Source of the DNA: Neisseriaceae bacterium
GTDB lineage: Bacteria > Pseudomonadota > Gammaproteobacteria > Burkholderiales > Neisseriaceae
NCBI GenBank assembly: GCA_016864895.1
Contig: CP046107.1
Span: forward strand, 1,185,741-1,249,740
Reading direction: 5' to 3'
DNA length: 64,000 nt
Of this stretch, positions 1 through 64,000 are shown piece after piece. The stretch's first letter is position 1. Each line of letters starts with the position of its first letter. Position numbers and translations under genes: made by a program. The notes beneath the pieces are model-generated. The model worked only from the letters and a program-made list of their open reading frames with translations, ran no database searches and had not been told where the DNA came from.

Positions 1-1071
1 GGGAGTACCGTAGCAAGAGATTTAGTCTTGCAAGCTATTGAAAACGGCAAACATATCATTACTGCCAATAAAAAGCTTTTAGCAGAATATGGTAATGAAA
101 TTTTTTCAGTTGCTGAAGCCAATCAAGTGACAGTTAGATTTGAAGCGGCGGTAGCTGGTGGTATTCCAATTATTAAAGTGCTAAGAGAAGGATTAGTAGC
201 CAATAATATTCAATGGATTGCAGGTATTATTAATGGGACGAGTAATTTTATCCTAACTCAGATGAAAGACAACAGTGAGGATTTTGAATCGGCATTGGGA
301 CAAGCTCAAAAATTAGGTTACGCAGAGTCTGACCCAACCTTTGATATAGAAGGTCATGATGCAGGACATAAAATTACAATTATGGCTGCTTTGGCTTTTG
401 GTATTCCAATTGATTTTAGTCATTGTTACTTAGAAGGAATTAGCCATTTAAAAAGTAGAGATATTATGTATGCCAATGAATTAGGATATCAAGTTAAATT
501 ACTGGGAATTACCAAAAGGACAGATAAAGGGATTGAATTAAGGGTGCATCCAACTTTAATTCCAGAGGATCGGTTAATTGCTAGTGTTAATGGTGTGATG
601 AATGCAGTGTATGTAAATTCAGATATGTTAGGTAAGTCTTTATATTATGGTGCAGGAGCGGGTTCGTTATCGACTGCTAGTGCGGTAGTAGCTGATTTAA
701 TAGACTTATCTCGTGAGTTAATTAACCAGTTAAAATATCCTGTGGTACCACATCTTTCCCATTTGCCTAGTGAAGTTAGGGAACTACCTTTTGTTTGTAT
801 TAATGATATTAATAGTTCTTATTATTTAAGGGTGGTAGTAAAAGATCAATTAGGTGTTTTATCGGCATTGACTAAAATATTTGTTGAGCATGATGTTTCT
901 ATTGAAGTAATGATGCAGAAGTCTGATTTTAATGAAGGTATAGCAGAAATTATTATTCTGACACATCTGACTATTGAACATAATATAAAAAAGGTTATGG
1001 CACAGATAGAATTTTTAGAAGCTATGGTGGGTAGTGTTACTATGATTCGTATGGAGTCGTTTCATCAATAA
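1..1071 (+). CDS. hom: Homoserine dehydrogenase, 5' end outside window
   Basis: Catalyses NAD(P)H-dependent reduction of aspartate semialdehyde to homoserine, the branch to threonine and methionine. The frame is open from base 1, so the true start and the N-terminal part of the Rossmann fold lie left of the window; 356 codons are visible, against about 430 residues for full-length enzymes. Seen: the family signature GIINGTSNFILTQM, the catalytic stretch EGHDAGHKI with the conserved Asp and Lys, and a C-terminal ACT domain (from YYLRVVVKDQLGVLSAL) of the type that binds regulatory amino acids. The TTG at position 28 is an internal codon, not the start. The first enzyme of the same pathway, lysC, is 15 kb downstream. 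It converges on the TSUP gene, with 7 bp between the two stop codons. Confidence 0.95.
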   Translation, partial: GSTVARDLVLQAIENGKHIITANKKLLAEYGNEIFSVAEANQVTVRFEAAVAGGIPIIKVLREGLVANNIQWIAGIINGTSNFILTQMKDNSEDFESALGQAQKLGYAESDPTFDIEGHDAGHKITIMAALAFGIPIDFSHCYLEGISHLKSRDIMYANELGYQVKLLGITKRTDKGIELRVHPTLIPEDRLIASVNGVMNAVYVNSDMLGKSLYYGAGAGSLSTASAVVADLIDLSRELINQLKYPVVPHLSHLPSEVRELPFVCINDINSSYYLRVVVKDQLGVLSALTKIFVEHDVSIEVMMQKSDFNEGIAEIIILTHLTIEHNIKKVMAQIEFLEAMVGSVTMIRMESFHQ

Positions 1072-1078
1072 TCAAAAA

Positions 1079-1888
1079 TCAATGTATTAGATCACACATC
1101 ATTTTGGTTCCAATAGTTAGAAGTAGCAGTACAAAAAATACTTTAAGTAATTTAGGATTGCTAATAGCATTTGCCTTTGCCCCTAAAGGAGCAAAAATTA
1201 TTGTGGGTATTGCAAGTCCCATAAAGTAAGGCCAGTACATAAATCCTAGACTATGTTTTGGAAGGATACTAGTGTATTCTAGACCAGCAACGATGTATAT
1301 CATGACACCAACTAAAGCGATCGGAAACCCTAAGGCGGCTGAAGTGCCTAAACTTTTTTTAATATCAATATTATAATGCAAAAAAAAAGGTACGAATATA
1401 GAACCACCCCCTATACCTAGCCAGCTAGATAGTAAGCCTGTGCCTAACCCTGCTAATTTTATTTTAGAACTAGTAAGCTCCCTTATTACTTGATTTTGGT
1501 TTTTTAAGTTAATAATAGATTTAATCGCGACATAGTAAATGAATAAGATGAATAAAATTTGTAGATAATCACTACGAATATATGGGCTGATGAAAGCACC
1601 TAAAGCGGTGCCTAGTATAATAGGAAAAGTCATTTTTTTGACAATGTTCCAATTGATGTTGCCATTTCTATTATGTGTTACCGCACTTGATAAGGCAGTT
1701 AGTACCATTATAGCAAAAGAGGTACCAATAGCTGTTTGCTGTAAATATTCGATATCGCCAAAATTACTTCTTAGCATATAGGCAATAATAGGTATTGTTA
1801 ACAACCCACCTCCTATACCCAATAGCCCAGATAGAAACCCTGCAATACTGGCAATGGGTATGATAAGTAGAAGATCTTGTAGCTCCAT
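1079..1888 (-). CDS. TSUP (TauE/SafE) family membrane transporter
   Basis: 269-residue integral membrane protein of the sulfite exporter TauE/SafE family (inner membrane; substrates of characterised members are small organic or sulfur anions, here unknown). The protein shows the internal duplication typical of the family: the glycine-rich motif GLLGIGGGLLTIPI near residue 22 is repeated as WLGIGGGSIFVPF near residue 156, each at the start of a bundle of hydrophobic helices (about eight in total). Last gene of a tight minus-strand group with the membrane protein (7 bp upstream) and the NUDIX hydrolase, so probably cotranscribed. Start ATG at 1888 is the only one that includes the first repeat. 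Confidence 0.88.
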   Translation of the reverse strand: MELQDLLLIIPIASIAGFLSGLLGIGGGLLTIPIIAYMLRSNFGDIEYLQQTAIGTSFAIMVLTALSSAVTHNRNGNINWNIVKKMTFPIILGTALGAFISPYIRSDYLQILFILFIYYVAIKSIINLKNQNQVIRELTSSKIKLAGLGTGLLSSWLGIGGGSIFVPFFLHYNIDIKKSLGTSAALGFPIALVGVMIYIVAGLEYTSILPKHSLGFMYWPYFMGLAIPTIIFAPLGAKANAISNPKLLKVFFVLLLLTIGTKMMCDLIH

Positions 1889-1895
1889 GATATTT

Positions 1896-2453
1896 TCAAT
1901 GTCCTATATTTGTTTTTTTGGGGATATTAGTTTCTAAAATATATTCTAATTCCTTGATATGAATATTTAAGTATTTTCCTGAGACAACGATATTGCAATA
2001 AGAGCTATTTTTATTAAGTGATTTGGTAGGGTACATTATTTCATATTTCCCTATTTTATTGACTGGAAAAAATAAGTCTGTTTCGAAAACAAACTTATCA
2101 AAGTTTATAATAGAGTGCATTGCTTGGATATCTTGCCACTTAACTTGAAAATTGGGTGCCGAATCAGAGTAAAGTACTAATCCGTTGCTATTCATCACTA
2201 AATAGTTTTTTTGATTTTTGATTATGGCATTGATTGCTTGAAAAAAGTGGTAAAAGCAAATAACAATAATCATTAAACCGATGCTCATAATGCTTATATT
2301 ATAGTAATAATTTTCCAAGTTTGGGTGAAGCAATAAAATACAAGTTAGAATTAAAATCACAAAAGGCTTAATTAAACCAACCAAAATTTTTGGGATGCTA
2401 TGGTATATAACAATTTCTTTCAATAAATTATTTTTCATAATATATTTAAACAC
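1896..2453 (-). CDS. Hypothetical membrane protein with two N-terminal helices
   Basis: 185 residues, not assigned with confidence. Two hydrophobic helices (about residues 26-44 and 52-72) form a hairpin, followed by a soluble C-terminal half rich in beta-prone segments (KNYLVMNSNGLVLYS, VKWQDIQAMHSI). That layout resembles small proteins of the PH-like STM3941 type, but this is only a resemblance. It sits between the NUDIX hydrolase and the TSUP transporter with 6-7 bp gaps, which suggests a three-gene operon read leftward. No signal peptide cleavage site or catalytic motif is visible. Confidence 0.6.
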   Translation of the reverse strand: MFKYIMKNNLLKEIVIYHSIPKILVGLIKPFVILILTCILLLHPNLENYYYNISIMSIGLMIIVICFYHFFQAINAIIKNQKNYLVMNSNGLVLYSDSAPNFQVKWQDIQAMHSIINFDKFVFETDLFFPVNKIGKYEIMYPTKSLNKNSSYCNIVVSGKYLNIHIKELEYILETNIPKKTNIGH

Positions 2454-2459
2454 ATGAAA

Positions 2460-2996
2460 TTATTTTTCAGATAGCCAGTAATTTAATGCAATAAGTGTTT
2501 TGGCATCTTTGATTTTCATCTGAGCTATTGAATTTTTTACTTCTTCTCTGGATAACAAAATAGTTTCCAATATTTCATCAGGATCTGGCTTGAGTTGGCT
2601 GTTCTTCTGTACATCATGAGCTTGGTATAAATACATTTTTTCATCACAAAAACCAGGCGCACTATAGAATGTCTGTAACAATGTAACACTCTTGGCAGTA
2701 TAAGGCGTTTCTTCCGCTAACTCTCGCATAGCGCATTTGGCAGGATCTTCGCCTTGAACATCTAACTTGCCGGCAGGGATTTCTAGCAAAGCTTCGCCAA
2801 CAGCATAACGAAACTGCTTGACTAAAATTACTTTATTGTCCTTAGTTGTTGCAAGAATGCATACAGCTCCCGGATGATTAATGACTATTCTATAACTATT
2901 GTTACCATTGGGTAGTTGAATTTTATCTCGGGATATTTTAACAAAGTTACTTTCATATATGAGATCACTAGATATTTTTCTTTCAGTTAAATCCAT
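2460..2996 (-). CDS. NUDIX hydrolase, ADP-ribose pyrophosphatase type
   Basis: 178 residues, the length of NudF/ADP-ribose pyrophosphatases, which cleave ADP-ribose to AMP and ribose 5-phosphate. The Nudix box is visible: PAGKLDVQGEDP, then REL and AEET. Two details differ from the textbook box: one extra residue between the first Gly and the first Glu, and the EExG glycine is replaced by Pro (EETPY). The catalytic RE...EE core is kept. Downstream FYSAPGFCDEKMYLY matches the ADP-ribose pyrophosphatase subfamily. First gene of the leftward group with the membrane protein and TSUP transporter; about 950 bp of non-coding DNA lies upstream. Confidence 0.88.
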   Translation of the reverse strand: MDLTERKISSDLIYESNFVKISRDKIQLPNGNNSYRIVINHPGAVCILATTKDNKVILVKQFRYAVGEALLEIPAGKLDVQGEDPAKCAMRELAEETPYTAKSVTLLQTFYSAPGFCDEKMYLYQAHDVQKNSQLKPDPDEILETILLSREEVKNSIAQMKIKDAKTLIALNYWLSEK

Positions 2997-3948
2997 TATT
3001 GATCCTTAATTGTTGCAAATTGTCATTATAGTTTATTTTATTAGGGAATAGGATGGCTAATCAATCATAAAAATATTGAAAAAATCTCAAAAATAATACC
3101 ATAATACCTGGGCTATTATTTCCCTAATTAAGAATATTGGATGTTATGTACAGGATATCAATTTTTGGAGATCCTGATATTTTTGAAAGTTTCTGTATTT
3201 TAAGTAAGAATATTTTAAAGTAAAGTTTAAACACTACATGTAGCAACATAATTCTACTTATTTTAGCCGTATACTCAAAACTGGATTATTTTAATTAGCC
3301 AGTAAAGTGATTAAGAGTGATACTTTTGATAACATTAAAAACCATCAAATGGTAATGAAGGGCGTGATCGAGAGATTCTGCGATTAAGTCGTCATGAGCA
3401 AGAAGCTATTGACAATATAAAACCAAAGAAATAGAGGTAAGATCAATGTCTCTGGATATGGGATAAAAGTGTCTGTATTTTGGCTAAAATGAAAATATTT
3501 TCAAGCAATAAATGTATTAGTTTCTAAAATATGAGAATAAGTTAGTATTGATGGTATCCTCCACCGTTGTAGATAACAAAAATACTGCTTTACAAGATCA
3601 TGAATAACGAATTCAGAAGTTTAGAGAATAAGTCTTGTAAAAGCTATGATTTAGTTTCAGAATGTAAGTAGTATTGATTTAGCCTCTTTTCTTATCCAGT
3701 ATCATACATGAGAAACTGCTATTTGTTGTTTTACAAAGTTTTCTTGGTGAAAAAGTAATTAATTTGTCCATAGGGGTTCAATGTTATGTTAAAGACAAGA
3801 TAGTTGACTTATGAAGTTTATGTATTCTGATTTTGGTATAGATTAAAAATTAATATTAAGATAACAATAAAAATGATAACATTTTATCCGTTCTATTGAA
3901 TTTAGAATCATTGTAACTTAATTATGAAGGATGAAGGAAATACTAATC
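2997..3948. other. Long intergenic region, probable gene debris
   Basis: About 950 bp between the divergent NUDIX hydrolase and ugpQ genes with no credible gene. All six frames are broken by stops at short intervals. One stretch reads like a protein tail: 3339-3434 (+), bounded by stops, begins KPSNGNEGRDREILRL and is charged and helical. I do not recognise it. No tRNA, CRISPR or long repeat seen. Promoters for the flanking genes should lie at the two ends, but none is strong enough to mark. Confidence 0.5.
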
Positions 3949-4713
3949 ATGAATAAGCATGATATAAGTCTTGAAAATTGGCTGTATCCTCGATGGATAG
4001 CACATCGAGGTGGGGGTAACGTTGCACCTGAAAACACCCTAAAAGGATTTGAATTGGGGTATGAATCTGGTTTTATAGGTGTAGAATTTGATGTGAAAAT
4101 AACCAAAGATAATCAATCTGTTGTTATTCACGATGATGATTTAAAGAGAGTCGCTGGAGTTGATGTTCAAGTAAAAGATTTATTGTTAGAAGAAATTACT
4201 CGTATTGATGTAGGTACTAACTATCCACATTATCAACCTGCTTATGTACCGAGTCTGAAAGAAATTGCTGATTTTTGTGTGTGTAATAATATTGCTAGTA
4301 ATGTTGAAATAAAACCTTGTTTGGGTAGAGAAATATGTACAGCAGAGATAGTAGCTAAAGATACTATTGAGTTCTGGCAAAATAGTCTTATTCCCCCGTT
4401 ATTTTCTTCATTTTCTTTAGATGTCTTACAAAAACTAAAAGAAATATATCCAGATAGTCTAAGGGGATTATTGATTGAAAAATGGGATAGTGATACAGAA
4501 ATTATTAACCAACTAAAAACATTGCAATGTATTTCGTTACACGTACCTGAAAAAGATCTGACTGAATCTAGAATTTCTAAGATTAGAAAAGAAGGGTATG
4601 CAGTTTTGGCATGGACAGTCAATGACTTAGATAGAGCAAAAGAGCTCATCTCATGGGGGGTTGATGGTGTGATTACTGATCTAATTGATCAAAGTTTTCA
4701 AATAATAGAATGA
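3949..4713 (+). CDS. ugpQ: Glycerophosphodiester phosphodiesterase
   Basis: Hydrolyses glycerophosphodiesters (deacylated phospholipid head groups) to glycerol 3-phosphate and an alcohol. 254 residues without a signal peptide, like cytoplasmic UgpQ. GDPD family motifs: HRGGGNVAPENTL with the first catalytic His, EFDVKITKD with the metal-binding acids, VVIHDD with the second His, and the C-terminal WTVNDLDRA and GVDGVITD. I chose ATG at 3949 because AAGGA lies about 10 bp before it; the ATG at 3931 has the AAGG directly abutting it. Followed after 78 bp by the ugpBAEC transporter genes, so uptake and hydrolysis are linked; in E. coli ugpQ is the last gene of the same operon rather than the first. 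Confidence 0.93.
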   Translation: MNKHDISLENWLYPRWIAHRGGGNVAPENTLKGFELGYESGFIGVEFDVKITKDNQSVVIHDDDLKRVAGVDVQVKDLLLEEITRIDVGTNYPHYQPAYVPSLKEIADFCVCNNIASNVEIKPCLGREICTAEIVAKDTIEFWQNSLIPPLFSSFSLDVLQKLKEIYPDSLRGLLIEKWDSDTEIINQLKTLQCISLHVPEKDLTESRISKIRKEGYAVLAWTVNDLDRAKELISWGVDGVITDLIDQSFQIIE

Positions 4714-4738
4714 GGATAATTTTTTGTCACATATGGTT

Positions 4739-4747
4739 TGCTATAAT
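4739..4747 (+). promoter_or_regulatory. Extended -10 promoter of ugpB
   Basis: TGCTATAAT: a perfect TATAAT at 4742-4747 preceded by the extended -10 TG, 45 bp before the ugpB start codon. No good -35 at 16-18 bp (only a T-run), as is usual for extended -10 promoters. It would let ugpBAEC be transcribed separately from ugpQ. I see no clear Pho box. Confidence 0.6.
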
Positions 4748-4791
4748 CACATAACGTACAATTCACACGCAATAGTTAGAAGGGATATTAA

Positions 4792-6135
4792 ATGTTTTTA
4801 AAAAAAATTAAATTAGGTGTAGTTTTATTTTCCAGTTTGGCTGCTCTTTATGCTTGTGGTGATGGAGGGAAGTCATCCAATAATGAAATTGTTTTTTGGC
4901 ATTCTTTTAGTGGTGGATTAGGTAACGAGTTAAATGCCATTATCGATGATTTTAATCAGGCAAATCCGGATATTAAAGTTAAAGCTATTAATAAGGGTAG
5001 TTATGATGATGCCTTAAATGCGGGTATTGCTGCTGTTCGTTCTAATAATGCTCCTGACATACTGCAAGTCTTTGAAGTAGGAACTGCTACAATGATGTAT
5101 TCAGGTAATATCATTAAGCCAGTTAGTCAGCTGATGGAAGAAGTGGGCATCCCATTCAATTCTTCTGATTTTGTGGATGCTGTAGCTGCTTATTATTCAG
5201 ATAATAATGGTCGTTTAGTTTCTATGCCATTTAATAGTTCTACTGCTGTTTTTTACTATAATAAAGACGCTTTCAGAAACATAGGGTTAGATCCTAATAG
5301 ACCTCCTAAAACATTTGAGGAAGTACAAGAAATAGCTAAGCAGTTGGTTACTAATAAGAACTCAGGGGTAAATTGTGGAGTAACTGTTACATGGCCAGCA
5401 TGGATTTTATTGGAAACTGGTTCCGCAAGAAATAATACTCCCTATGCAAATAAAAATAATGGCTTTGGTGGGATAGATGCACGTATTTCTTTTGATTATC
5501 CCTATTATGTCAGGATTTTAACTGATTTAAGTGAAATGTCTAAAGATAGGAGCTTTGTTTATGGAGGGCGAGGGGATAGAGCTAATGAGTTGTTTACTAC
5601 CGAACAGTGTGCTATGTTGTTAGATAGTTCTGGTAATTACTCTGATATAAAAGCGAATAGTAAGTTCTCATTTGGTGTCGCTACAATACCTTATTATGCT
5701 TCTATTGAAGGTGCTCCTCAAACGGGTATTATTGGTGGTGCTTCTCTTTGGGTATTTAACGGTAAGTCTGAAGCTAAATACAGAAGTATTGCAAAATTTT
5801 TAAAGTATTTATCCTCTCCTAAAGTTATGGCACAGTGGCATCAAAAAACTGGTTATGTTCCTGTTACTAAGGCGGCTTATGCTTTAACCAAAGAGCAAGG
5901 TTATTACGATAGTAACCCGGATGCGGAGGTGCCAATTCAATATTTAAATTCTAATCCAAATGGTAAGAAACTGGGAATCCGTTTGGGTAATTTACCGGCC
6001 ATACGTGATATTGAACAGGCAGAAATGGAAAAGGTTTTTGATTATAAGCTAACACCACAAGAAGCTTTGAGCCATATGCAAGAAAAAGCTAATAAAAAAT
6101 TGGAAGAATTCGAAAAAAATCACCAATCGTTTTAA
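4792..6135 (+). CDS. ugpB: sn-Glycerol-3-phosphate ABC transporter, substrate-binding lipoprotein
   Basis: Extracytoplasmic solute-binding protein (family 1) that captures glycerol 3-phosphate or glycerophosphodiesters for UgpAE-C. 447 residues, close to E. coli UgpB. Homology cues: VFWHSFSGGLGNELNAIIDDFN, APDILQVFEVGTATMM, the QTGIIGGASLWVF segment and a C-terminal EALSHMQEKANKKLEEF helix. The N-terminus (basic start, hydrophobic stretch, then LYAC at residues 19-22) is a lipobox rather than the plain signal peptide of E. coli UgpB, so the protein is probably membrane-anchored. It lies 125 bp before ugpA. Confidence 0.93.
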   Translation: MFLKKIKLGVVLFSSLAALYACGDGGKSSNNEIVFWHSFSGGLGNELNAIIDDFNQANPDIKVKAINKGSYDDALNAGIAAVRSNNAPDILQVFEVGTATMMYSGNIIKPVSQLMEEVGIPFNSSDFVDAVAAYYSDNNGRLVSMPFNSSTAVFYYNKDAFRNIGLDPNRPPKTFEEVQEIAKQLVTNKNSGVNCGVTVTWPAWILLETGSARNNTPYANKNNGFGGIDARISFDYPYYVRILTDLSEMSKDRSFVYGGRGDRANELFTTEQCAMLLDSSGNYSDIKANSKFSFGVATIPYYASIEGAPQTGIIGGASLWVFNGKSEAKYRSIAKFLKYLSSPKVMAQWHQKTGYVPVTKAAYALTKEQGYYDSNPDAEVPIQYLNSNPNGKKLGIRLGNLPAIRDIEQAEMEKVFDYKLTPQEALSHMQEKANKKLEEFEKNHQSF

Positions 6136-6260
6136 AAATTATAGTAACATCATTGTGCTTTCTCATAAATTATGGAGTTCTGTATGTCAGCAACTGACTT
6201 TACGAGGAGATGGTGCAAAAATATGTATTTGGTAACGAAAATTATGGGATTTATTAATTA

Positions 6261-7145
6261 ATGCAAGAAAAAAATGTTTTTAATCATAAGATACTTCCTT
6301 ATTTATTAATTATCCCTCAATTGATTATTGTATTGGTTTTTTTCTTCTTACCAGCAGGGCAAAGCATTTGGAGTTCTTTCTTTGTTACGGATAACTTTGG
6401 TCGAAATCCAAGCTTTGTTGGGCTGGCCAATTATGCAGCTCTCTTTTTAGATGAGGCTTATTATCAATCCATCGTAGTAACGGTTGTTTTTTCAACCCTA
6501 GTTACGTTAATTGGTTTAGGTATTGCATTATTATTGGCGTTAATGGCTGATAATGTCTTAAAAGGTAAGTTATTTTATCGGACTTTTTTAATCATACCTT
6601 ATGCTATAGCACCAGCAGTTGTTGGCGCCTTAATGAATTTTATTTTTTCTCCTTCAGTTGGTATTTTGGCCTTTATGTTAAGAGATTATTTTGGTATTCC
6701 TTGGAACCCATTACTTAATTCTACTCACGCACTAGCTTTGGCCACCATTTCTGCTGTTTGGATCCAAGTATCCTATAATTTTTTATTTTTTTTGGCAGGA
6801 TTACAATCTATTCCTCAATCTGTTATTGAAGCTTCAGCAATTGACGGTGCCGGTCCTTGGAGACGGTTTAAGGATATCATTATTCCTTTATTAGCACCAA
6901 CAACATTTTTTTTATTTATTATGAATATTATTTATGCATTCTTTGAAACTTTCCCCATTATAGATATGACGACTCAAGGAGGCCCCGGAAATATGACTAA
7001 TATTTTAGTTTATCGGGTGTATAAGGTAGCATTTCAGGAAAATAATTATGGTTCATCTGGTGCTCAATCTGTTATCCTAATGTTAATTATTATAACTCTA
7101 ACGTTTATACAGTTTAAGTACATAGAGAAGAAAATCCATTATTAA
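6261..7145 (+). CDS. ugpA: sn-Glycerol-3-phosphate ABC transporter permease UgpA
   Basis: 294-residue inner membrane permease with six predicted helices, one half of the UgpA-UgpE channel. Begins FNHKILPYLLIIPQL and carries the EAA loop EASAIDGAGPWRRFKDIIIP (near residue 193), which docks on the UgpC ATPase. QGGPGNMTNILVY near the C-terminus is also typical of UgpA. Length matches the E. coli protein. Separated from ugpE by 12 bp. The 125 bp between ugpB and ugpA contains no separate gene. Confidence 0.94.
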   Translation: MQEKNVFNHKILPYLLIIPQLIIVLVFFFLPAGQSIWSSFFVTDNFGRNPSFVGLANYAALFLDEAYYQSIVVTVVFSTLVTLIGLGIALLLALMADNVLKGKLFYRTFLIIPYAIAPAVVGALMNFIFSPSVGILAFMLRDYFGIPWNPLLNSTHALALATISAVWIQVSYNFLFFLAGLQSIPQSVIEASAIDGAGPWRRFKDIIIPLLAPTTFFLFIMNIIYAFFETFPIIDMTTQGGPGNMTNILVYRVYKVAFQENNYGSSGAQSVILMLIIITLTFIQFKYIEKKIHY

Positions 7146-7157
7146 ATTGGAACAACT

Positions 7158-8000
7158 ATGGTAGAAAATCGCCCTGTCTTTAATATCTTAAGTCATATCA
7201 TTTTAATTCTTGGGGTTATTGTTATTGTATTCCCTATTTATGTGGCATTTATTGCTTCTACACAAGCATCAATAGATATTAAAGATGCACCGATGTCTTT
7301 GTTGCCTGGTGGAAATATGTGGCAAAATTATAGTACAGCTCTTACAGAAGGCATAACAGGGGGAGCTTCTGTCAATAGAATGCTACAGGTGAGTTTTATA
7401 GTGGCAATGGGGGTTGCTTTGGGAAAGATTATTCTGTCATTATTGGCGGCCTTTGCATTGGTTTATTTTAGATTTCCTCTTAGGAAAACAATCTTTGGCT
7501 TGATTTTTATCACTTTAATGATACCAGTGGAGGTTCGAATTTCACCTACTTATGATATTGTTACTAAATTCAATCTTATTAATACTTATTCAGGAATCAT
7601 TTTACCGTTGATTGCATCCGCTACAGCTACTTTTTTATTTCGACAATTTTTTATGACAGTTCCCCATGAGTTGGTAGAAGCAGCAAGAGTTGATGGTGCA
7701 GGGCCAATGAGGTTCTTTTTTGATATTTTAATCCCTCTTTCCAAAACCAGTATTGCAGCACTGTTTGTGATACAGTTTACTTATGGTTGGAATCAGTATT
7801 TGTGGCCATTGTTGATGAAGACAACAGAAGAAATGTCGACCATAGTTGTGGGCATTAAATTAATGATAGGGACAACTGATAGTACTGTAGATTGGGGGGT
7901 TGTAATGGCAACTGCTATGATTGCTCTAGTAATACCAACTATTGTAGTTTTGGTATTACAAAAGTGGTTTGTAAAAGGTTTAATAGATACGGAAAAATAA
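7158..8000 (+). CDS. ugpE: sn-Glycerol-3-phosphate ABC transporter permease UgpE
   Basis: 280-residue inner membrane permease, partner of UgpA. Six hydrophobic helices and the EAA loop [20 protein letters not shown] (near residue 173), followed by the [13 protein letters not shown] segment typical of this subfamily. ATG at 7158 follows AACAACT without a strong ribosome binding site, but the 12-bp distance to ugpA suggests translational coupling. The stop codon is 2 bp from the ugpC start. Confidence 0.94.
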
Positions 8001-8002
8001 GT

Positions 8003-9085
8003 ATGGCTAGCTTAGAGTTGATTAATGTACAAAAAAAGTATCCAGACGGCTATGAAGCCATGAGAAATTTTAATGTCAAGATTGAAGATGGCGAATTTGT
8101 TGTGATTGTCGGGCCATCGGGTTGCGGTAAGTCGACTTTAATGAGAATGATTGCCGGTCTTGAAGAAGTGACTGAAGGGGAGGTAAGAATATGTGGACGA
8201 GTTGTAAACCAGTTAGAGCCTTCTGAGCGGGACATTTCTATGGTGTTTCAAAATTATGCTCTTTACCCTCATATGACAGTATTTCAAAATATATCTTACG
8301 GCTTAAAGATTGCTAAAATACCTAAAGCTGAAATTAAACAGCGCGTATATGACGTTGCTACAATGCTCGGACTACAAGATTTATTGGATCGAAAGCCTAA
8401 ACAACTGTCTGGTGGCCAACGGCAAAGAGTGGCCATGGGTAGGGCGATTGTTCGTGATCCTAAGATTTTTTTATTCGATGAGCCATTGTCAAATTTAGAT
8501 GCGAAACTTCGGGTACAAATGCGTTTAGAGATTAAAAAGCTCCAACGTCAATTAAAAGTTACTAGTTTGTATGTAACTCATGATCAGGTTGAAGCAATGA
8601 CTTTGGCTGATAGAATTATTGTTTTAAATAAAGGTAATATAGAGCAAATAGGCACTCCTGATGAAATATTTAATGATCCAGCTTCCTATTTTGTAGCTGA
8701 TTTTATGGGGTCTCCACCCATGAATTTATTTCCAGTCACTGTGAGTACTTCAGGTGAATTAATTGGTTTTGATTACAAAATCCAATTAAATAGAGAAAAT
8801 AGAAAAAAAGATATTTTGGGGAAAGAGGTTTACCTTGGTATCCGTCCTGAGCACTTAGTAGTAGATGGTAGTGGTTTGCCAATGGAGATTGAAATGATTG
8901 AGTCATTAGGATCTGAGAAGTTATTTCATCTGGTTTCTAATAATAATAATGCAAGATATGTTATGTCGCACCCAATAAAACATATGAATCATCATCATGA
9001 GGTAGGAGAACGAATTAAGTTCTGGGTTGACAATGATATTAATCTGCGTTGGTTTTCAAGAGAGACAGGGAAAAGAATTTATTAG
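8003..9085 (+). CDS. ugpC: sn-Glycerol-3-phosphate ABC transporter ATP-binding protein UgpC
   Basis: 360-residue ATPase (MalK/UgpC type) that powers glycerol-3-phosphate import. Walker [10 protein letters not shown], signature LSGGQRQRV, Walker [13 protein letters not shown] and H-loop YVTHDQ are all intact; the C-terminal 120 residues form the TOBE/OB regulatory domain ([10 protein letters not shown]). ATG at 8003 gives the standard [13 protein letters not shown] start; an upstream in-frame extension runs inside ugpE and is not used. Two bases separate it from ugpE. Last gene of the ugp cluster; the CDF exporter starts 23 bp downstream and could be cotranscribed. Confidence 0.95.
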
Positions 9086-9108
9086 GAACTGGAAGGTCAG
9101 GTTTTATT

Positions 9109-10068
9109 ATGGACTCGAACAATACTTCAGATCGAACTATTCAACATGATTTTGGTAATCATTCTATATATCAAGAAGAGAAAAAAACTAAATTAGTTAC
9201 TGTCATAATTGTGGTAACCATGATAGCAGAGATTATTGTAGGTGTTTGGTCAGGTTCTATGGCTCTCCTGGCGGATGGGGTGCATATGGGGGGGCATGCT
9301 TTGGCTTTAGGTTTAGCAACTTTAGCCTACTATCTAACCAGGAAATATGCGGATGATAGAAGTTTTACTTGGGGTAGTGGAAAAATCAATGATTTAGTCG
9401 CTTATACTAGCTCTATTTTGTTGATGGCTACTATTGCTTTTATGATATGGGAATCTGTTAGTCGCTTATTTCATCCTGTGCAAATGCTTTATGAAGAAGC
9501 GGTCATGGTTGCTTTTATTGGTTTATTAGTAAATTTATTTTCGATATTTATATTGCTACGTAATCCGGAAAATGAACATACTCATGGAATTCATGATCAT
9601 TGTTCACATTCAGAAAATAGAAATAACATTGATTTAAATAGTTATGATAATAATTTTAAAGCAGCGATTATCCATGTCGTGGCAGATAGTGCGACTTCGG
9701 TAGCAGCTTTACTTGGTATTTTTATAGCATGGATATGGGGATGGGATTGGTTAGATCCTATGATTGGCTTAATAGCTTCCATGGTGATTCTTAAATGGAG
9801 TGTAGGCTTGTTAAAGAATTCAGGTTCTGTTTTATTGGATAAAGAAAGTGGCTCAGGCATAAAAAAACAGGTAGTAGATAGCATTAAAACAGTTAACCCT
9901 CAAGCTCATATCATGGATCTTCATATTTGGTCTGTTGGGCCTAAATCATATGTTGTAGTGGCAATCATAGGTTCTTCAGTTGATCAAGATTCAAGTAGTA
10001 GATATCGATCGATGCTTGAGCAAATAGAAGGGGTATATCACCCAGTTATTGAAATTAGAGCGTTATAA
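9109..10068 (+). CDS. Cation diffusion facilitator (DmeF-like) metal exporter
   Basis: 319-residue CDF-family transporter exporting divalent metal ions by proton antiport. Six hydrophobic helices; metal-site motifs in helix 2 (LLADGVHMGGHALAL) and helix 5 (HVVADSATSVAAL), and a His-rich loop between helices 4 and 5 (HTHGIHDHCSH). The sequence resembles DmeF-type Co/Ni exporters more than ZitB, but substrate cannot be read from sequence. ATG at 9109 has GGAAGG about 12 bp upstream; the longer frame starting at 9049 overlaps ugpC. Converges on typA across a shared palindromic terminator. Confidence 0.88.
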   Translation: MDSNNTSDRTIQHDFGNHSIYQEEKKTKLVTVIIVVTMIAEIIVGVWSGSMALLADGVHMGGHALALGLATLAYYLTRKYADDRSFTWGSGKINDLVAYTSSILLMATIAFMIWESVSRLFHPVQMLYEEAVMVAFIGLLVNLFSIFILLRNPENEHTHGIHDHCSHSENRNNIDLNSYDNNFKAAIIHVVADSATSVAALLGIFIAWIWGWDWLDPMIGLIASMVILKWSVGLLKNSGSVLLDKESGSGIKKQVVDSIKTVNPQAHIMDLHIWSVGPKSYVVVAIIGSSVDQDSSSRYRSMLEQIEGVYHPVIEIRAL

Positions 10069-10073
10069 AGAAA

Positions 10074-10116
10074 ATAAAACAGAATAAGATCCTAGTAGGA
10101 TCTTATTCTGTTTTAT
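10074..10116. terminator. Bidirectional terminator between the CDF gene and typA
   Basis: A long, essentially perfect palindrome (left arm ATAAAACAGAATAAGATCCT, right arm AGGATCTTATTCTGTTTTAT, about 20 bp per arm, short loop). A/T-rich flanks serve as U-tracts in both directions. It overlaps the typA stop codon: the last codons of typA are part of the right arm. Confidence 0.85.
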
Positions 10117-11917
10117 TATGATGTCGTCTTCTTTCTAATTCTGTAAGATAGCGTTTTCTTAAACGAATATTTTTTGGTGTAATTTCGACTAATTCGTCAC
10201 TATCGATAAATTCAACAGCACTTTCTAGGGTTAGTTTTATAGGGGTTGTCAATCTTACCGCTTCATCCGTACCTGAAGCTCTAATATTAGTTAATTTCTT
10301 ACCTTTTAGTGGGTTAACTACCAAATCATTGTCACGAGAATGAATACCAATAATCATACCTTCGTAAACTTTTTCTCCAGGGCTGATAAACATACGACCA
10401 CGATCTTCCAAATTCCATAATGCATAAGCCACTGCCTCACCTTGTTCTTGAGAAATTAATACCCCATTTTGACGACTAGGTAAGTCTGTTTTTACAGGGC
10501 CATAATCATCAAATACGTGTGACATTAAACCAGTTCCTTTGGTTAAAGTCATAAAATCATTTTGGAAACCAATCAGACCTCTAGCAGGGATATAGTAATC
10601 TAATCTAGTTCTACCATTGCCGTCACTTTCCATATTGACCAACTCACCTTTACGTTTGCCAATGGCTTCCATCACTGAACCTTGATGGTTATCTTCGACA
10701 TCTATGGTCAAATTCTCGTAGGGTTCATATTTTTGACCCTCAATATCTTTGTATAGAACTCTTGGCTTACCAACAGCTAATTCATAACCTTCACGTCTCA
10801 TATTTTCAATCAGGATTGTAAGGTGCAATTCTCCACGACCAGACACCCTAAATATATCAGCATCAGCAGTTTCTTCCACTCTAAGAGCAACATTAGTTAA
10901 GGTTTCTTTCATTAAGCGATCCCTAATTTGACGACTGGTGACGAATTTTCCTTCCAGTCCAGCGTATGGAGAGGTGTTGACCATAAAATCCATGGTTAAT
11001 GTTGGTTGATCAATACTGATCACAGGAAGCCCAATAGGGTTTTCTTTATCACAAATGGTTACCCCGATACCTATCTCTTCTAAACCTGAAATAATTACAA
11101 TATCTCCAGATTCTGCTTCTTCTAAAGGTACTCTATCTAAACCTTTAAATCCCAGTAATTGGTTAATTTTGCCTTGGGTAACCACTTCATCATCATTCAT
11201 AACAACAACATTTTGTCCAGGTTTAATTTTGCCGTTTAAAATACGTCCAATTCCTAAGCGACCTGTATAAGCTGAGTAATCCAATTGAGAAATTTGTAGC
11301 TGTAATGGTTTTTCGCTAGAACCTTGGGGTTCTGGGGTGTGCTTTAAAATGGCGGCAAAAAGAGGATGCATATCAGAGCTGTTATCTTGTAAGTTGTTTT
11401 TAGCATAGCCATCTAAACCTGAAGCATACACAATTGGGAAATCCAACTGTTCTTCTGTGGCGCCTAAGTTATCAAAGAGATCAAACGTTTGATCAATTGC
11501 CCAATTAATTCGCGCTCCGGGTTTATCGATTTTATTAACAACTACAATTGGTTTTAATCCTAGAGAAAGTGCCTTTTTAGTGACAAAACGCGTTTGAGGC
11601 ATAGGGCCTTCTTGAGCGTCTATCAATAATACAACACAATCAACCATGCCCAATACTCGTTCTACTTCTCCACCAAAGTCAGCATGCCCAGGTGTGTCAA
11701 CAATGTTGATATGGTAGCCTTGATATTCAATAGCTGTATTTTTAGCTAGTATTGTGATACCTCTTTCTTTTTCGATATCGTTGTTGTCCATAATACGTTC
11801 ATCAACATGTTGATTGTCTCTGAAAGTACCCGATTGTTTTAGTAGTTGATCAATAAGAGTGGTTTTCCCATGGTCAACGTGAGCAATGATTGCGATATTA
11901 CGAATTTTTTTTGTCAT
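10103..11917 (-). CDS. typA: Translational GTPase TypA/BipA
   Basis: 604-residue ribosome-binding GTPase related to EF-G and LepA, involved in 50S assembly and stress growth. GTPase motifs: [10 protein letters not shown] (G1), the switch I segment [17 protein letters not shown] (G3), [10 protein letters not shown] (G4). Domain II and the TypA-specific C-terminus ([19 protein letters not shown], then [14 protein letters not shown]) are complete. The C-terminus RRRHHNKTE is encoded within the palindromic terminator it shares with the CDF gene. Monocistronic by layout: about 330 bp of non-coding DNA lies upstream. Confidence 0.97.
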
Positions 11918-12204
11918 GATTTTATATTCAATATTATTTCATTTGTAAGGTAAACAGAATTAATTATTCAGGTAATTTTTTTATAAAAATTCTATCGTGA
12001 AAAGTACAACTTATCATTATAACACTCTTACTTTATATTTATTACCATTTTTTTAGGATGAATAATTTTTATATTTAAAACTTGATTTAGTGAATTACTA
12101 TCAGAGAACTTACCTGAATGGTAGAGAGATTAAAAAATATATTTTTTTTGGTTTCAATCTTATAAGGGGTATAAGGAGAGACAACTAGTTAAATAATATA
12201 GGAA

Positions 12205-12688
12205 TATATACAAATATATAGTATTTCTGACCATATCATAGTCACGTTTAACTATACTTCATAAAGTTTTGTCCCCTTTTCAAGATCGAATTCTGTAATA
12301 CATGTATATAGCTAGGTTGGCTGTAATCGGTGCCGACAATCCTGGTAACGACTACTGCTTCTCTAAGTTTGGACAGTAAATGACTACATTCACATTCTTT
12401 TTGACAAATATTAACTGGATCTATTATGGTAATGGTCATTGTTCCTTTGAAAGTGAGTTTCCTATTTTTTAGGATCTTCAATAGGGATTTCAATTCCTAT
12501 GATGCAAAGTTTGGTGATTGTGCTGAATTAATAGGAAGTTCTAAAAATCTCTCTATTCCATGACCAGCCCAGCCTTTATTTACTTTGCCTGATGGGTTTA
12601 AAACTATTACTTTATACTCTAAAGAAAGCTCATGCAAATTTCTATCTTTCAATGTTTGCATTCTTTCTATTGCTTCTTTACGTTCCAT
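12205..12688 (-). pseudogene. MutH/Sau3AI-like (GATC) restriction nuclease remnant
   Basis: Decayed gene directly after the Dam methylase (ATG at 12688, 7 bp beyond the dam stop, AAGGTGAG as ribosome site). Reading leftward, the frame gives GWAGHGIERFLELP, then NFAS, an in-frame TAG at 12499-12497, and ELKSLLKILKNRKLTFKG. TAG probably replaced the TGG (Trp) expected before the catalytic ELK. Frame then runs to IDPVNICQKE and VVVTRIVGTDYSQPSYIH; near 12285-12300 the match jumps frame (FDLEKGTKLYEV) and again near 12255 (VKRDYDMVRNTI). The final conserved C-terminal segment is missing. The pattern resembles the MutH/Sau3AI fold, whose members cut at GATC; family assignment is from memory of motifs. 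Confidence 0.7.
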
Positions 12689-12695
12689 ACTCACC

Positions 12696-13505
12696 TTACT
12701 TAAAAATCGCTAGTAGCTCGTTAACTTTTATTCTTTTACTGCCTTTAGATGATATATTGCGTTGAACAGATATTGTTTTAATATTGGCACCTTTATACAA
12801 TTTTCTAGTTACTTCTGTATCATGGTTTGAGATTAATATACCTTTTGTTTTCTTTGCTGTTAATTCGGCTAACTTAGCAAGTTTTTGTTGTTGATTTTGG
12901 TTAAATCCACCTTGTGAATAGCTTGTAAAATAGGCAGTTTCAGATAGCGGCACATACGGAGGATCACAATAAATTAAATCATTAGATTGGGCTATTGAAA
13001 ATGTCTCTTCAAAGTGAGCATACATTAGTTCGATTCTACCTGATTTGTGGATAAAATGTTCCATTTCACTTTTTGGAAAGTAAACTGTTTTATATCGACC
13101 AAAAGGTACGTTAAAGAGTCCTTTACTGTTATAGCGACATAATCCATTGTAAGCGTGTCTATTTAAATACATGAATAAAGCGGATCTTTCTAGCTTATCT
13201 TGTGATTGATTAAACTGTGTTCTCAACTCATAGAACTGTATTTCTTGGTTATTATGGGGAGTAAAAAATGATTGAGCGTAGTCAATAAAGTCTTTTTTTT
13301 CAGTTTTTAATGCTTCAAATAAATTAATTAAATCAGCATTGGCGTCAGATAACACATAACTTTCAAATTCAACACCTAATGTAACTGCACCACTCCCTGA
13401 AAATGGCTCTATTAAGCGTTTTCTATTAGAAATAGGCATATGTTCTTCAATGAATTGAACAAGTTTAGCTTTACCGCCAGCCCACTTTAAAAAAGGCTTA
13501 GACAT
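12696..13505 (-). CDS. dam: DNA adenine methyltransferase (Dam/DpnM type)
   Basis: 269-residue N6-adenine methylase of the D12 (alpha) class. Motif I FLKWAGGKAKL at the N-terminus, EPFSGSGAVTLG, the catalytic DPPY motif (DLIYCDPPYVPLSETAYF) and the C-terminal NISSKGSKRIKVNELL match Dam/DpnM/MboIA enzymes that methylate GATC. Its neighbour is the ruin of a MutH/Sau3AI-like nuclease, so it is probably the surviving half of a type II system rather than a housekeeping Dam; target GATC is inferred. About 770 bp of non-coding DNA lies upstream. Confidence 0.88.
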   Translation of the reverse strand: MSKPFLKWAGGKAKLVQFIEEHMPISNRKRLIEPFSGSGAVTLGVEFESYVLSDANADLINLFEALKTEKKDFIDYAQSFFTPHNNQEIQFYELRTQFNQSQDKLERSALFMYLNRHAYNGLCRYNSKGLFNVPFGRYKTVYFPKSEMEHFIHKSGRIELMYAHFEETFSIAQSNDLIYCDPPYVPLSETAYFTSYSQGGFNQNQQQKLAKLAELTAKKTKGILISNHDTEVTRKLYKGANIKTISVQRNISSKGSKRIKVNELLAIFK

Positions 13506-14277
13506 TATCGTGAATTATGCTCTCTTAATAAAGTTGATTCAATAAATATCATGTTAGTTTTTAGTAAATGGAAGAACAATAGGAATCATTCTTAACTTTA
13601 TAAATTGTACCAGAAAAAAATTATTTCCATTTCGTATAGCTTATTTTATATTAACCATAATATTCATAAAATTCGATTCTCGTAAAAGAAATGGGGAAAG
13701 AATAGGATGTGAATGTTTTGTTTTTGAAAATACCACTCCTTTTATCCTAAGCTAATATTAAATTATGTAATGTTTACAACATTACATTATCCCTTTCCCC
13801 CATGACAATATGAGGTTTTTTTTTGTGGTAAAAATTATGAGGGGGGGGGAGGATTAATTTTTTCTAATTCACTCCATATTAAAGTGGTATTAGCTATGTA
13901 TGGGGGATAGAATTGAATTATCGAGAATATTCGATAGATTTTCTACTGATATACATATCGAGTTATATAGCCAAACATGCTTTTAAAGGACTTTAAAACG
14001 CGTTTTAAGTTGAGGGTGGAATGTTGAGAATGTACCACATCTAAAGGCCAAAACTAGCGATTTTGAGCGTTTCACAAGAATAAATACTATAATGTATCTC
14101 ACAGAATTGCCAATTTTATAGGAATGTAGGAGGACATTAATTTTTCTTTTTATCGGTTAGTTATTTATCATATTCTAAGCCGACATTAATCATCTTTCAA
14201 TTAATGTAGTTAGATTGGTTAGTCTATTATTTGTGAGTTATATATCGAAAAAAAGTTAACTCAATAGCAAAATGTTG
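13506..14277. other. Intergenic region with palindromes, no gene
   Basis: About 770 bp between dam and the tRNA cluster. No open frame of note. It contains a perfect 10-bp inverted repeat (13765-13787), a pyrimidine-rich block answered by a G9 run about 60 bp further on (around 13790-13850), and a 16-bp perfect palindrome TTAAAACGCGTTTTAA at 13993-14008. None has a known identity to me. Confidence 0.5.
13765..13787. repeat. Perfect inverted repeat, 10-bp arms
   Basis: ATGTAATGTT and AACATTACAT separated by TAC. The short loop and lack of a T-run argue against a terminator; it looks more like an operator for a dimeric DNA-binding protein or a cruciform-forming site. It lies about 260 bp upstream of dam, in unassigned DNA. 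Confidence 0.6.
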
Positions 14278-14305
14278 TTGACAATTTAATCATAAAGGCT
14301 ATAAT
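14278..14305 (+). promoter_or_regulatory. Sigma-70 promoter of the tRNA-Pro/Arg/His cluster
   Basis: TTGACA at 14278-14283 and TATAAT at 14300-14305, both perfect, 16-bp spacer. The predicted transcription start is about 12 bp before tRNA-Pro. A promoter this strong fits stable RNA genes. Confidence 0.85.
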
Positions 14306-14324
14306 TCTTCATTCAATAAGTCAT

Positions 14325-14402
14325 CGGGGCGTAGCGCAGTCTGGTTAGCGCATCTGGTTTGGGACCAGAGGGTCGTGAGTTCGAATCCCACCGCCCCGAC
14401 CA
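14325..14402 (+). tRNA. tRNA-Pro (anticodon UGG)
   Basis: Complete cloverleaf: acceptor CGGGGCG pairs with CGCCCCG, anticodon TGG in the loop TTTGGGA, T-loop GTTCGAATC, and an encoded CCA. First of three tRNA genes on one likely transcript. Reads CCN proline codons. Confidence 0.95.
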
Positions 14403-14408
14403 TTTTTT

Positions 14409-14440
14409 ATCTGAAAACAGAAAAATCTGAAAACAGAAAA
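14409..14440. repeat. Two exact tandem copies of a 16-bp unit
   Basis: ATCTGAAAACAGAAAA occurs twice head to tail between tRNA-Pro and tRNA-Arg. Each unit holds a small inverted element (CTGAAAACAG). Probably a slippage duplication; it lies inside the tRNA precursor and could affect processing. Confidence 0.8.
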
Positions 14441-14448
14441 ATTGATGA

Positions 14449-14525
14449 GCGCCCGTAGCTCAACTGGATAGAGCACCGCCCTTCTAAGGCGGGGGTTACA
14501 GGTTCGACTCCTGTCGGGCGTACCA
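14449..14525 (+). tRNA. tRNA-Arg (anticodon UCU)
   Basis: Acceptor GCGCCCG pairs with CGGGCGT (one G-U), anticodon TCT in the loop CTTCTAA, T-loop GTTCGACTC, encoded CCA. Reads AGA/AGG arginine codons, likely frequent in an AT-rich genome. Confidence 0.95.
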
Positions 14526-14527
14526 GT

Positions 14528-14604
14528 GGTGGCTGTAGCTCAGTTGGTAGAGCCCCGGATTGTGATTCCGGTTGTCGTGGGTTCGATCCCCATCAGTCAC
14601 CCCA
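14528..14604 (+). tRNA. tRNA-His (anticodon GUG)
   Basis: Acceptor GTGGCTG pairs with CAGTCAC; the preceding base at 14528 is the G(-1) specific to tRNA-His, facing C73 before the encoded CCA. Anticodon GTG in TTGTGAT. Only 2 bp separate it from tRNA-Arg. Confidence 0.95.
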
Positions 14605-14771
14605 TTTTTTTATCATTATCTATCTCATGTCTTTTTAACTGTTAGTATTAACAGGGAGGGATTATGATACTATTCTGAAAACCTGACTATTCTGCTCATG
14701 GTATTTTTTTTTTTGTAAAACTAATAAATTCTGGTAAGCTAAGTGTATTTCATAGTTGTGGATTTTTTATC

Positions 14772-16130
14772 GTGAAATGGACTCAATTATTAAGTACACA
14801 GCGTTTTAAAATCAGCAATGGTAAGGTCGTAAAAGTTTATACGGACTCTAGTAGAGAGGCTGTCAATAATTCACGTTCTGGTTTTTTAATTGATTACGAT
14901 AGAGTAGTTTTTTCCGGTAGCTTTAGACGTTTAGGTCGTAAGACGCAAGTACATCCTTTTTCTGAAAGTGACTATACACACAATCGGTTAACGCACAGTG
15001 TTGAAGTGGCAAGTGTGGGACGAAGTATCGGGAATCAACTTGGGCTAATGCTAATGATTGAGAATGAATTACCAGATTCAATTAAGCCTATGGATATTGG
15101 ATCAATAGTACAGGTTGCTTGTTTAGCTCATGATATGGGTAATCCTCCCTTTGGTCATATAGGTGAGGAAGCTTTAAGGGCGTGGTTTCGTAGTTCTGAT
15201 AATGCTAGGTATCTGTTAGGTATGTCCCAACAGGAAATTAATGATTTACAAACTTATGAAGGAAATGCCCATACGGTTAGAATTGTTACCAGTTTGGAAA
15301 TGTATAAAAGTTCTGGAGGAATGAGATTAACTGCTGCTTCGATTGGGAGCTTAATCAAGTATCCATGGACCAGTAGTGCACCTCAAGGACGTACTAAGTT
15401 TAATATTTATCAGACAGAATTACATTTGATGCATCATGTTTTTAAAGAGCTAGGTATTGAACAGATTTCAGATAATACGTGGCTAAGACATCCTTTATCT
15501 TATTTAATGGAGGCATCAGATGATATTTGTTATGCAATTTTAGATTTAGAAGATGCAGTTGAGATAGGAGTATTAACAGAAAAGGACGTAGAAAAGATTT
15601 TGAAACCTATTCTGCATAAAGAAAATATAACTCGAGATCGAAAACTAACGTCTATGCAGTATTGTCGTATGCTAAGGGGTAAAGCTATAGGATGTGCAAT
15701 CGATAATGTTGCTCATACCTTTTTTAAATATAGACAGGAAATTATGCAAGGGGACTTTCAAGCTAAAGATTTGTTATCAGTTTGTCGTTCGGAGGTCAGT
15801 GAGGCGATTAAAAATGCTAAACAACTAGCTCGAGATAAAATTTTTATGCATCCCAATAAGTTGATGACTGAGATAGCAGGATTTCCTTGTTTAGGGTCTA
15901 TTTTGTCTTTACTGATTCCTGCCACATACGAATACGTAAAGCTACAGAATAAACAGGAAATCAATAGTCAACACCGATTGGCTTTAAAATTATTAAAAGA
16001 GGATCCTATCTTGGAAACTGATTCCTTATATACCGCTTATATGAAAGTGTTGGATTTTGTTGGCGGATTGACTGATAATGCTGCTGCAAAAATGGCTAGA
16101 GAAGTTTCTGGTATTGGGATGATTAAGTAA
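14772..16130 (+). CDS. dgt: dGTPase (deoxyguanosinetriphosphate triphosphohydrolase), HD family
   Basis: Hydrolyses dGTP to deoxyguanosine and triphosphate. 452 residues. HD-domain metal site: LTHSVEVASVGRSIG supplies the His, AHDMGNPPFGHIGEEAL the His-Asp pair; YEGNAHTVRIV and YLMEASDDICYAILDLEDA are further dGTPase signatures. Start is GTG at 14772 (reading MKWTQLLSTQRF, typical of the family); no strong ribosome binding site is visible. Followed after 73 bp by lysC. Confidence 0.93.
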   Translation: MKWTQLLSTQRFKISNGKVVKVYTDSSREAVNNSRSGFLIDYDRVVFSGSFRRLGRKTQVHPFSESDYTHNRLTHSVEVASVGRSIGNQLGLMLMIENELPDSIKPMDIGSIVQVACLAHDMGNPPFGHIGEEALRAWFRSSDNARYLLGMSQQEINDLQTYEGNAHTVRIVTSLEMYKSSGGMRLTAASIGSLIKYPWTSSAPQGRTKFNIYQTELHLMHHVFKELGIEQISDNTWLRHPLSYLMEASDDICYAILDLEDAVEIGVLTEKDVEKILKPILHKENITRDRKLTSMQYCRMLRGKAIGCAIDNVAHTFFKYRQEIMQGDFQAKDLLSVCRSEVSEAIKNAKQLARDKIFMHPNKLMTEIAGFPCLGSILSLLIPATYEYVKLQNKQEINSQHRLALKLLKEDPILETDSLYTAYMKVLDFVGGLTDNAAAKMAREVSGIGMIK

Positions 16131-16203
16131 ATACTTTACCTTTTAATCACAATTTGTAATAATCCGAGATTTAAAATATTAGATATACCATTAGGATAAG
16201 AAG

Positions 16204-17424
16204 ATGGCATTGATTGTTCAAAAATATGGCGGTACTTCAGTTGGTTCAGTTGAGCGCATACAAAATGTTGCTAAGCGAATTGCTAAATTTAAACAACAGG
16301 GAGATGACGTAGTAGTAGTAGTTTCAGCGATGAGTGGTGAAACAAATCGTTTGGTTTCTTTAGCTGAAGCGATACAAGCACAACCTAATCAAAGAGAGTT
16401 AGATGTTGTGTTATCGACAGGCGAACAAGTGACTATCGGTTTATTGTGTATGGCCTTAGAAGCGATAGGTATTCGTGCCAAAAGTTATACTGGATGGCAA
16501 ATACCTGTTAGTACCAACCATGTGCATACCAAGGCACGTATTGAAGATATCAATGATGTTAAGCTAAAACAGGATTTAAAAGATGGAAAGGTGATTGTAG
16601 TAGCTGGTTTTCAAGGTGTGGATAGATATGGCGATATTACCACTTTGGGCAGAGGAGGTTCTGATACGTCCGCTGTTGCATTGGCAGCTAAACTAAAGGC
16701 AGATGAATGTCAGATTTATACGGATGTAGATGGTGTTTATACCACCGATCCTAGAGTAGTACCGGAAGCTAAAAGACTAAATAAAATTACTTTTGAAGAA
16801 ATGCTTGAATTATCTTCATTAGGTTCAAAAGTCTTACAGATTCGTTCTGTTGAATTTGCTGGTAAATATCATGTTCGTTTGAGAGTATTAAGTAGCTTAA
16901 AAGATGATTGTGAGGGGACATTAATTACATTTGAAGAGGATAAAAATATGGAGCATGTGGTCGTTTCAGGAATTGCATTTGATAGAAATCAAGCTAGAAT
17001 AAATGTGAGAGGTGTTCCCGACAAGCCAGGGATTGCATATAATATTTTGGGGGCTATTGCCGACGCTAATATTGAGGTTGATATGATTATTCAAAATGTT
17101 GGTGAAAATGATACAACTGATTTTTCATTTACAGTGCCTAGAAATGATTATCAGAATGCACTTGAGGTTTTAAATACAGAACAAGATAAAATTCATGCTA
17201 AGACTATTGATGGAGATGGCACAGTAGTAAAAGTTTCTGTAGTTGGTTTGGGTATGCGCTCTCATTCTGGAGTGGCTTCTCGAATTTTTAAAGCTCTAGC
17301 AAATGAAAATATCAATATTAAAATGATCGCAACATCAGAAATTAAAGTTTCAGTACTGATTGATGAAAAGTATTTAGAATTAGCTACTCGTGTTCTGCAT
17401 CAAGCTTTTCAATTAGATAAATAA
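16204..17424 (+). CDS. lysC: Aspartate kinase
   Basis: Phosphorylates aspartate, the first step to lysine, threonine and methionine. 406 residues: kinase domain with KYGGTSVGSVERIQ at the N-terminus, GRGGSDTSAVALA and TDVDGVYTTDPR; the C-terminal 150 residues hold two ACT domains (GIAYNILGAIADANIEVDM and VASRIFKALANENINIKMI) through which lysine or threonine normally inhibits. ATG follows AAGAAG. A strong terminator lies 20 bp downstream. Confidence 0.97.
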   Translation: MALIVQKYGGTSVGSVERIQNVAKRIAKFKQQGDDVVVVVSAMSGETNRLVSLAEAIQAQPNQRELDVVLSTGEQVTIGLLCMALEAIGIRAKSYTGWQIPVSTNHVHTKARIEDINDVKLKQDLKDGKVIVVAGFQGVDRYGDITTLGRGGSDTSAVALAAKLKADECQIYTDVDGVYTTDPRVVPEAKRLNKITFEEMLELSSLGSKVLQIRSVEFAGKYHVRLRVLSSLKDDCEGTLITFEEDKNMEHVVVSGIAFDRNQARINVRGVPDKPGIAYNILGAIADANIEVDMIIQNVGENDTTDFSFTVPRNDYQNALEVLNTEQDKIHAKTIDGDGTVVKVSVVGLGMRSHSGVASRIFKALANENINIKMIATSEIKVSVLIDEKYLELATRVLHQAFQLDK

Positions 17425-17444
17425 AGTCACGAGAAAAATGCAAG

Positions 17445-17481
17445 AATCCCAAGGGAGAAGGTTGTCCCTGGGATTTTTTTT
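17445..17481 (+). terminator. Rho-independent terminator of lysC
   Basis: AATCCCAAGGGA, 7-base loop, TCCCTGGGATT: an 11-bp stem with one bulged A, directly followed by a run of T. Sits 20 bp after the lysC stop. Confidence 0.9.
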
Positions 17482-17966
17482 ATTATTGATTTATTGATCA
17501 ATTATTGTGCTAAGAGTATCCTTTGGTTTTAGCAAAAAAGTTACAGAGTACATTTTTTCTCATTGGTTTGATCTAGAGCCTTGTTCTTTATCTAGACTAT
17601 GATAGTCATTGCCTATGAACGGTAATGAATTAAGGTTGTCCCAAAATACTAGATTTAGGTAGTAATAAAAATAAAATGATATGTTTGGTGTAGATCATAA
17701 CCTATTGTTATTCATATTTTTAATAGTGAAAGGTATTATTAAATTGGTACTTATTATTTGCTATGTAGTTGAAGATGTAAACCAATTTTTAACGGTTAAG
17801 ACAAGATAATGCTTTGCGAATTTTTTGATCATGTTTTATTTATTAGAAAAAAGTAAATTATTATGTACATCATTAAGGAAAGACCAGTACAATAGAGGGT
17901 GCTGAATGTTTGTTCTAAAAATAGCTATATATTCTATTAATCATCATCATTTAAAGTGAATCATAT
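17482..17966. other. Intergenic region, nothing recognised
   Basis: About 485 bp between the lysC terminator and the secreted hydrolase. AT-rich, all frames closed, no RNA gene or repeat that I can see. The hydrolase promoter should be near its right end. Confidence 0.5.
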
Positions 17967-19127
17967 ATGAAATTTATTATATTAATGTTATTAAGTTGCC
18001 TGATAGCTTCCTGTTCTTCTGTTAAAACCAGTACTATCCACCAATATTCAGACGTACCGAAGACGACTCGTGGGGAGGTTGTATCAAGTAGTGAATATAG
18101 TGCGCCTGTTTTTATTCATAATATAAAAAAGATCATTTATTATCAGTATACAACCGAAGGCGATACAGGGTCAGTGGTTGCTTCTAGTTTAATATTGTTA
18201 CCAGATAAACCTAATAGTAAATTGGTCGTTCTTGCTCATGGAACTATTGGTGTTGATGTGGCTTGTAGTGTTGATAAGACTTTCCCTTTATTTTTGCACA
18301 AAGGATTCATCAATCCTTTGTTGAAAGAGGGCTATACAATAGTTATGCCCAATTATAGGGGGTTGGGACAAACCAATGCTACACATTTTTATTTTAATGC
18401 AAAGGAATCAGGTAAAGATTTGTTAGATGCTATATTGGCGGCCATGAAATTGCAAAAAATAGATATAGAAACCCCAGTTGTATTTTTGGGGTATTCACAG
18501 GGTGGACATGCTGCTCTAAGCGCGACCGAAATGAGAAAAAGTTATTTCCCTCAGCTTAATTTAGTTGGTTTGGTTTTATATGCAGCACTTGTTAATTTTG
18601 ATGAAATGATTAACGATATATTGAGTAAAAAAATCTCTTCTACTGTCCAATATTTCTTATTACCTTATGTGGTTTCGCCTATTGTTCGTAGCCATTCTGA
18701 TATTCATTATAAGGATTTTTTTAGTTCTTCGGCAGTTCCTAAAGATTCTGGGGAAGATCTTGTATGCCTATTCGATATAGTGAAAATGATTCCTATTTCA
18801 AACAAATGGACTCTTCATCCTTCTGATAAAGCGTTAGAAGTTGCTGTTTCGTATTATAAAGAACAAAATTTGCCGCATGTTAGGGTGGATACACCTTTAA
18901 TGTTGATTAGAGGTTCAAAGGATGCAGTAATCATAGATCGATGGAGTAAAGATTATGTTACTAAGTTGTGTAGTGTAGGTGATGTTGTGGAGGAAGTTAT
19001 TTATAATGGCGGTCATCTTAGTATGGCTGGTGTTCCTAGAGCTGTAGACTGGATAAGGAAAAGATTTAATCAAGAACCTCCTCATAATGTATGTAATACT
19101 CTATCAGATAAAAATAATGTTCAATAA
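17967..19127 (+). CDS. Alpha/beta-hydrolase family lipoprotein (lipase-like)
   Basis: 386 residues. The N-terminus is a lipoprotein signal (hydrophobic helix, then LIASC at residues 12-16), so the enzyme should be anchored to a membrane outside the cytoplasm. Alpha/beta-hydrolase features: oxyanion region VLAHGTIGVD, nucleophile elbow FLGYSQGGHAAL (G-x-S-x-G), a late acid in LMLIRGSKDAVI and a terminal His in YNGGHLSMAG. This layout resembles secretory lipases and prolyl-oligopeptidase-like esterases; substrate unknown. Flanked on both sides by several hundred bp of non-coding DNA, so probably monocistronic. Confidence 0.8.
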   Translation: MKFIILMLLSCLIASCSSVKTSTIHQYSDVPKTTRGEVVSSSEYSAPVFIHNIKKIIYYQYTTEGDTGSVVASSLILLPDKPNSKLVVLAHGTIGVDVACSVDKTFPLFLHKGFINPLLKEGYTIVMPNYRGLGQTNATHFYFNAKESGKDLLDAILAAMKLQKIDIETPVVFLGYSQGGHAALSATEMRKSYFPQLNLVGLVLYAALVNFDEMINDILSKKISSTVQYFLLPYVVSPIVRSHSDIHYKDFFSSSAVPKDSGEDLVCLFDIVKMIPISNKWTLHPSDKALEVAVSYYKEQNLPHVRVDTPLMLIRGSKDAVIIDRWSKDYVTKLCSVGDVVEEVIYNGGHLSMAGVPRAVDWIRKRFNQEPPHNVCNTLSDKNNVQ

Positions 19128-19200
19128 GTGATTTTGACTCGTTGCAATGTGAGATCTGATAAAAAGTGATTAAGATATAGAACCCTTAAATATAGCCACT

Positions 19201-19268
19201 GAACAAATTGGCATGACATTCCCCTCTTAGGCGTTAGAGAGGGGGGGGAATGCGGTGTTAATTTGTTC
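19201..19268. repeat. Imperfect 68-bp palindrome with G8 run
   Basis: Outer arms GAACAAATT (19201-19209) and AATTTGTTC (19260-19268) enclose an inner stem CATTCCCCTCT / AGA-G(n)-AATG whose right arm contains eight G in a row. Nested arms give one long hairpin. It may terminate the hydrolase gene 73 bp upstream, or be a small mobile-element end. The G8 run is a possible slippage tract. Confidence 0.6.
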
Positions 19269-19296
19269 AACACTATTTAAGATGTAACTTTACATC

Positions 19297-19530
19297 TTAG
19301 AAAAATGATATTTGTTCTTCAATCTCATACTCTTGTTCTTTGGTAAATTCTTCAAGTAATCCAACCAATCTTTTAGTTTTATGCTTTGTCTCAAGTTTAT
19401 TATTAAGAGCTAACATCCCTTTAAAATAATTACCTTATCCTTTAAGGAAGTTAATGTAATATAATTCGTTAGCTTGACAAGTAGTCAAATCAATACGTCC
19501 AGCATACTTAAGATATTCAATATGAAGCAT
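19297..19530 (-). pseudogene. Remnant of an unrecognised small gene, internal TAA
   Basis: Minus-strand frame of 78 codons opening MLHIEYLKYAGRIDL and continuing CQANELYYINFLKG, then TAA at 19437-19435, then GNYFKGMLALNNKLETKH in the same frame and ending QEYEIEEQISFF. Amino acid composition is protein-like on both sides of the stop, and the second half looks coiled-coil. I do not recognise the family. The 300 bp to its right (to 19841) shows only short open stretches and a 14-bp direct repeat (TAAGGAGTATTCAT) around 19676-19710. Confidence 0.45.
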
Positions 19531-19841
19531 TTTACTTTATGTCATGTTTCAGTTTTGAACTGAAAAACCTATGCTGTCAGCTAGACATAGAAACTATCAT
19601 GTATCTTTTGATCTTCCTCATGGGAAATAAGGACTTTCTCACCAGTTGCAAGTATTTGGCTTTGAATTTTAAATATAAGGAGTATTCATCTAAGGAGTAT
19701 TCATATTCTAGTTCGTTCGGCTTTTATACGCTTTATCCGAACCTATATTCAAATATTTGTTATTTCAATAATGTTTTAGATGTAAGTTTCTTAATGCCGC
19801 TAAATACCCAATTACTACTTTATTAAGAATTTTTGTTCGTT

Positions 19842-20465
19842 CTAGTGTGATTGCTTTATCGTATTGATTTGAGAAAACAACTGTCTGAGTTGACGAAATA
19901 GTTCATTTGATAGATCGTACATGGCATCAAAGAAATTGGTCAAGATCTGTAATAATTGGGGGTCTATTCGGTCGGAATTGATATAACCTATTATTGATAA
20001 AGGAACAATGATGATAAATAGGATAAGGATAGATAGAACATAGTTTCTAATATTTTTATTAACCCAATCAGAAAAAAATCCCCAATAAATAATGAAGAAA
20101 ATATTAATTATTGGGATGAATAGTAGCACAATGACAAAAATCCATTTATAAATTGGAACAGGGGATTTTCTTTTTTCCACTTTCTTTTGTTTCTTAGCTT
20201 CTTTTTCCTTTTGCTTTTTAATGCGTCGTTCTTCTTTAAGTATAGCTTGTTGTTGACGGAATTTTTTTTGTTTCGCTAACACATCTTGTTGTTCTTCCTC
20301 TGTTTTCTCTAATTTTCTTTTTTCCGCACGAGTTAATTGTTTTTCTTCAGCGGTAATTGGTTCTTTTTGAAAAGAACTATCACCTGTTTCTACATCTAAA
20401 GGATATTTTTTTTCCACATCTGGGTTTAAATAATCATTGTTATTATTGAAATCATCTCTCCTCAT
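19842..20465 (-). CDS. Hypothetical protein: charged coiled coil plus two membrane helices
   Basis: 207 residues, no family recognised. Residues 1-35 are polar (NNNNDYLNPDVEKKYPLDV); 40-105 are a highly charged Lys/Glu/Gln coiled coil (EERRIKKQKEKEAKKQ); about 110-132 and 140-162 are membrane helices; the tail is amphipathic (LSNELFRQLRQLFSQI). The ATG at 20465 has GGAGAG just upstream. The gene is intact amid decaying surroundings, which suggests it is expressed. Possible envelope or scaffold role is speculation. Confidence 0.6.
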   Translation of the reverse strand: MRRDDFNNNNDYLNPDVEKKYPLDVETGDSSFQKEPITAEEKQLTRAEKRKLEKTEEEQQDVLAKQKKFRQQQAILKEERRIKKQKEKEAKKQKKVEKRKSPVPIYKWIFVIVLLFIPIINIFFIIYWGFFSDWVNKNIRNYVLSILILFIIIVPLSIIGYINSDRIDPQLLQILTNFFDAMYDLSNELFRQLRQLFSQINTIKQSH

Positions 20466-20977
20466 ACGTCTCTCCTAATGAAATTCTTTTAGTGATTATA
20501 ATTAACGAACTATTTATACTAGATTAGTAAGTAGTTTCATAAAAAAGACATTACCTTGTCAGTATACATATATACAGAGGGAATTCTAGCATAAAAAATA
20601 ATGTAAATAATAAAATAGATTATTTCTAGGAAGTAGATCTTTAAAATTATTGTCTGATTTTTAACTTTTATTCCCTATTCAGATCGAGCCTCTTTAGCTT
20701 ATTTGCTATACATAAGATAATCTCTTGACGAAGGGAGAGATATAAGGCATAAAACCGCAAAGTAGTTATTTAGGTATCATCGTTATGTGGTGTATTGACG
20801 ATGGTAAAGAGCATGAATAATTTGATATTGGTTTAAAATAATAGACGGTTCAGTATTTGGAATGTTGCTTGTACCAAAAATTATTAATCCAATAGAAGCT
20901 GTAGGCATGGAAACCACAACTTTATTTTAGTGGATTGGGATTTGTATCGGAATGATAATTATCAAGGTGATCAAGTG
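20466..20977. other. Intergenic region, nothing recognised
   Basis: About 510 bp between two minus-strand genes (the coiled-coil protein and uvrD). No open frame beyond about 30 codons and no RNA or repeat that I can identify. Confidence 0.5.
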
Positions 20978-23176
20978 CTAAATGGCTTCTAGTTTGGCAA
21001 GACTAGAATCTAGGATTTTGAGTCCATATTGACCAAAATTAATGGTTAATACATAAGAATGAGATTTTTTTTGCCGGTTAATAATTACACCAACGCCAAA
21101 ACTTGGATGTTTGACCATCATACCTAAAGTATAGGGTTCATTTTCTTTATCTGTGAGTGATACATTATTCTTTCTACCTTGCAATGGCGTAGAGACTAAG
21201 GGGGTGTTATCTTTAGCAGATAGGTGATGAATTAAATGTTCTGGTATTTCGTTAATAAAACGAGATTGTAGGGCAATATTTTTTCTGCCTTGATGATAAC
21301 GTTCATAGACAGAACTTAGATATAAGTTTTTTTTTGCTCGAGTAGTCGCAACGTACATAAGGCGACGCTCTTCTTCTAGACTGTCATGATGATTAAGTGA
21401 GTATCCACTAGGAAATAAACCTTCTTCCATTGCAATTAAAAATACTGTATCAAATTCTAATCCTTTAGCAGAATGGACTGTCATTAATTGTACATAATCC
21501 GAAGGGTCATTGGAAGATTGAGAGTTTCGTTCCCCTGCTTCTAAACTGGCATTTGATAAGAAAGCTGTAATTTTATCTTTCACACTAATTGCTTGGGGTG
21601 TGTCAGAAAATATTTGTTCAATATCTTGATCGTCAAAAGTATAAGTTGCATTAACTAATTCATGTAAGTTATCAATTTTATTTTGGAAGTCACCTTTTTT
21701 TTGTTGATAATATTGAATCAGTCCTGATTTATGTATTAGTTCATTGATTAAATCAGAGAAAGATAATTGATCTATCTGCTCACGTAAGTCACAAATAATG
21801 TGATAAAAACTAGCTATATTCTTATTTTTACTTTTTTCTTGTAATAAAACGTTCCATAGGGAGTCTTGTATTTCTGCAGCTTTAGTCTGTAAATTTTCAA
21901 TACTCTTGTGGCCTATGCCTCGATTTGGGAAGTTAATAACTCTAAGTAGAGAATGATCATCCTCAGGGTTTACTAATAATCTTAGATAGGCCAGAGCATG
22001 TTTGATTTCTTCTCGCTCATAAAAACGTAAGCCGCCATAAACTTTATAGGGAATACCGGCATTAAATAAACTTTGTTCAATAATTCTTGATTGTGCATTA
22101 TTGCGATATAAAATAGCCATAGAACTATAAGACTCACCGTTTCGGTGATGAGATTTGATTTCCTCTAAAACAAATTGGCTTTCTTCTAGTTCAGAATAAG
22201 TCCGATTATATTTGATAAGTTCCCCTTGTTTTTGGACACTTCTAAGTTTTTTTCCAATCCTATCTGTATTATGTGCGATTAATTCATTGGCTGCATCCAA
22301 TATTGTTTGGGTAGAGCGGTAATTTTGCTCTAATTTGATCGATTGTATAATTTTGAAGTCTTGAATTAGATACTGCATATTTTTGACATTGGCACCGCGA
22401 AATGAGTAGATACTTTGGTCATCGTCGCCTACAGCAAAAATACTTGCATGATTTCCAGTAATTAATTTTAACCATTGATATTGCAAATTATTGGTATCTT
22501 GAAATTCATCAACTAAAATGTGTTGGAAACGACGTTGTAGAGACTCTTGCAATAAGGTACTATTTTGAAGTGTTTCAACGCAACGTAACAAGAGTTCTGT
22601 AAAATCAACCAAATTTTCACGATGACAAGTCTGTTCGTAAATAGCATAATACGAGTTAAGCAAATCATATTGATGATGAGTCATTAGAACTGGATTGATG
22701 CTTCTATAACCTTGTTCTTTATTATTATTGATATAATTTACTAGGTCTTTGGGAGTAATACTATTATCAATGGTAGAGTTATTTTTTAAAATACGTTTGA
22801 TAATAGATAATTGATCCTGTGTGTCAATAATTTGAAAATTTTTTTGTAATTGAGCTATCTCGTGATAGCGTCGTAAAATCCGATGACATAAACTATGAAA
22901 AGTACCTACCCACATATCTTGAATTGAGTAAGGTAATATGCCTTGAATCCGTGAACGCATTTCTTTGGCTGCTTTATTGGTAAATGTTACGGCTAAAATG
23001 TTTTGTGGTAAACTTTGTTTAGTGGCAAGTAACCAGATAATTCGAGAAGTAAGAACCCGGGTTTTGCCACTACCAGCGCCGGCTAAAACAAGTAAGGACT
23101 GATTATTTGGATAGGTCACAGCTGCTAATTGTTCAGGATTGAGAGATTGTAAGAGTGGAGACTCAATTGGGTTCAT
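20978..23176 (-). CDS. uvrD: DNA helicase II (UvrD/Rep family)
   Basis: 3'-5' helicase of nucleotide-excision and mismatch repair. 732 residues with all superfamily 1 motifs: Walker A AGAGSGKT, AVTFTNKAAKEM (Ia), VDEFQDTN (II), GDDDQSIYSFRGA (III), EQNYRST (IV), LMTVHSAKGLEF (V) and EEERRLMYVATTRAKK (VI). The C-terminal VKHPSFGVGVIINRQ is the UvrD Tudor-like domain that Rep lacks, which decides for UvrD. Divergent from rlmJ, which starts 128 bp away. Confidence 0.95.
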   Translation of the reverse strand: MNPIESPLLQSLNPEQLAAVTYPNNQSLLVLAGAGSGKTRVLTSRIIWLLATKQSLPQNILAVTFTNKAAKEMRSRIQGILPYSIQDMWVGTFHSLCHRILRRYHEIAQLQKNFQIIDTQDQLSIIKRILKNNSTIDNSITPKDLVNYINNNKEQGYRSINPVLMTHHQYDLLNSYYAIYEQTCHRENLVDFTELLLRCVETLQNSTLLQESLQRRFQHILVDEFQDTNNLQYQWLKLITGNHASIFAVGDDDQSIYSFRGANVKNMQYLIQDFKIIQSIKLEQNYRSTQTILDAANELIAHNTDRIGKKLRSVQKQGELIKYNRTYSELEESQFVLEEIKSHHRNGESYSSMAILYRNNAQSRIIEQSLFNAGIPYKVYGGLRFYEREEIKHALAYLRLLVNPEDDHSLLRVINFPNRGIGHKSIENLQTKAAEIQDSLWNVLLQEKSKNKNIASFYHIICDLREQIDQLSFSDLINELIHKSGLIQYYQQKKGDFQNKIDNLHELVNATYTFDDQDIEQIFSDTPQAISVKDKITAFLSNASLEAGERNSQSSNDPSDYVQLMTVHSAKGLEFDTVFLIAMEEGLFPSGYSLNHHDSLEEERRLMYVATTRAKKNLYLSSVYERYHQGRKNIALQSRFINEIPEHLIHHLSAKDNTPLVSTPLQGRKNNVSLTDKENEPYTLGMMVKHPSFGVGVIINRQKKSHSYVLTINFGQYGLKILDSSLAKLEAI

Positions 23177-23304
23177 AGAAATTAAATTTAGTCCTAATGA
23201 TTTGTTGTATAGACGAATTAAACCAACTCACTGCTAATGATACACAAATTGTATAGAATATAAAATAACTAAATTGGATGACTTTTAATTGAAGATTATA
23301 TTAC

Positions 23305-24141
23305 ATGCTTAGCTATCGACACGCCTTTCATGCTGGGAACCATGCAGATATATTAAAACATTATTGCCTGTTTGAAACCATTTCATATTTTGTCAATAAA
23401 AATAAACCATTTTCCTATATTGACACTCATGCAGGTGCCGGTTTGTATGCTATTAATTCAGATCAGGCAAGAAAAACTCAGGAATATGAAGAAGGTGTTT
23501 TGAAACTATTTAATTCTGATTTAGAAGTAGATAAGAGTTTATTAGCATTTAAAAATTTTTTAGCTTATTTTGTGTCTCGGCAACAATACCCAGGTTCATC
23601 ATATCTTGCAAAAACAATAATACCTAAAAATGAATCACTTTATTTGTACGAATTACATCCTAGTGATTTTTCTGTTTTAGAAAGTAATATGTCTCTTGAT
23701 ACACATCAGAATATAAAATTATTTTATTCAGACGGATTGCAAGGTCTTTTATCTTTACTTCCGCCTAAAGTCAGGCGGGCGATAATAATGATAGATCCTT
23801 CTTATGAAGTGAAAACAGATTATCTACAGATCCCTAAAACAGTAGATCAGGCATATAAAAAGTTTAGTACAGGTTGTTATTTAATATGGTACCCATTGTT
23901 AGCACGACAAAGGCATCGATCGATGATAAAGTCTCTATCTAATATTAGTGCTAAGTACATACAAGTAGAATTAATAGTAGCAGATGTTGATAATGATACT
24001 GGTATGTATGGTAGTGGAATGTGGATTATAAATCCGCCATTTATCCTGAAAAATCAATTAAGTACTGTATTGCCTCAAATGGTATCGTTATTAAAACAGA
24101 GTGAAACAGCACATTTTATTTTAGATTCTGGATTGTTATAA
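23305..24141 (+). CDS. rlmJ: 23S rRNA (adenine(2030)-N6)-methyltransferase
   Basis: 278-residue SAM-dependent methylase that modifies A2030 of 23S rRNA. The N-terminus MLSYRHAFHAGNHADILKH is diagnostic of RlmJ; DTHAGAGLYAI is the SAM-binding motif I and MIDPSYE the catalytic motif IV (a DPPY variant). Length matches the family. Followed after 68 bp by fbp, whose ribosome binding site is its own. Confidence 0.95.
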   Translation: MLSYRHAFHAGNHADILKHYCLFETISYFVNKNKPFSYIDTHAGAGLYAINSDQARKTQEYEEGVLKLFNSDLEVDKSLLAFKNFLAYFVSRQQYPGSSYLAKTIIPKNESLYLYELHPSDFSVLESNMSLDTHQNIKLFYSDGLQGLLSLLPPKVRRAIIMIDPSYEVKTDYLQIPKTVDQAYKKFSTGCYLIWYPLLARQRHRSMIKSLSNISAKYIQVELIVADVDNDTGMYGSGMWIINPPFILKNQLSTVLPQMVSLLKQSETAHFILDSGLL

Positions 24142-24209
24142 GAGACAAGATAAAGAGTTGTTGATTTTGTGTTAAAATCAACCCCTATTTTATCGAGGAG
24201 ACAGCTTAC

Positions 24210-25205
24210 GTGAAGATCTTTGCATCTTATTTGTCAGATTATGCTCAAAAAAATAATATATCTTTAGCATTAATTTCAGTTGTGGAAACTATAGTTGGAG
24301 CCTGTGTGAAAATTAGCAATCAAGTTCGATTAGGTGATTTATCAGGTATTTTAGGTGAGGCAGGAACAGGGAATATTCAGGGAGAACAACAAAAAAAATT
24401 GGATGTTTTGGCTAATCAAATTTTAGTTGAGCAATTATCAAACAATGAGAAAATAGCGGGCATCGCATCAGAAGAAGAAGATAATTTTATATGTCTAAAT
24501 TCTGAACAAAACTACTTAGTCTTATTTGATCCTTTGGATGGTTCTTCTAATACTGACGTTAATATTTCAATTGGCACTATTTTTTCTATTTTAAAAAAAT
24601 CAAATGAAAAATTAGAAGAAAAACATTTTTTACAAGCAGGCAAAGAGCAAATAGCAGCAGGTTACGTGTTGTATGGGCCTCAAAGTATACTAGTACTAAG
24701 TTTTGGGCGAGAGGTATTGATGTTTACTTTAAATGATAAGCAAGACTTTATCCCGAATACCCAAGTAGTGTCTATTCCTAAACAAACCCAAGAATTTGCA
24801 ATTAATATGTCTAACCAAAGATATTGGGAACAACCTATGCAACAATATATTCATGGTTTGTTGCAAGGAAAAGAAGGAGAAAGACAGAAAAATTACAATA
24901 TGCGTTGGGTTGCTTCTATGGTAGCCGAAGTACATCGTATTTTAAGACGTGGTGGTATTTTTTTATATCCCAAAGATAGTCGACAAACTAACCAGAATGG
25001 CAAATTAAGATTACTGTATGAGGCGAATCCTATGAGTTTTATTGTACAAGCTGCAGGTGGAAAAGCAAGCAGTTTGACCTCTGATATTTTAGATATCAAA
25101 CCTCAAAAATTGCATCAGAGAGTTCCGGTTGTATTAGGTTCAAGTGAAGAGGTGGATTTTGCACAACAATTACATATAATTAATTCAAAGAGAGGGAATA
25201 AATGA
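24210..25205 (+). CDS. fbp: Fructose-1,6-bisphosphatase class I
   Basis: Gluconeogenic phosphatase converting fructose 1,6-bisphosphate to fructose 6-phosphate. 331 residues. Metal-binding and signature motifs: [28 protein letters not shown], then [18 protein letters not shown] with the catalytic Glu. Start is GTG at 24210, preceded by GAGGAG. The last four bases overlap the start of the periplasmic cyclophilin gene (ATGA). Confidence 0.96.
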
Positions 25206-25753
25206 AAAGATTAAGTTTATTAAGCTTATTGTTATGTAGTGTTTTGACAATGGCGGAAGTCAATGTGTTAATGAAAACGTCTCTGGGGGATATTGAATTA
25301 ATGTTGGATGATGTAAAAGCGCCTATTTCTGTGAAGAATTTCTTAGAGTATGTGAATAAAGATTTTTATAACAACACGATTTTTCATCGTGTTATTCCAG
25401 GATTTATGATTCAAGGAGGTGGTTTTACACAAGAGATGGTACAAAAAAATACTAATACTCCGATTATTAATGAATCAAAGAATGGTTTGAAAAATAATAT
25501 AGGAACTATTGCTATGGCCAGAACCAACGAAGCTAACTCTGCAACTTCTCAATTTTTTATTAATACCAAAGATAATGACTTTTTAAATTATAAGAATGGT
25601 GATGATATTGGTTATGCAGTGTTTGGCAAAGTGACTAAGGGGATGGATGTTGTCAGGGCGATTGAAGCAGTTCCAACAAGTACTTATGGTTATTACCAAG
25701 ATGTGCCACAAAAGCCTATTAAAATTTTATCAGTACAAATTTTATCTAAATAA
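25202..25753 (+). CDS. Peptidyl-prolyl isomerase, cyclophilin type, exported
   Basis: 183 residues: signal peptide (residues 1-18, SVLTMA then EV) followed by a complete cyclophilin domain ([46 protein letters not shown]). Catalyses proline isomerisation in the periplasm, like E. coli PpiA. It begins on the ATGA overlapping the fbp stop, so translation is coupled. A paralogous cytoplasmic copy follows 51 bp downstream; the two proteins are closely similar and probably arose by duplication. Confidence 0.92.
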
Positions 25754-25804
25754 TAAGTCTGATAATTGGGTAATTTATTGAAAATAGAAATAAAGGAAAA
25801 TGAA

Positions 25805-26299
25805 ATGATTAGATTGTATACTAATTTGGGTGATATAGACATAGAACTTGATTATGAAAAAGCACCTGTGACAGCAAAAAACTTTGAAGATTATGTGACT
25901 AATGGTTTTTATGATGGCACGATATTTCATCGTGTGATTGATAATTTTATGATTCAGGGAGGTGGGTTTGATCAGGATATGAATCAGAAGAAAACCAGAG
26001 ATCCTATTAGAAATGAGGCTGATAATGGTTTGAAAAATGATCAATATACTGTTGCGATGGCCAGAACAGCACAGCCTCATTCGGCGACTGCACAGTTTTT
26101 TATTAATGTTAAAGATAATAATTTTTTAAATTATACAACACCTGATACTAATGGTTGGGGGTATTGTGTTTTTGGTAAGGTAATAGCAGGCCAAGATGTT
26201 GTGGATCAGATTAGGCAACAAAAGACCGGGAATTATGGCATGCATAGCGATGTTCCATTAGATCCAATTGTGATTACTAAAGCTGAAAAATTGGCTTAA
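25805..26299 (+). CDS. ppiB: Peptidyl-prolyl cis-trans isomerase B, cytoplasmic
   Basis: 164-residue cyclophilin, the same length as E. coli PpiB, without a signal peptide. Core motifs: [56 protein letters not shown] chose ATG at 25805 ([17 protein letters not shown]) because AAAGGA precedes it by 7-8 bp; the longer frame from TTG at 25766 has no ribosome site. A hairpin resembling an IS200/IS605 right end lies 18 bp past the stop and may serve as terminator. Confidence 0.94.
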
Positions 26300-26317
26300 C
26301 TACCCGTTTCTATCGCC

Positions 26318-26346
26318 GACTTCCCCGTCTTTTAGGGCGGGAGGAC
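26318..26346 (+). mobile_element. Solitary IS200/IS605-type right-end hairpin
   Basis: GACTTCCCCGTC-TTTT-AGGGCGGGAGGAC: the C/G-rich hairpin followed by GAGGAC is the characteristic 3' end of IS200/IS605 elements (the scaffold end of the tnpB-associated guide RNA). No tnpA or tnpB lies to its left, only ppiB, so it is an orphan end. Assignment rests on resemblance only. A truncated TnpB gene is present at 63631-64000. Confidence 0.5.
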
Positions 26347-26976
26347 GCATCAATATCAGTACAATTATTGGTTTTTTATTCCTATTAAACTACGGATTGA
26401 AACCATGCATTAAACATTCTGCAAATGGATTGGAATGATAAGAACAGATTCACGGCTGATAAAAATTTCAAAACAACTTCATCAGCTATCAAGGCTACCG
26501 CGGTTACCACAGTTATGTTGATAACGGATAATGGGTAAAATCTGTAAAAATTTATCAATACAACCTGCGTATCAATAAGTTACATATGAAGGTGGGATTG
26601 AACATTTCTAAATTAATTTTTTAAAGTTTTGATAAACACACTTAAAGTATTAGCTCCAATACCTAAAGATCATTTTAAGCTGTTGGCGATACTGTCAATA
26701 AGGCTTTCCATTGATATTCGATAGAAACCACATCAATAATAATCAAAGCACCTATCTTAAACACTGTATCCCTGACCGGTTCCTTGGGCTTGCCTGTCAT
26801 GGCTAGTAGCCCTTGACAGGGGTCACCCAAAAATAACGCTAAAATAAAATAACGTTAATAATAAGGATACTATAACAAAAGAAATCATTTTGCCGCGTGG
26901 TGATCATAAGTCTGTTTAAAAAATATGATCAAATTAGTTTTGTAACGAGACAAAATTATTTATCCTCTCCGAATTT
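26347..26976. other. Intergenic debris
   Basis: About 630 bp with no intact gene. Around 26480-26600 the plus strand gives protein-like fragments in one frame (QGYRGYHSYVDNG, then a stop, then VKIYQYNLRINKLH), and 26695-26820 on the minus strand gives MTGKPKEPVRDTVFKIGALI; neither is recognised. The right end (26875-26957) is the start of the duplication described at 26875-27590. Confidence 0.45.
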
Positions 26977-27195
26977 CTATTTATTGTTTTTAATATTAAC
27001 TTTATTTTCTGCTTTCCGGGCTCTATGACAATTGGTGCTATTAAATTGATCGCCCATACTCATATCTTCACATTCCTTTAATGTCTTTTCTCTAAGTGCT
27101 TCATCATTCATAAATTCATCCACAGTATATATTTTTTCTGATTTAGAACAAGAACTTAATGCGCATATAATTAATAAAAGACTCAGTTTCTTCAT
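26977..27195 (-). CDS. EexN-family small lipoprotein (entry exclusion type)
   Basis: 72-residue lipoprotein. Signal with lipobox ALSSC (residues 12-16), then the family core YTVDEFMNDEALREKTLKEC, FNSTNCHRARKAE with two conserved cysteines. EexN-type proteins are encoded on conjugative plasmids and integrative elements, where they block entry of a related plasmid; I assign the family from the YTVDE, KEC and C-x-R-A-R-K-A-E pattern. ATG at 27195 has AAAGGA 7 bp upstream; the ATG at 27210 has none. No conjugation genes are near, so it is an orphan, and a decayed copy lies just upstream. Confidence 0.75.
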   Translation of the reverse strand: MKKLSLLLIICALSSCSKSEKIYTVDEFMNDEALREKTLKECEDMSMGDQFNSTNCHRARKAENKVNIKNNK

Positions 27196-27369
27196 TTTTT
27201 TTCCTTTCATTTAAATTAGTTTCCAGTGAACTTTTTTTACATTATAACAGTAAAAGAAATCATCTTGTCATGTTGTGATGCAAGCCCTTATGACACATGG
27301 AGTCAAATTGGCGTAGAGACAAACATTATTAATATTTCACCATTTATTGTTTGTCACCAGTTATTATTT

Positions 27370-27578
27370 TTAGATCAATCTCAGATTGTATTCCCCTAGC
27401 TCTAGTACAATTATACTGTTAAGTTGATCATTCATTCTTATTTCTAAACACTCTTTGATAATGTGTTATTTATTCATAAGTGCTTTATCTTGCATAAATT
27501 ATTTTATAACGTATACTTGTCTGTATTGAGAGCAATTACTTACTTCCAATATAACTAATACAAATAAATTTCCTTTGC
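27370..27578 (-). pseudogene. Decayed second copy of the EexN-like lipoprotein gene
   Basis: Minus-strand frame reads LFVLVILEVSNCSQ (the lipoprotein signal with a Cys), VYVIK, stop, FMQDKALMNK, stop, IIKECLEIRMNDQLNS and ends LGEYNLRLI. Lined up with the intact copy, FMQDKAL matches FMNDEAL, IKECLEIRMNDQLNS matches LKECEDMSMGDQFNS. There is no usable start codon and there are two in-frame stops, so it is dead. Confidence 0.65.
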
Positions 27579-27760
27579 TGAATTAGTTATTCCCAGTTAG
27601 TTATTTTTTTCAAATCAATTTATGAATGAATTTCCCAAGCTGAGTTATCCATTATTCCACTATTTTTTCTGAGATTGTTATGTATTTCTGTAACATAATG
27701 TCTTGAGCAGATTAATATTTTCCCAGTCACACCTTGGAGTTAGTCATACTGATGCCCAAT

Positions 27761-28759
27761 AACCTGGGGATAATAGAACTTTATTCTCATACAACATGAG
27801 TTTAAAGCACAATATGCTGATTATTTACAATCGATATTATAAAAATACAACTATTACAAAAGTAATGTAGTCACAATAGTGATTGTAACTATTCGATTTA
27901 TTTAGATTTCTATTTAAAATGGAGAATTTCGTAATATTGTATTAATCATTTGAATGAACTGTTTTGACTATTTTTTTGCCTAGCTGTTAATGTTTTCAAT
28001 GTCACAAGAATGTTCTGACATGACTTTTGTATTCACTAATATCATTGATTTCATTAATTAAATACATCTAAATAGATTTTTTACTTCCTTTAAAATATTT
28101 TGAATGTACTTACATTTTTTAGGATATCTGATTTTTTTTCAGTATTTAATGGTGTTTCATAATTTTTTAGTGACTTGTTTCAGTATTTATTTATGTAGTA
28201 AATTTTATATGCTGCCGTACCTGAGCAGAACTAATATTCCAACAATTTTAGGTAGTTGAAAAAATCTTGAAGTAATCATTAGATATAGAAGACCAAATTG
28301 GCAATCATAGGTTATTGTTTTTTTTTTATTAGTGCACTAGGACTATGCGTCCAAGATTTTTGATGAATTGAAACTATTTTTGAAACACCAGTAATGTTTG
28401 TATTTTTTATCATTGTAAATTATTGTAGTATTTTGATTTTTAATAAATATTTACGGTTATGGTCATTTTAGAATTCCAATATATCCCATTATTGCAGATT
28501 TTAAATTCAATTTTTTTAAATTTATATTTTTGATGATTTAGGTTTAAAGTGCCACGATTATTCTCAGAATTGATTAAATGATAGTGTTAGAGTATTCAGG
28601 AATGCATATGGTATAGATATTACTTTATAATCTTAAGACAGAATATAAAATAAAAAATCTGTATATACTAATAACTACTTAAAGGATATTTAATCATTGG
28701 GATAGTGAGTGGATGAGGAAGAACTGTAATTTAAATTTTTTCAAGAAGATATATTTTGA
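27761..28759. other. Very AT-rich intergenic region, no gene
   Basis: About 1 kb before nnrD, AT-rich with stops in all frames. No tRNA, known small RNA motif or CRISPR-like repeat seen. Together with 26300-27760 this makes the longest gene-poor stretch of the window. Confidence 0.5.
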
Positions 28760-29644
28760 ATGAGACAATATACTTTTTTTCAAAAAATTGACCATAACTG
28801 GCTTCAAAGTGAATTCCCAAATGTGTTTAAAGAGCGAGCAGAGGACTCACATAAAGGTACTTTTGGGAGTTTAGTGATTTTAGGTGGTAGTAAGGGAATG
28901 CAGGGTGCTTTGGTACTAGCTGGACAAAGTGCTTTGAAGATGGGGTGTGGCAAAGTGTATTTAGGATTTGTGTCAGAAAAAAAACAATCCATTGATTATA
29001 TTGCCAATTCACCGGAAATAATGATAAGAAATTATCAAGACTATTTCAATAAACAAATTCAGTTACAGGCAGCAGTGGTTGGCTGTGGTTTAGGGCACAG
29101 CTTATTAGCACAACAAATACTACAACAAAGTCTATTGAGATGGAATATTCCTATAGTGCTAGATGCGGATGCCCTGAATTTACTGGCAAAAAGAGAAATA
29201 ACTTGTCAGCTATCTGCAACGCAACATATTTTAACACCACACCCATTAGAAGCGGCGAGACTATTACATACTACGGTCGAGAAGATACAAAGTGATCGCA
29301 TACAATCTGCTTATCAAATAGCACAACAATATTGTGCAAACGTTATTTTAAAAGGACATCAAACTATTGTTTATAGTTTGAAAGATGACTCTGTTTATAT
29401 TAACCAAACGGGTAATAGTGGTCTAGCCACAGCAGGTACTGGAGATGTTTTATCGGGGATATTGGGTAGTCTGTTAGCTCAAGGTTTTCCGATTTCAGAA
29501 AGTATAAAAGCTGGGGTCTTTCTACATGGTTTGGCTGCAGATTGGCTGGTATCTAAACGTATTGGTCCTATTGGCTTAACTGCTTCTGAAATTATAGATG
29601 CTGTTCGTGATGTTAGGAATCAATTGACTTATCATCACTATTAA
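28760..29644 (+). CDS. nnrD: ADP-dependent NAD(P)H-hydrate dehydratase (YjeF C-terminal domain)
   Basis: 294 residues: ribokinase-like domain that repairs hydrated NAD(P)H using ADP. GTFGSLVILGGSKGMQGA near the N-terminus, DADALNLLA, HILTPHPLEAARLL, and the nucleotide-binding GLATAGTGDVLSGILG are all present. The epimerase (NnrE) domain fused in E. coli YjeF is absent, as in many betaproteobacteria. Converges on the metallo-hydrolase gene; their stop codons share the bases TTAA. Confidence 0.92.
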   Translation: MRQYTFFQKIDHNWLQSEFPNVFKERAEDSHKGTFGSLVILGGSKGMQGALVLAGQSALKMGCGKVYLGFVSEKKQSIDYIANSPEIMIRNYQDYFNKQIQLQAAVVGCGLGHSLLAQQILQQSLLRWNIPIVLDADALNLLAKREITCQLSATQHILTPHPLEAARLLHTTVEKIQSDRIQSAYQIAQQYCANVILKGHQTIVYSLKDDSVYINQTGNSGLATAGTGDVLSGILGSLLAQGFPISESIKAGVFLHGLAADWLVSKRIGPIGLTASEIIDAVRDVRNQLTYHHY

Positions 29645-30273
29645 AAAAAAGGATTATATTTTTTCTCATGCCCTATTGTGGTATAAGGGCCATGTCCGGT
29701 AATGACTGTAGTATCCTCGGGTAATATTAACAATTTATTTTTAATATTCTTTATTAAGTCTTGATGATTGCCCTTAGGTAGATCAGTACGTCCTATAGAT
29801 TCTAAAAATAAAACATCCCCAGCAATCAATAATTTTGCTTTTTCTGAATAGAAGACAACATGTCCAGGTGTGTGACCAGGAATTTCTAAAACTATAAAAG
29901 GATAGTGGCCTATCTTTAATTGATCTCCTTCTTTCAACCAACGGGTTGGGGTAAATGATTCTTTAAGAGGAAAGCCATAATTTTTTAGTACAGTGGGTAA
30001 GCCTTGAATCCAAAATGAATCTTCATGATGAGGGCCTAGTACATCAACTGTTTGTTTATGCAAAAATTCTGCAACTGCTTGTATATGATCAAAATGTCCA
30101 TGGGTTAGCCAAATGGCATTTAAATGTAACTGATTGTCTTTAATGAATGAGAGAAATTTGTCTACACTGCCTCCCATATCAGAGATAATACAATCTTTAG
30201 TTTCTTCATCCCATACTATGGTCGCATTTTGCATAAGACTTGTGACAGGTATAGTGTGGACTTTTAATGCCAT
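29641..30273 (-). CDS. MBL-fold metallo-hydrolase, glyoxalase II-like
   Basis: 210 residues. The metal-binding motif THGHFDHI (HxHxDH) near residue 57 is followed by IPGHTPGHVVFY, LIAGDVLF and ITGHGPYTTIGHE, giving all metal ligands of the metallo-beta-lactamase fold. Compact length fits the YcbL/GloC type of type II glyoxalases, which hydrolyse S-lactoylglutathione, but substrate cannot be set by sequence. I chose ATG at 30273 (MALKVHTIPVT) because AAGGA lies 7-8 bp before it; the 26-residue upstream extension is not family-like. Confidence 0.85.
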   Translation of the reverse strand: MALKVHTIPVTSLMQNATIVWDEETKDCIISDMGGSVDKFLSFIKDNQLHLNAIWLTHGHFDHIQAVAEFLHKQTVDVLGPHHEDSFWIQGLPTVLKNYGFPLKESFTPTRWLKEGDQLKIGHYPFIVLEIPGHTPGHVVFYSEKAKLLIAGDVLFLESIGRTDLPKGNHQDLIKNIKNKLLILPEDTTVITGHGPYTTIGHEKKYNPFF

Positions 30274-30947
30274 TAATTTATCCTTTATCATATGAATCCT
30301 GTTATAAATCATGCCAGATATTGTGCAGACTAACAAGAGGGATAAATGCATTGATATATCTATTTAGTAATTTTAAACTTTTCTCTTAATAGTTTGTTCA
30401 AGTATATTTCATTTATCAGTGAATAAACTAGGAATATAAGATATGCTATTTGGCGGGATATATATTAATACACAAAAATCATTATGAATTATATAAGCCA
30501 TACCTTTTAAATGATTCGAAGTTATTGACACACAAGTTGAGTATTTATAGTAGTTTAGTACCTATTAGGTAAATTACTTCTTATGCATTTCATTTTATGC
30601 ACCCCGTACTGATCAATGCAGAATTTTTTGATGTACACTATTACTCAATTGGCTTCGTGACAGGGGAGGATCCACTTTGCATATGTCACATCCAAATAGC
30701 CTAGGTATTTTTATATTATTAATATAATTTAATTTCCCTGGTATTCTTAAGGGGTAATTTTACACAAAAATCGAAAAAGCACTATTTAAAAACAAACAGG
30801 AGCTACTGTAGTTATTTGAGTTAATTTTTATCTCCATCTAAGAAATTACCACCTTAGATGGAGTATTCTACAATTTTTGTTAAATGCCATTTAACTGTTT
30901 TTTCTATATACATGATTAGTATTATGTAAGAATACGGTTAATTTTTT
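30274..30947. other. Intergenic region with one perfect hairpin
   Basis: About 670 bp between two minus-strand genes. Its only clear feature is a perfect 11-bp stem, CTCCATCTAAG / CTTAGATGGAG with a 10-base loop, at 30832-30863. This may terminate the PLP-enzyme transcript coming from the right, though the following T-run is weak. No gene seen. Confidence 0.5.
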
Positions 30948-32102
30948 CTATTCGTCTAATGCTTGTTTTAAGTCATGCCATATATCTTCAACATCTTCAA
31001 TACCTATTGAGAGTCGTAGTAATCCTTCAGTGATACCTAGATTATTTTTAACTTCAGTACTCATTTCACCATGAGACTGACTAGCAGAATGGTTAACCAG
31101 ACTTTCTACGCCACCTAGGCTGGAGGACATTTGAAATAATTGAAATTTTTTAATAACTCGATTAGCTTCTTCTCTACTATCTGTTTTAAGACGAATGGAT
31201 ACCAAACCACCAAATCCTCTCATTTGTTTTTTTGCAAGTTCGTGTTGAGGATGATGAGTCAAGCCTGGATAATATACTTGAGAGATTTTAGTGTGGTTTA
31301 GCAAACGTTCAGCAATTATTTGAGCATTTTCTTGATGTCTATCCATACGAATGGTTAAGGTTTTAATGCCTCTTAGTACCAAAGAACAGTCCACAGGTCC
31401 TGCAATACCACCTGTATTAATTTGAATATTTTTAATAAGTTCTGCATATCTTTTATCTTTTACGACAGCCATTCCCATTAATACATCTGAATGACCGCAT
31501 AAATATTTAGTAGCTGAATGTGCAATAAAATCAATACCATAATCTAAAGGGTTTTGTAAATAAGGCGTAGCAAAAGTATTATCGATCCCAACTAGTACAT
31601 TGTATTTTTTTGCAATATCTACTAATTGTTTGATATCTAATATTTTTAATAAAGGGTTACTAGGGGTCTCCAGCCAAACCAGTTTGGCTTTTTTTTGAGA
31701 GAGTAATTTTTGTAGGTGATCAGGATTTATTAAATCAGCAAAAAGAATATTGATTCCCCAATTTTGGTAGACTTGGGTGAGCAAATCATAAGAACCACCA
31801 TAAATATCAGCAGTAACAATAATAGTATCACCGGGTATTAAAATAGACCTCCAAATAGCATCAATAGCAGCAATGCCACTACTAAAAGCAAATGCAGCAC
31901 AGCCTTTTTCTAAATCAGCTACTGTATTCTCTAGAATAGAGCGTGTTGGATTGCTAACACGAGAATAACGAAAAGGAATATTTTCTCCTATCTCATGCAT
32001 TTTAAACATACTGTTTTGATAAATCGGAGGCATTAGGGCACGATTATGTTCTTCGGGGATGTAAGAGGAATGAATAACTTTAGTGGCTATTTTCTCGTTC
32101 AT
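30948..32102 (-). CDS. Cystathionine gamma-synthase / beta-lyase family PLP enzyme
   Basis: 384 residues of the Cys/Met metabolism class of PLP enzymes. PLP lysine in HSATKYLCGHSD, phosphate loop FSSGIAAIDAIW, substrate region ADIYGGSYDLL, C-terminal GLLRLSIGIEDVEDI. It should act in transsulfuration between cysteine and homocysteine, or in direct sulfhydrylation of an O-acyl-homoserine; MetB and MetC cannot be told apart here. I use ATG at 32102 (MNEKIATKVIH) with AAGGAG 7 bp upstream. It follows the DciA-like gene by 26 bp. Homoserine dehydrogenase in this window would feed the same pathway. Confidence 0.9.
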   Translation of the reverse strand: MNEKIATKVIHSSYIPEEHNRALMPPIYQNSMFKMHEIGENIPFRYSRVSNPTRSILENTVADLEKGCAAFAFSSGIAAIDAIWRSILIPGDTIIVTADIYGGSYDLLTQVYQNWGINILFADLINPDHLQKLLSQKKAKLVWLETPSNPLLKILDIKQLVDIAKKYNVLVGIDNTFATPYLQNPLDYGIDFIAHSATKYLCGHSDVLMGMAVVKDKRYAELIKNIQINTGGIAGPVDCSLVLRGIKTLTIRMDRHQENAQIIAERLLNHTKISQVYYPGLTHHPQHELAKKQMRGFGGLVSIRLKTDSREEANRVIKKFQLFQMSSSLGGVESLVNHSASQSHGEMSTEVKNNLGITEGLLRLSIGIEDVEDIWHDLKQALDE

Positions 32103-32128
32103 AGGTAACTCCTTTTGAATGTGTTGTA

Positions 32129-32548
32129 TTATCCTTCCTCCCAATATTTATTAGCAATAGATAACAAGAATTTTTTTAATTGTTCATCAGTTGTTGTGCT
32201 AGCAATAGTTAACAATTTGTCACGACAGTTATTAGAGAGGATAGGTCCAGGAATTTTTTTTGTGTTAGTGTTATATTTAATTCTTACTTTAATTTTTATA
32301 TCTTGTATTTGCCATTCATGAATAATCTTTAGGATTTCATCCTTTTTCATTTTTAGATAATTATTAACTAGCCCGCTGTCTGCGTAAATGCTAAGTTGAT
32401 TATTATTAATACCAACTACATTAAAATGATTCTGAAAATGAGCTGGCAACAAGGGTTGGATTTTAGCCTTAATTTGATTGAATATTTTTTGTTTCTGAAT
32501 GAGTTGGTGAATAATTTGATTATTGTCAGCAAAATTTATTTGTTTCAT
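32129..32548 (-). CDS. DciA/DUF721-like protein
   Basis: 139 residues. N-terminal DNA-binding-like domain with QKIFNQIKAKIQPLLPAHFQ and NNNQLSIYADSGLVNNYLKMKKDEIL, the layout of DUF721/DciA proteins, which load or regulate the replicative helicase DnaB in bacteria lacking DnaC. The match is to the pattern (short helices, then beta strands with LxIYxxS), not to a strong motif, so the function is tentative. It overlaps the end of plsX by 4 bp (ATGA), implying coupling, and sits where fabH follows in many other bacteria. Confidence 0.65.
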   Translation of the reverse strand: MKQINFADNNQIIHQLIQKQKIFNQIKAKIQPLLPAHFQNHFNVVGINNNQLSIYADSGLVNNYLKMKKDEILKIIHEWQIQDIKIKVRIKYNTNTKKIPGPILSNNCRDKLLTIASTTTDEQLKKFLLSIANKYWEEG

Positions 32549-33585
32549 GATGATGAGGTATCTTCCACAAAAGAAATTTTTGCTAATTGTGTGGATACAA
32601 AGTGTTTTAAAGTTTCTATATTCATCGTTAATGCTTCTTGATAAGCTTCTTTTAGGGCGTAAGAAAAACCAAAATCATCTGTTCCCCCGTGACTTTTCAC
32701 TACAATTCCATTCAACCCTAGTATGTTAGCACCATTAAAATATCTTGGATCCAACTCTTTTTTAATTCTATTAAATATGGGTATCGAAGCTAGTGCAGCT
32801 AATTTGGAAAAAAGGTTCTTGTTGAATTCATTTTTGAGTACTGCAGTAACAAAATGCATAGAACCTTCCATTGTTTTTAGCATAATATTTCCTACAAAGG
32901 CGTCACATATGATGATATCTGTTTTACCTGTAAATAAATCATTACCTTCCACATTGCCAATAAAATTTAATTCGGTTCTGGAGAGTAATTCAAAAGTTTT
33001 TTTAGTCACTTCATTCCCCTTATTTCCTTCACTACCGATATTCATTAGACCGATTCTAGGGTTTATATTTTTGGGGATCATTGCTTTGTAAAGTTCAGAA
33101 CCAAGTAGGGCGAACTGTAGTAGATATTCAGGAGTACAATCTATGTTAGCACCTAAATCAAGAGCAAGTACTTTTTGATCCTGAAATCCTGGCAGAAACT
33201 TGGCAATGGCTGGGCGACTGATACCTGGTAGCGTTTTCAATACATATTTTGATATAGCAATCAAAGCACCTGTATTGCCTGCAGATACAGCAGCATTTGC
33301 TTTTTGTGATTTTACTAGGTTGATTGCAACTCTCATAGAAGAGTCTTTTTTGTTTTTTAATGCAGACTGAGGGCTGTCATCCATTTGTACAACTTCAGAT
33401 GCGTGTTGAATGCAGATTTTATCTTTAGGTAACCGGTACTGATTAATTTTTTGCTTAATTTTAGTTTCATCCCCTACCAAAATAAGATGAACATCAGAAA
33501 CTTGTTCCAAAAACAATCTACAGCCTGGTAGTGTTACCTCTAAACCGGCATCACCACCCATCGCATCTACTGATAATGTAACCAT
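32545..33585 (-). CDS. plsX: Phosphate acyltransferase PlsX
   Basis: Makes acyl-phosphate from acyl-ACP, the first step of phospholipid synthesis by the PlsX-PlsY route. 346 residues. The N-terminus LSVDAMGGDAGLEVTLPG and SAGNTGALIAISKYVL are diagnostic, as is IICDAFVGNIMLKTMEG. Lies after yceD and rpmF in the usual order; the usual fabH is replaced by the DciA-like gene. Start ATG at 33585. Confidence 0.96.
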   Translation of the reverse strand: MVTLSVDAMGGDAGLEVTLPGCRLFLEQVSDVHLILVGDETKIKQKINQYRLPKDKICIQHASEVVQMDDSPQSALKNKKDSSMRVAINLVKSQKANAAVSAGNTGALIAISKYVLKTLPGISRPAIAKFLPGFQDQKVLALDLGANIDCTPEYLLQFALLGSELYKAMIPKNINPRIGLMNIGSEGNKGNEVTKKTFELLSRTELNFIGNVEGNDLFTGKTDIIICDAFVGNIMLKTMEGSMHFVTAVLKNEFNKNLFSKLAALASIPIFNRIKKELDPRYFNGANILGLNGIVVKSHGGTDDFGFSYALKEAYQEALTMNIETLKHFVSTQLAKISFVEDTSSS

Positions 33586-33719
33586 ATAAACTCAATCTTA
33601 TTAATCATAAAAAAATAAAACAAAAACAACCATAACCTAGAATTTAGGGCTGTTTATTTTCATTATAGCGAATAGTTTTTATCTCTACAATTAAAATAGA
33701 AAGCGATCTTGATTAGCAT

Positions 33720-33890
33720 TTATTTTTTTACTACTTTTTTACCTTTATACATTCCATTAGGTGAAATGTGATGTGGTAGATGTACTTCTCCAGTATTGCT
33801 ATCAACGCTCAAATGAATTGTTTTTAATGAGTCATGAGAGCGATGCATTCCTCTACGAGAAGGGGATTTTTTATTTTGTTGAACAGCCAT
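33720..33890 (-). CDS. rpmF: 50S ribosomal protein L32
   Basis: 56-residue ribosomal protein beginning [20 protein letters not shown] and ending [10 protein letters not shown], with the compact basic composition of L32. It has His-His in [11 protein letters not shown] where many L32 proteins carry a Cys motif, so it appears to be a zinc-free version. AAGGAG precedes the ATG. Located 31 bp after yceD and 134 bp before plsX, in the conserved yceD-rpmF-plsX operon. Confidence 0.95.
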
Positions 33891-33921
33891 TTAAAACTCC
33901 TTACGAAATTTGATTTTTTGG

Positions 33922-34416
33922 TTAATTTTTTAATACCCTAAAAGGGTTAGGTTTATCCTTATTTATTTCTGCAAGACATTCATTTTCACAATCTTCATGT
34001 TGGGGTGAAAAGGGTATTGTCAGAATAACTTGATCCTCAATTAAATGCAGAAGATCAATTGCATTGTTGTCACTAACAATGCCTTCTATATTGAAATCAT
34101 CATTTAACGCTTTTGTTAAATCTTCTTCATTGTTGAAAATGATTAAATCAACTTTTTCATCCACGTGAAAACTAAAAGGCTTTAAGCATATTTGACAAAT
34201 CAGTTTTATATCACCTCGTACTTCTAACCTGAGCCTAGGTCGCATTAGTTCATCTATTGTCCCTTTGACTTTGCCGTAAACATTTTCTTCAAGAGATGCT
34301 AAAAATTCACTAGACGATACTCGTTTACCCAAATCCGAAATTTTACAGCTAAAAATTAAATCTTTTTTATTACGAGTAAAATCATCAACCTCATCAATAA
34401 CCCAGTTAGTTTTCAT
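33922..34416 (-). CDS. yceD: Large ribosomal RNA subunit accumulation protein YceD (DUF177)
   Basis: 164 residues. Core motif LICQICLKPFSFHV with a C-x2-C pair, and the later DQVILTIPFSPQHEDCEN with the second Cys pair region. YceD affects 23S rRNA processing and is nearly always found directly upstream of rpmF, as here. Divergent from the Maf gene on the plus strand. Confidence 0.92.
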   Translation of the reverse strand: MKTNWVIDEVDDFTRNKKDLIFSCKISDLGKRVSSSEFLASLEENVYGKVKGTIDELMRPRLRLEVRGDIKLICQICLKPFSFHVDEKVDLIIFNNEEDLTKALNDDFNIEGIVSDNNAIDLLHLIEDQVILTIPFSPQHEDCENECLAEINKDKPNPFRVLKN

Positions 34417-34496
34417 TTTATTTGTAATTGTAAATTTTTTATAATATTATACATTAACTATTTATGTCAATATCCAGCGATATGCTTTTTGATACA

Positions 34497-35087
34497 ATGA
34501 AAAATAACATGCTACTAATATTAGCTTCGACTTCAAAGTTTAAGAAGAGGCAATTAGAACAACTAGAAGTTGACTTTAAAGTGGAGGACTCTAGAGTAGA
34601 TGAGGTTATTTTACCGAATGAGACGCCAGATAACCTTTCTCAAAGATTATCAATTGAAAAAGCTCAAGCTCTAAAATTTAAATATCCTAATGCATTGATT
34701 ATAGGGTCAGATCAAGTTGTTGCTTGTGAAAATAAAGTGTTGGGTAAACCTTTAACTGAACAAAGGGCAATATTTAACCTTAATTTTATGGGTGATAAAT
34801 GTATTGATATTTATTCTGGTATTTGTGTTTTGAATACAGAGAAGAGCAATCAACATGTTCATGTTGAAAAAACAAGCGTTAAAATAAGGCCGTTACCTTT
34901 AGATTTGATTAAAAGGTATTTAAGGAGAGAACCTGATGCTTTGTATTGTGCTGGTGGGATCAAAAGTGAGGGGCTAGGTATGATACTTATTGAAAATATG
35001 TATACGAGAGATCCTAATGCAGTTATAGGGTTGCCCATGTATTTTTTAGTGGATGCTTTACTCAAAGAAGGCTTTCGTATAATATGA
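34497..35087 (+). CDS. Maf-family nucleoside triphosphate pyrophosphatase (YceF type)
   Basis: Hydrolyses modified nucleotides such as 7-methyl-GTP to the monophosphate. 196 residues from the ATG at 34497 (MKNNMLLILASTSKFKKRQ), near the family length; the ATG at 34464 adds 11 residues unlike the family and no clear ribosome site favours either. Maf motifs: LASTSKFKKRQLEQL, catalytic base region IGSDQVVACENKVLGKP, and the C-terminal GGIKSEGLGMILIE. Divergent from yceD, as yceF is in E. coli. Followed within 4 bp by the methylase gene. Confidence 0.9.
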   Translation: MKNNMLLILASTSKFKKRQLEQLEVDFKVEDSRVDEVILPNETPDNLSQRLSIEKAQALKFKYPNALIIGSDQVVACENKVLGKPLTEQRAIFNLNFMGDKCIDIYSGICVLNTEKSNQHVHVEKTSVKIRPLPLDLIKRYLRREPDALYCAGGIKSEGLGMILIENMYTRDPNAVIGLPMYFLVDALLKEGFRII

Positions 35088-35091
35088 CCTG

Positions 35092-35799
35092 ATGGAAGAT
35101 CATATACTTTACTTGATTCCAAGTCCCTTATCTGATAATTGTCGGCTGTGTCTTTTGCCAGAAGATATTGAGTTAGTCAAAAGATTAGATTATTTTGTGG
35201 TGGAAAATGCTAAGACTGCTCGTAAACATCTCAAAATTTTAGGTATGGAAAAATCATTGAGAGATTTGGAGATGATGGTTTTAGATAAGAACACAATATT
35301 AGATAAAATTACTTTTGCTAATTTCTTGCATCAGGGTGGGAGAATTGGGATGATGAGTGAGGCTGGTTGCCCAGCAATAGCTGATCCGGGCGCCTGGTTG
35401 GTGAGATTAGCACATGAAATGAATTTTCAAGTTGTCCCACTAGTTGGCCCTAGTAGTATTTTATTGGCATTGATGGGGTCTGGTGCCAATGGGCAGCGAT
35501 TTGTTTTTAGAGGTTATTTACCCATAGATCACCATGAAAGAGAGTTATCTATCAAGGAAATGCTTCATCGGATAAAAGATTTTAACGAAACCCAATTATT
35601 TATTGAAACACCTTATCGAAATCAGTCATTATTTGAGTTTCTTATTGAGCATTTACCTGATAATGTAATGATGACTCTAGCAATCAATTTAACAGATTAT
35701 GAATTAGAAAATATACAGAGTAGATCGATTCAAGATTGGAAAAAAGTCAAATTGTTCCCTAATATAAGTAGACAACCTTGTGTATTTGTTTTGGGTTAA
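35092..35799 (+). CDS. SAM-dependent methyltransferase, RsmI-like tetrapyrrole methylase fold
   Basis: 235 residues. LYLIPSPLSDN at the N-terminus, and MMSEAGCPAIADPG (a variant of the RsmI SDAGTP...DPG loop), PLVGPSSILLALMGSG and FIETPYRN show the tetrapyrrole/RsmI methylase fold. The RsmI target is 16S rRNA C1402, but this protein is shorter and diverged from RsmI, so it is likelier a paralog (a second RsmI-like protein is common in gammaproteobacteria and betaproteobacteria). Immediately downstream of maf; probably one transcript. Confidence 0.8.
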   Translation: MEDHILYLIPSPLSDNCRLCLLPEDIELVKRLDYFVVENAKTARKHLKILGMEKSLRDLEMMVLDKNTILDKITFANFLHQGGRIGMMSEAGCPAIADPGAWLVRLAHEMNFQVVPLVGPSSILLALMGSGANGQRFVFRGYLPIDHHERELSIKEMLHRIKDFNETQLFIETPYRNQSLFEFLIEHLPDNVMMTLAINLTDYELENIQSRSIQDWKKVKLFPNISRQPCVFVLG

Positions 35800-36063
35800 G
35801 CTGTGTGTTGAAAATTTCGAATATAGAAATAGAATAGCTTTTTATCATTAGCGATGTGCAGAGATGGAAATTATCAAATTGATTCATTAGTTCGGCTAAT
35901 ACATCTAAAATTACTCTTTAATTCTTAAGACTTAATTTTTACAATTTATACCTATGTTTTTAAAGAAATTTTAAGTTTATTTTTTAAATTTTTGCACAAA
36001 GAAAATAAAAATAGCTTAGAATAGGTTCGAATAGTTTTAAAATAATTTAAACGAAGGATAGAG

Positions 36064-37092
36064 ATGGTTTTGAAAATTGCAATTAATGGTTATGGACGTA
36101 TAGGAAGACAAGTTTTAAGGGCAATTTATGAATATAATTTGAGAGATCAGTTTGAAATTGTTGCTGTTAATGCATTAGGTGATACAAAAACAAATGCTCA
36201 TTTGACACGATATGACACGACACATGGTTTTTTTACTCAAGATATTGATTATGATGATGGGCACTTATATATTAAGGGTGACAAAATTCCTTTTTATGCA
36301 ACACGTGATCCTGCGGAGCTTCCTTGGAGAGATTTGGAAGTTGATCTGGTTATGGAGTGTACTGGTGCATTTACTAGTAAAGACAGATGTCGAGCTCATT
36401 TAGATTCAGGTGCAAAAAAGGTATTAATTTCAGCACCTGGAGGAGCAGATGTTGATGCAACTGTTGTTTATGGCGTTAATCATCAGGTTTTACAATCAGA
36501 CATGTTGGTTGTTTCCAATGCATCTTGTACTACTAATTGCTTGGCTCCAGTTGCTAAACCGTTGCATGAAAGTTTAGGAATTGTCAAAGGGTTGATGACA
36601 ACTATTCATGCTTTTACTAATGATCAAGTTTTATTAGATGTGAAACATAAAGATTTACGTCGAGCCAGAAGTGCTGTGACTAATTTGATTCCAACAAAAA
36701 CAGGTGCAGCCAAAGCGCTTGGATTAGTCTTACCAGAATTACAAGGGAGACTGGATGGTTTTTCTGTTCGTGTCCCAACCATGAACGTTTCATTGGTTGA
36801 TTTATCTTTTCAGGCAGCTAGGGATACTAGTATTGAAGAAGTTAATAAAATTTTAAAGCAGGCATCCGAAAATGAATTGAAAGGAGTGCTAGGATATAAT
36901 GCCTTATCTCTTGTTTCAAGTGACTTTAATCATACAACTACTGCTTCTATTTTTGATGAGACGTTAACTAAAGTTTCAAATGGAGACTTTGTTAAAGTAT
37001 TGGCTTGGTATGATAATGAGTGGGGGTTTAGTTGTCAGATGTTAAATACGGCAAGAGCTATGTTTGATATGCCAGTGACTTTATTTAATTGA
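36064..37092 (+). CDS. gap: Glyceraldehyde-3-phosphate dehydrogenase, type I
   Basis: Oxidises glyceraldehyde 3-phosphate to 1,3-bisphosphoglycerate. 342 residues. [14 protein letters not shown] (Rossmann start), [12 protein letters not shown] with the catalytic Cys, [10 protein letters not shown] with the catalytic His, and [12 protein letters not shown]. The cofactor loop reads [13 protein letters not shown] and lacks the Asp right after Asn that selects for NAD+ in classical enzymes, so NADP use or erythrose-4-phosphate activity is possible. GAAGGATAGAG precedes the ATG. The 264 bp upstream shows no gene. Confidence 0.93.
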
Positions 37093-37118
37093 CCAGACAA
37101 TAGATGAATTGACGATAT

Positions 37119-37667
37119 ATGAAAGCTTTACTAGACTTTTTAGTTTTAATTTTATTTTTTGGAATCTACTACATTACAAAAGATATTTTTATGGCTACTG
37201 CTGTAGCCATTGTTGGTGGTGTTGTTCAGGTTATTATCTGTTGGATAAAATACAAGAAATTACATGGGATGCAAATGCTCAATTTGCTAATCATTTTGGT
37301 TTTTGGCGGGTTGACATTGATTTTACATGATGAGAACTGGATTAAATGGAAGCCAACTGTTTTATATTGGACTTTTGCAACTGTTTTATGTGGAGGATTG
37401 TTAGTAAAAAGAAACTTTTTACAGAGACTTTTTGGTCAAGAAATACAGTTACCTACTTTGATTTGGAATCGATTAACCTCTGCTTGGATATTATTTTTTA
37501 TTTTTTTGGGGATATTAAACTTATGGGTTGCTTTTACTTTTGATATAGATCAATGGGTTACATTTAAAGTATTTGGAGCCACAGGATTGATTGTAATGTT
37601 TATAATATTACAGGGCATATACTTATATCAATATTTCCCCAAAGATGAAGTAAATGGGCGAAAATAA
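37119..37667 (+). CDS. yciB: Intracellular septation protein YciB (IspZ)
   Basis: 182-residue inner membrane protein with about five helices. MKALLDFLVLILFFGIYY at the N-terminus and NRLTSAWILFFIFLGILNLW, then FKVFGATGLIVMFIILQG, are the YciB signatures. It is involved in cell-envelope integrity and division. It is first in the yciB-bolA-ppiC run (2 bp before bolA), the usual order in Neisseriaceae. Confidence 0.93.
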   Translation: MKALLDFLVLILFFGIYYITKDIFMATAVAIVGGVVQVIICWIKYKKLHGMQMLNLLIILVFGGLTLILHDENWIKWKPTVLYWTFATVLCGGLLVKRNFLQRLFGQEIQLPTLIWNRLTSAWILFFIFLGILNLWVAFTFDIDQWVTFKVFGATGLIVMFIILQGIYLYQYFPKDEVNGRK

Positions 37668-37669
37668 TT

Positions 37670-37945
37670 ATGACAGAACAGGATGTTAGAGAAATATTAT
37701 CTGATATTGATCTATTTTATTGGGAACTAATTGACAACTCCTTGTATCATAGGGGGCATACGGGAAACGTGAATAATGGTGCTCATTATCAATTAATTTT
37801 GGTGTCAGATGATTTTCAAAATTTAGATAAGGTACAAAGACATCGTTTGATATATCAAAAGTTTGCCAGTGCACTAAAAACACAGATTCATGCTCTTGGT
37901 TTAAAATTAATGACAATAAAAGAGTGGCGTGACTATCATAATTAA
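37670..37945 (+). CDS. BolA-family protein
   Basis: 91 residues. The core VNNGAHYQLILVSDDFQNL, then RHRLIYQKFASALKTQIHALGLKLMT, is the BolA fold with the class II KH-like topology; BolA proteins partner monothiol glutaredoxins in iron-sulfur and stress biology. Which BolA subtype it is cannot be decided. Two base pairs separate it from yciB and 25 bp from the isomerase downstream. Confidence 0.88.
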   Translation: MTEQDVREILSDIDLFYWELIDNSLYHRGHTGNVNNGAHYQLILVSDDFQNLDKVQRHRLIYQKFASALKTQIHALGLKLMTIKEWRDYHN

Positions 37946-37970
37946 AATAAAGTTAGGAGAAGCTTGAACT

Positions 37971-38840
37971 ATGGGAAATACGATGGATAAAAAGTGGTTA
38001 GTTCTTACGTTAGTAGCATGTGCCAGTGTCGGATTTACTAAGACTGTTGCAACAGTTGGCGGTACTAATATTGATAGTTCAGAAGTAGATGTTGAAGTTA
38101 AGTTGATTATGAAAAATTCTGGTGGGAAAATTAAGGATAATAAAGCACTAAGAGATGACGTATTACAAAAATTAATTTCTAGAGAAATCATTATCAAAGA
38201 GAGTGCAAGGCTGAAATTGGATCAAAGTAAGGCATACATTGATGCAGTAAAGGAGGTAGAAGCACAAGCCAAGAGAAAAGGTATTACTAATAGTGCTAAA
38301 TATGAGAAAGATTTTGAATCGTACAAAAAGGTTTTACTTGCTGATATTTATGCTTCAGATTTCATGAAAAAGAATCAAGTAACAGATAAAGAAGTCAAAG
38401 CTAATTATGATAAAATGGCAGATTTTTATAAAGGAAGTCAAGAAGTAAAAATAGGGGAGATTTTAACTAAGGATTTATCTACTGCTCAAAAAGCCATATC
38501 TGAGTTAAGTAGGGGCGTCTCTTTTTCAACTGTTGCCAAGCAATATAATACTATTGACTCTAATATGAAGCACAAAGATTATTATATTAATCTGAAAGAT
38601 ATGCAAGCAGCATTGCCAGATTACTATATGGTTGTTTACAATCTAAAAAAAGGTGAATTTACTAAAAAACCTTTGAAAAGCGGTAGTAACTATTTAGTAG
38701 TTGGTGTTATTGATAAGAGGACAGCAACAATGCCTGGTTTTAATAGTGTTAAGGATTCGATTAAGACCCTTATGGTTCAAAGTAAGCTTCAAAAAGAATC
38801 TGAGCGGTTGAATAAATTTTATAAAGTAAAGATCTACTAA
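37971..38840 (+). CDS. Peptidyl-prolyl isomerase, parvulin (SurA/PpiC) type, exported
   Basis: 289 residues. Signal peptide (hydrophobic core ending about VGFTKTVA), a SurA-like N-terminal helical region (LRDDVLQKLISREIIIKESARL), then a parvulin-like middle (VKIGEILTKDLSTAQKAISELSRGVSFSTVAKQY) and a helical C-terminus. Likely a periplasmic folding chaperone for outer-membrane proteins. It is shorter than SurA and has one PPIase-like domain. Alternative ATG at 37983 would drop four residues. A strong terminator follows 14 bp after the stop. Confidence 0.85.
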   Translation: MGNTMDKKWLVLTLVACASVGFTKTVATVGGTNIDSSEVDVEVKLIMKNSGGKIKDNKALRDDVLQKLISREIIIKESARLKLDQSKAYIDAVKEVEAQAKRKGITNSAKYEKDFESYKKVLLADIYASDFMKKNQVTDKEVKANYDKMADFYKGSQEVKIGEILTKDLSTAQKAISELSRGVSFSTVAKQYNTIDSNMKHKDYYINLKDMQAALPDYYMVVYNLKKGEFTKKPLKSGSNYLVVGVIDKRTATMPGFNSVKDSIKTLMVQSKLQKESERLNKFYKVKIY

Positions 38841-38853
38841 GGTGACCAACAAG

Positions 38854-38890
38854 AGAGAGCGACTGATGTTTATCAGTCGCTCTCTTTTTA
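38854..38890 (+). terminator. Rho-independent terminator after the parvulin gene
   Basis: Perfect 14-bp stem (AGAGAGCGACTGAT / ATCAGTCGCTCTCT), 4-base loop GTTT, then TTTTTA. Ends the gap or yciB-bolA-parvulin transcript. Confidence 0.95.
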
Positions 38891-39056
38891 TATGATGGAT
38901 TCTAGATTGGGGGAAAAGACAATCAGTGAATACTTTAGGCTATGTAGAAACAAGTATGAATGATAACTCGCTTTTAGAAACATCAATGAAGACATGGGTT
39001 TAAAAAAATAGGGAGAAGGTTATCTTTCTCCTTAAAATGATTTATTGCTCTTAATC

Positions 39057-39500
39057 TTATGTAGACATATCGAAATATTTTATTGGGTATTTGTTTTGTT
39101 GATAGTGCTTATACAGCTCACGAGCAATGTTTAGTTCCATTTCATTAACTCCAAAAAGGAAAATAATTTTTTCAAAAAAATGACTATTATTTATTGATAA
39201 GGTTAAATCAACTAGAATATGAGCGTCATTACTGTCATGAGTTCGATCTAAGGATGAAGTGATTAATATAGGAGTATCAAATGGTTGCTGGTAATCTCCA
39301 GCTAAAATTTCATTAGCTAAAAAACTATCAGGAAAGATGGACCAAAGTTCATGAGATAACTCTTCTTGTAATTCGAGGTTGTCTTCAGTAAGAATAATAA
39401 CCCGATGGTCAGTTGTTTCCAAAATTTTTTGTAACAACTGACAAAGGGTAACTAGTTTATTTTTAGTTTTAATATAAAAATAAATTTCGGGGATCATCAA
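39057..39500 (-). CDS. holC: DNA polymerase III chi subunit
   Basis: 147-residue accessory subunit of the clamp-loader complex that contacts SSB. EIYFYIKTKNKLVTLCQLLQ at the N-terminus, ELWSIFPDSFLANEIL (the W-x-F-PxxFLPH-like segment, here LANEIL), and PILITSSLDR match the HolC layout. The ATG overlaps the end of pepA by 4 bp (ATGA), the standard pepA-holC arrangement. Confidence 0.88.
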   Translation of the reverse strand: MMIPEIYFYIKTKNKLVTLCQLLQKILETTDHRVIILTEDNLELQEELSHELWSIFPDSFLANEILAGDYQQPFDTPILITSSLDRTHDSNDAHILVDLTLSINNSHFFEKIIFLFGVNEMELNIARELYKHYQQNKYPIKYFDMST

Positions 39501-40939
39501 ATTGTATGTTTTAAAAAGTTTATTAATAGGTTGATTGGTCTACCTGTTGCCCCTTTCTGAGGAGCTGTTTTCCAAGCAGTACCAGCAATATCGATATGTG
39601 CCCAGGAATATTTTGCATCAATGAAACGAGATAAAAAAGCTGCGGCAGTAATCGTGCCAGCATAACCACTAGCTCCAATATTGGCTAAGTCCGCAAAATT
39701 ACTTTTTAATTCTTGTTGGTGTTCTTCCCATAAAGGTAATTGCCAGGTTTTATCTCCGGTATTTTGGGCAGCAACTAATAAATTGTCTATCAAGGTTTGA
39801 TCGCTACCCATTATACCATTTGTATTTTGACCTAAGGCAACCAGGCAGGCACCTGTTAACGTTGCCACATCAATGACAGCCTGAGGTTTAAATTTTTCTG
39901 CATAGGTTAGAGCGTCACATAAGATTAGGCGACCTTCTGCATCAGTATTCAAAATTTCAATAGATAACCCTTTTAGGCTTTGTACGATATCTCCAGGTTT
40001 CATAGCCCTATCTGAGGGCAGGTTCTCACAAGTTGGAACTAAGGCAACCAGATTAACAGGTAGTTTTAATTCGATTGCAGCAAAGAATGTTAATAGTACA
40101 CTCGCAGCACCACACATGTCATATTTCATTTCATCCATATTTTTTGAAGGTTTTAAGGAAATACCACCACTATCAAAGGTGATACCCTTCCCAACTAGCA
40201 CAATAGGGTTAGTGCCATTTTCATCCTTTCCATGGTACTCTAATTCAATAAAATAGGGTTCTTCTATGCTTCCTTTAGCAACTGATAGGAATGAGTGCAT
40301 GCCTAACTGCTTGATGCTTTCTTTATTATGAATTCGACATGTAACATTTAGATCTTGAGCCTTTTTTTTAGCAAAGTTGGCTAGATATGAGGGGGTACAA
40401 ATATTGCTTGGTAAATTACCTAAGTCCTTTGCTAGGGCTATATTATTATTGACAATGATGGCATCAGATAAAGTTTTTCTGTAAATATCTTCATTCTCAA
40501 CCACAAAAAATATTTCTTTTTCTGTGTTTGGATCTTCACTTTTTTGTTTTAATGATTTAAATTCATAACTAAAATCGGAGTAGGTTCGAATAATAAAGTC
40601 GATACTATTCTGGATGATTTTTTGACTTAATCCTAAAAAATGTATAAAAACAAATGAATTATCTTGACCTTTTATCCATTCAAAGCAAGGTTTAAATACA
40701 TTTTCGGAGTCAAAACTTTTTTGGTAGTTGTCCAGCATTAAGAATGCTAAATGACAATGATTATTGTATGTGTTAAAAAAATAATCCGGGGCATCATTTT
40801 TTTTTTGCAACAATGGTTCGAAATCAGCTAAATTGAACGGTTCAAGTGATCTTGGTTTAACTGGAGATTGTATAAAGAATAAATGACCACAGGAAGAATT
40901 ATTGGGGATCTTATGGATGTTGGTTAGGTTAAATTTCAT
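39497..40939 (-). CDS. pepA: Leucyl aminopeptidase (PepA, M17)
   Basis: 480-residue cytoplasmic dizinc aminopeptidase. Metal and active-site motifs: VGKGITFDSGGISLKPSKNMDEMKYDM and the M17 signature NTDAEGRLILCDAL, then TGACLVALG and a C-terminal WAHIDIAGTAW. The N-terminal regulatory domain is present. Divergent from lptF (93 bp), as in many proteobacteria where lptF and pepA are divergently arranged. Confidence 0.96.
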   Translation of the reverse strand: MKFNLTNIHKIPNNSSCGHLFFIQSPVKPRSLEPFNLADFEPLLQKKNDAPDYFFNTYNNHCHLAFLMLDNYQKSFDSENVFKPCFEWIKGQDNSFVFIHFLGLSQKIIQNSIDFIIRTYSDFSYEFKSLKQKSEDPNTEKEIFFVVENEDIYRKTLSDAIIVNNNIALAKDLGNLPSNICTPSYLANFAKKKAQDLNVTCRIHNKESIKQLGMHSFLSVAKGSIEEPYFIELEYHGKDENGTNPIVLVGKGITFDSGGISLKPSKNMDEMKYDMCGAASVLLTFFAAIELKLPVNLVALVPTCENLPSDRAMKPGDIVQSLKGLSIEILNTDAEGRLILCDALTYAEKFKPQAVIDVATLTGACLVALGQNTNGIMGSDQTLIDNLLVAAQNTGDKTWQLPLWEEHQQELKSNFADLANIGASGYAGTITAAAFLSRFIDAKYSWAHIDIAGTAWKTAPQKGATGRPINLLINFLKHTI

Positions 40940-40977
40940 AATCTATCTTCTCTAAAATATTTAAATGATTCGGATAA

Positions 40978-41007
40978 TGAACAATGATAACATAAATCCA
41001 GTATAAT
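40978..41007 (+). promoter_or_regulatory. Probable promoter of lptFG
   Basis: ATGACA at 40978-40983 (one mismatch to TTGACA) and a perfect TATAAT at 41002-41007, spacer 18 bp; start codon 26 bp further. It lies in the short gap between divergent pepA and lptF. Confidence 0.5.
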
Positions 41008-41032
41008 ATTATTTTAAAAAGTATTTAAAACG

Positions 41033-42148
41033 ATGATTTATCAAAGACAGGTGATCAAAGAATTAAGTATTAATTCTGTTGGTATATTTTCTATTTTGCT
41101 TATTATTTTACTCTTTATCCAGTTCGTTAATTTATTGGGTCAAGTGGCAAGAGGGTTGATAAGTGTTGATTTATTTGCCACTGTTATGAGTGTATCTACC
41201 ATTGCATTATTACCTTTGCTGTTGTGTGTTACTTGTTATATTAGTGTTTTAAATGTATTGACAGGATATTGGCACAATAGTGAAATGATAGTTTGGCTAT
41301 CAAGTGGGGTTTCTTTAAAGAAATGGATTATTCCTATTTCTTTATTTAGTTTACCTTTTGTGTTAGTTCTACTATTCTTGACCTTGTATCTAGTACCTTT
41401 TATCAATGACAAAAGTTTTCAGTATTCCGAATATCTTAGGAAGCAGCCTAGTCTAGATTTCATAGAACAGGGGGTTTTTATGCCAGTACCCAACGGGGTC
41501 ATTTTTGTAGAAGAATTTGATCCTAAGACTAATGATTTTCAGTCATTTTTTAGTCATATAGCAGATCCTAATTCTGGGAAATTTGAGATTACATTAGCGA
41601 AAAGGGGCTCTATTGATTTGGATAGTGGTGATGTTAAAATTACTTTACGTGATGCAAATCGTTATTTAGGGTATCCAAACCGTGTAGATTTTAGTATCTT
41701 TACTGTGCCTAAGGTAGAGTACTTTATGCAATCAAACGAATCAGAGGTAAAAGATATTGATTTGTTGACACATAAGGATTGGTTGCCTAGTAAGATGCTT
41801 TTGAGTAGTAAAGACCCTATATTAGAAAGTACGCTGATGTGGCGTTTATCAATCCCAATCATGGCTATTATATTGGCTTTATTTGCCATTCCTCTTGCTT
41901 ATAACAATCCAAGAGTCAATAGAAATTACAATATTATTATTGCCGTTGTCGTATTTTTTATATATCAAAATGCCTTAATTTTAATGAGAAATTTGATTGC
42001 TAAAGAAATCATTGGGTTCTGGCCTGGATTATTTACTGTTCATAGTATTATGTTGTTTGTCACCTGGATCTTTCTTCAATATAGACTGGCACCTAAGGCT
42101 GGATTTCTTAGTTTTTTAAGAACATTTTTTAGAAAAGAGGTTGTTTAA
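41033..42148 (+). CDS. lptF: LPS export ABC transporter permease LptF
   Basis: 371-residue inner membrane component of the LptB2FGC lipopolysaccharide extractor. Begins MIYQRQVIKELSINSVGIFS, has transmembrane helices at both ends flanking a beta-jellyroll periplasmic domain (LAKRGSIDLDSGDVKITLRD), and LWRLSIPIMAIILALFAIPL before the last helices, as in the YjgP/YjgQ family. Directly followed by lptG with no gap (stop TAA, then GTG). Confidence 0.93.
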   Translation: MIYQRQVIKELSINSVGIFSILLIILLFIQFVNLLGQVARGLISVDLFATVMSVSTIALLPLLLCVTCYISVLNVLTGYWHNSEMIVWLSSGVSLKKWIIPISLFSLPFVLVLLFLTLYLVPFINDKSFQYSEYLRKQPSLDFIEQGVFMPVPNGVIFVEEFDPKTNDFQSFFSHIADPNSGKFEITLAKRGSIDLDSGDVKITLRDANRYLGYPNRVDFSIFTVPKVEYFMQSNESEVKDIDLLTHKDWLPSKMLLSSKDPILESTLMWRLSIPIMAIILALFAIPLAYNNPRVNRNYNIIIAVVVFFIYQNALILMRNLIAKEIIGFWPGLFTVHSIMLFVTWIFLQYRLAPKAGFLSFLRTFFRKEVV

Positions 42149-43237
42149 GTGAATAAGCTTTCTAGATATCTTTTTTCTAATTTATTTCAAGCTGTTTTGT
42201 CTTCTTTATTGGTTTTGGTTGTTTTATATGGGTTATTTGATACTTTGTTTAAAGGTGGAGATTTTATTAAAGAATCAAAATATTTTTTCATGACCTTACA
42301 GTACATGTTTATTCGAATACCTGTTTATGTTTATCAAATAGCACCTATTGCAGTTTTGATTGGGGCGATTATTGCACTAACTAGATTGGTTAGGAATAAT
42401 GAATATGTAGTGATACTCACTAGTGGGGTTTCTCTTTTCAAAGTTGTTCGGATTTTATTAGGGTTTTCAGTGATAGCTGGTATGTTATTGGCATTATTGG
42501 GGGAGTATTTGGTGCCCCCTTCTGAGGAGATAACAGACCATATCATAGCAAGATCTAAAGTCGCAAACGTCAATATGCTTGGTAAATATAATGTGTGGTT
42601 AAAGTTAGATAACGAGATAATTGAATTATGGGAGGTATTACCTGACTATACGTTTAAAAATATTTTACGTTACCAACTAATCGATAACAAAAAATTAGGC
42701 TATATTAAATTTTCTAAAATGGGGGAATATGAAGGTTCCAATACATGGAGATTAAAAGATGTTTCCACAGTCACTTTTCAAGATCGAGAGATTAGTAGCA
42801 CTATTTCTAATGATGAGATTTGGAAGCCTAATTTTAATTTGGACTTATTAAATATATTGGTCAACAAGCCGAAAAATATGTCTGTACAAAATCTTCAGCA
42901 ATATATAAATTATCTTAATAAAAACCATCAGAAAACAATTGATTATGAAGTGGAAATGTGGAAAAAAATTTTTTACCCTTCTTCTCTGTTAGTTATGGTT
43001 CTCATAGCTCTGATTTTTACCCCTATTATGGGGCGTCATAGAAATGTTGGATTAAAAATTATATTGAGTCTATTAGTGGGATTTATTTACTTTTTTAGTA
43101 TAAGATTTTTAGGTTTTTTTACTCAAATTAGCAATATTAATCCTATTTGGTTTGCAGCCTTGCCAACTCTTATATTTGTGGGAGTTCTAATTACCGTTTT
43201 ATATTGCCAGGATAGGGGATACATGACTAGAACATGA
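42149..43237 (+). CDS. lptG: LPS export ABC transporter permease LptG
   Basis: 362-residue partner of LptF. Start is GTG at 42149, immediately after the lptF stop, giving MNKLSRYLFSNLFQAVL. Membrane helices frame a periplasmic jellyroll; the cytoplasmic loop VILTSGVSLFKVVRIL contacts LptB, and the C-terminus holds FYPSSLLVMVLIALIFTPIMG. Length matches the family. About 850 bp without a gene follow. Confidence 0.93.
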   Translation: MNKLSRYLFSNLFQAVLSSLLVLVVLYGLFDTLFKGGDFIKESKYFFMTLQYMFIRIPVYVYQIAPIAVLIGAIIALTRLVRNNEYVVILTSGVSLFKVVRILLGFSVIAGMLLALLGEYLVPPSEEITDHIIARSKVANVNMLGKYNVWLKLDNEIIELWEVLPDYTFKNILRYQLIDNKKLGYIKFSKMGEYEGSNTWRLKDVSTVTFQDREISSTISNDEIWKPNFNLDLLNILVNKPKNMSVQNLQQYINYLNKNHQKTIDYEVEMWKKIFYPSSLLVMVLIALIFTPIMGRHRNVGLKIILSLLVGFIYFFSIRFLGFFTQISNINPIWFAALPTLIFVGVLITVLYCQDRGYMTRT

Positions 43238-44093
43238 TATAAAGAGATGATTGAAGTGTTAGTGGTACAACCATTTTTTTTAATACAGCTGTAGGAATGA
43301 TATTTTTAATGATTTGTCAGATGAAGTGAAGTGGCCAAATGCTGATTGGCTTGTTTGACATGAATACATGTTCTTGATGTGAGAAAATAATTTATAGGTT
43401 AAAAATAGAGAAGAGTTTAAAAAAGGACATTTGTAGAATTGGTAGGTAATTAATAAGGTATCAGGTTTAACTATTTTCCAGGTATTTTTTATTTGACTGT
43501 CATGAGGAACACTCGTATTGGATGAAGGAGAGATTGTATTCAGCTAAGACAATGATTACTCTTTGATAATCTTCGGGTACTAGTGGTTTTCATTTGTCCA
43601 ATAGATCAAGCACATTGGGAATATTCTTATTTAAGAATTAAGAGCAAAGGATATATGTATTGGTGTCTGTACAAGGATGAGTACATAAGAATGGCAAGTA
43701 ATCGTTTATTGTACTGTTAGTCTTCTTTTGACTGTTAAAAATGTCTTTTCTTAATTTATTCTCTATAGATAGAGAGAATTTTGGATTGCTAATGATTTTG
43801 TTTGACTGTTCTTAGCTTTTTCCAGAATTTTCTTTGAGTTTTACTACTTGATTTTTGATAGTATCTTTTATATCACTAACCTTGTCTTTAATTGTTCTCT
43901 AATTGAATTATCTTTTTTTTTAGAGTATGAGTGTCCAGCTAATTTAGTAAACAGATATAGTGATTTTAATGAATAATTTAATCCTATTTTGTTAATGAGT
44001 TATAGTAGTAGCCTAGAATTGATAAGGGTTGTTAACTTAGAGAAAAATTTAGAGTACAATCAAGCATTATGAGTTATTTTCAGTGTGTTATCT
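43238..44093. other. Intergenic region, probable gene debris
   Basis: About 850 bp with no intact gene. On the minus strand 43898-43812 gives a protein-like stretch (KDKVSDIKDTIKNQVVKL) of coiled, charged type, continuing after a stop codon with more open frame; it may be the tail of a lost YtxH-like or phasin-like protein. The region 43450-43700 carries nothing recognisable. Confidence 0.45.
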
Positions 44094-45311
44094 ATGGACT
44101 ACTTTCCGAAATCAGATAAGTTACAAGATGTTTGCTATGAAATAAGAGGGCCTGTACACAAAGAGGCGTGTCGTTTAGAGGAAGAAGGTAATAAAATTCT
44201 GAAACTAAATATAGGAAATCCCGCACCTTTCGGATTCGATGCACCTGAAGAGATATTGATGGATATTATTAACAATTTATCACAATCTCAGGGTTATTGT
44301 GATTCTAAAGGATTGTACTCGGCTAGAAAGGCAGTAGTGCAGTATTATCAAAACAAAGGCCTTCATTCTATTGATATTAATGATGTTTATATTGGAAATG
44401 GTGTTTCCGAACTAATTATGATGTGTATGCAAGGCTTGCTTAATAGTGGGGATGAGGTATTAATTCCTAGGCCTGATTATCCATTGTGGACTGCAGCAGT
44501 TAATTTGGCTGGGGGGAAGGCTGTATACTATTTATGTGATGAGGAAGCTAACTGGTATCCTGATATTGCAGATATAAAAAGTAAGATTACATCTAATACT
44601 AAAGCAATCGTTATTATTAATCCAAACAATCCAACGGGTGCTGTATATAGTAAAGAGGTGCTGTTAGAAGTTGTAGAAGTGGCGAGGAAGAGTGGTATTA
44701 TTATTTTTTCAGATGAAATTTATGAAAAAATTATTTACGATGGTGTGATTCATTATCATATAGCTGCTTTAGCACCTGACTTATTGACGATAACTATGAA
44801 TGGGCTATCTAAAGCATATAGATTGGCTGGTTTTAGACAGGGATGGATGGTTATTAATGGCCCCAAAAATCATGCTAGAGGTTATATCGAGGGCTTAGAC
44901 ACACTTTCCTCTATGCGTTTGTGTGCGAATGTTCCTATGCAAGTAGGTATTCAGACAGCACTTGGGGGTTATCAAAGTATTGATGAATTTGTGTTACCAG
45001 GTGGGAGATTATTGGAGCAAAGAAATATTGTCTATAATTTATTGAATGAAATACCGGGAATCAGTTGTGTGAAACAAATGGGTGCATTGTACTGTTTTCC
45101 TAAAATAGATATTAAAAAATTTAATATTACTGATGACGCAAAATTTGTATTAGATTTTTTACAACAGGAAAAAGTTTTAGTCGTACACGGGCGTGGATTT
45201 AATTGGGATAAACCGGATCATTTTAGGATAGTTACTTTGCCGTATGCATACCAGCTAGAGATAGCAATGAAAAAATTGGAACGATTTTTATCAGGTTACT
45301 CACAAAGTTAG
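44094..45311 (+). CDS. alaA: Alanine aminotransferase AlaA-type (class I aminotransferase)
   Basis: 405-residue PLP enzyme. VCYEIRGPVHKEACRLEEEG at the N-terminus, KLNIGNPAPFGFDAPEEI, PDYPLWTAAVNLAGGKAV, IINPNNPTGAVYSKE, SDEIYEKIIYD and PLP-Lys in MNGLSKAYRLAGFRQGW are the AlaA pattern; these enzymes exchange pyruvate and glutamate with alanine and 2-oxoglutarate. ATG at 44094 aligns with the E. coli start; the upstream GTG at 44085 adds three residues only. Confidence 0.92.
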   Translation: MDYFPKSDKLQDVCYEIRGPVHKEACRLEEEGNKILKLNIGNPAPFGFDAPEEILMDIINNLSQSQGYCDSKGLYSARKAVVQYYQNKGLHSIDINDVYIGNGVSELIMMCMQGLLNSGDEVLIPRPDYPLWTAAVNLAGGKAVYYLCDEEANWYPDIADIKSKITSNTKAIVIINPNNPTGAVYSKEVLLEVVEVARKSGIIIFSDEIYEKIIYDGVIHYHIAALAPDLLTITMNGLSKAYRLAGFRQGWMVINGPKNHARGYIEGLDTLSSMRLCANVPMQVGIQTALGGYQSIDEFVLPGGRLLEQRNIVYNLLNEIPGISCVKQMGALYCFPKIDIKKFNITDDAKFVLDFLQQEKVLVVHGRGFNWDKPDHFRIVTLPYAYQLEIAMKKLERFLSGYSQS

Positions 45312-45388
45312 CAAAATTATATTGATTTTAATAGAGAGATAAGTGATAATACGTGGCTTATTTATTTTTTAAGTTGTTGGAGATAGGA

Positions 45389-45664
45389 ATGAAGGACGGG
45401 ATTCATCCAGAGAATTATAGAGAAGTTCTGTTTTTTGATAGTGGTGCTAATAAAGGTTGGGTCATTCCATCTTGTACCCCTACTAATCAGACAATGAAAT
45501 GGGAAGATGGTCATGAATATCCAGTTTTTATGTTGGATACTTCGGCAGCTTCCCACCCTGTTTATACGGGTAAGCAGCGAGAATACAACAATGAAGGTCG
45601 TGCTAGTAAATTTAATCAACGCTATCAGTCTATGATGGGATCTTTGAGAAAGAAAGGTAGTTAA
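45389..45664 (+). CDS. rpmE2: 50S ribosomal protein L31, type B (zinc-free)
   Basis: 91 residues from ATG at 45389 ([19 protein letters not shown]), preceded by GGAGATAGG. The C-x2-C zinc ligands of the type A protein are absent, which makes it the type B form. [14 protein letters not shown] and the C-terminal [16 protein letters not shown] match L31B. The rpmJ gene follows with no gap. In many bacteria the B forms are induced by zinc limitation through Zur; I see no Zur box. Confidence 0.92.
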
Positions 45665-45790
45665 ATGCAAATAGTTTCATCTTTAAAATCAGCTAAGACA
45701 CGTCATCGTGATTGTCAGGTTGTACGCCGTCGTGGAAAGGTTTACGTGATTTGTAAGAGTAATCCTAAATTTAAAGCAAGACAAAGATAA
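45665..45790 (+). CDS. rpmJ: 50S ribosomal protein L36, type B
   Basis: 41-residue basic protein: [20 protein letters not shown], then [19 protein letters not shown]. It has the longer N-terminus and lacks the full zinc ligand set, so it is the zinc-free (YkgO-like) L36. The start ATG follows the rpmE2 stop codon directly, giving a two-gene ribosomal operon of the ykgM-ykgO type. Confidence 0.92.
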
Positions 45791-45873
45791 TCACCTAAAA
45801 AGATAATCAACTTGATTGTAGTGAAAACGTTCTTGCAGTTTGTTTTTATTCAATGAAAGAAGGGAAATAAGTT

Positions 45874-46194
45874 ATGCTTAATAAGCAAGGGAATGATTTT
45901 CAGCTTAGGAATTTTTTTTCATTTAATAAATTTATTACTCCTTCTGTTATAACTTTCATGTTTAATATTGGGGTGCTGGTTATCATACTTATGGGTATTT
46001 CGATGATTTATGAGGATCTCATGCGCAGTGATGGTTTTTTTGGGGTTTTGTCATCCTTGTGGGGGGGTACTTGGAGATTGGTGTTAAGTCTTTTATTTGT
46101 TAGGATAGCAACCGAATTTGTTATGGTTGTTTTTGATATTCGTCAAAACTTGCGGGAAATCAATAATAAAACCAATTATAATAAAACTAATTAA
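45874..46194 (+). CDS. DUF4282-like membrane protein
   Basis: 106 residues. Soluble start, a hydrophobic helix (about residues 22-44: SVITFMFNIGVLVIILMGI), a Gly/Trp-rich middle (SLWGGTWRLVLSLLFVRIATEFV) with a second helix, and a polar Asn-rich tail. This two-helix layout with FNI and RIxxEFxMVxFDIR is typical of DUF4282. Function unknown. A terminator follows after 26 bp; the upstream 80 bp could hold its own promoter. Confidence 0.75.
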   Translation: MLNKQGNDFQLRNFFSFNKFITPSVITFMFNIGVLVIILMGISMIYEDLMRSDGFFGVLSSLWGGTWRLVLSLLFVRIATEFVMVVFDIRQNLREINNKTNYNKTN

Positions 46195-46220
46195 TTAAGG
46201 AACAAATTGATAATATAGAA

Positions 46221-46252
46221 AATAGTGTGAATCTTATTCACACTATTTTTTT
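46221..46252 (+). terminator. Terminator between DUF4282 gene and infC
   Basis: Perfect 12-bp stem AATAGTGTGAAT / ATTCACACTATT, 3-base loop, then TTTTT. Lies between two convergent genes and can act for both. Confidence 0.92.
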
Positions 46253-46266
46253 GTCACTGTAAGGGG

Positions 46267-46791
46267 TCACTTTTTCTTTTGAGGTGCGATCATCATAACC
46301 ATTTGTCGACCTTCAAGTTTAGGATATTGTTCGACTGTAATTTCATTTTGTAAGTCATCTTTTACCCTATCCAGTAATTGTAAACCTAGTTGTTGGTGAG
46401 CCATTTCACGACCTCTAAAGCGGAGTGTTACTTTTACTTTATTGCCATCATTAATGAATCTTCTAATATTTCTTAATTTAACAATGTAATCACCTTCATC
46501 AGTACTAGGTCTAAATTTAATTTCTTTAATTTGAATTTGCTTTTGCTTTTTCTTGGCCTCATCCATTTTTTTAGCTTGTTCATATTTGAATTTACCAAAA
46601 TCTATAATCCTACATACAGGTGGTTTAGCCGTTGGAGATATTTCAACCAGATCTAAACCTGCGTCATATGCAGTATTGAGCGCACTTGAGATGGGCACAA
46701 TGCCTACTTGTTGTCCATTTTGATCAATTAAACGTACATTTGTTACTGTTATCTCATCGTTAATACGAGTTTTCTTTTCTTGAGCGATGAT
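46267..46791 (-). CDS. infC: Translation initiation factor IF-3 with non-AUG (ATC) start
   Basis: IF-3 keeps ribosomal subunits apart and discriminates against wrong start codons. From the ATC at 46791 (first of two ATC codons; AGGAG is 5 bp upstream) the protein has 174 residues: [20 protein letters not shown] at the start, then [20 protein letters not shown] and the C-terminal [20 protein letters not shown] and [12 protein letters not shown] frame starting at ATG 46698 would delete the N-terminal domain. A rare start codon fits the known autoregulation of infC by IF-3. It follows thrS by 17 bp; rpmI and rplT, the usual next genes, are not here. Confidence 0.9.
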
Positions 46792-46808
46792 AAAATCTCC
46801 TATAATAG

Positions 46809-48714
46809 TTAGTTAAAATTTTTAATTTCAGTTTGTAATCTTATAATAAAATCATCTGATTTCATGGTGCCTAATTCTTTTGATTTATGGCGTACTGAAA
46901 TTGTATCACTTTCTTTTTCTCTATCTCCTATAATGACGATATATGGGATTTTTTGCAAATGTTGTTCGCGTATTTTAAACCCTATTTTCTCATTTCGGAT
47001 ATCTAAGGTGGTTCTAATGCCAATATTTTGTAATTTTTCATTAAGTTTATAGCAGTAGTCAGATTGATTTTCAGTAATGTTAAGGATTGCAACTTGTACA
47101 GGAGATAGCCATAGGGGGAATTGTCCTGCATAATGCTCTATTAATATGGCAATAAATCTTTCGAATGAACCGATAATTGCCCTGTGTAACATTATAGGAT
47201 TGGCTTTTTCATTATGTTCAGTAACATATTCTGCACCTAATCGAGAGGGCAAGACGAAGTCTAACTGAATAGTACCACATTGCCAAGAGCGTCCAATGCT
47301 ATCTTTAATATGATATTCTACCTTGGGGCCATAGAAAGCACCTTCCCCCTCAAGTTCTTCCCATTCTACATTGCAGGCTGTAAGTGCATTTCTTAGATCT
47401 TGTTCAGCTTTATCCCATACTTCATCAGAACCTGCCCTTTTTTCTGGCCTGAGGCTTAATTTGACTGCTATATCCTCAAAACCAAAAATTTTATAGATTT
47501 TCATTAAAAGTTGGTGAAAGTTAAATAATTCTGATTCAATCTGATTTTCGGTACAAAAAATGTGAGCATCATCTTGGATAAAGCCTCTTACCCTCATCAA
47601 GCCATGCAACGCACCAGAAGGTTCATTACGGTGGCAGCTTCCAAATTCGGCTATTCTTAGAGGGAGATCCCTATATGAGTGAATCTTGCGTTTGAAAATT
47701 TCTATATGAGCGGGGCAGTTCATAGGTTTAATGGCATATACTCTTTTTTCAGATTCTGTGATGAACATATTTTCTTGATAATTATCCCAATGTCCTGAGT
47801 GTTCCCATAGAGATCGACCCATAATGATAGGTGTTTTAACTTCTTGATAATTAGCCAGATTTAATTCTTTTCTTAGATATTGTTCTATTTCTTGCCAAAT
47901 ATTCCAACCTTTGGCATGCCAAAAAATCATACCTGGCGCTTCTTCCTGTAGGTGAAATAAATCTAGTTCTTTACCTAATTTTCTATGATCTCTCTTTTCT
48001 GCTTCTTGTAATTTGAATAAATAATCTTTAAGTTCTTCTTTAGTAATCCAAGCAGTTCCATAGATTCTTTGTAGCATTTCGTTATTACTGTCTCCTCGCC
48101 AGTAGGCACCAGCTACTTTCATCAATTTAAAGACTTTTAAAAAGCTAGTATTAGGAACATGAGGGCCTTTACATAAATCAATAAAATCTCCCATTTTATA
48201 AAGACTCAATACTTCATTTTCAGGGATACCTTGGATAATTTCAGCTTTATATTTTTCACCTTTGTTTAAGAAAAAATTGATAGCCTCATTTCGATTTATC
48301 GGTAAACGTTCTATTGGGTGTTTTTCCCTGTTTAATTCATGCATTTTTGCTTCAATATTTTTCAGATCTTCCGGTGTGAAAGGGCGCTTATAAGAGAAAT
48401 CGTAATAAAAACCGTTTTCAATAACTGGTCCAATGGCTACCTGAGCATCAGGAAATAATGATTGAACTGCGTACGCTAGTAAATGAGCAGTGGAGTGTCG
48501 AATAATTTCTAATCCTTCCTCACTACTTACTGTGATGATCTTAACACTGGCATCCTTCTCGATTAAATAAGACGAATCCACTAATTGATGATCAACTTTC
48601 CCCGCGATGGTTGCTTTTGCCAGACCTGTTCCTATGGTTTCAGCTACAGTTTGTAATTGTAACAGGTGTGTCAAAACTTTTAATCGAGCCATCCGGCAAA
48701 GTGATTTGAGGCAT
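46809..48714 (-). CDS. thrS: Threonyl-tRNA synthetase, one-base frameshift near the 5' end
   Basis: Charges tRNA-Thr; complete class II synthetase after the lesion. Motifs: [20 protein letters not shown] (editing domain), [12 protein letters not shown] (zinc Cys), [19 protein letters not shown] (motif 2), [20 protein letters not shown] (motif 3) and an anticodon domain. The N-terminal TGS part [20 protein letters not shown] starts at ATG 48714, but its frame meets TGA two codons later; the rest ([17 protein letters not shown]) is one base over. The extra base is at about 48648. In frame with the body, starts exist further upstream (for example ATG in MARLKV), giving a protein with a garbled N-terminus. 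Sequencing error, programmed shift and true mutation are all open. Confidence 0.85.
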
Positions 48715-48854
48715 ATTAATCGTTCCATTCCTATAATAATTTTACAATGCGATACAGTCATCACAAATTATACAAGCAGTATTATGATAGTACATCTTTA
48801 ATTTTAATAGTGTGTCAATAGTGGTAGTCATTTTGTTTTGATTTATTAATCAAA

Positions 48855-48931
48855 TGGTAGGCATGATTGGACTCGAACCAACGACCCCCACCATGTCAAG
48901 GTGATGCTCTAACCAGCTGAGCTACATGCCT
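48855..48931 (-). tRNA. tRNA-Val (anticodon GAC)
   Basis: Acceptor AGGCATG pairs with CATGCCT, anticodon GAC in CTTGACATG, T-loop GTTCGAGTC, encoded CCA. Standing alone between thrS and the TonB receptor. Confidence 0.95.
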
Positions 48932-49090
48932 CTATCTATTTCCGAACGCCCAATTTTATCTAGATTAATGAAAGCTTGCAAATATAAATTCTAAAATATT
49001 TAAAGGATTTTTAATTTTTTATTATTTTTTATAAACAATAATAAGACATACTTAGTTGTATTTTAAGGATAAAGGTAAACTGGATATTTC

Positions 49091-49133
49091 TATTGAATAT
49101 TTACTTTAATTTTTATTGACTATTTACTTTAAT
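49091..49133. repeat. Two 20-bp direct repeats, 23-bp period, upstream of the TonB receptor
   Basis: TATTGAATATTTACTTTAAT (49091-49110) and TATTGACTATTTACTTTAAT (49114-49133), one mismatch. The spacing is near two helical turns, so both face the same side of DNA. They lie about 55-97 bp before the Fur-box match and contain a TTGACT that could be a -35. Confidence 0.65.
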
Positions 49134-49187
49134 ATTGCATTAAAATCAAGTTTAGTTATTGTCAATATTATTGTAATTTAATATTAT

Positions 49188-49202
49188 TGATTATTATTAT
49201 CA
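49188..49202 (+). promoter_or_regulatory. Fur box upstream of the TonB-dependent receptor
   Basis: TGATTATTATTATCA matches the 7-1-7 Fur consensus (TGATAATnATTATCA) in 14 of 15 positions, and lies 19 bp before the receptor start codon. Iron repression of the receptor is therefore likely. Confidence 0.7.
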
Positions 49203-49221
49203 AACAACAAATGGTGTTTTT

Positions 49222-51546
49222 ATGTCATTATTATTAAATTTTTTATATTCAGATTCTAGGAAAAATTTACCTCGATTAAAATTATCAGTTCTTTTTCTTA
49301 GCCTTAGTCCTGCTTTGATCATTGCAGATGAACTGTCAGAAAAAGCTGTTACTAAATTGGATGATATTACTGTCATAGGCACACGTTCTAAAGGGATGGT
49401 TAAGAATAATCCTCATACCATCACAGTCATTAATCGACGAACGTTAGATAATAATCCAGTAAGTAGTGTAGCTGAAGCGTTGGATGGCACTGCCGGTATA
49501 GAGGTGACAGATTCAAATAGTGCAGGAACAAAAAGAGTGAGGATTAGAGGTGAGAATTCAAGAAGAGTAACAGTATTAATTGATGGACAGGAATTAACTG
49601 ATCACAGTAATTATGGTACACCAATATTAGAGAATATTTCAGAAGTAGATTCGATTGAGGTTGTACATGGGCCAGCCTCAGTTTTATATGGTTCTAAAGC
49701 AATTGGTGGAGTAGTTAATATTACAACTAAAAGTGGCGGTGGAGTTAAGGCGATTAATGGAGAGATTGGTTCGATTTATTATGGTGAATCTGGTGGTTGG
49801 CTTTTGAATACTGCCATTTTGGGTCAAATCAATCAATTTGGTTATCGTTTGGCTGCTTATAAAGAAGATCATAAAGAGATTAAAACTCCTAGAAGTAGCT
49901 ATAGTGCTTATTCACTTAGATTAGAGCATACCAAACGAAAATCAGAAGGAGTTAATTTAAGTTTCGGATACACTTTGGGGGAAAATTTAAACCACTTTAT
50001 AAGGATGAAGTTAGAATCTTCTAAGTTAAGTTCTGAAAACTGGAGAGAGCCTGGTATTTTGCACAGTGGATTTATGCCACTTAATTCTTTTGATATTAAT
50101 TTACCTAAGCGAGATAAACGGAAAATAGGTTTTTTTTATGACGGGGAAGATATTAATTCTTTAGTGAAAAAAATTCATTTTGATACTTTTTACCAAACTG
50201 TTGTAAGGGGATTTGAAAACTCACTTAATTCTAATATTTTTGAAACTGATGATTTTACGATGTTATTTGTTAAGGGGCATGTCCCAGGTTATGTGGAAAG
50301 AATAATCCCTAGAGCTATTAGTGGTCTATCACCTATATTAAAACCTGTAAAATTTTCTATCGCTAATTATTCTGATGATAAATTGACCAATTATGGTGGG
50401 ACATTTCAGATTGATTTTCAGTTGCCTTGGAATCATTATGTCATAGCGGGAATTAACTATTTGTCAGACAGATTAGAGAGTGATAAGCTGACGAATATTA
50501 CTATTTCTGATTTCATTCCCAAACCCTTAAGTAATTTGCGTCTAAAATTTATTCCTAACGAAATTAAAAAAGTACATATGGGGCAATATAACGCTAATAT
50601 GAATACAGTTTCATTGTTTGGTCAAGATGAATGGCAGGTGTCAGATACCCTTAAGTTAACAACTGGTTTACGCTACTATAAAATTGCAGCTAAACTAAAT
50701 CATTCTAGTGATGGAGTAACCCAGAAAGGGGTAAAAGAAAATAAATTATTGAAGGCGATAAGTTTAGTTTATACAGGGGTGCCCAATTCAAGTTTTAGAA
50801 TTGGTTATTCAGAGGGCTATATTACACCTAATCTAATGCAATTATTTATTAGTACAGATGCAGGGGGCATAGCTAGTTTACCAAATCCGAGATTGAAATC
50901 AGAAACTTCTAAAAATATTGAGTTGGGTGCTCGATATGCACATTCTAACTTAAGTCTGGATGGCGTACTTTTTTTGACCAAGTCAAAGGATTATATATCA
51001 CTTAGAAGTTGTAGAGACAACCCTTTATGCTCTAACGTATCTAGATTTAGACCTAGTGCTATTTATGCAAATGCTGATAGAGCGAAAACCTATGGTTTGG
51101 AGTTAGGTTTAAGTTATTTAATTCCTAACTCTCAAGTCACACCATATATAGATATGGCATGGATAAAGAGAAAAGAAACTTTGGCTAATCGAGAAACGTA
51201 TGCTACAGATACACCCAAATTATCTGGAAAAATGGGTGTTCGCTATGATAACAATGAGTCGAGAATACCATTTTGGGTTGATGTCTATGTCAGAGGTGCA
51301 AGTCGAGTAACATTAGCTCCAGAGCTAAACCCTAATAATCCAGGAGGAAATAAGCCAATGACCCCACTTGGTGGTTGGGTAACTGCGAATTTATCGGCCG
51401 GAATTTCTCCTAAGGTTGGAGAAAATAGTAAGGTACAGCTGGTTTTAAAGTTCAATAATATAACTAATACAAAGTATAGGAGTTCATTTAATAGCCTACC
51501 AGGAAGTGCAAGAAATATAAGTTTGTCAACTAAATGGACATTTTAG
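49222..51546 (+). CDS. TonB-dependent outer membrane receptor (probably haem/iron)
   Basis: 774 residues. Signal peptide about residues 1-36 (LSVLFLSLSPALIIA), TonB box DDITVIGTR at residues 47-55, plug domain (RVRIRGENSRRVTVLIDGQEL, VEVVHGPASVLYGSKAIGGVVNI), then a 22-strand-type barrel. The C-terminus ends in Phe (LSTKWTF), the outer-membrane insertion signal. NPRLKSETSKNIELGARY is found in haem and haemoglobin receptors, so a haem ligand is plausible but not proved. The ATG lies just after the Fur-box match. Confidence 0.88.
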   Translation: MSLLLNFLYSDSRKNLPRLKLSVLFLSLSPALIIADELSEKAVTKLDDITVIGTRSKGMVKNNPHTITVINRRTLDNNPVSSVAEALDGTAGIEVTDSNSAGTKRVRIRGENSRRVTVLIDGQELTDHSNYGTPILENISEVDSIEVVHGPASVLYGSKAIGGVVNITTKSGGGVKAINGEIGSIYYGESGGWLLNTAILGQINQFGYRLAAYKEDHKEIKTPRSSYSAYSLRLEHTKRKSEGVNLSFGYTLGENLNHFIRMKLESSKLSSENWREPGILHSGFMPLNSFDINLPKRDKRKIGFFYDGEDINSLVKKIHFDTFYQTVVRGFENSLNSNIFETDDFTMLFVKGHVPGYVERIIPRAISGLSPILKPVKFSIANYSDDKLTNYGGTFQIDFQLPWNHYVIAGINYLSDRLESDKLTNITISDFIPKPLSNLRLKFIPNEIKKVHMGQYNANMNTVSLFGQDEWQVSDTLKLTTGLRYYKIAAKLNHSSDGVTQKGVKENKLLKAISLVYTGVPNSSFRIGYSEGYITPNLMQLFISTDAGGIASLPNPRLKSETSKNIELGARYAHSNLSLDGVLFLTKSKDYISLRSCRDNPLCSNVSRFRPSAIYANADRAKTYGLELGLSYLIPNSQVTPYIDMAWIKRKETLANRETYATDTPKLSGKMGVRYDNNESRIPFWVDVYVRGASRVTLAPELNPNNPGGNKPMTPLGGWVTANLSAGISPKVGENSKVQLVLKFNNITNTKYRSSFNSLPGSARNISLSTKWTF

Positions 51547-52454
51547 CCATTAGAATAACGATATTGATGTAAAAAATACTTTAGTTCTTGATAAGTGGGG
51601 GATCCGCTTTGAGCTCCTAGTTTTGTGACAGAGAGAGAGGCTGCTGCATTGGCTAGGGTGACAGCTTCTTCTAATCCTTGGTGCCAGAAAGTGGCTAGAG
51701 CACCATTAAAAACATCCCCCGCTCCTGTTGTATCGGAAACATTCACTTGGTAGGCTGGTTGTGATTGTATTGTGTTATTTTGATAGTATAAGACGCCATG
51801 TTGGCCATTGGTCATGATGATTTTTTCTTTAAGTAAATCAAAAACATTTTCTATACAATGAACTTGATAGTCTGAATGTATTATTTCTAAAATTTCATGT
51901 TCATTAGGTGTAATAGCGCTGACTTTCTGTAATATTTCTTTGGGTATTATGGCTGAAGGTGCAGGGTTTAAGATTACAGGAATATTGTATTGGTAAGATA
52001 GGTTACAAATATGCCATACTGTATTTAATGGGATTTCTAGCTGTAATAAAATGATGTCACTTTGCTGTAAAATATTTTCAATCGAATTAATATAGTCACA
52101 TGTAATATACTGGTTTGCACCGGAATCAACGATAATTAGATTATCGCCATTGGAAGAAATAATATAGGCAGTTCCTGTATTACGATATTTAGTGATTTGA
52201 CTGAATGTTAAATCAATATTCTCCTTTTTTAAGGTATCTATTAAAAAATTACCTGGTTCATCGTCTCCAAAAGTACCTATAAAAGTTACATCAGCACCTA
52301 AACGTTTAGCTGCTACAGCTTGATTAGCACCTTTTCCACCTGCAAAGCGACTGACCTGATCCGCAATTATAGTTTCACCTATATTAGGGAATTTATTGGT
52401 TTGAATGGTAATATCAAGATTTACACTACCTATGACCGTAACTTTTGGTATCAT
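51543..52454 (-). CDS. rbsK: Ribokinase
   Basis: Phosphorylates ribose to ribose 5-phosphate. 303 residues, PfkB family: TVIGSVNLDITI at the N-terminus, FAGGKGANQAVAAKRLGADV (signature 1), and VSDTTGAGDVFNGALATF (signature 2, catalytic Asp in GAGD). It begins directly at the end of argD, overlapping by no bases, and converges with the TonB receptor with a 4-bp overlap. No ribose transporter is near. Confidence 0.93.
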   Translation of the reverse strand: MIPKVTVIGSVNLDITIQTNKFPNIGETIIADQVSRFAGGKGANQAVAAKRLGADVTFIGTFGDDEPGNFLIDTLKKENIDLTFSQITKYRNTGTAYIISSNGDNLIIVDSGANQYITCDYINSIENILQQSDIILLQLEIPLNTVWHICNLSYQYNIPVILNPAPSAIIPKEILQKVSAITPNEHEILEIIHSDYQVHCIENVFDLLKEKIIMTNGQHGVLYYQNNTIQSQPAYQVNVSDTTGAGDVFNGALATFWHQGLEEAVTLANAAASLSVTKLGAQSGSPTYQELKYFLHQYRYSNG

Positions 52455-53639
52455 TTATTCAGGTATCCATTGTTCTACTGCTTTTTTAAATCGATTTAAT
52501 CCTTTTTGCCTATCTTCATCATCAATAATTAAACTAGGCGTCATGCGAATAACATTTGTCCCCGCTTGGTTGACAATCACGCCAGCTTTGAGAGCTTCAT
52601 TAACTAATTGGCCAGCTTGACCTAAAAACCTATCCGCCAGTACACAACCAATCAATAAACCTTTCCCACGAATTAATTTAAATTTACCGGTTTCAGATGC
52701 AATTTGGGTTAACTCGGTTTTAAAGAATTCATGTTGTCTCTTCACATTATTTAATGTATTTTCCGAATTGATGATATCGAAGGCTGTATTAGCAACAGCA
52801 CATATTAATGGATTTCCTCCGAAAGTGGTACCGTGAGAGCCAGGTGTAAAAGATTCTGCAAACTGATTAGTAGTGAGCATGGCTCCAATAGGGAGACCGC
52901 AACCTAAGGCTTTTGCTGAAGTGAGGATATCAGGAGTAATTTGATATTGTTGGTAGGCAAAAAGGCTTCCGGTTCTACCCATACCTGTCTGGATTTCGTC
53001 TAGAATGAATGCAATGTTATATTTATTACAAAGTTCCCTTGCAATTTTTAAAAACTCAAGATGGGCTGGTAAGACGCCACCTTCACCTTGTATTGGTTCT
53101 ACTATAAAGGCACAAGTTTCATCATCTAGTATGTCTTTTAAGGTTTCGATGTTATTAAATTCAGTATAATAAATCGATGGTGGTAAAGGGCCAAATCCTG
53201 ATTGATATTTTTCTTGTCCTCCAACTGTGACTGTCAATAAAGTTCTACCATGAAAACTATTATGGCACGAAACAATTTTGTTTTTTTTGCAACCAAAATG
53301 ATCATGAGCATATTTTCTGGCTAACTTCAAAGCGGCTTCGTTCGCTTCAGCACCAGAATTAGCCAAGAATACTTTTTCGGCAAAAGTATTTTTAACAAAC
53401 TTCTCTGCTAATTCCTGAGCAGGAGTGGTTGTGAAGGTATTGGAAATGTGCCATAGTTTGTCTGCTTGTTCATGTATTGTTTGAATTAAATCGGGATTGC
53501 AGTGTCCTAAAGCATTAACGGCGATACCGCCTAGCAGATCAATATAATCTTTATTATTTTGATCCCAAACTGTGTTTCCCTGAGCTTTTACAGGAATTAT
53601 GTCAGCAAATTTGAAATTGGGTGTAATATAGTTTTTCAT
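52455..53639 (-). CDS. argD: Acetylornithine aminotransferase family (ArgD)
   Basis: 394-residue PLP enzyme of arginine (and lysine) synthesis, converting N-acetylglutamate semialdehyde to N-acetylornithine. LGGIAVNALGHCNPDL, GAEANEAALKLARKYA, HNSFHGRTLLTVT, DEIQTGMGRTGSLFAYQ, PLP Lys in SAKALGCGLPIGAM and HGTTFGGNPL are the class III aminotransferase signatures. Followed by rbsK with no intergenic gap, probably cotranscribed. About 300 bp upstream with no other gene. Confidence 0.93.
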   Translation of the reverse strand: MKNYITPNFKFADIIPVKAQGNTVWDQNNKDYIDLLGGIAVNALGHCNPDLIQTIHEQADKLWHISNTFTTTPAQELAEKFVKNTFAEKVFLANSGAEANEAALKLARKYAHDHFGCKKNKIVSCHNSFHGRTLLTVTVGGQEKYQSGFGPLPPSIYYTEFNNIETLKDILDDETCAFIVEPIQGEGGVLPAHLEFLKIARELCNKYNIAFILDEIQTGMGRTGSLFAYQQYQITPDILTSAKALGCGLPIGAMLTTNQFAESFTPGSHGTTFGGNPLICAVANTAFDIINSENTLNNVKRQHEFFKTELTQIASETGKFKLIRGKGLLIGCVLADRFLGQAGQLVNEALKAGVIVNQAGTNVIRMTPSLIIDDEDRQKGLNRFKKAVEQWIPE

Positions 53640-53935
53640 GGTAATAATTCCTATAATAATACTATGGTGTTAAGTTTTTTATTTTAATTAAATCAATTAG
53701 TTAATGTATAAATAAATTTTAAGTTTTTTATTAATCTATTCGCGTAGTATAAATATTTTATTCAAAAAAACAATAAAATACTTTATCTCATTGAAAATTA
53801 ATGATATATATTACGTGTATATTATTGCATTTGGAACAAAATTTTTTGGAAGTTTTTTGGACTGTTTTGGAACATAACACCGTAGATTGATCGGTAAATT
53901 GATGGCATAGGGTTGGTTAACAAAAGGATTTCGTC

Positions 53936-55039
53936 ATGGGTGAATTAAAAAATAAGAAATTAAGACGACTAGTTTTTTCAACATTAATTTTGTTTTTTTC
54001 TGTTAGTATCGCTACTGCGAATGATTTTGATGATCCCTTAAAGAGAGTAATCGACATTAAGGTTCAGTCTGCCACAATTAAACCCGAAGGATCCCAGCCT
54101 GATCTGATCAAAATGACACAAATTTCTCAATCAAAAACTAAACTCAATAACAACAATAAAAAAGTAGATGACTTAGAAAAAATTATTCAAACAATTGTGG
54201 ATAATCCAAGGCCGGGTAGCAAAAGTGTAAAAGAAGTAATGATTTTGACTGTTGATAATAAAGATGAAGGCGGTTTTCGGTGGGGCAATTATTTGGATTC
54301 TTCTCTTTACTCTCGTTCGGCTATTGTTATTAATGATAGAACGGGAGAGGTAATGTATCAAAAAAATCCTCATATTCAAACTTCTTTAGCCTCTATCACA
54401 AAATTAATGGCTGCAATGGTATTTTTAGATAGTAAGCAAAACATGTCAACACCAATTACCATTACGGATGAGGATGTAGATAGACTGAAAAAATCAGGGA
54501 GTCGTTTAGCGGTAGGGACGACTTTGATGAGGCAAGAATTGTTACATATAGGGCTAATGAGTAGTGAAAATAGGGCAATTCATGCTTTAGCTCGTAACTA
54601 TCCAGGTGGTAAAACAGCTTTTGTAAGCGCTATGAATGCGAAGGCTAGGCAGTTGGGAATGACTAATACTATTTTTTATGAGCCAACTGGGCTGGATCCT
54701 CGAAATAAATCAACAGCCTATGATATTGTGAGAATGGCTCAAGCAGCTGACCGTTATCCTTTAATCCGCTATTATACAACTGATCAACAGACTCAAGTAA
54801 GAGCCAAGAATGGCAAAATGTTGACGTATAGAAATTCTAATGTTTTAGTTAGGAATGGGCAATGGAATGTAGGCCTACAAAAAACTGGGTATATTAAAGA
54901 AGCTGGACGCTGTATGGTAGTAAAAAGTAAGTTTGGTGATGATAATGTATACTTAGTATTTTTAGGTGCCCCGAGTTCTTATTCTAGGGTATCGGATGCA
55001 GAGCATGTAAGAGAAGTGTTTGGTGGTCGCTATTACTAA
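53936..55039 (+). CDS. pbpG: D-alanyl-D-alanine endopeptidase (PBP7/8 type)
   Basis: Cleaves peptidoglycan cross-links. 367 residues: signal peptide (LILFFSVSIATA), a variable linker, then the low-molecular-mass PBP domain with SLASITKLM (SxxK active site), MSSENRAIHAL (SxN) and KTGYIKEAG (KTG box). It starts at ATG 53936, preceded by AAAAGGA. The 300-bp upstream gap is AT-rich; no clear promoter. RNase G follows 77 bp downstream. Confidence 0.93.
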   Translation: MGELKNKKLRRLVFSTLILFFSVSIATANDFDDPLKRVIDIKVQSATIKPEGSQPDLIKMTQISQSKTKLNNNNKKVDDLEKIIQTIVDNPRPGSKSVKEVMILTVDNKDEGGFRWGNYLDSSLYSRSAIVINDRTGEVMYQKNPHIQTSLASITKLMAAMVFLDSKQNMSTPITITDEDVDRLKKSGSRLAVGTTLMRQELLHIGLMSSENRAIHALARNYPGGKTAFVSAMNAKARQLGMTNTIFYEPTGLDPRNKSTAYDIVRMAQAADRYPLIRYYTTDQQTQVRAKNGKMLTYRNSNVLVRNGQWNVGLQKTGYIKEAGRCMVVKSKFGDDNVYLVFLGAPSSYSRVSDAEHVREVFGGRYY

Positions 55040-55116
55040 AATAATTAAAGTTGTTTGACTTGCATATCGTTTGTGTGGTGGTGTGCAAGGCAAAACATTT
55101 TAATATTGGAAAAATT

Positions 55117-56613
55117 ATGTTACAGCAAGGGATTCCTTTACCTAAAGGATTGGAAGCTCCTCCTGAAAGTGTTCTGGTTAGTGTGATGCCACAAGAAACC
55201 AAGGTAGCATTTTATGAAAATAATGAACTATGTGAATTCCATATTGAAAGGAATTTTTCTCTTAACACTGTTGGCAATATCTATTTAGGTAAAGTTAAAC
55301 GAATTTTACCAGGAATGCAAAGTGCTTTTGTGGATATTGGTTTAGAGAGGGCAGCTTTTTTGCATTTTGTTGACTTGGTTGAAAATCGAGTTAGTCCTGA
55401 GAATCCTCAAAGAATTGAAAAGATTATTTTTGAGGGGCAGTCTATATTAGTTCAAGTGATTAAAGAGCCCATTGGTAATAAAGGAGCTCGTGTAACAACC
55501 CAGATTTCTTTAGTTGGTCGTCATCTTGTTTTCTTACCCCAAGACAATCATATTGGAGTTTCTCAGCGTATTGAGACAGAAGAGCAGAAAGCAATTCTAA
55601 GAAAAAAACTTGAATCTATTATTCCTAACAATCATCAAGGTGGCTTTATTGTTAGAACAAAAGCATCAGAAGCTACAGTTGAAGAGTTGGAGGCAGATTT
55701 GATTTTTTTAGATCGTTTTTGGAAAGAAATAAAAAGTCAGAGTATATTGAGATCTTCACCATCATTGATTTTTAAAGATTTGAGTCTTGCTTTGCGATTA
55801 TTAAGAGATTTTGTGGGTTCCAATACTCAAAAAATTTTAGTTGATTCATTGGTAACTTTTCAGGAGATGCGTAGTTTTGCAGAGAGCTATTGTCCAATAG
55901 TATTAAATAAAATTTTTTATTTTGAAAATAATAATGAGGTTGATTTATTTAGTTTTTATCATGTTGATTATAAAAAAGCGCTTTACCCTAGAGTGGATCT
56001 AAAGGGAGGTGGCTATTTAATTATAGAATCTACAGAATCAATGACAACCATTGACGTTAATACTGGGGGATTTGTTGGTGCTAATAATTTTCAGTCGACA
56101 ATCTATCAAACAAATTTAGAAGCTTGTCAAGTGGTGGCAAGAGAGCTCAGATTACGCAATATTGGTGGGATTATTATTGTTGACTTTATTGATATGGAAG
56201 ATAAGGTACATAGAGCAAAGGTTTTGCAGGAATTAGCTTATTACCTCAGTTTTGATAAGACAAAAGTAACATTAAATGGATTTACTGCCTTAGGGTTAGT
56301 TGAATTAACACGTAAACGTACTAGAAGTAGTTTAAAAAATGCATTGACAGAAAGATGTATGCACTGTGGCGGGTATGGTTACATTAAATCAATTCAGACG
56401 GTATGTTACGAGATAATGCACTTGATTTATAATGAAGTCAATAAATTTGGTTACCAATCTATTAAAGTTGTTGCATCGTCAGACGTGATTGAGTGTTTAT
56501 TAGATGAGGAGTCACTTCCTTTACTAAGACTTTGTGAAGCATTGCAAACTAAAATTACTTTGGTGGTAGGAAATGAATTTGAGCGAGAAGATTATGAGTT
56601 ATTTGCAGTTTAG
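55117..56613 (+). CDS. rng: Ribonuclease G
   Basis: 498-residue endoribonuclease of 16S rRNA 5'-end maturation and mRNA decay. N-terminal S1 domain (NIYLGKVKRILPGMQSAFVDIG), catalytic DNase I-like core with TTIDVNTGGFVGANN and IVDFIDMEDKVHRAKVL supplying the metal-binding Asp residues, and the zinc-link pair CMHCGGYG. ATG at 55117 gives the family start; the ATG at 55051 adds 22 residues that are not conserved. pbpG upstream, cysE 14 bp downstream. Confidence 0.94.
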   Translation: MLQQGIPLPKGLEAPPESVLVSVMPQETKVAFYENNELCEFHIERNFSLNTVGNIYLGKVKRILPGMQSAFVDIGLERAAFLHFVDLVENRVSPENPQRIEKIIFEGQSILVQVIKEPIGNKGARVTTQISLVGRHLVFLPQDNHIGVSQRIETEEQKAILRKKLESIIPNNHQGGFIVRTKASEATVEELEADLIFLDRFWKEIKSQSILRSSPSLIFKDLSLALRLLRDFVGSNTQKILVDSLVTFQEMRSFAESYCPIVLNKIFYFENNNEVDLFSFYHVDYKKALYPRVDLKGGGYLIIESTESMTTIDVNTGGFVGANNFQSTIYQTNLEACQVVARELRLRNIGGIIIVDFIDMEDKVHRAKVLQELAYYLSFDKTKVTLNGFTALGLVELTRKRTRSSLKNALTERCMHCGGYGYIKSIQTVCYEIMHLIYNEVNKFGYQSIKVVASSDVIECLLDEESLPLLRLCEALQTKITLVVGNEFEREDYELFAV

Positions 56614-56627
56614 CTCTGGATAAATAT

Positions 56628-57452
56628 ATGAATAATGCATACGATAAACAAAAAATTTATGGGCAGGATTTATGGGAAAATATTTTATCAGAAGTCGAAC
56701 AAGCTGTGTTGGACGAGCCTATACTGGCTGGTTTCTTACACTTAACTGTTTTAAGAAGTTCTAATTTAGCAGAAGTCCTCGCATTTCATTTATCCAGTAG
56801 GCTATCTAGTCAGATTATGGATCCTCGTGCGTTAAATGAAATTTTTTTAGATTGTTTTAGGGAAAATAAGGAAATTATTAATGCAGTTGAAGAAGATATT
56901 TTAGCTTACTATCAAAGAGATCCTGCGTGTGATCAGTATTCTATGCCTTTACTGTACTATAAGGGGTTTCATGCTATTCAAACTCATCGTATTAATCAAT
57001 GGTTATGGAAGAATAATCATAGAACTTTGGCATTGTTTTTACAAAATCGTAGTTCTGAAGTATTTGGTGTAGATATCCATCCAGGTGCTACTATTGGTCA
57101 AGGCATTATGAGTGATCATGGGACAGGTCTTGTAATAGGAGAGACTGCAGTATTAGGTAATGATATTTCTTTATTGCATGGCGTTACTTTAGGGGGGTCG
57201 GGGAAAGAAACGGGTGACAGGCATCCCAAAGTTAGAGATGGGGTCATGATTGGTGCAAATGCGTCAATTTTGGGTAATATTATCATTGGAGAATGGTCTA
57301 GAATAGGGGCTGGTAGTGTGGTCACCAGGAATGTACCTCCTCATGTGACTGTTGTGGGCGTCCCTGCCAGAATTATTGATTCTACAGATAATAACATGCC
57401 ATCTAAAGAAATGAATCAAATACTGGATTATGATATGGATTTTGTTATTTAG
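56628..57452 (+). CDS. cysE: Serine acetyltransferase
   Basis: Acetylates serine, the first step of cysteine synthesis. 274 residues: helical N-terminal dimerisation part, then left-handed beta-helix hexapeptide repeats (IHPGATIGQGI, LVIGETAVLGNDISLLHGVTLGG, HPKVRDGVMIGANASIL) with the active-site His, and a C-terminal tail ending LDYDMDFVI, which in this family binds cysteine synthase. Lies between rng and hemG with gaps under 15 bp. Confidence 0.95.
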   Translation: MNNAYDKQKIYGQDLWENILSEVEQAVLDEPILAGFLHLTVLRSSNLAEVLAFHLSSRLSSQIMDPRALNEIFLDCFRENKEIINAVEEDILAYYQRDPACDQYSMPLLYYKGFHAIQTHRINQWLWKNNHRTLALFLQNRSSEVFGVDIHPGATIGQGIMSDHGTGLVIGETAVLGNDISLLHGVTLGGSGKETGDRHPKVRDGVMIGANASILGNIIIGEWSRIGAGSVVTRNVPPHVTVVGVPARIIDSTDNNMPSKEMNQILDYDMDFVI

Positions 57453-57458
57453 GTTATT

Positions 57459-57989
57459 ATGAAAATTGCTTTTATTATTTCTAGTCGATTTGGATATACC
57501 AGGAAAATTGCAAATTTTATTGCAAGTGAATTTATCACCATGAATCCTAAATATGAGATAAATTTTTTTAATTTAGCAGAGTATCCTTTAATGAGAGAGA
57601 TAATGGTAGGTTGTGATGTTATTGTGGTGGGAGCATCTGTTCGTTATGGAAAGTTTGATAAAAATCTTTTTAAAATGAGTCAAAAGTATGCACACATTTT
57701 AAATCAAAAGAAGACTGCTTTTTATGCTGTGAATTTAGTGGCTCGCAAAGAGGGAAAAAATAATCCCTATCATAATATTTATACGCGAAAGTTTTTAGAT
57801 AGAACCAATTGGAAACCTAGTTTAGTTGCTGTTTTTGCAGGTGAACTTAACTACCCCATGTATCGATTTTGGGATAAACAAGTTATTCGTTTGATTATGA
57901 AACTAACCGGAGGAGAAACAGATACAAGCCAAAAAATAGAATATACTAATTGGAACGAAGTTACTGAATTTGCTCATTGTATATTGTAG
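57459..57989 (+). CDS. hemG: Menaquinone-dependent protoporphyrinogen oxidase (HemG)
   Basis: 176-residue flavodoxin-like enzyme that oxidises protoporphyrinogen IX to protoporphyrin. ISSRFGYTRKIANFIA (FMN-phosphate loop) at the N-terminus, VIVVGASVRYGKFDKNL, and the later FYAVNLVARKEGKN and VAVFAGELNYPMYRFWD are HemG features. Length matches. It starts 6 bp after cysE and is probably cotranscribed. Confidence 0.93.
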   Translation: MKIAFIISSRFGYTRKIANFIASEFITMNPKYEINFFNLAEYPLMREIMVGCDVIVVGASVRYGKFDKNLFKMSQKYAHILNQKKTAFYAVNLVARKEGKNNPYHNIYTRKFLDRTNWKPSLVAVFAGELNYPMYRFWDKQVIRLIMKLTGGETDTSQKIEYTNWNEVTEFAHCIL

Positions 57990-58032
57990 TGCACTCAATA
58001 TTTTGTATAGAACATACTGAAAAAATTGTTCT

Positions 58033-58061
58033 TTGTCATTTTAATTGAATTCTTGTAGAAT
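58033..58061 (+). promoter_or_regulatory. Promoter of the lipoprotein gene at 58094
   Basis: TTGTCA at 58033-58038 and TAGAAT at 58056-58061 with a 17-bp spacer, 32 bp before the ATG. Confidence 0.7.
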
Positions 58062-58093
58062 GCTTTAAGGTTAATGAATATAAAGAGGTTGAT

Positions 58094-59017
58094 ATGAAGA
58101 AAAGTTTTCTAGCTGTGATATTGATGTCGTTGTTTATAGTAGGAGGTTGTTCTACTTCTAACTCTAATGCATTGTCTACTACTGGGCAAAGGGTTGCACA
58201 GATAGCTAAAGAACCTGAGAAGCAATTTTTACAAGTAATTTATACTAAAGACATTGGTCAAGTTGATTTTAATCAATACTTAAAATCATTAGGAGTTATT
58301 GATACTCAAGTTAAACAAGTACAAGTGGAAACAAAATATAATCAAATTAATAAGAACACTTTAGATGCTTTAAGAAAAACCAAGCTAACTGATCCTGAAG
58401 TTAAAGTGTATTTAGATAGTCTGATTCATTTAGCGCAATTAAGTGAAGAAATCAGTTCTTATCAGGCACAACTGGCTAGTGAATATCGAGAGAATAAAAA
58501 ATTGTCTTCTCAGTCTAAGGCTAAACTGGATTCTTTGAGTAAGCAGGTACAATTGGCATATACTTCAGCAATGGAAAAAGAAGTTCTCTTGACTCAGAAG
58601 TATGCCAATGAGACAACTGGAGCACTGAAAGATTTTATGTATATTCAAAGTGTCTTAAATAATGAATTAGTTGAGGTTAGTGTTTTGCAGCAAAAATTAT
58701 TGAGTGATCCCTTGATTAAAAATGAAGCCCAGTTCAATAAAAAAGCAACTCCTGGTTTGGTTGCTGCTAATAATAATATAATTAATTCTTTGAGAGTCAT
58801 TAATTCTTCCGATGTAAGCGTTAATGCTTATTTAAATAAATTGATTGAATCATATCAGGTTAAACTACAAATGATTAAAAAGAAAGATAAAATTATAGCA
58901 GAGCAAAAAAAGGGACAAGTTTCTCGAGCTAATGTTGATCTAATTAATCGATATCAAGAGTTAGATTATATGATCACTCAGATGAGAATGGAGCTTATTA
59001 AGCAATTTATGAATTGA
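58094..59017 (+). CDS. Hypothetical lipoprotein, mostly helical
   Basis: 307 residues. Lipoprotein signal with MKKSFLAVILMSLFIVGGC, so Cys19 should be lipidated. The mature part is rich in alpha-helix, Lys, Gln and Asn with heptad-like patterns (QVQVETKYNQINKNTLDAL, KLDSLSKQVQLAYTSAM) and no enzyme motif. I do not recognise a family. It has its own promoter and lies just upstream of the ribosomal RNA promoter region. Confidence 0.75.
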   Translation: MKKSFLAVILMSLFIVGGCSTSNSNALSTTGQRVAQIAKEPEKQFLQVIYTKDIGQVDFNQYLKSLGVIDTQVKQVQVETKYNQINKNTLDALRKTKLTDPEVKVYLDSLIHLAQLSEEISSYQAQLASEYRENKKLSSQSKAKLDSLSKQVQLAYTSAMEKEVLLTQKYANETTGALKDFMYIQSVLNNELVEVSVLQQKLLSDPLIKNEAQFNKKATPGLVAANNNIINSLRVINSSDVSVNAYLNKLIESYQVKLQMIKKKDKIIAEQKKGQVSRANVDLINRYQELDYMITQMRMELIKQFMN

Positions 59018-59228
59018 TCGACTAGTTAAATGCAGTGGAATCTGACAGATAAACTGGGACATTCTTTGTTATTTTTGATTGGGGGGGTACTTAGGATTTC
59101 CGTCATATTGTGTTAGTTGGGTATTGATTTTAATATTAATCAATTTGTAGATTCTTATATGCTAATGTTTTCCATAGAAATTCTTTTATGGGAATTGAAA
59201 TAAACATAGAGAAAGGGCAGAAATATGG

Positions 59229-59257
59229 TTGACATAGTAATGAAGGATAAATATAAT
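59229..59257 (+). promoter_or_regulatory. rRNA operon promoter
   Basis: TTGACA (59229-59234) and TATAAT (59252-59257), both perfect, spacer 17 bp, about 170 bp before the mature 16S start. It is among the strongest promoters in the window, as expected for rRNA. Confidence 0.9.
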
Positions 59258-59288
59258 TACGGTCTTCACTAATTGAAACGAATTAGTT

Positions 59289-59300
59289 GGTTCTTTGACA
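59289..59300 (+). promoter_or_regulatory. boxA antitermination site in the rRNA leader
   Basis: GGTTCTTTGACA resembles the consensus boxA (TGCTCTTTAACA) bound by the Nus antitermination factors. Position between promoter and 16S is right. Confidence 0.65.
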
Positions 59301-59304
59301 ATTG

Positions 59305-59329
59305 ATTATCGATAAGTGTGAGTGCAATT
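59305..59329 (+). other. Left arm of the 16S RNase III processing stem
   Basis: The 25 bases here pair with 60985-61009 in all but one position (a G-U pair): the left arm starts ATTATCGATAAGTG, the right arm ends CACTTATCGATAAT. The two arms enclose the whole 16S gene and would form the double-stranded precursor cut by RNase III. The hairpin AGTGTGAG/CTCACACT within the leader is an alternative local fold. Confidence 0.85.
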
Positions 59330-59425
59330 GGCCTCACACTGATTTGAAGAAGTATAAGAGAAGGATAGGAAACTATTCTGTTAATACTTTGAGAATTAGA
59401 CCAGAATAAAAAATAAGTTAGAGAT

Positions 59426-60971
<1,546 letters not shown>

Positions 60972-60984
60972 GAGAATATGAGGA

Positions 60985-61009
60985 AATTGCACTTACACTT
61001 ATCGATAAT
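60985..61009 (+). other. Right arm of the 16S RNase III processing stem
   Basis: Complement of 59305-59329; see that entry. It lies between the 16S 3' end and tRNA-Ile, and is intact, which shows that the operon was functional in the past and that 16S processing should still work. Confidence 0.85.
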
Positions 61010-61032
61010 TGGTTGTTGATTGAGAAGCTAAT

Positions 61033-61109
<77 letters not shown>

Positions 61110-61817
61110 ATCCTATCAATACAAATCTTTATTGATATCTATCAACGTGTTTATGGTAGAAATCTTTCGGATGAATGTAATAGCGATAAGATCCGTCGAT
61201 ATGGGGTTTACCATTTAATGTCATTAACTATTTTTCTTTTCTAAGATCTCTTAAAATTTGTATTGTACATTTAGTTTATGGGGAAGTAACAGAGCCGATA
61301 ACTTTTTGCTTTCTGTGGGAAATAAGTGGAGAGCTATAAAGATTTGCTGTTGTGAGATCTTGTAAAGTTGGAAAATTATACCTATTGTGATAGAAAAATG
61401 ATATTGGCAGTGTTTGCAGTGCTATAACATCGGCTATTCCATCAGGTATTTTTGAGGCAAAAGTTTTGGTATCAGAAAGTTATACAACTCACTCAATCGT
61501 TAAATTATAGGCTTTTGCTGATAACCGAAAATATACTATAAAGATAAAGCTATTTTATTAAAACTATTAACTTTCAAACTTTTGTAGACATTAAGAAATC
61601 AAAATGTAATAAAGGGTCGATTATTGGTGTCGAAAAATATATTGCTTATAGAATGTGTTTATCAAGTGGTATCTTGAGTCGGTTTTTGAAAATGCCATCA
61701 ACTATTTTTTAAATAAATTTTAACAATGAAAATATAACAAAGAGAGATAGGGAAATTTCTTTTTGACCAAAAATCAGATAAAATAATCTCTTATAAATCA
61801 AGTATTTTTATATTTTA
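61110..61817. other. No 23S or tRNA-Ala; featureless DNA
   Basis: About 700 bp between tRNA-Ile and the mobA remnant. I looked for tRNA-Ala (GGGGCTATAGCTCAG) and the 23S start (GGTCAAG...GATGCC) and found neither. AT-rich, no open frame, some short protein-like stretches, no recognised repeat. Confidence 0.6.
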
Positions 61818-62912
61818 TCATTTAACTTTTTTCTCCTTTGTGATTTGTTTTCTGTACTCTCGTTCTAAAGTTAATTTTTGTATCGCACCCCAAAAGCCTT
61901 TTTGTTCATTTAATTGTCTTTTGTGTTGCAATTCTTTTAATTTAAACTCTTTTTCTTTTTCCAATTCTTTTCTTTGTTGTTCAGTTTGATGTACCACTAT
62001 TTCCCAATTAGCTAGTTTTTGATTCTCGATAACAGTTCGTTTTAAACGAATATCATCACCTATCTGTGCATTAGAATATTGAATAGCCCCTTCTAAATTT
62101 TTACCCCAAAGAGTCCTAATTTCACCTTTTGACGTTTTGTAGGATACAAAATAGCTTTCTTTGTTTTTTTTATCATTTAAATAAGGAGATTTACCGTGTG
62201 CCACTAACTCAAATACGCCAGTAGGTCTTTTGTACTCATCGTTAATTTTCCATTCTTCTTTTTGGTATTCTTCTCTTCTTTTCTGTCTCTTAGATAAAGA
62301 TCTTTGCTCCGGCTCCAATTTTACTTTTATACCATTGTTAATTAATTCTTTAGAAAAATTATGCTTTAGTTTTTGTAAGATATCTGGATTCAAATCAATA
62401 TTTTTTTTTAATTCGAGATCTTGTTTATTTAAACATACATGTACCTGTGGGTGTTCTGTATCCATGTGCAATGAATAAACAAAATAGTTATTAGGAAACT
62501 GTTCTTTTAAAGTTTTTCCCACTGCTTGTAGCAAAATATCTTCTGATCCTTTTTCAATGCATTTTAATGAAAATATCATATTGTACGTTTGTCTTGTTTT
62601 GTTTTTTCCATTGTTGCAATACAACAATTTTTCGTTATACAGTCCCATTTCATTTTTAGCATTAATTGTCTCAAATTTACGTCTTAATATTTTGTTATCT
62701 GAGGTATGTAAATCAATTTTTCCATTCCTTGAAATATAGTCAATATGGTTTGCTACTTCATTATAATCTTTTCCACCAGAGGTTATTTTCACCACTGAAT
62801 AATCAACCCTATCTTTAGTCTTGGTAGGTTGTTTGTATTTTATAGTGTTTCCTACGACAAAAGATCTTTTGGTATATTTAATACGATATTATTCATCAAT
62901 TTTTATAGGCAT
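61818..62912 (-). pseudogene. Relaxase / mobilization protein (MobA type) with in-frame TAA
   Basis: Plasmid relaxase that nicks DNA at oriT to start transfer. The natural ATG at 62912 overlaps the end of mobC and reads MPIKIDE, then TAA at 62891-62889, then YRIKYTKRSFVVGN in the same frame. Downstream GTG at 62795 could start a shorter protein (MVKITSGG). Family core: KDYNEVANHIDYISRNG, and the third relaxase motif HMDTEHPQVHVCLNKQD (metal-binding His). 365 codons in all; the C-terminus is Lys/Glu-rich (KEKEFKLKELQHKRQ). The stop codon either kills the gene or shortens it by about 39 codons. Confidence 0.8.
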
Positions 62913-63451
62913 TTTAACTTGATTTTAGTTATTGTATTCTTTGTTTCTTGTAACAAAGAGTTAGTTTTATCTAATAATTTTTTTAAATATTCTTCTTGTG
63001 ATTCATTTAAATTAATTATCCCGTACTTTTGTTTATTGTAATATTTACTGATAGAATCGACATTTGTACCTAGTTTAATTAATTGTTTGTTTAAATTATT
63101 TAAGGTGTTTAATTCCTCAAAATTTAATAATGTTTTTTTATCAATATTAGAAGCTAATATTTTTCTTATTTGAGCATTAACCGATAAGTAATTTTTTTTA
63201 CTTATTGTAGCTAAATAATCAAACTCTTTATTGTTTAAGTAAATTGTTTTTCTGTAAATTTTATTAATATTTGATGATATTGCATTATTTTTAATCAATT
63301 TATCGATGTTAGATTGATTATTTAAGAAATCGTCAATAATAATATTTATAAATCTAGAATAGGTCATCCTATTTTCTATTAATAGACATATTTGTTGGTA
63401 GGTATCATAACTAATTCTAACTGTCTTTTTAATATCTTTATTTATTTTCAT
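62903..63451 (-). CDS. MobC-like relaxosome accessory protein
   Basis: 182 residues, very AT-rich. Ribbon-helix-helix-like start (IKKTVRISYDTYQQICLLI) followed by the MobC motif LNNLNKQLIKLGTNVDSIS near residue 118. MobC proteins bind oriT beside the relaxase. The end overlaps the start of the mobA gene, the normal mobCA arrangement. The open frame is intact, unlike mobA. No replication gene is nearby, so these may be remains of an integrated plasmid. Confidence 0.8.
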   Translation of the reverse strand: MKINKDIKKTVRISYDTYQQICLLIENRMTYSRFINIIIDDFLNNQSNIDKLIKNNAISSNINKIYRKTIYLNNKEFDYLATISKKNYLSVNAQIRKILASNIDKKTLLNFEELNTLNNLNKQLIKLGTNVDSISKYYNKQKYGIINLNESQEEYLKKLLDKTNSLLQETKNTITKIKLKCL

Positions 63452-63630
63452 GTTAATTTCCTAACAATACTGTAATTATGTAAATGTAATTTTTATCTTA
63501 CAAATAATTTATGTTCTATTCCCCAATTTATTTTAATATCACTATTTTTTTTTATTTTAACTAGTAAAAATATTGTTTGCAATTGTATGTTTAGTTTGTT
63601 CAAGGTAAAAATTATGTCAGATCACAAAAT

Positions 63631-64000
63631 TTATGTAAATTCATACCATGATTGATCTAGGATAGAACGATTTAATCCCGATTTTTTGCTTTACTCTTTT
63701 ACCATGATGAGTCGTATCCCCCTTTGCAGACTTAGACATGTGACCAACCTGCAAATCTTCTACATACACAATGGCGTGGTTTTTGCTAATTTGAGCAGAG
63801 ATTTGATGAAGGTAATGACGTCTAATATTGGCTATTCTCGAGTGTAAGCGTGATACTTTATTTTTTGCTTTTTTCCAGTTGTGACTCAATGGTGTCTTAT
63901 GGCTCATTTGACATTGCAGTTTAGCTAACTGACGTTGTGCCGTTTTAAAACGATTGATAGGCTCAAAGTATTGACCGTTACTTAAGGTTGCAAAACGGGT
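63631..64000 (-). pseudogene. tnpB: IS200/IS605-type tnpB, frameshifted and truncated, runs off the window
   Basis: Enters from the right edge in frame (TRFATLSNGQYFEP, INRFKTAQRQLAKLQ), then NWKKAKNKVSRLHSRIANIR and AIVYVEDLQVGHMSKSAKG, the RuvC segment with the catalytic Glu. At an A6 run (63680-63685 plus-strand T6) the frame shifts: the original reading would give KQKSGLNRSILDQSWYEF but the gene reads KIGIKSFYPRSIMV and stops at 63641. Even in the original frame the next stop is at 63631, directly after WYEF, so the zinc finger and last catalytic Asp are absent. It is a dead fragment. Confidence 0.85.

Follow-up and report, generated by a model that had tools for sequence, protein, structure and literature searches.

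Methyltransferase genes that stand alone beside degraded restriction genes have been described before (Seshasayee et al., as cited in PMC6471742). According to the relevant section of PMC4176335, recent decay of a complete system is not how most solitary restriction-modification genes came about, which gives value to clear cases of decay in place. Corrupted restriction genes, together with avoidance of GATC, are also a subject of the pertinent part of PMC4687349. In the Neisseriaceae, the leuS/dam locus can carry drg, a dam-replacing gene of DpnI type whose insertion entails the loss of Dam (corresponding passages of PMC4269198 and PMC516771). Here we analyzed a stretch of 64,000 nucleotides (the window; contig CP046107.1, positions 1,185,741 to 1,249,740) from the single-contig genome of a Neisseriaceae bacterium, in which an intact dam gene is followed by a broken nuclease gene. 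As far as the cited sections of PMC6471742 and PMC4176335 go, this is a remnant of the same kind as the orphan methylases described there, but it differs from the majority considered in PMC4176335 in that it apparently arose by decay of a complete system. With the drg locus, as presented in those passages of PMC4269198 and PMC516771, it shares the turnover of a nuclease partner next to a Dam gene, except that in the window it is the nuclease that was lost, and Dam remains. A stretch from a relative may be compared with drg: in G012 (L010, 719-2259) dam matches only to residue 236 and a DpnI-family gene comes directly after it in the same orientation, an arrangement that resembles the junction left by a dam replacement. 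In another stretch, L005, a frame that by eye resembles leucyl-tRNA synthetase precedes dam, as in the leuS/dam locus of that part of PMC4269198.

The dam gene occupies positions 12696..13505 on the minus strand (coding 13505-12699, stop codon 12696-12698) and encodes 269 amino acids without interruption. The preliminary description had proposed a complete Dam-like methylase within 12205-13505, and the protein bears this out. PF02086 matched residues 8-251 (1.1e-63, Pfam), and TIGR00571, the NCBIfam dam model, gave 2.2e-86 and 289.9 bits against a cut-off of 114.85. In sequence searches of the PDB, residues 3-269 aligned with E. coli Dam (2g1p, 2.4e-77), and DpnII methylase 1 (2dpm) matched at 6.9e-42, both alignments being near end-to-end. 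The D12 class domain spans the whole protein, as in the Dam family. EPFSGSG, DPPY and the LNRHAYNGLCRYN...NVPFGRYK stretch (NGLCRYN...NVPFGRYK) all aligned to their counterparts in 2g1p; we take DPPY to be the catalytic motif, EPFSGSG the SAM motif and NGLCRYN...NVPFGRYK the GATC-reading stretch, and the protein carries the three expected of a Dam-type adenine-N6 methyltransferase. Judged by its homology to Dam, and by that of its partner to GATC nucleases, the enzyme probably recognizes GATC. It is presumably expressed and active, and GATC methylation most likely continues. No second D12 methylase was found in the window's genome. The gene differs from those of E. coli Dam and DpnII methylase 1 in its setting: it is part of a restriction-modification remnant next to typA, and neither an intact MutH nor SeqA was matched in its genome.

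The partner is a pseudogene of a single-domain nuclease of the Sau3AI/MutH type, traceable from residue 1 to 158 at 12217..12688 on the minus strand. The preliminary description had reported a stop codon where a tryptophan should stand, just before ELK, as well as two frame jumps and a lost C-terminus, and had asked for a comparison with relatives that carry intact copies. Such copies were found, and the lesions mapped against them agreed on every count. The frame begins MERKEAIERMQ at 12688, 7 bases downstream of the Dam stop, and stays open for 63 codons until a TAG at residue 64 (12497..12499, minus strand). This codon takes the place of the SWELK tryptophan that immediately precedes the catalytic E-x-K; the Trp is present in 12/12 relatives (L040-L046, G093, G097 and L144-L146), and ELK follows in all 12 and, after the stop, in the window too. 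Alignment with the relatives revealed a further lesion that had been overlooked, the loss of one codon (Pro70 of the relatives) at 12481..12482 on the minus strand. When two intact relatives were compared by tblastn with window positions 11500-13000, their matches fell in three frames. The first (frame -1, to about residue 130) was 61% identical to one relative over 142 columns and 65% identical to the other over 140 (2e-58 and 2e-60). The second (frame -3) held the relatives' residues 132-144/145 at about 12258-12299, and the third (frame -2) residues 147-158 at 12217-12252. The two frame shifts are thereby placed, approximately, at 12299..12302 and 12252..12258 on the minus strand. Beyond residue 158 there was no match in any frame of this interval, and about 50 C-terminal residues are gone, the intact relatives being 200-210 amino acids long. 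With a stop, two frame shifts and no C-terminus found, the gene lacks the open reading frame of a functional type II nuclease.

Sequencing or assembly error could be suspected behind these breaks, given that the species is represented by one genome. However, a nonsense codon, a lost codon, two shifts, the absence of ∼50 residues and the 17 changes at invariant positions reported below are together hard to explain in this way, and the neighbouring dam gene is clean; we regard error as extremely unlikely. Phase variation of restriction genes is known from other bacteria, and TATATA adjoins the first frame shift, as might suit a nuclease made switchable by recoding or phase variation. No homopolymer of more than 3 bases lies within ten bases of either shift, however, and the C-terminal part had no match in any frame of 11500-13000, which makes regulated breaks scarcely credible.

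The identity of the nuclease was assessed with the window piece and with its intact relatives. Read through its stop, the window piece matched PF02976 (MutH) at 9.8e-5, its 22.6 bits falling narrowly short of the cut-off of 23, and the NCBIfam MutH and Sau3AI models at 1.8e-4/2.7e-4, far under their equivalog cut-offs; a PDB sequence search with the broken piece gave no match. An intact relative matched PF02976 at 5.9e-12, NF040973 (Sau3AI) at 4.4e-16 (58.8 against a cut-off of 300) and the NCBIfam MutH model at 1.9e-10, below the equivalog cut-off, and the two intact relatives scanned exceeded the PF02976 cut-off with 45.8 and 44.7 bits. By phmmer, an intact relative found Sau3AI in the PDB (4pxg, 6.7e-10) and MutH weakly (0.012-0.019). 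An AlphaFold2 model was built from six intact relatives (mean pLDDT 72, pTM 0.66, with the stretch 172-190 under 50). With Foldseek, this fold matched 11 PDB entries at E≤0.001, all of them Sau3AI or MutH (4pxg at 5.8e-8, MutH at 1.7e-7), and BcnI came next at 0.076. A Sau3AI/MutH core is thus indicated by a window piece just under the PF02976 cut-off, by intact relatives over it and by the predicted fold, and the similarity to PD-(D/E)XK GATC nucleases on which the proposed MutH/Sau3AI-like identity hinged was found. These matches suggest that the gene coded for a Sau3AI/MutH-type GATC nuclease, with a specificity that would follow from homology. The family nevertheless stands apart from both namesakes. 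In Sau3AI, a type II enzyme that cuts GATC, it is the N-terminal catalytic half that an intact relative matches, but the relatives are single-domain proteins (4pxg has ∼465 resolved residues), the NF040973 score lies far below its cut-off, and residue 60, which aligns with the Sau3AI/MutH Asp before ExK, is Asn in 11/12 relatives and Asp in L145. We take the aligned Asp to be the first catalytic acidic residue. In the alignment, the spacing from residue 60 to ELK is two residues shorter in the relatives than in MutH. Size and fold are shared with MutH (2azo, 2aoq), but the nuclease described here forms a cassette with a methylase and scores under the MutH equivalog cut-offs.

Relatives of the nuclease are few in the family and scattered beyond it. 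Among 83 family genomes, a search with the window piece (X at the stop) matched three: the window's own, G097 (65%) and G093 (62%). Both relatives are intact, and the one-frame window piece matched them far beyond chance (4.7e-54 and 3.1e-52). A contig search with these copies retrieved seven loci, six of them intact and one (L045) split into two frames. They come from Moraxella atlantae (L040), a Moraxellaceae MAG (L046) and MAGs labelled Planctomycetota, Desulfobacula, Clostridia, Deltaproteobacteria and Bacteroidetes/Chlorobi (L041-L045). A profile of six nuclease copies matched 52 of 369 genomes of the class at E≤0.001; only four, one being the window's own, reached 1e-57 or better, and the other 48 were at 3.7e-12 or weaker. 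The further strong matches in the class were L144, which a stop truncates after residue 143/144, and the intact L145 and L146, which brings the copies seen to 10 intact and 3 broken (window, L045 and L144). Three gene layouts were observed. Dam and nuclease stand alone in the window, L040 and L046, with 13 bp (L040) and 8 bp (L046) from Dam stop to nuclease start; in G093 and G097 the nuclease follows Dam and a CcrM/DpnA-like second methylase (N6_N4_Mtase, 1.4e-59); and in eight loci (L041-L045 and L144-L146) only the second methylase precedes it, although a Dam further upstream is possible where the contig ends (L042, L044, L144) or where less than 0.6 kb lies upstream of the second methylase (L145, L146). 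Hence a small single-domain Sau3AI-type nuclease occurs in genomes labelled as several phyla, partnered by Dam, by a CcrM/DpnA-like methylase or by both.

The closest Dam to that of the window is the one of M. atlantae (66.5%). In the Dam tree the two group with support 86/82, and with L046 at 81/94, none of these nodes being starred; in the nuclease tree the window joins L040 and L046 with 82/84, again not starred. The starred set unites the window with L040, L046, G093 and G097 (100/99). These trees, with moderate support, would place the window pair among the two-gene Dam-nuclease systems of Moraxella-type bacteria.

The pair lies in a segment that the other genome of the genus, G001, lacks. 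When the same matched blocks were compared, the interval between typA and tRNA-Pro contained 2175 bp in the window (12076..14250) and 81 bp in G001; there, typA (TypA 94% identical) adjoins tRNA-Pro, that is, the site is empty, and G001 had no match to Dam, to the nuclease or to the MutH, DpnII and DpnI families. The simplest reading of this comparison of two genomes is an insertion at typA/tRNA-Pro in the window lineage, the alternative being a loss in G001, and the insertion was probably horizontal. The remainder of the extra segment, upstream of dam (13515..14250), holds no stop-to-stop frame longer than 65 codons wholly inside it. No convincing target duplication was seen among the repeats around the segment. 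The nuclease had no match in plasmid records at E≤0.01, one distant match in phage records (33% over 111 aa) and partial matches on one viral contig, results that lend no support to a virus or plasmid as carrier. A promoter scan returned 19 sites against 14.8 expected, the same scan gave no terminator, and PADLOC profiles, which hit methylase and type II restriction families, added little.

Two other features of the window were recorded. At 59427-64000, and beyond the window end in L164 and L165, a 16S rRNA gene and tRNA-Ile lead not into tRNA-Ala and 23S but into a plasmid-like segment of low GC content. It carries a relaxase (PF03432), a Rep3 initiator, pieces of IS200/IS605, a C5 methylase with an Eco47II-type nuclease, and then frames that by eye resemble type IV secretion genes. 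Searches of the next 33 kb found no additional rRNA or tRNA, and the 20 kb after that (L063) had no Rfam match. The alternatives are an rRNA operon split by a conjugative element and a plasmid joined on at this point by the assembly. In addition, the Rfam model of the HPnc0260 antisense RNA matched 48748-48893 on the plus strand (68.1 bits, cut-off 59), overlapping a tRNA-Val on the minus strand (48855-48931).

To compare the evolution of the two genes, invariant columns were defined from four intact pairs (L040, L046, G093 and G097). The window had changed 17/87 such columns in the nuclease and 6/129 in Dam (Fisher p=0.0012), so that conserved positions have changed more in the nuclease than in Dam. 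In leave-one-out comparisons of the nuclease, L040 had changed 3/90 columns against 17 in the window (p=0.0014), G093 1/88 against 17 (p=0.00007) and G097 5/92 against 20 (p=0.002); L046, with 12/99 against 20/99 (p=0.18), was not clearly slower than the window. For Dam, the counts for L040, L046, G093 and G097 were 17/146, 21/150, 7/136 and 8/137, against 17, 11, 7 and 6 in the window (p 0.09 to 1). The end branches tell the same two genes apart: 0.42 for the window, 0.069 for L040 and 0.21 for L046 in the nuclease tree, and 0.37, 0.35 and 0.62, respectively, in the Dam tree. The ratio of second- to third-codon-position differences was weakly shifted, at 0.27-0.38 in pairs with the window and 0.11-0.28 in intact pairs. 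Because the nuclease changes fast and Dam does not, Dam looks retained by selection after restriction was lost, and it behaves like a gene in use. The proposal that the methylase was kept while its nuclease partner decayed is therefore upheld by both the invariant columns and the end branches.

A competing explanation is that Dam is not under selection, the whole unit being on its way to loss and the methylase spared so far by luck. All three frame-destroying lesions fall in the nuclease, which makes up 474 of 1281 bp, and by length alone this has a probability of (474/1281)^3=0.05, a result that favours retention yet may also be luck; moreover, the congener has an empty site and no match to Dam or nuclease, which implies that such units come and go. 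Against luck stand the proportion of changed invariant columns, four times lower in Dam, and a Dam branch in the window equal to that of L040, where the nuclease branch is six times as long as in L040 and twice as long as in L046. We consider chance sparing unlikely, and favour retention of Dam by selection.

What a retained Dam would do was considered from the gene content of the genome. Searches for nucleases of the same specificity covered the MutH, DpnI and DpnII families. In the window's genome, the MutH family matched only the pseudogene (the E. coli control matched), and there was no match to the DpnI family (positive genome G012 matched), to the DpnII family (positive genome G014 matched) or to SeqA (the E. 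coli control matched). A protein of 269 amino acids that aligns end-to-end with E. coli Dam might be expected to share its housekeeping duties, mismatch-repair strand discrimination and replication timing. However, with no other nuclease of the three families and no SeqA, roles of the E. coli kind are unlikely to apply, and the congener has no Dam match; we judge housekeeping very improbable. The roles left to a selected Dam may be immunity to GATC restriction or gene regulation. That it acts as a stand-alone epigenetic or immunity methylase, with GmATC shielding the DNA from the GATC nucleases of relatives or controlling expression without intact MutH or SeqA, is a possibility we advance tentatively.

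Immunity is plausible since, in relatives, nucleases of several types accompany a Dam that is at least 56% identical. Such a Dam occurs in 9 of 61 genomes, among them the window's, with its Sau3AI-like pseudogene, and G012, with the DpnI-family gene beside its shortened dam. The nucleases next to related Dam genes (56-63% identical) in the relatives of this low-GC genome are of Sau3AI, MutH, DpnII and perhaps PD-(D/E)XK_11 type, and from their families they would be expected to cut GATC. A MutH-like gene lies beside Dam on the opposite strand in G013 and G027, a DpnII gene in G014, and a PD-(D/E)XK_11-like gene in G023 and G019, the one scanned being under the Pfam cut-off. In G036 (L006, 1501-3447) a DpnII-type nuclease in two frames accompanies an intact Dam and a second methylase of which just the first third matches; this would be another GATC system in decay. 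In G004 (L009, 1501-2334) a Dam of the clade stands between frames that by eye resemble dnaA and dnaN; six nuclease and methylase queries had no match in the stretch around it, and GATC is at 0.078 of expectation (80 kb).

GATC counts were also inspected as a possible trace of past restriction. The site is moderately rare in the window's genome (observed/expected 0.774, rank 6 of 256 tetramers) and rarer in the congener, which has no Dam match (0.556, rank 1). Of 10 other family genomes, each sampled at 80 kb, 9 had a ratio below 0.5 and one had 0.84. Ratios were 0.078, 0.324, 0.357, 0.405 and, for the window's own genome, 0.774 in genomes that bear Dam, and 0.005, 0.249, 0.298, 0.354, 0.368, 0.556 and 0.836 in genomes without a Dam match. 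Under-representation is widespread in the family and has no link to the presence of Dam, and we set it aside as a trace of past restriction; given the rarer GATC of the congener and of most family genomes, the ratio in the window's genome is not a clear sign that it long had its own nuclease. Nor do these counts tell the suggested roles of the methylation, regulation and immunity, apart. An extreme case is G011, of the same family, in which 24 stretches (L092-L095 and L124-L143) contain 16 GATC sites in 480 kb against ∼1,340 expected, and 7 of these lie together in 2 kb of L143; GGCC, CCGG and TCGA are nearly absent too, and no Dam match was found.

From the genomic comparisons, the history of the locus was very probably as follows. 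A type II GATC unit, consisting of a Dam-type methylase and then a small Sau3AI/MutH-type nuclease, would have entered the typA/tRNA-Pro interval. The nuclease would then have been inactivated and have decayed under relaxed constraint, while normal purifying selection held the adjacent methylase, which is most likely active, so that GATC is most likely still methylated. Selection would keep Dam because GmATC is still useful, most likely in protecting the chromosome from the GATC-cutting systems of relatives and less likely in regulation. With an intact Dam beside its degraded cognate nuclease, and intact pairs elsewhere, the locus is a clear new example of an already known kind of decay, in which the cutting half is degraded and the marking half kept. 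What is new is the empty site in a congener, the moderately supported grouping with Moraxella-type systems and the contrast between a nuclease that changes fast and a Dam that does not. The empty site, the intact two-gene relatives and the difference in rate present the transition from restriction to an orphan methylase caught half way.
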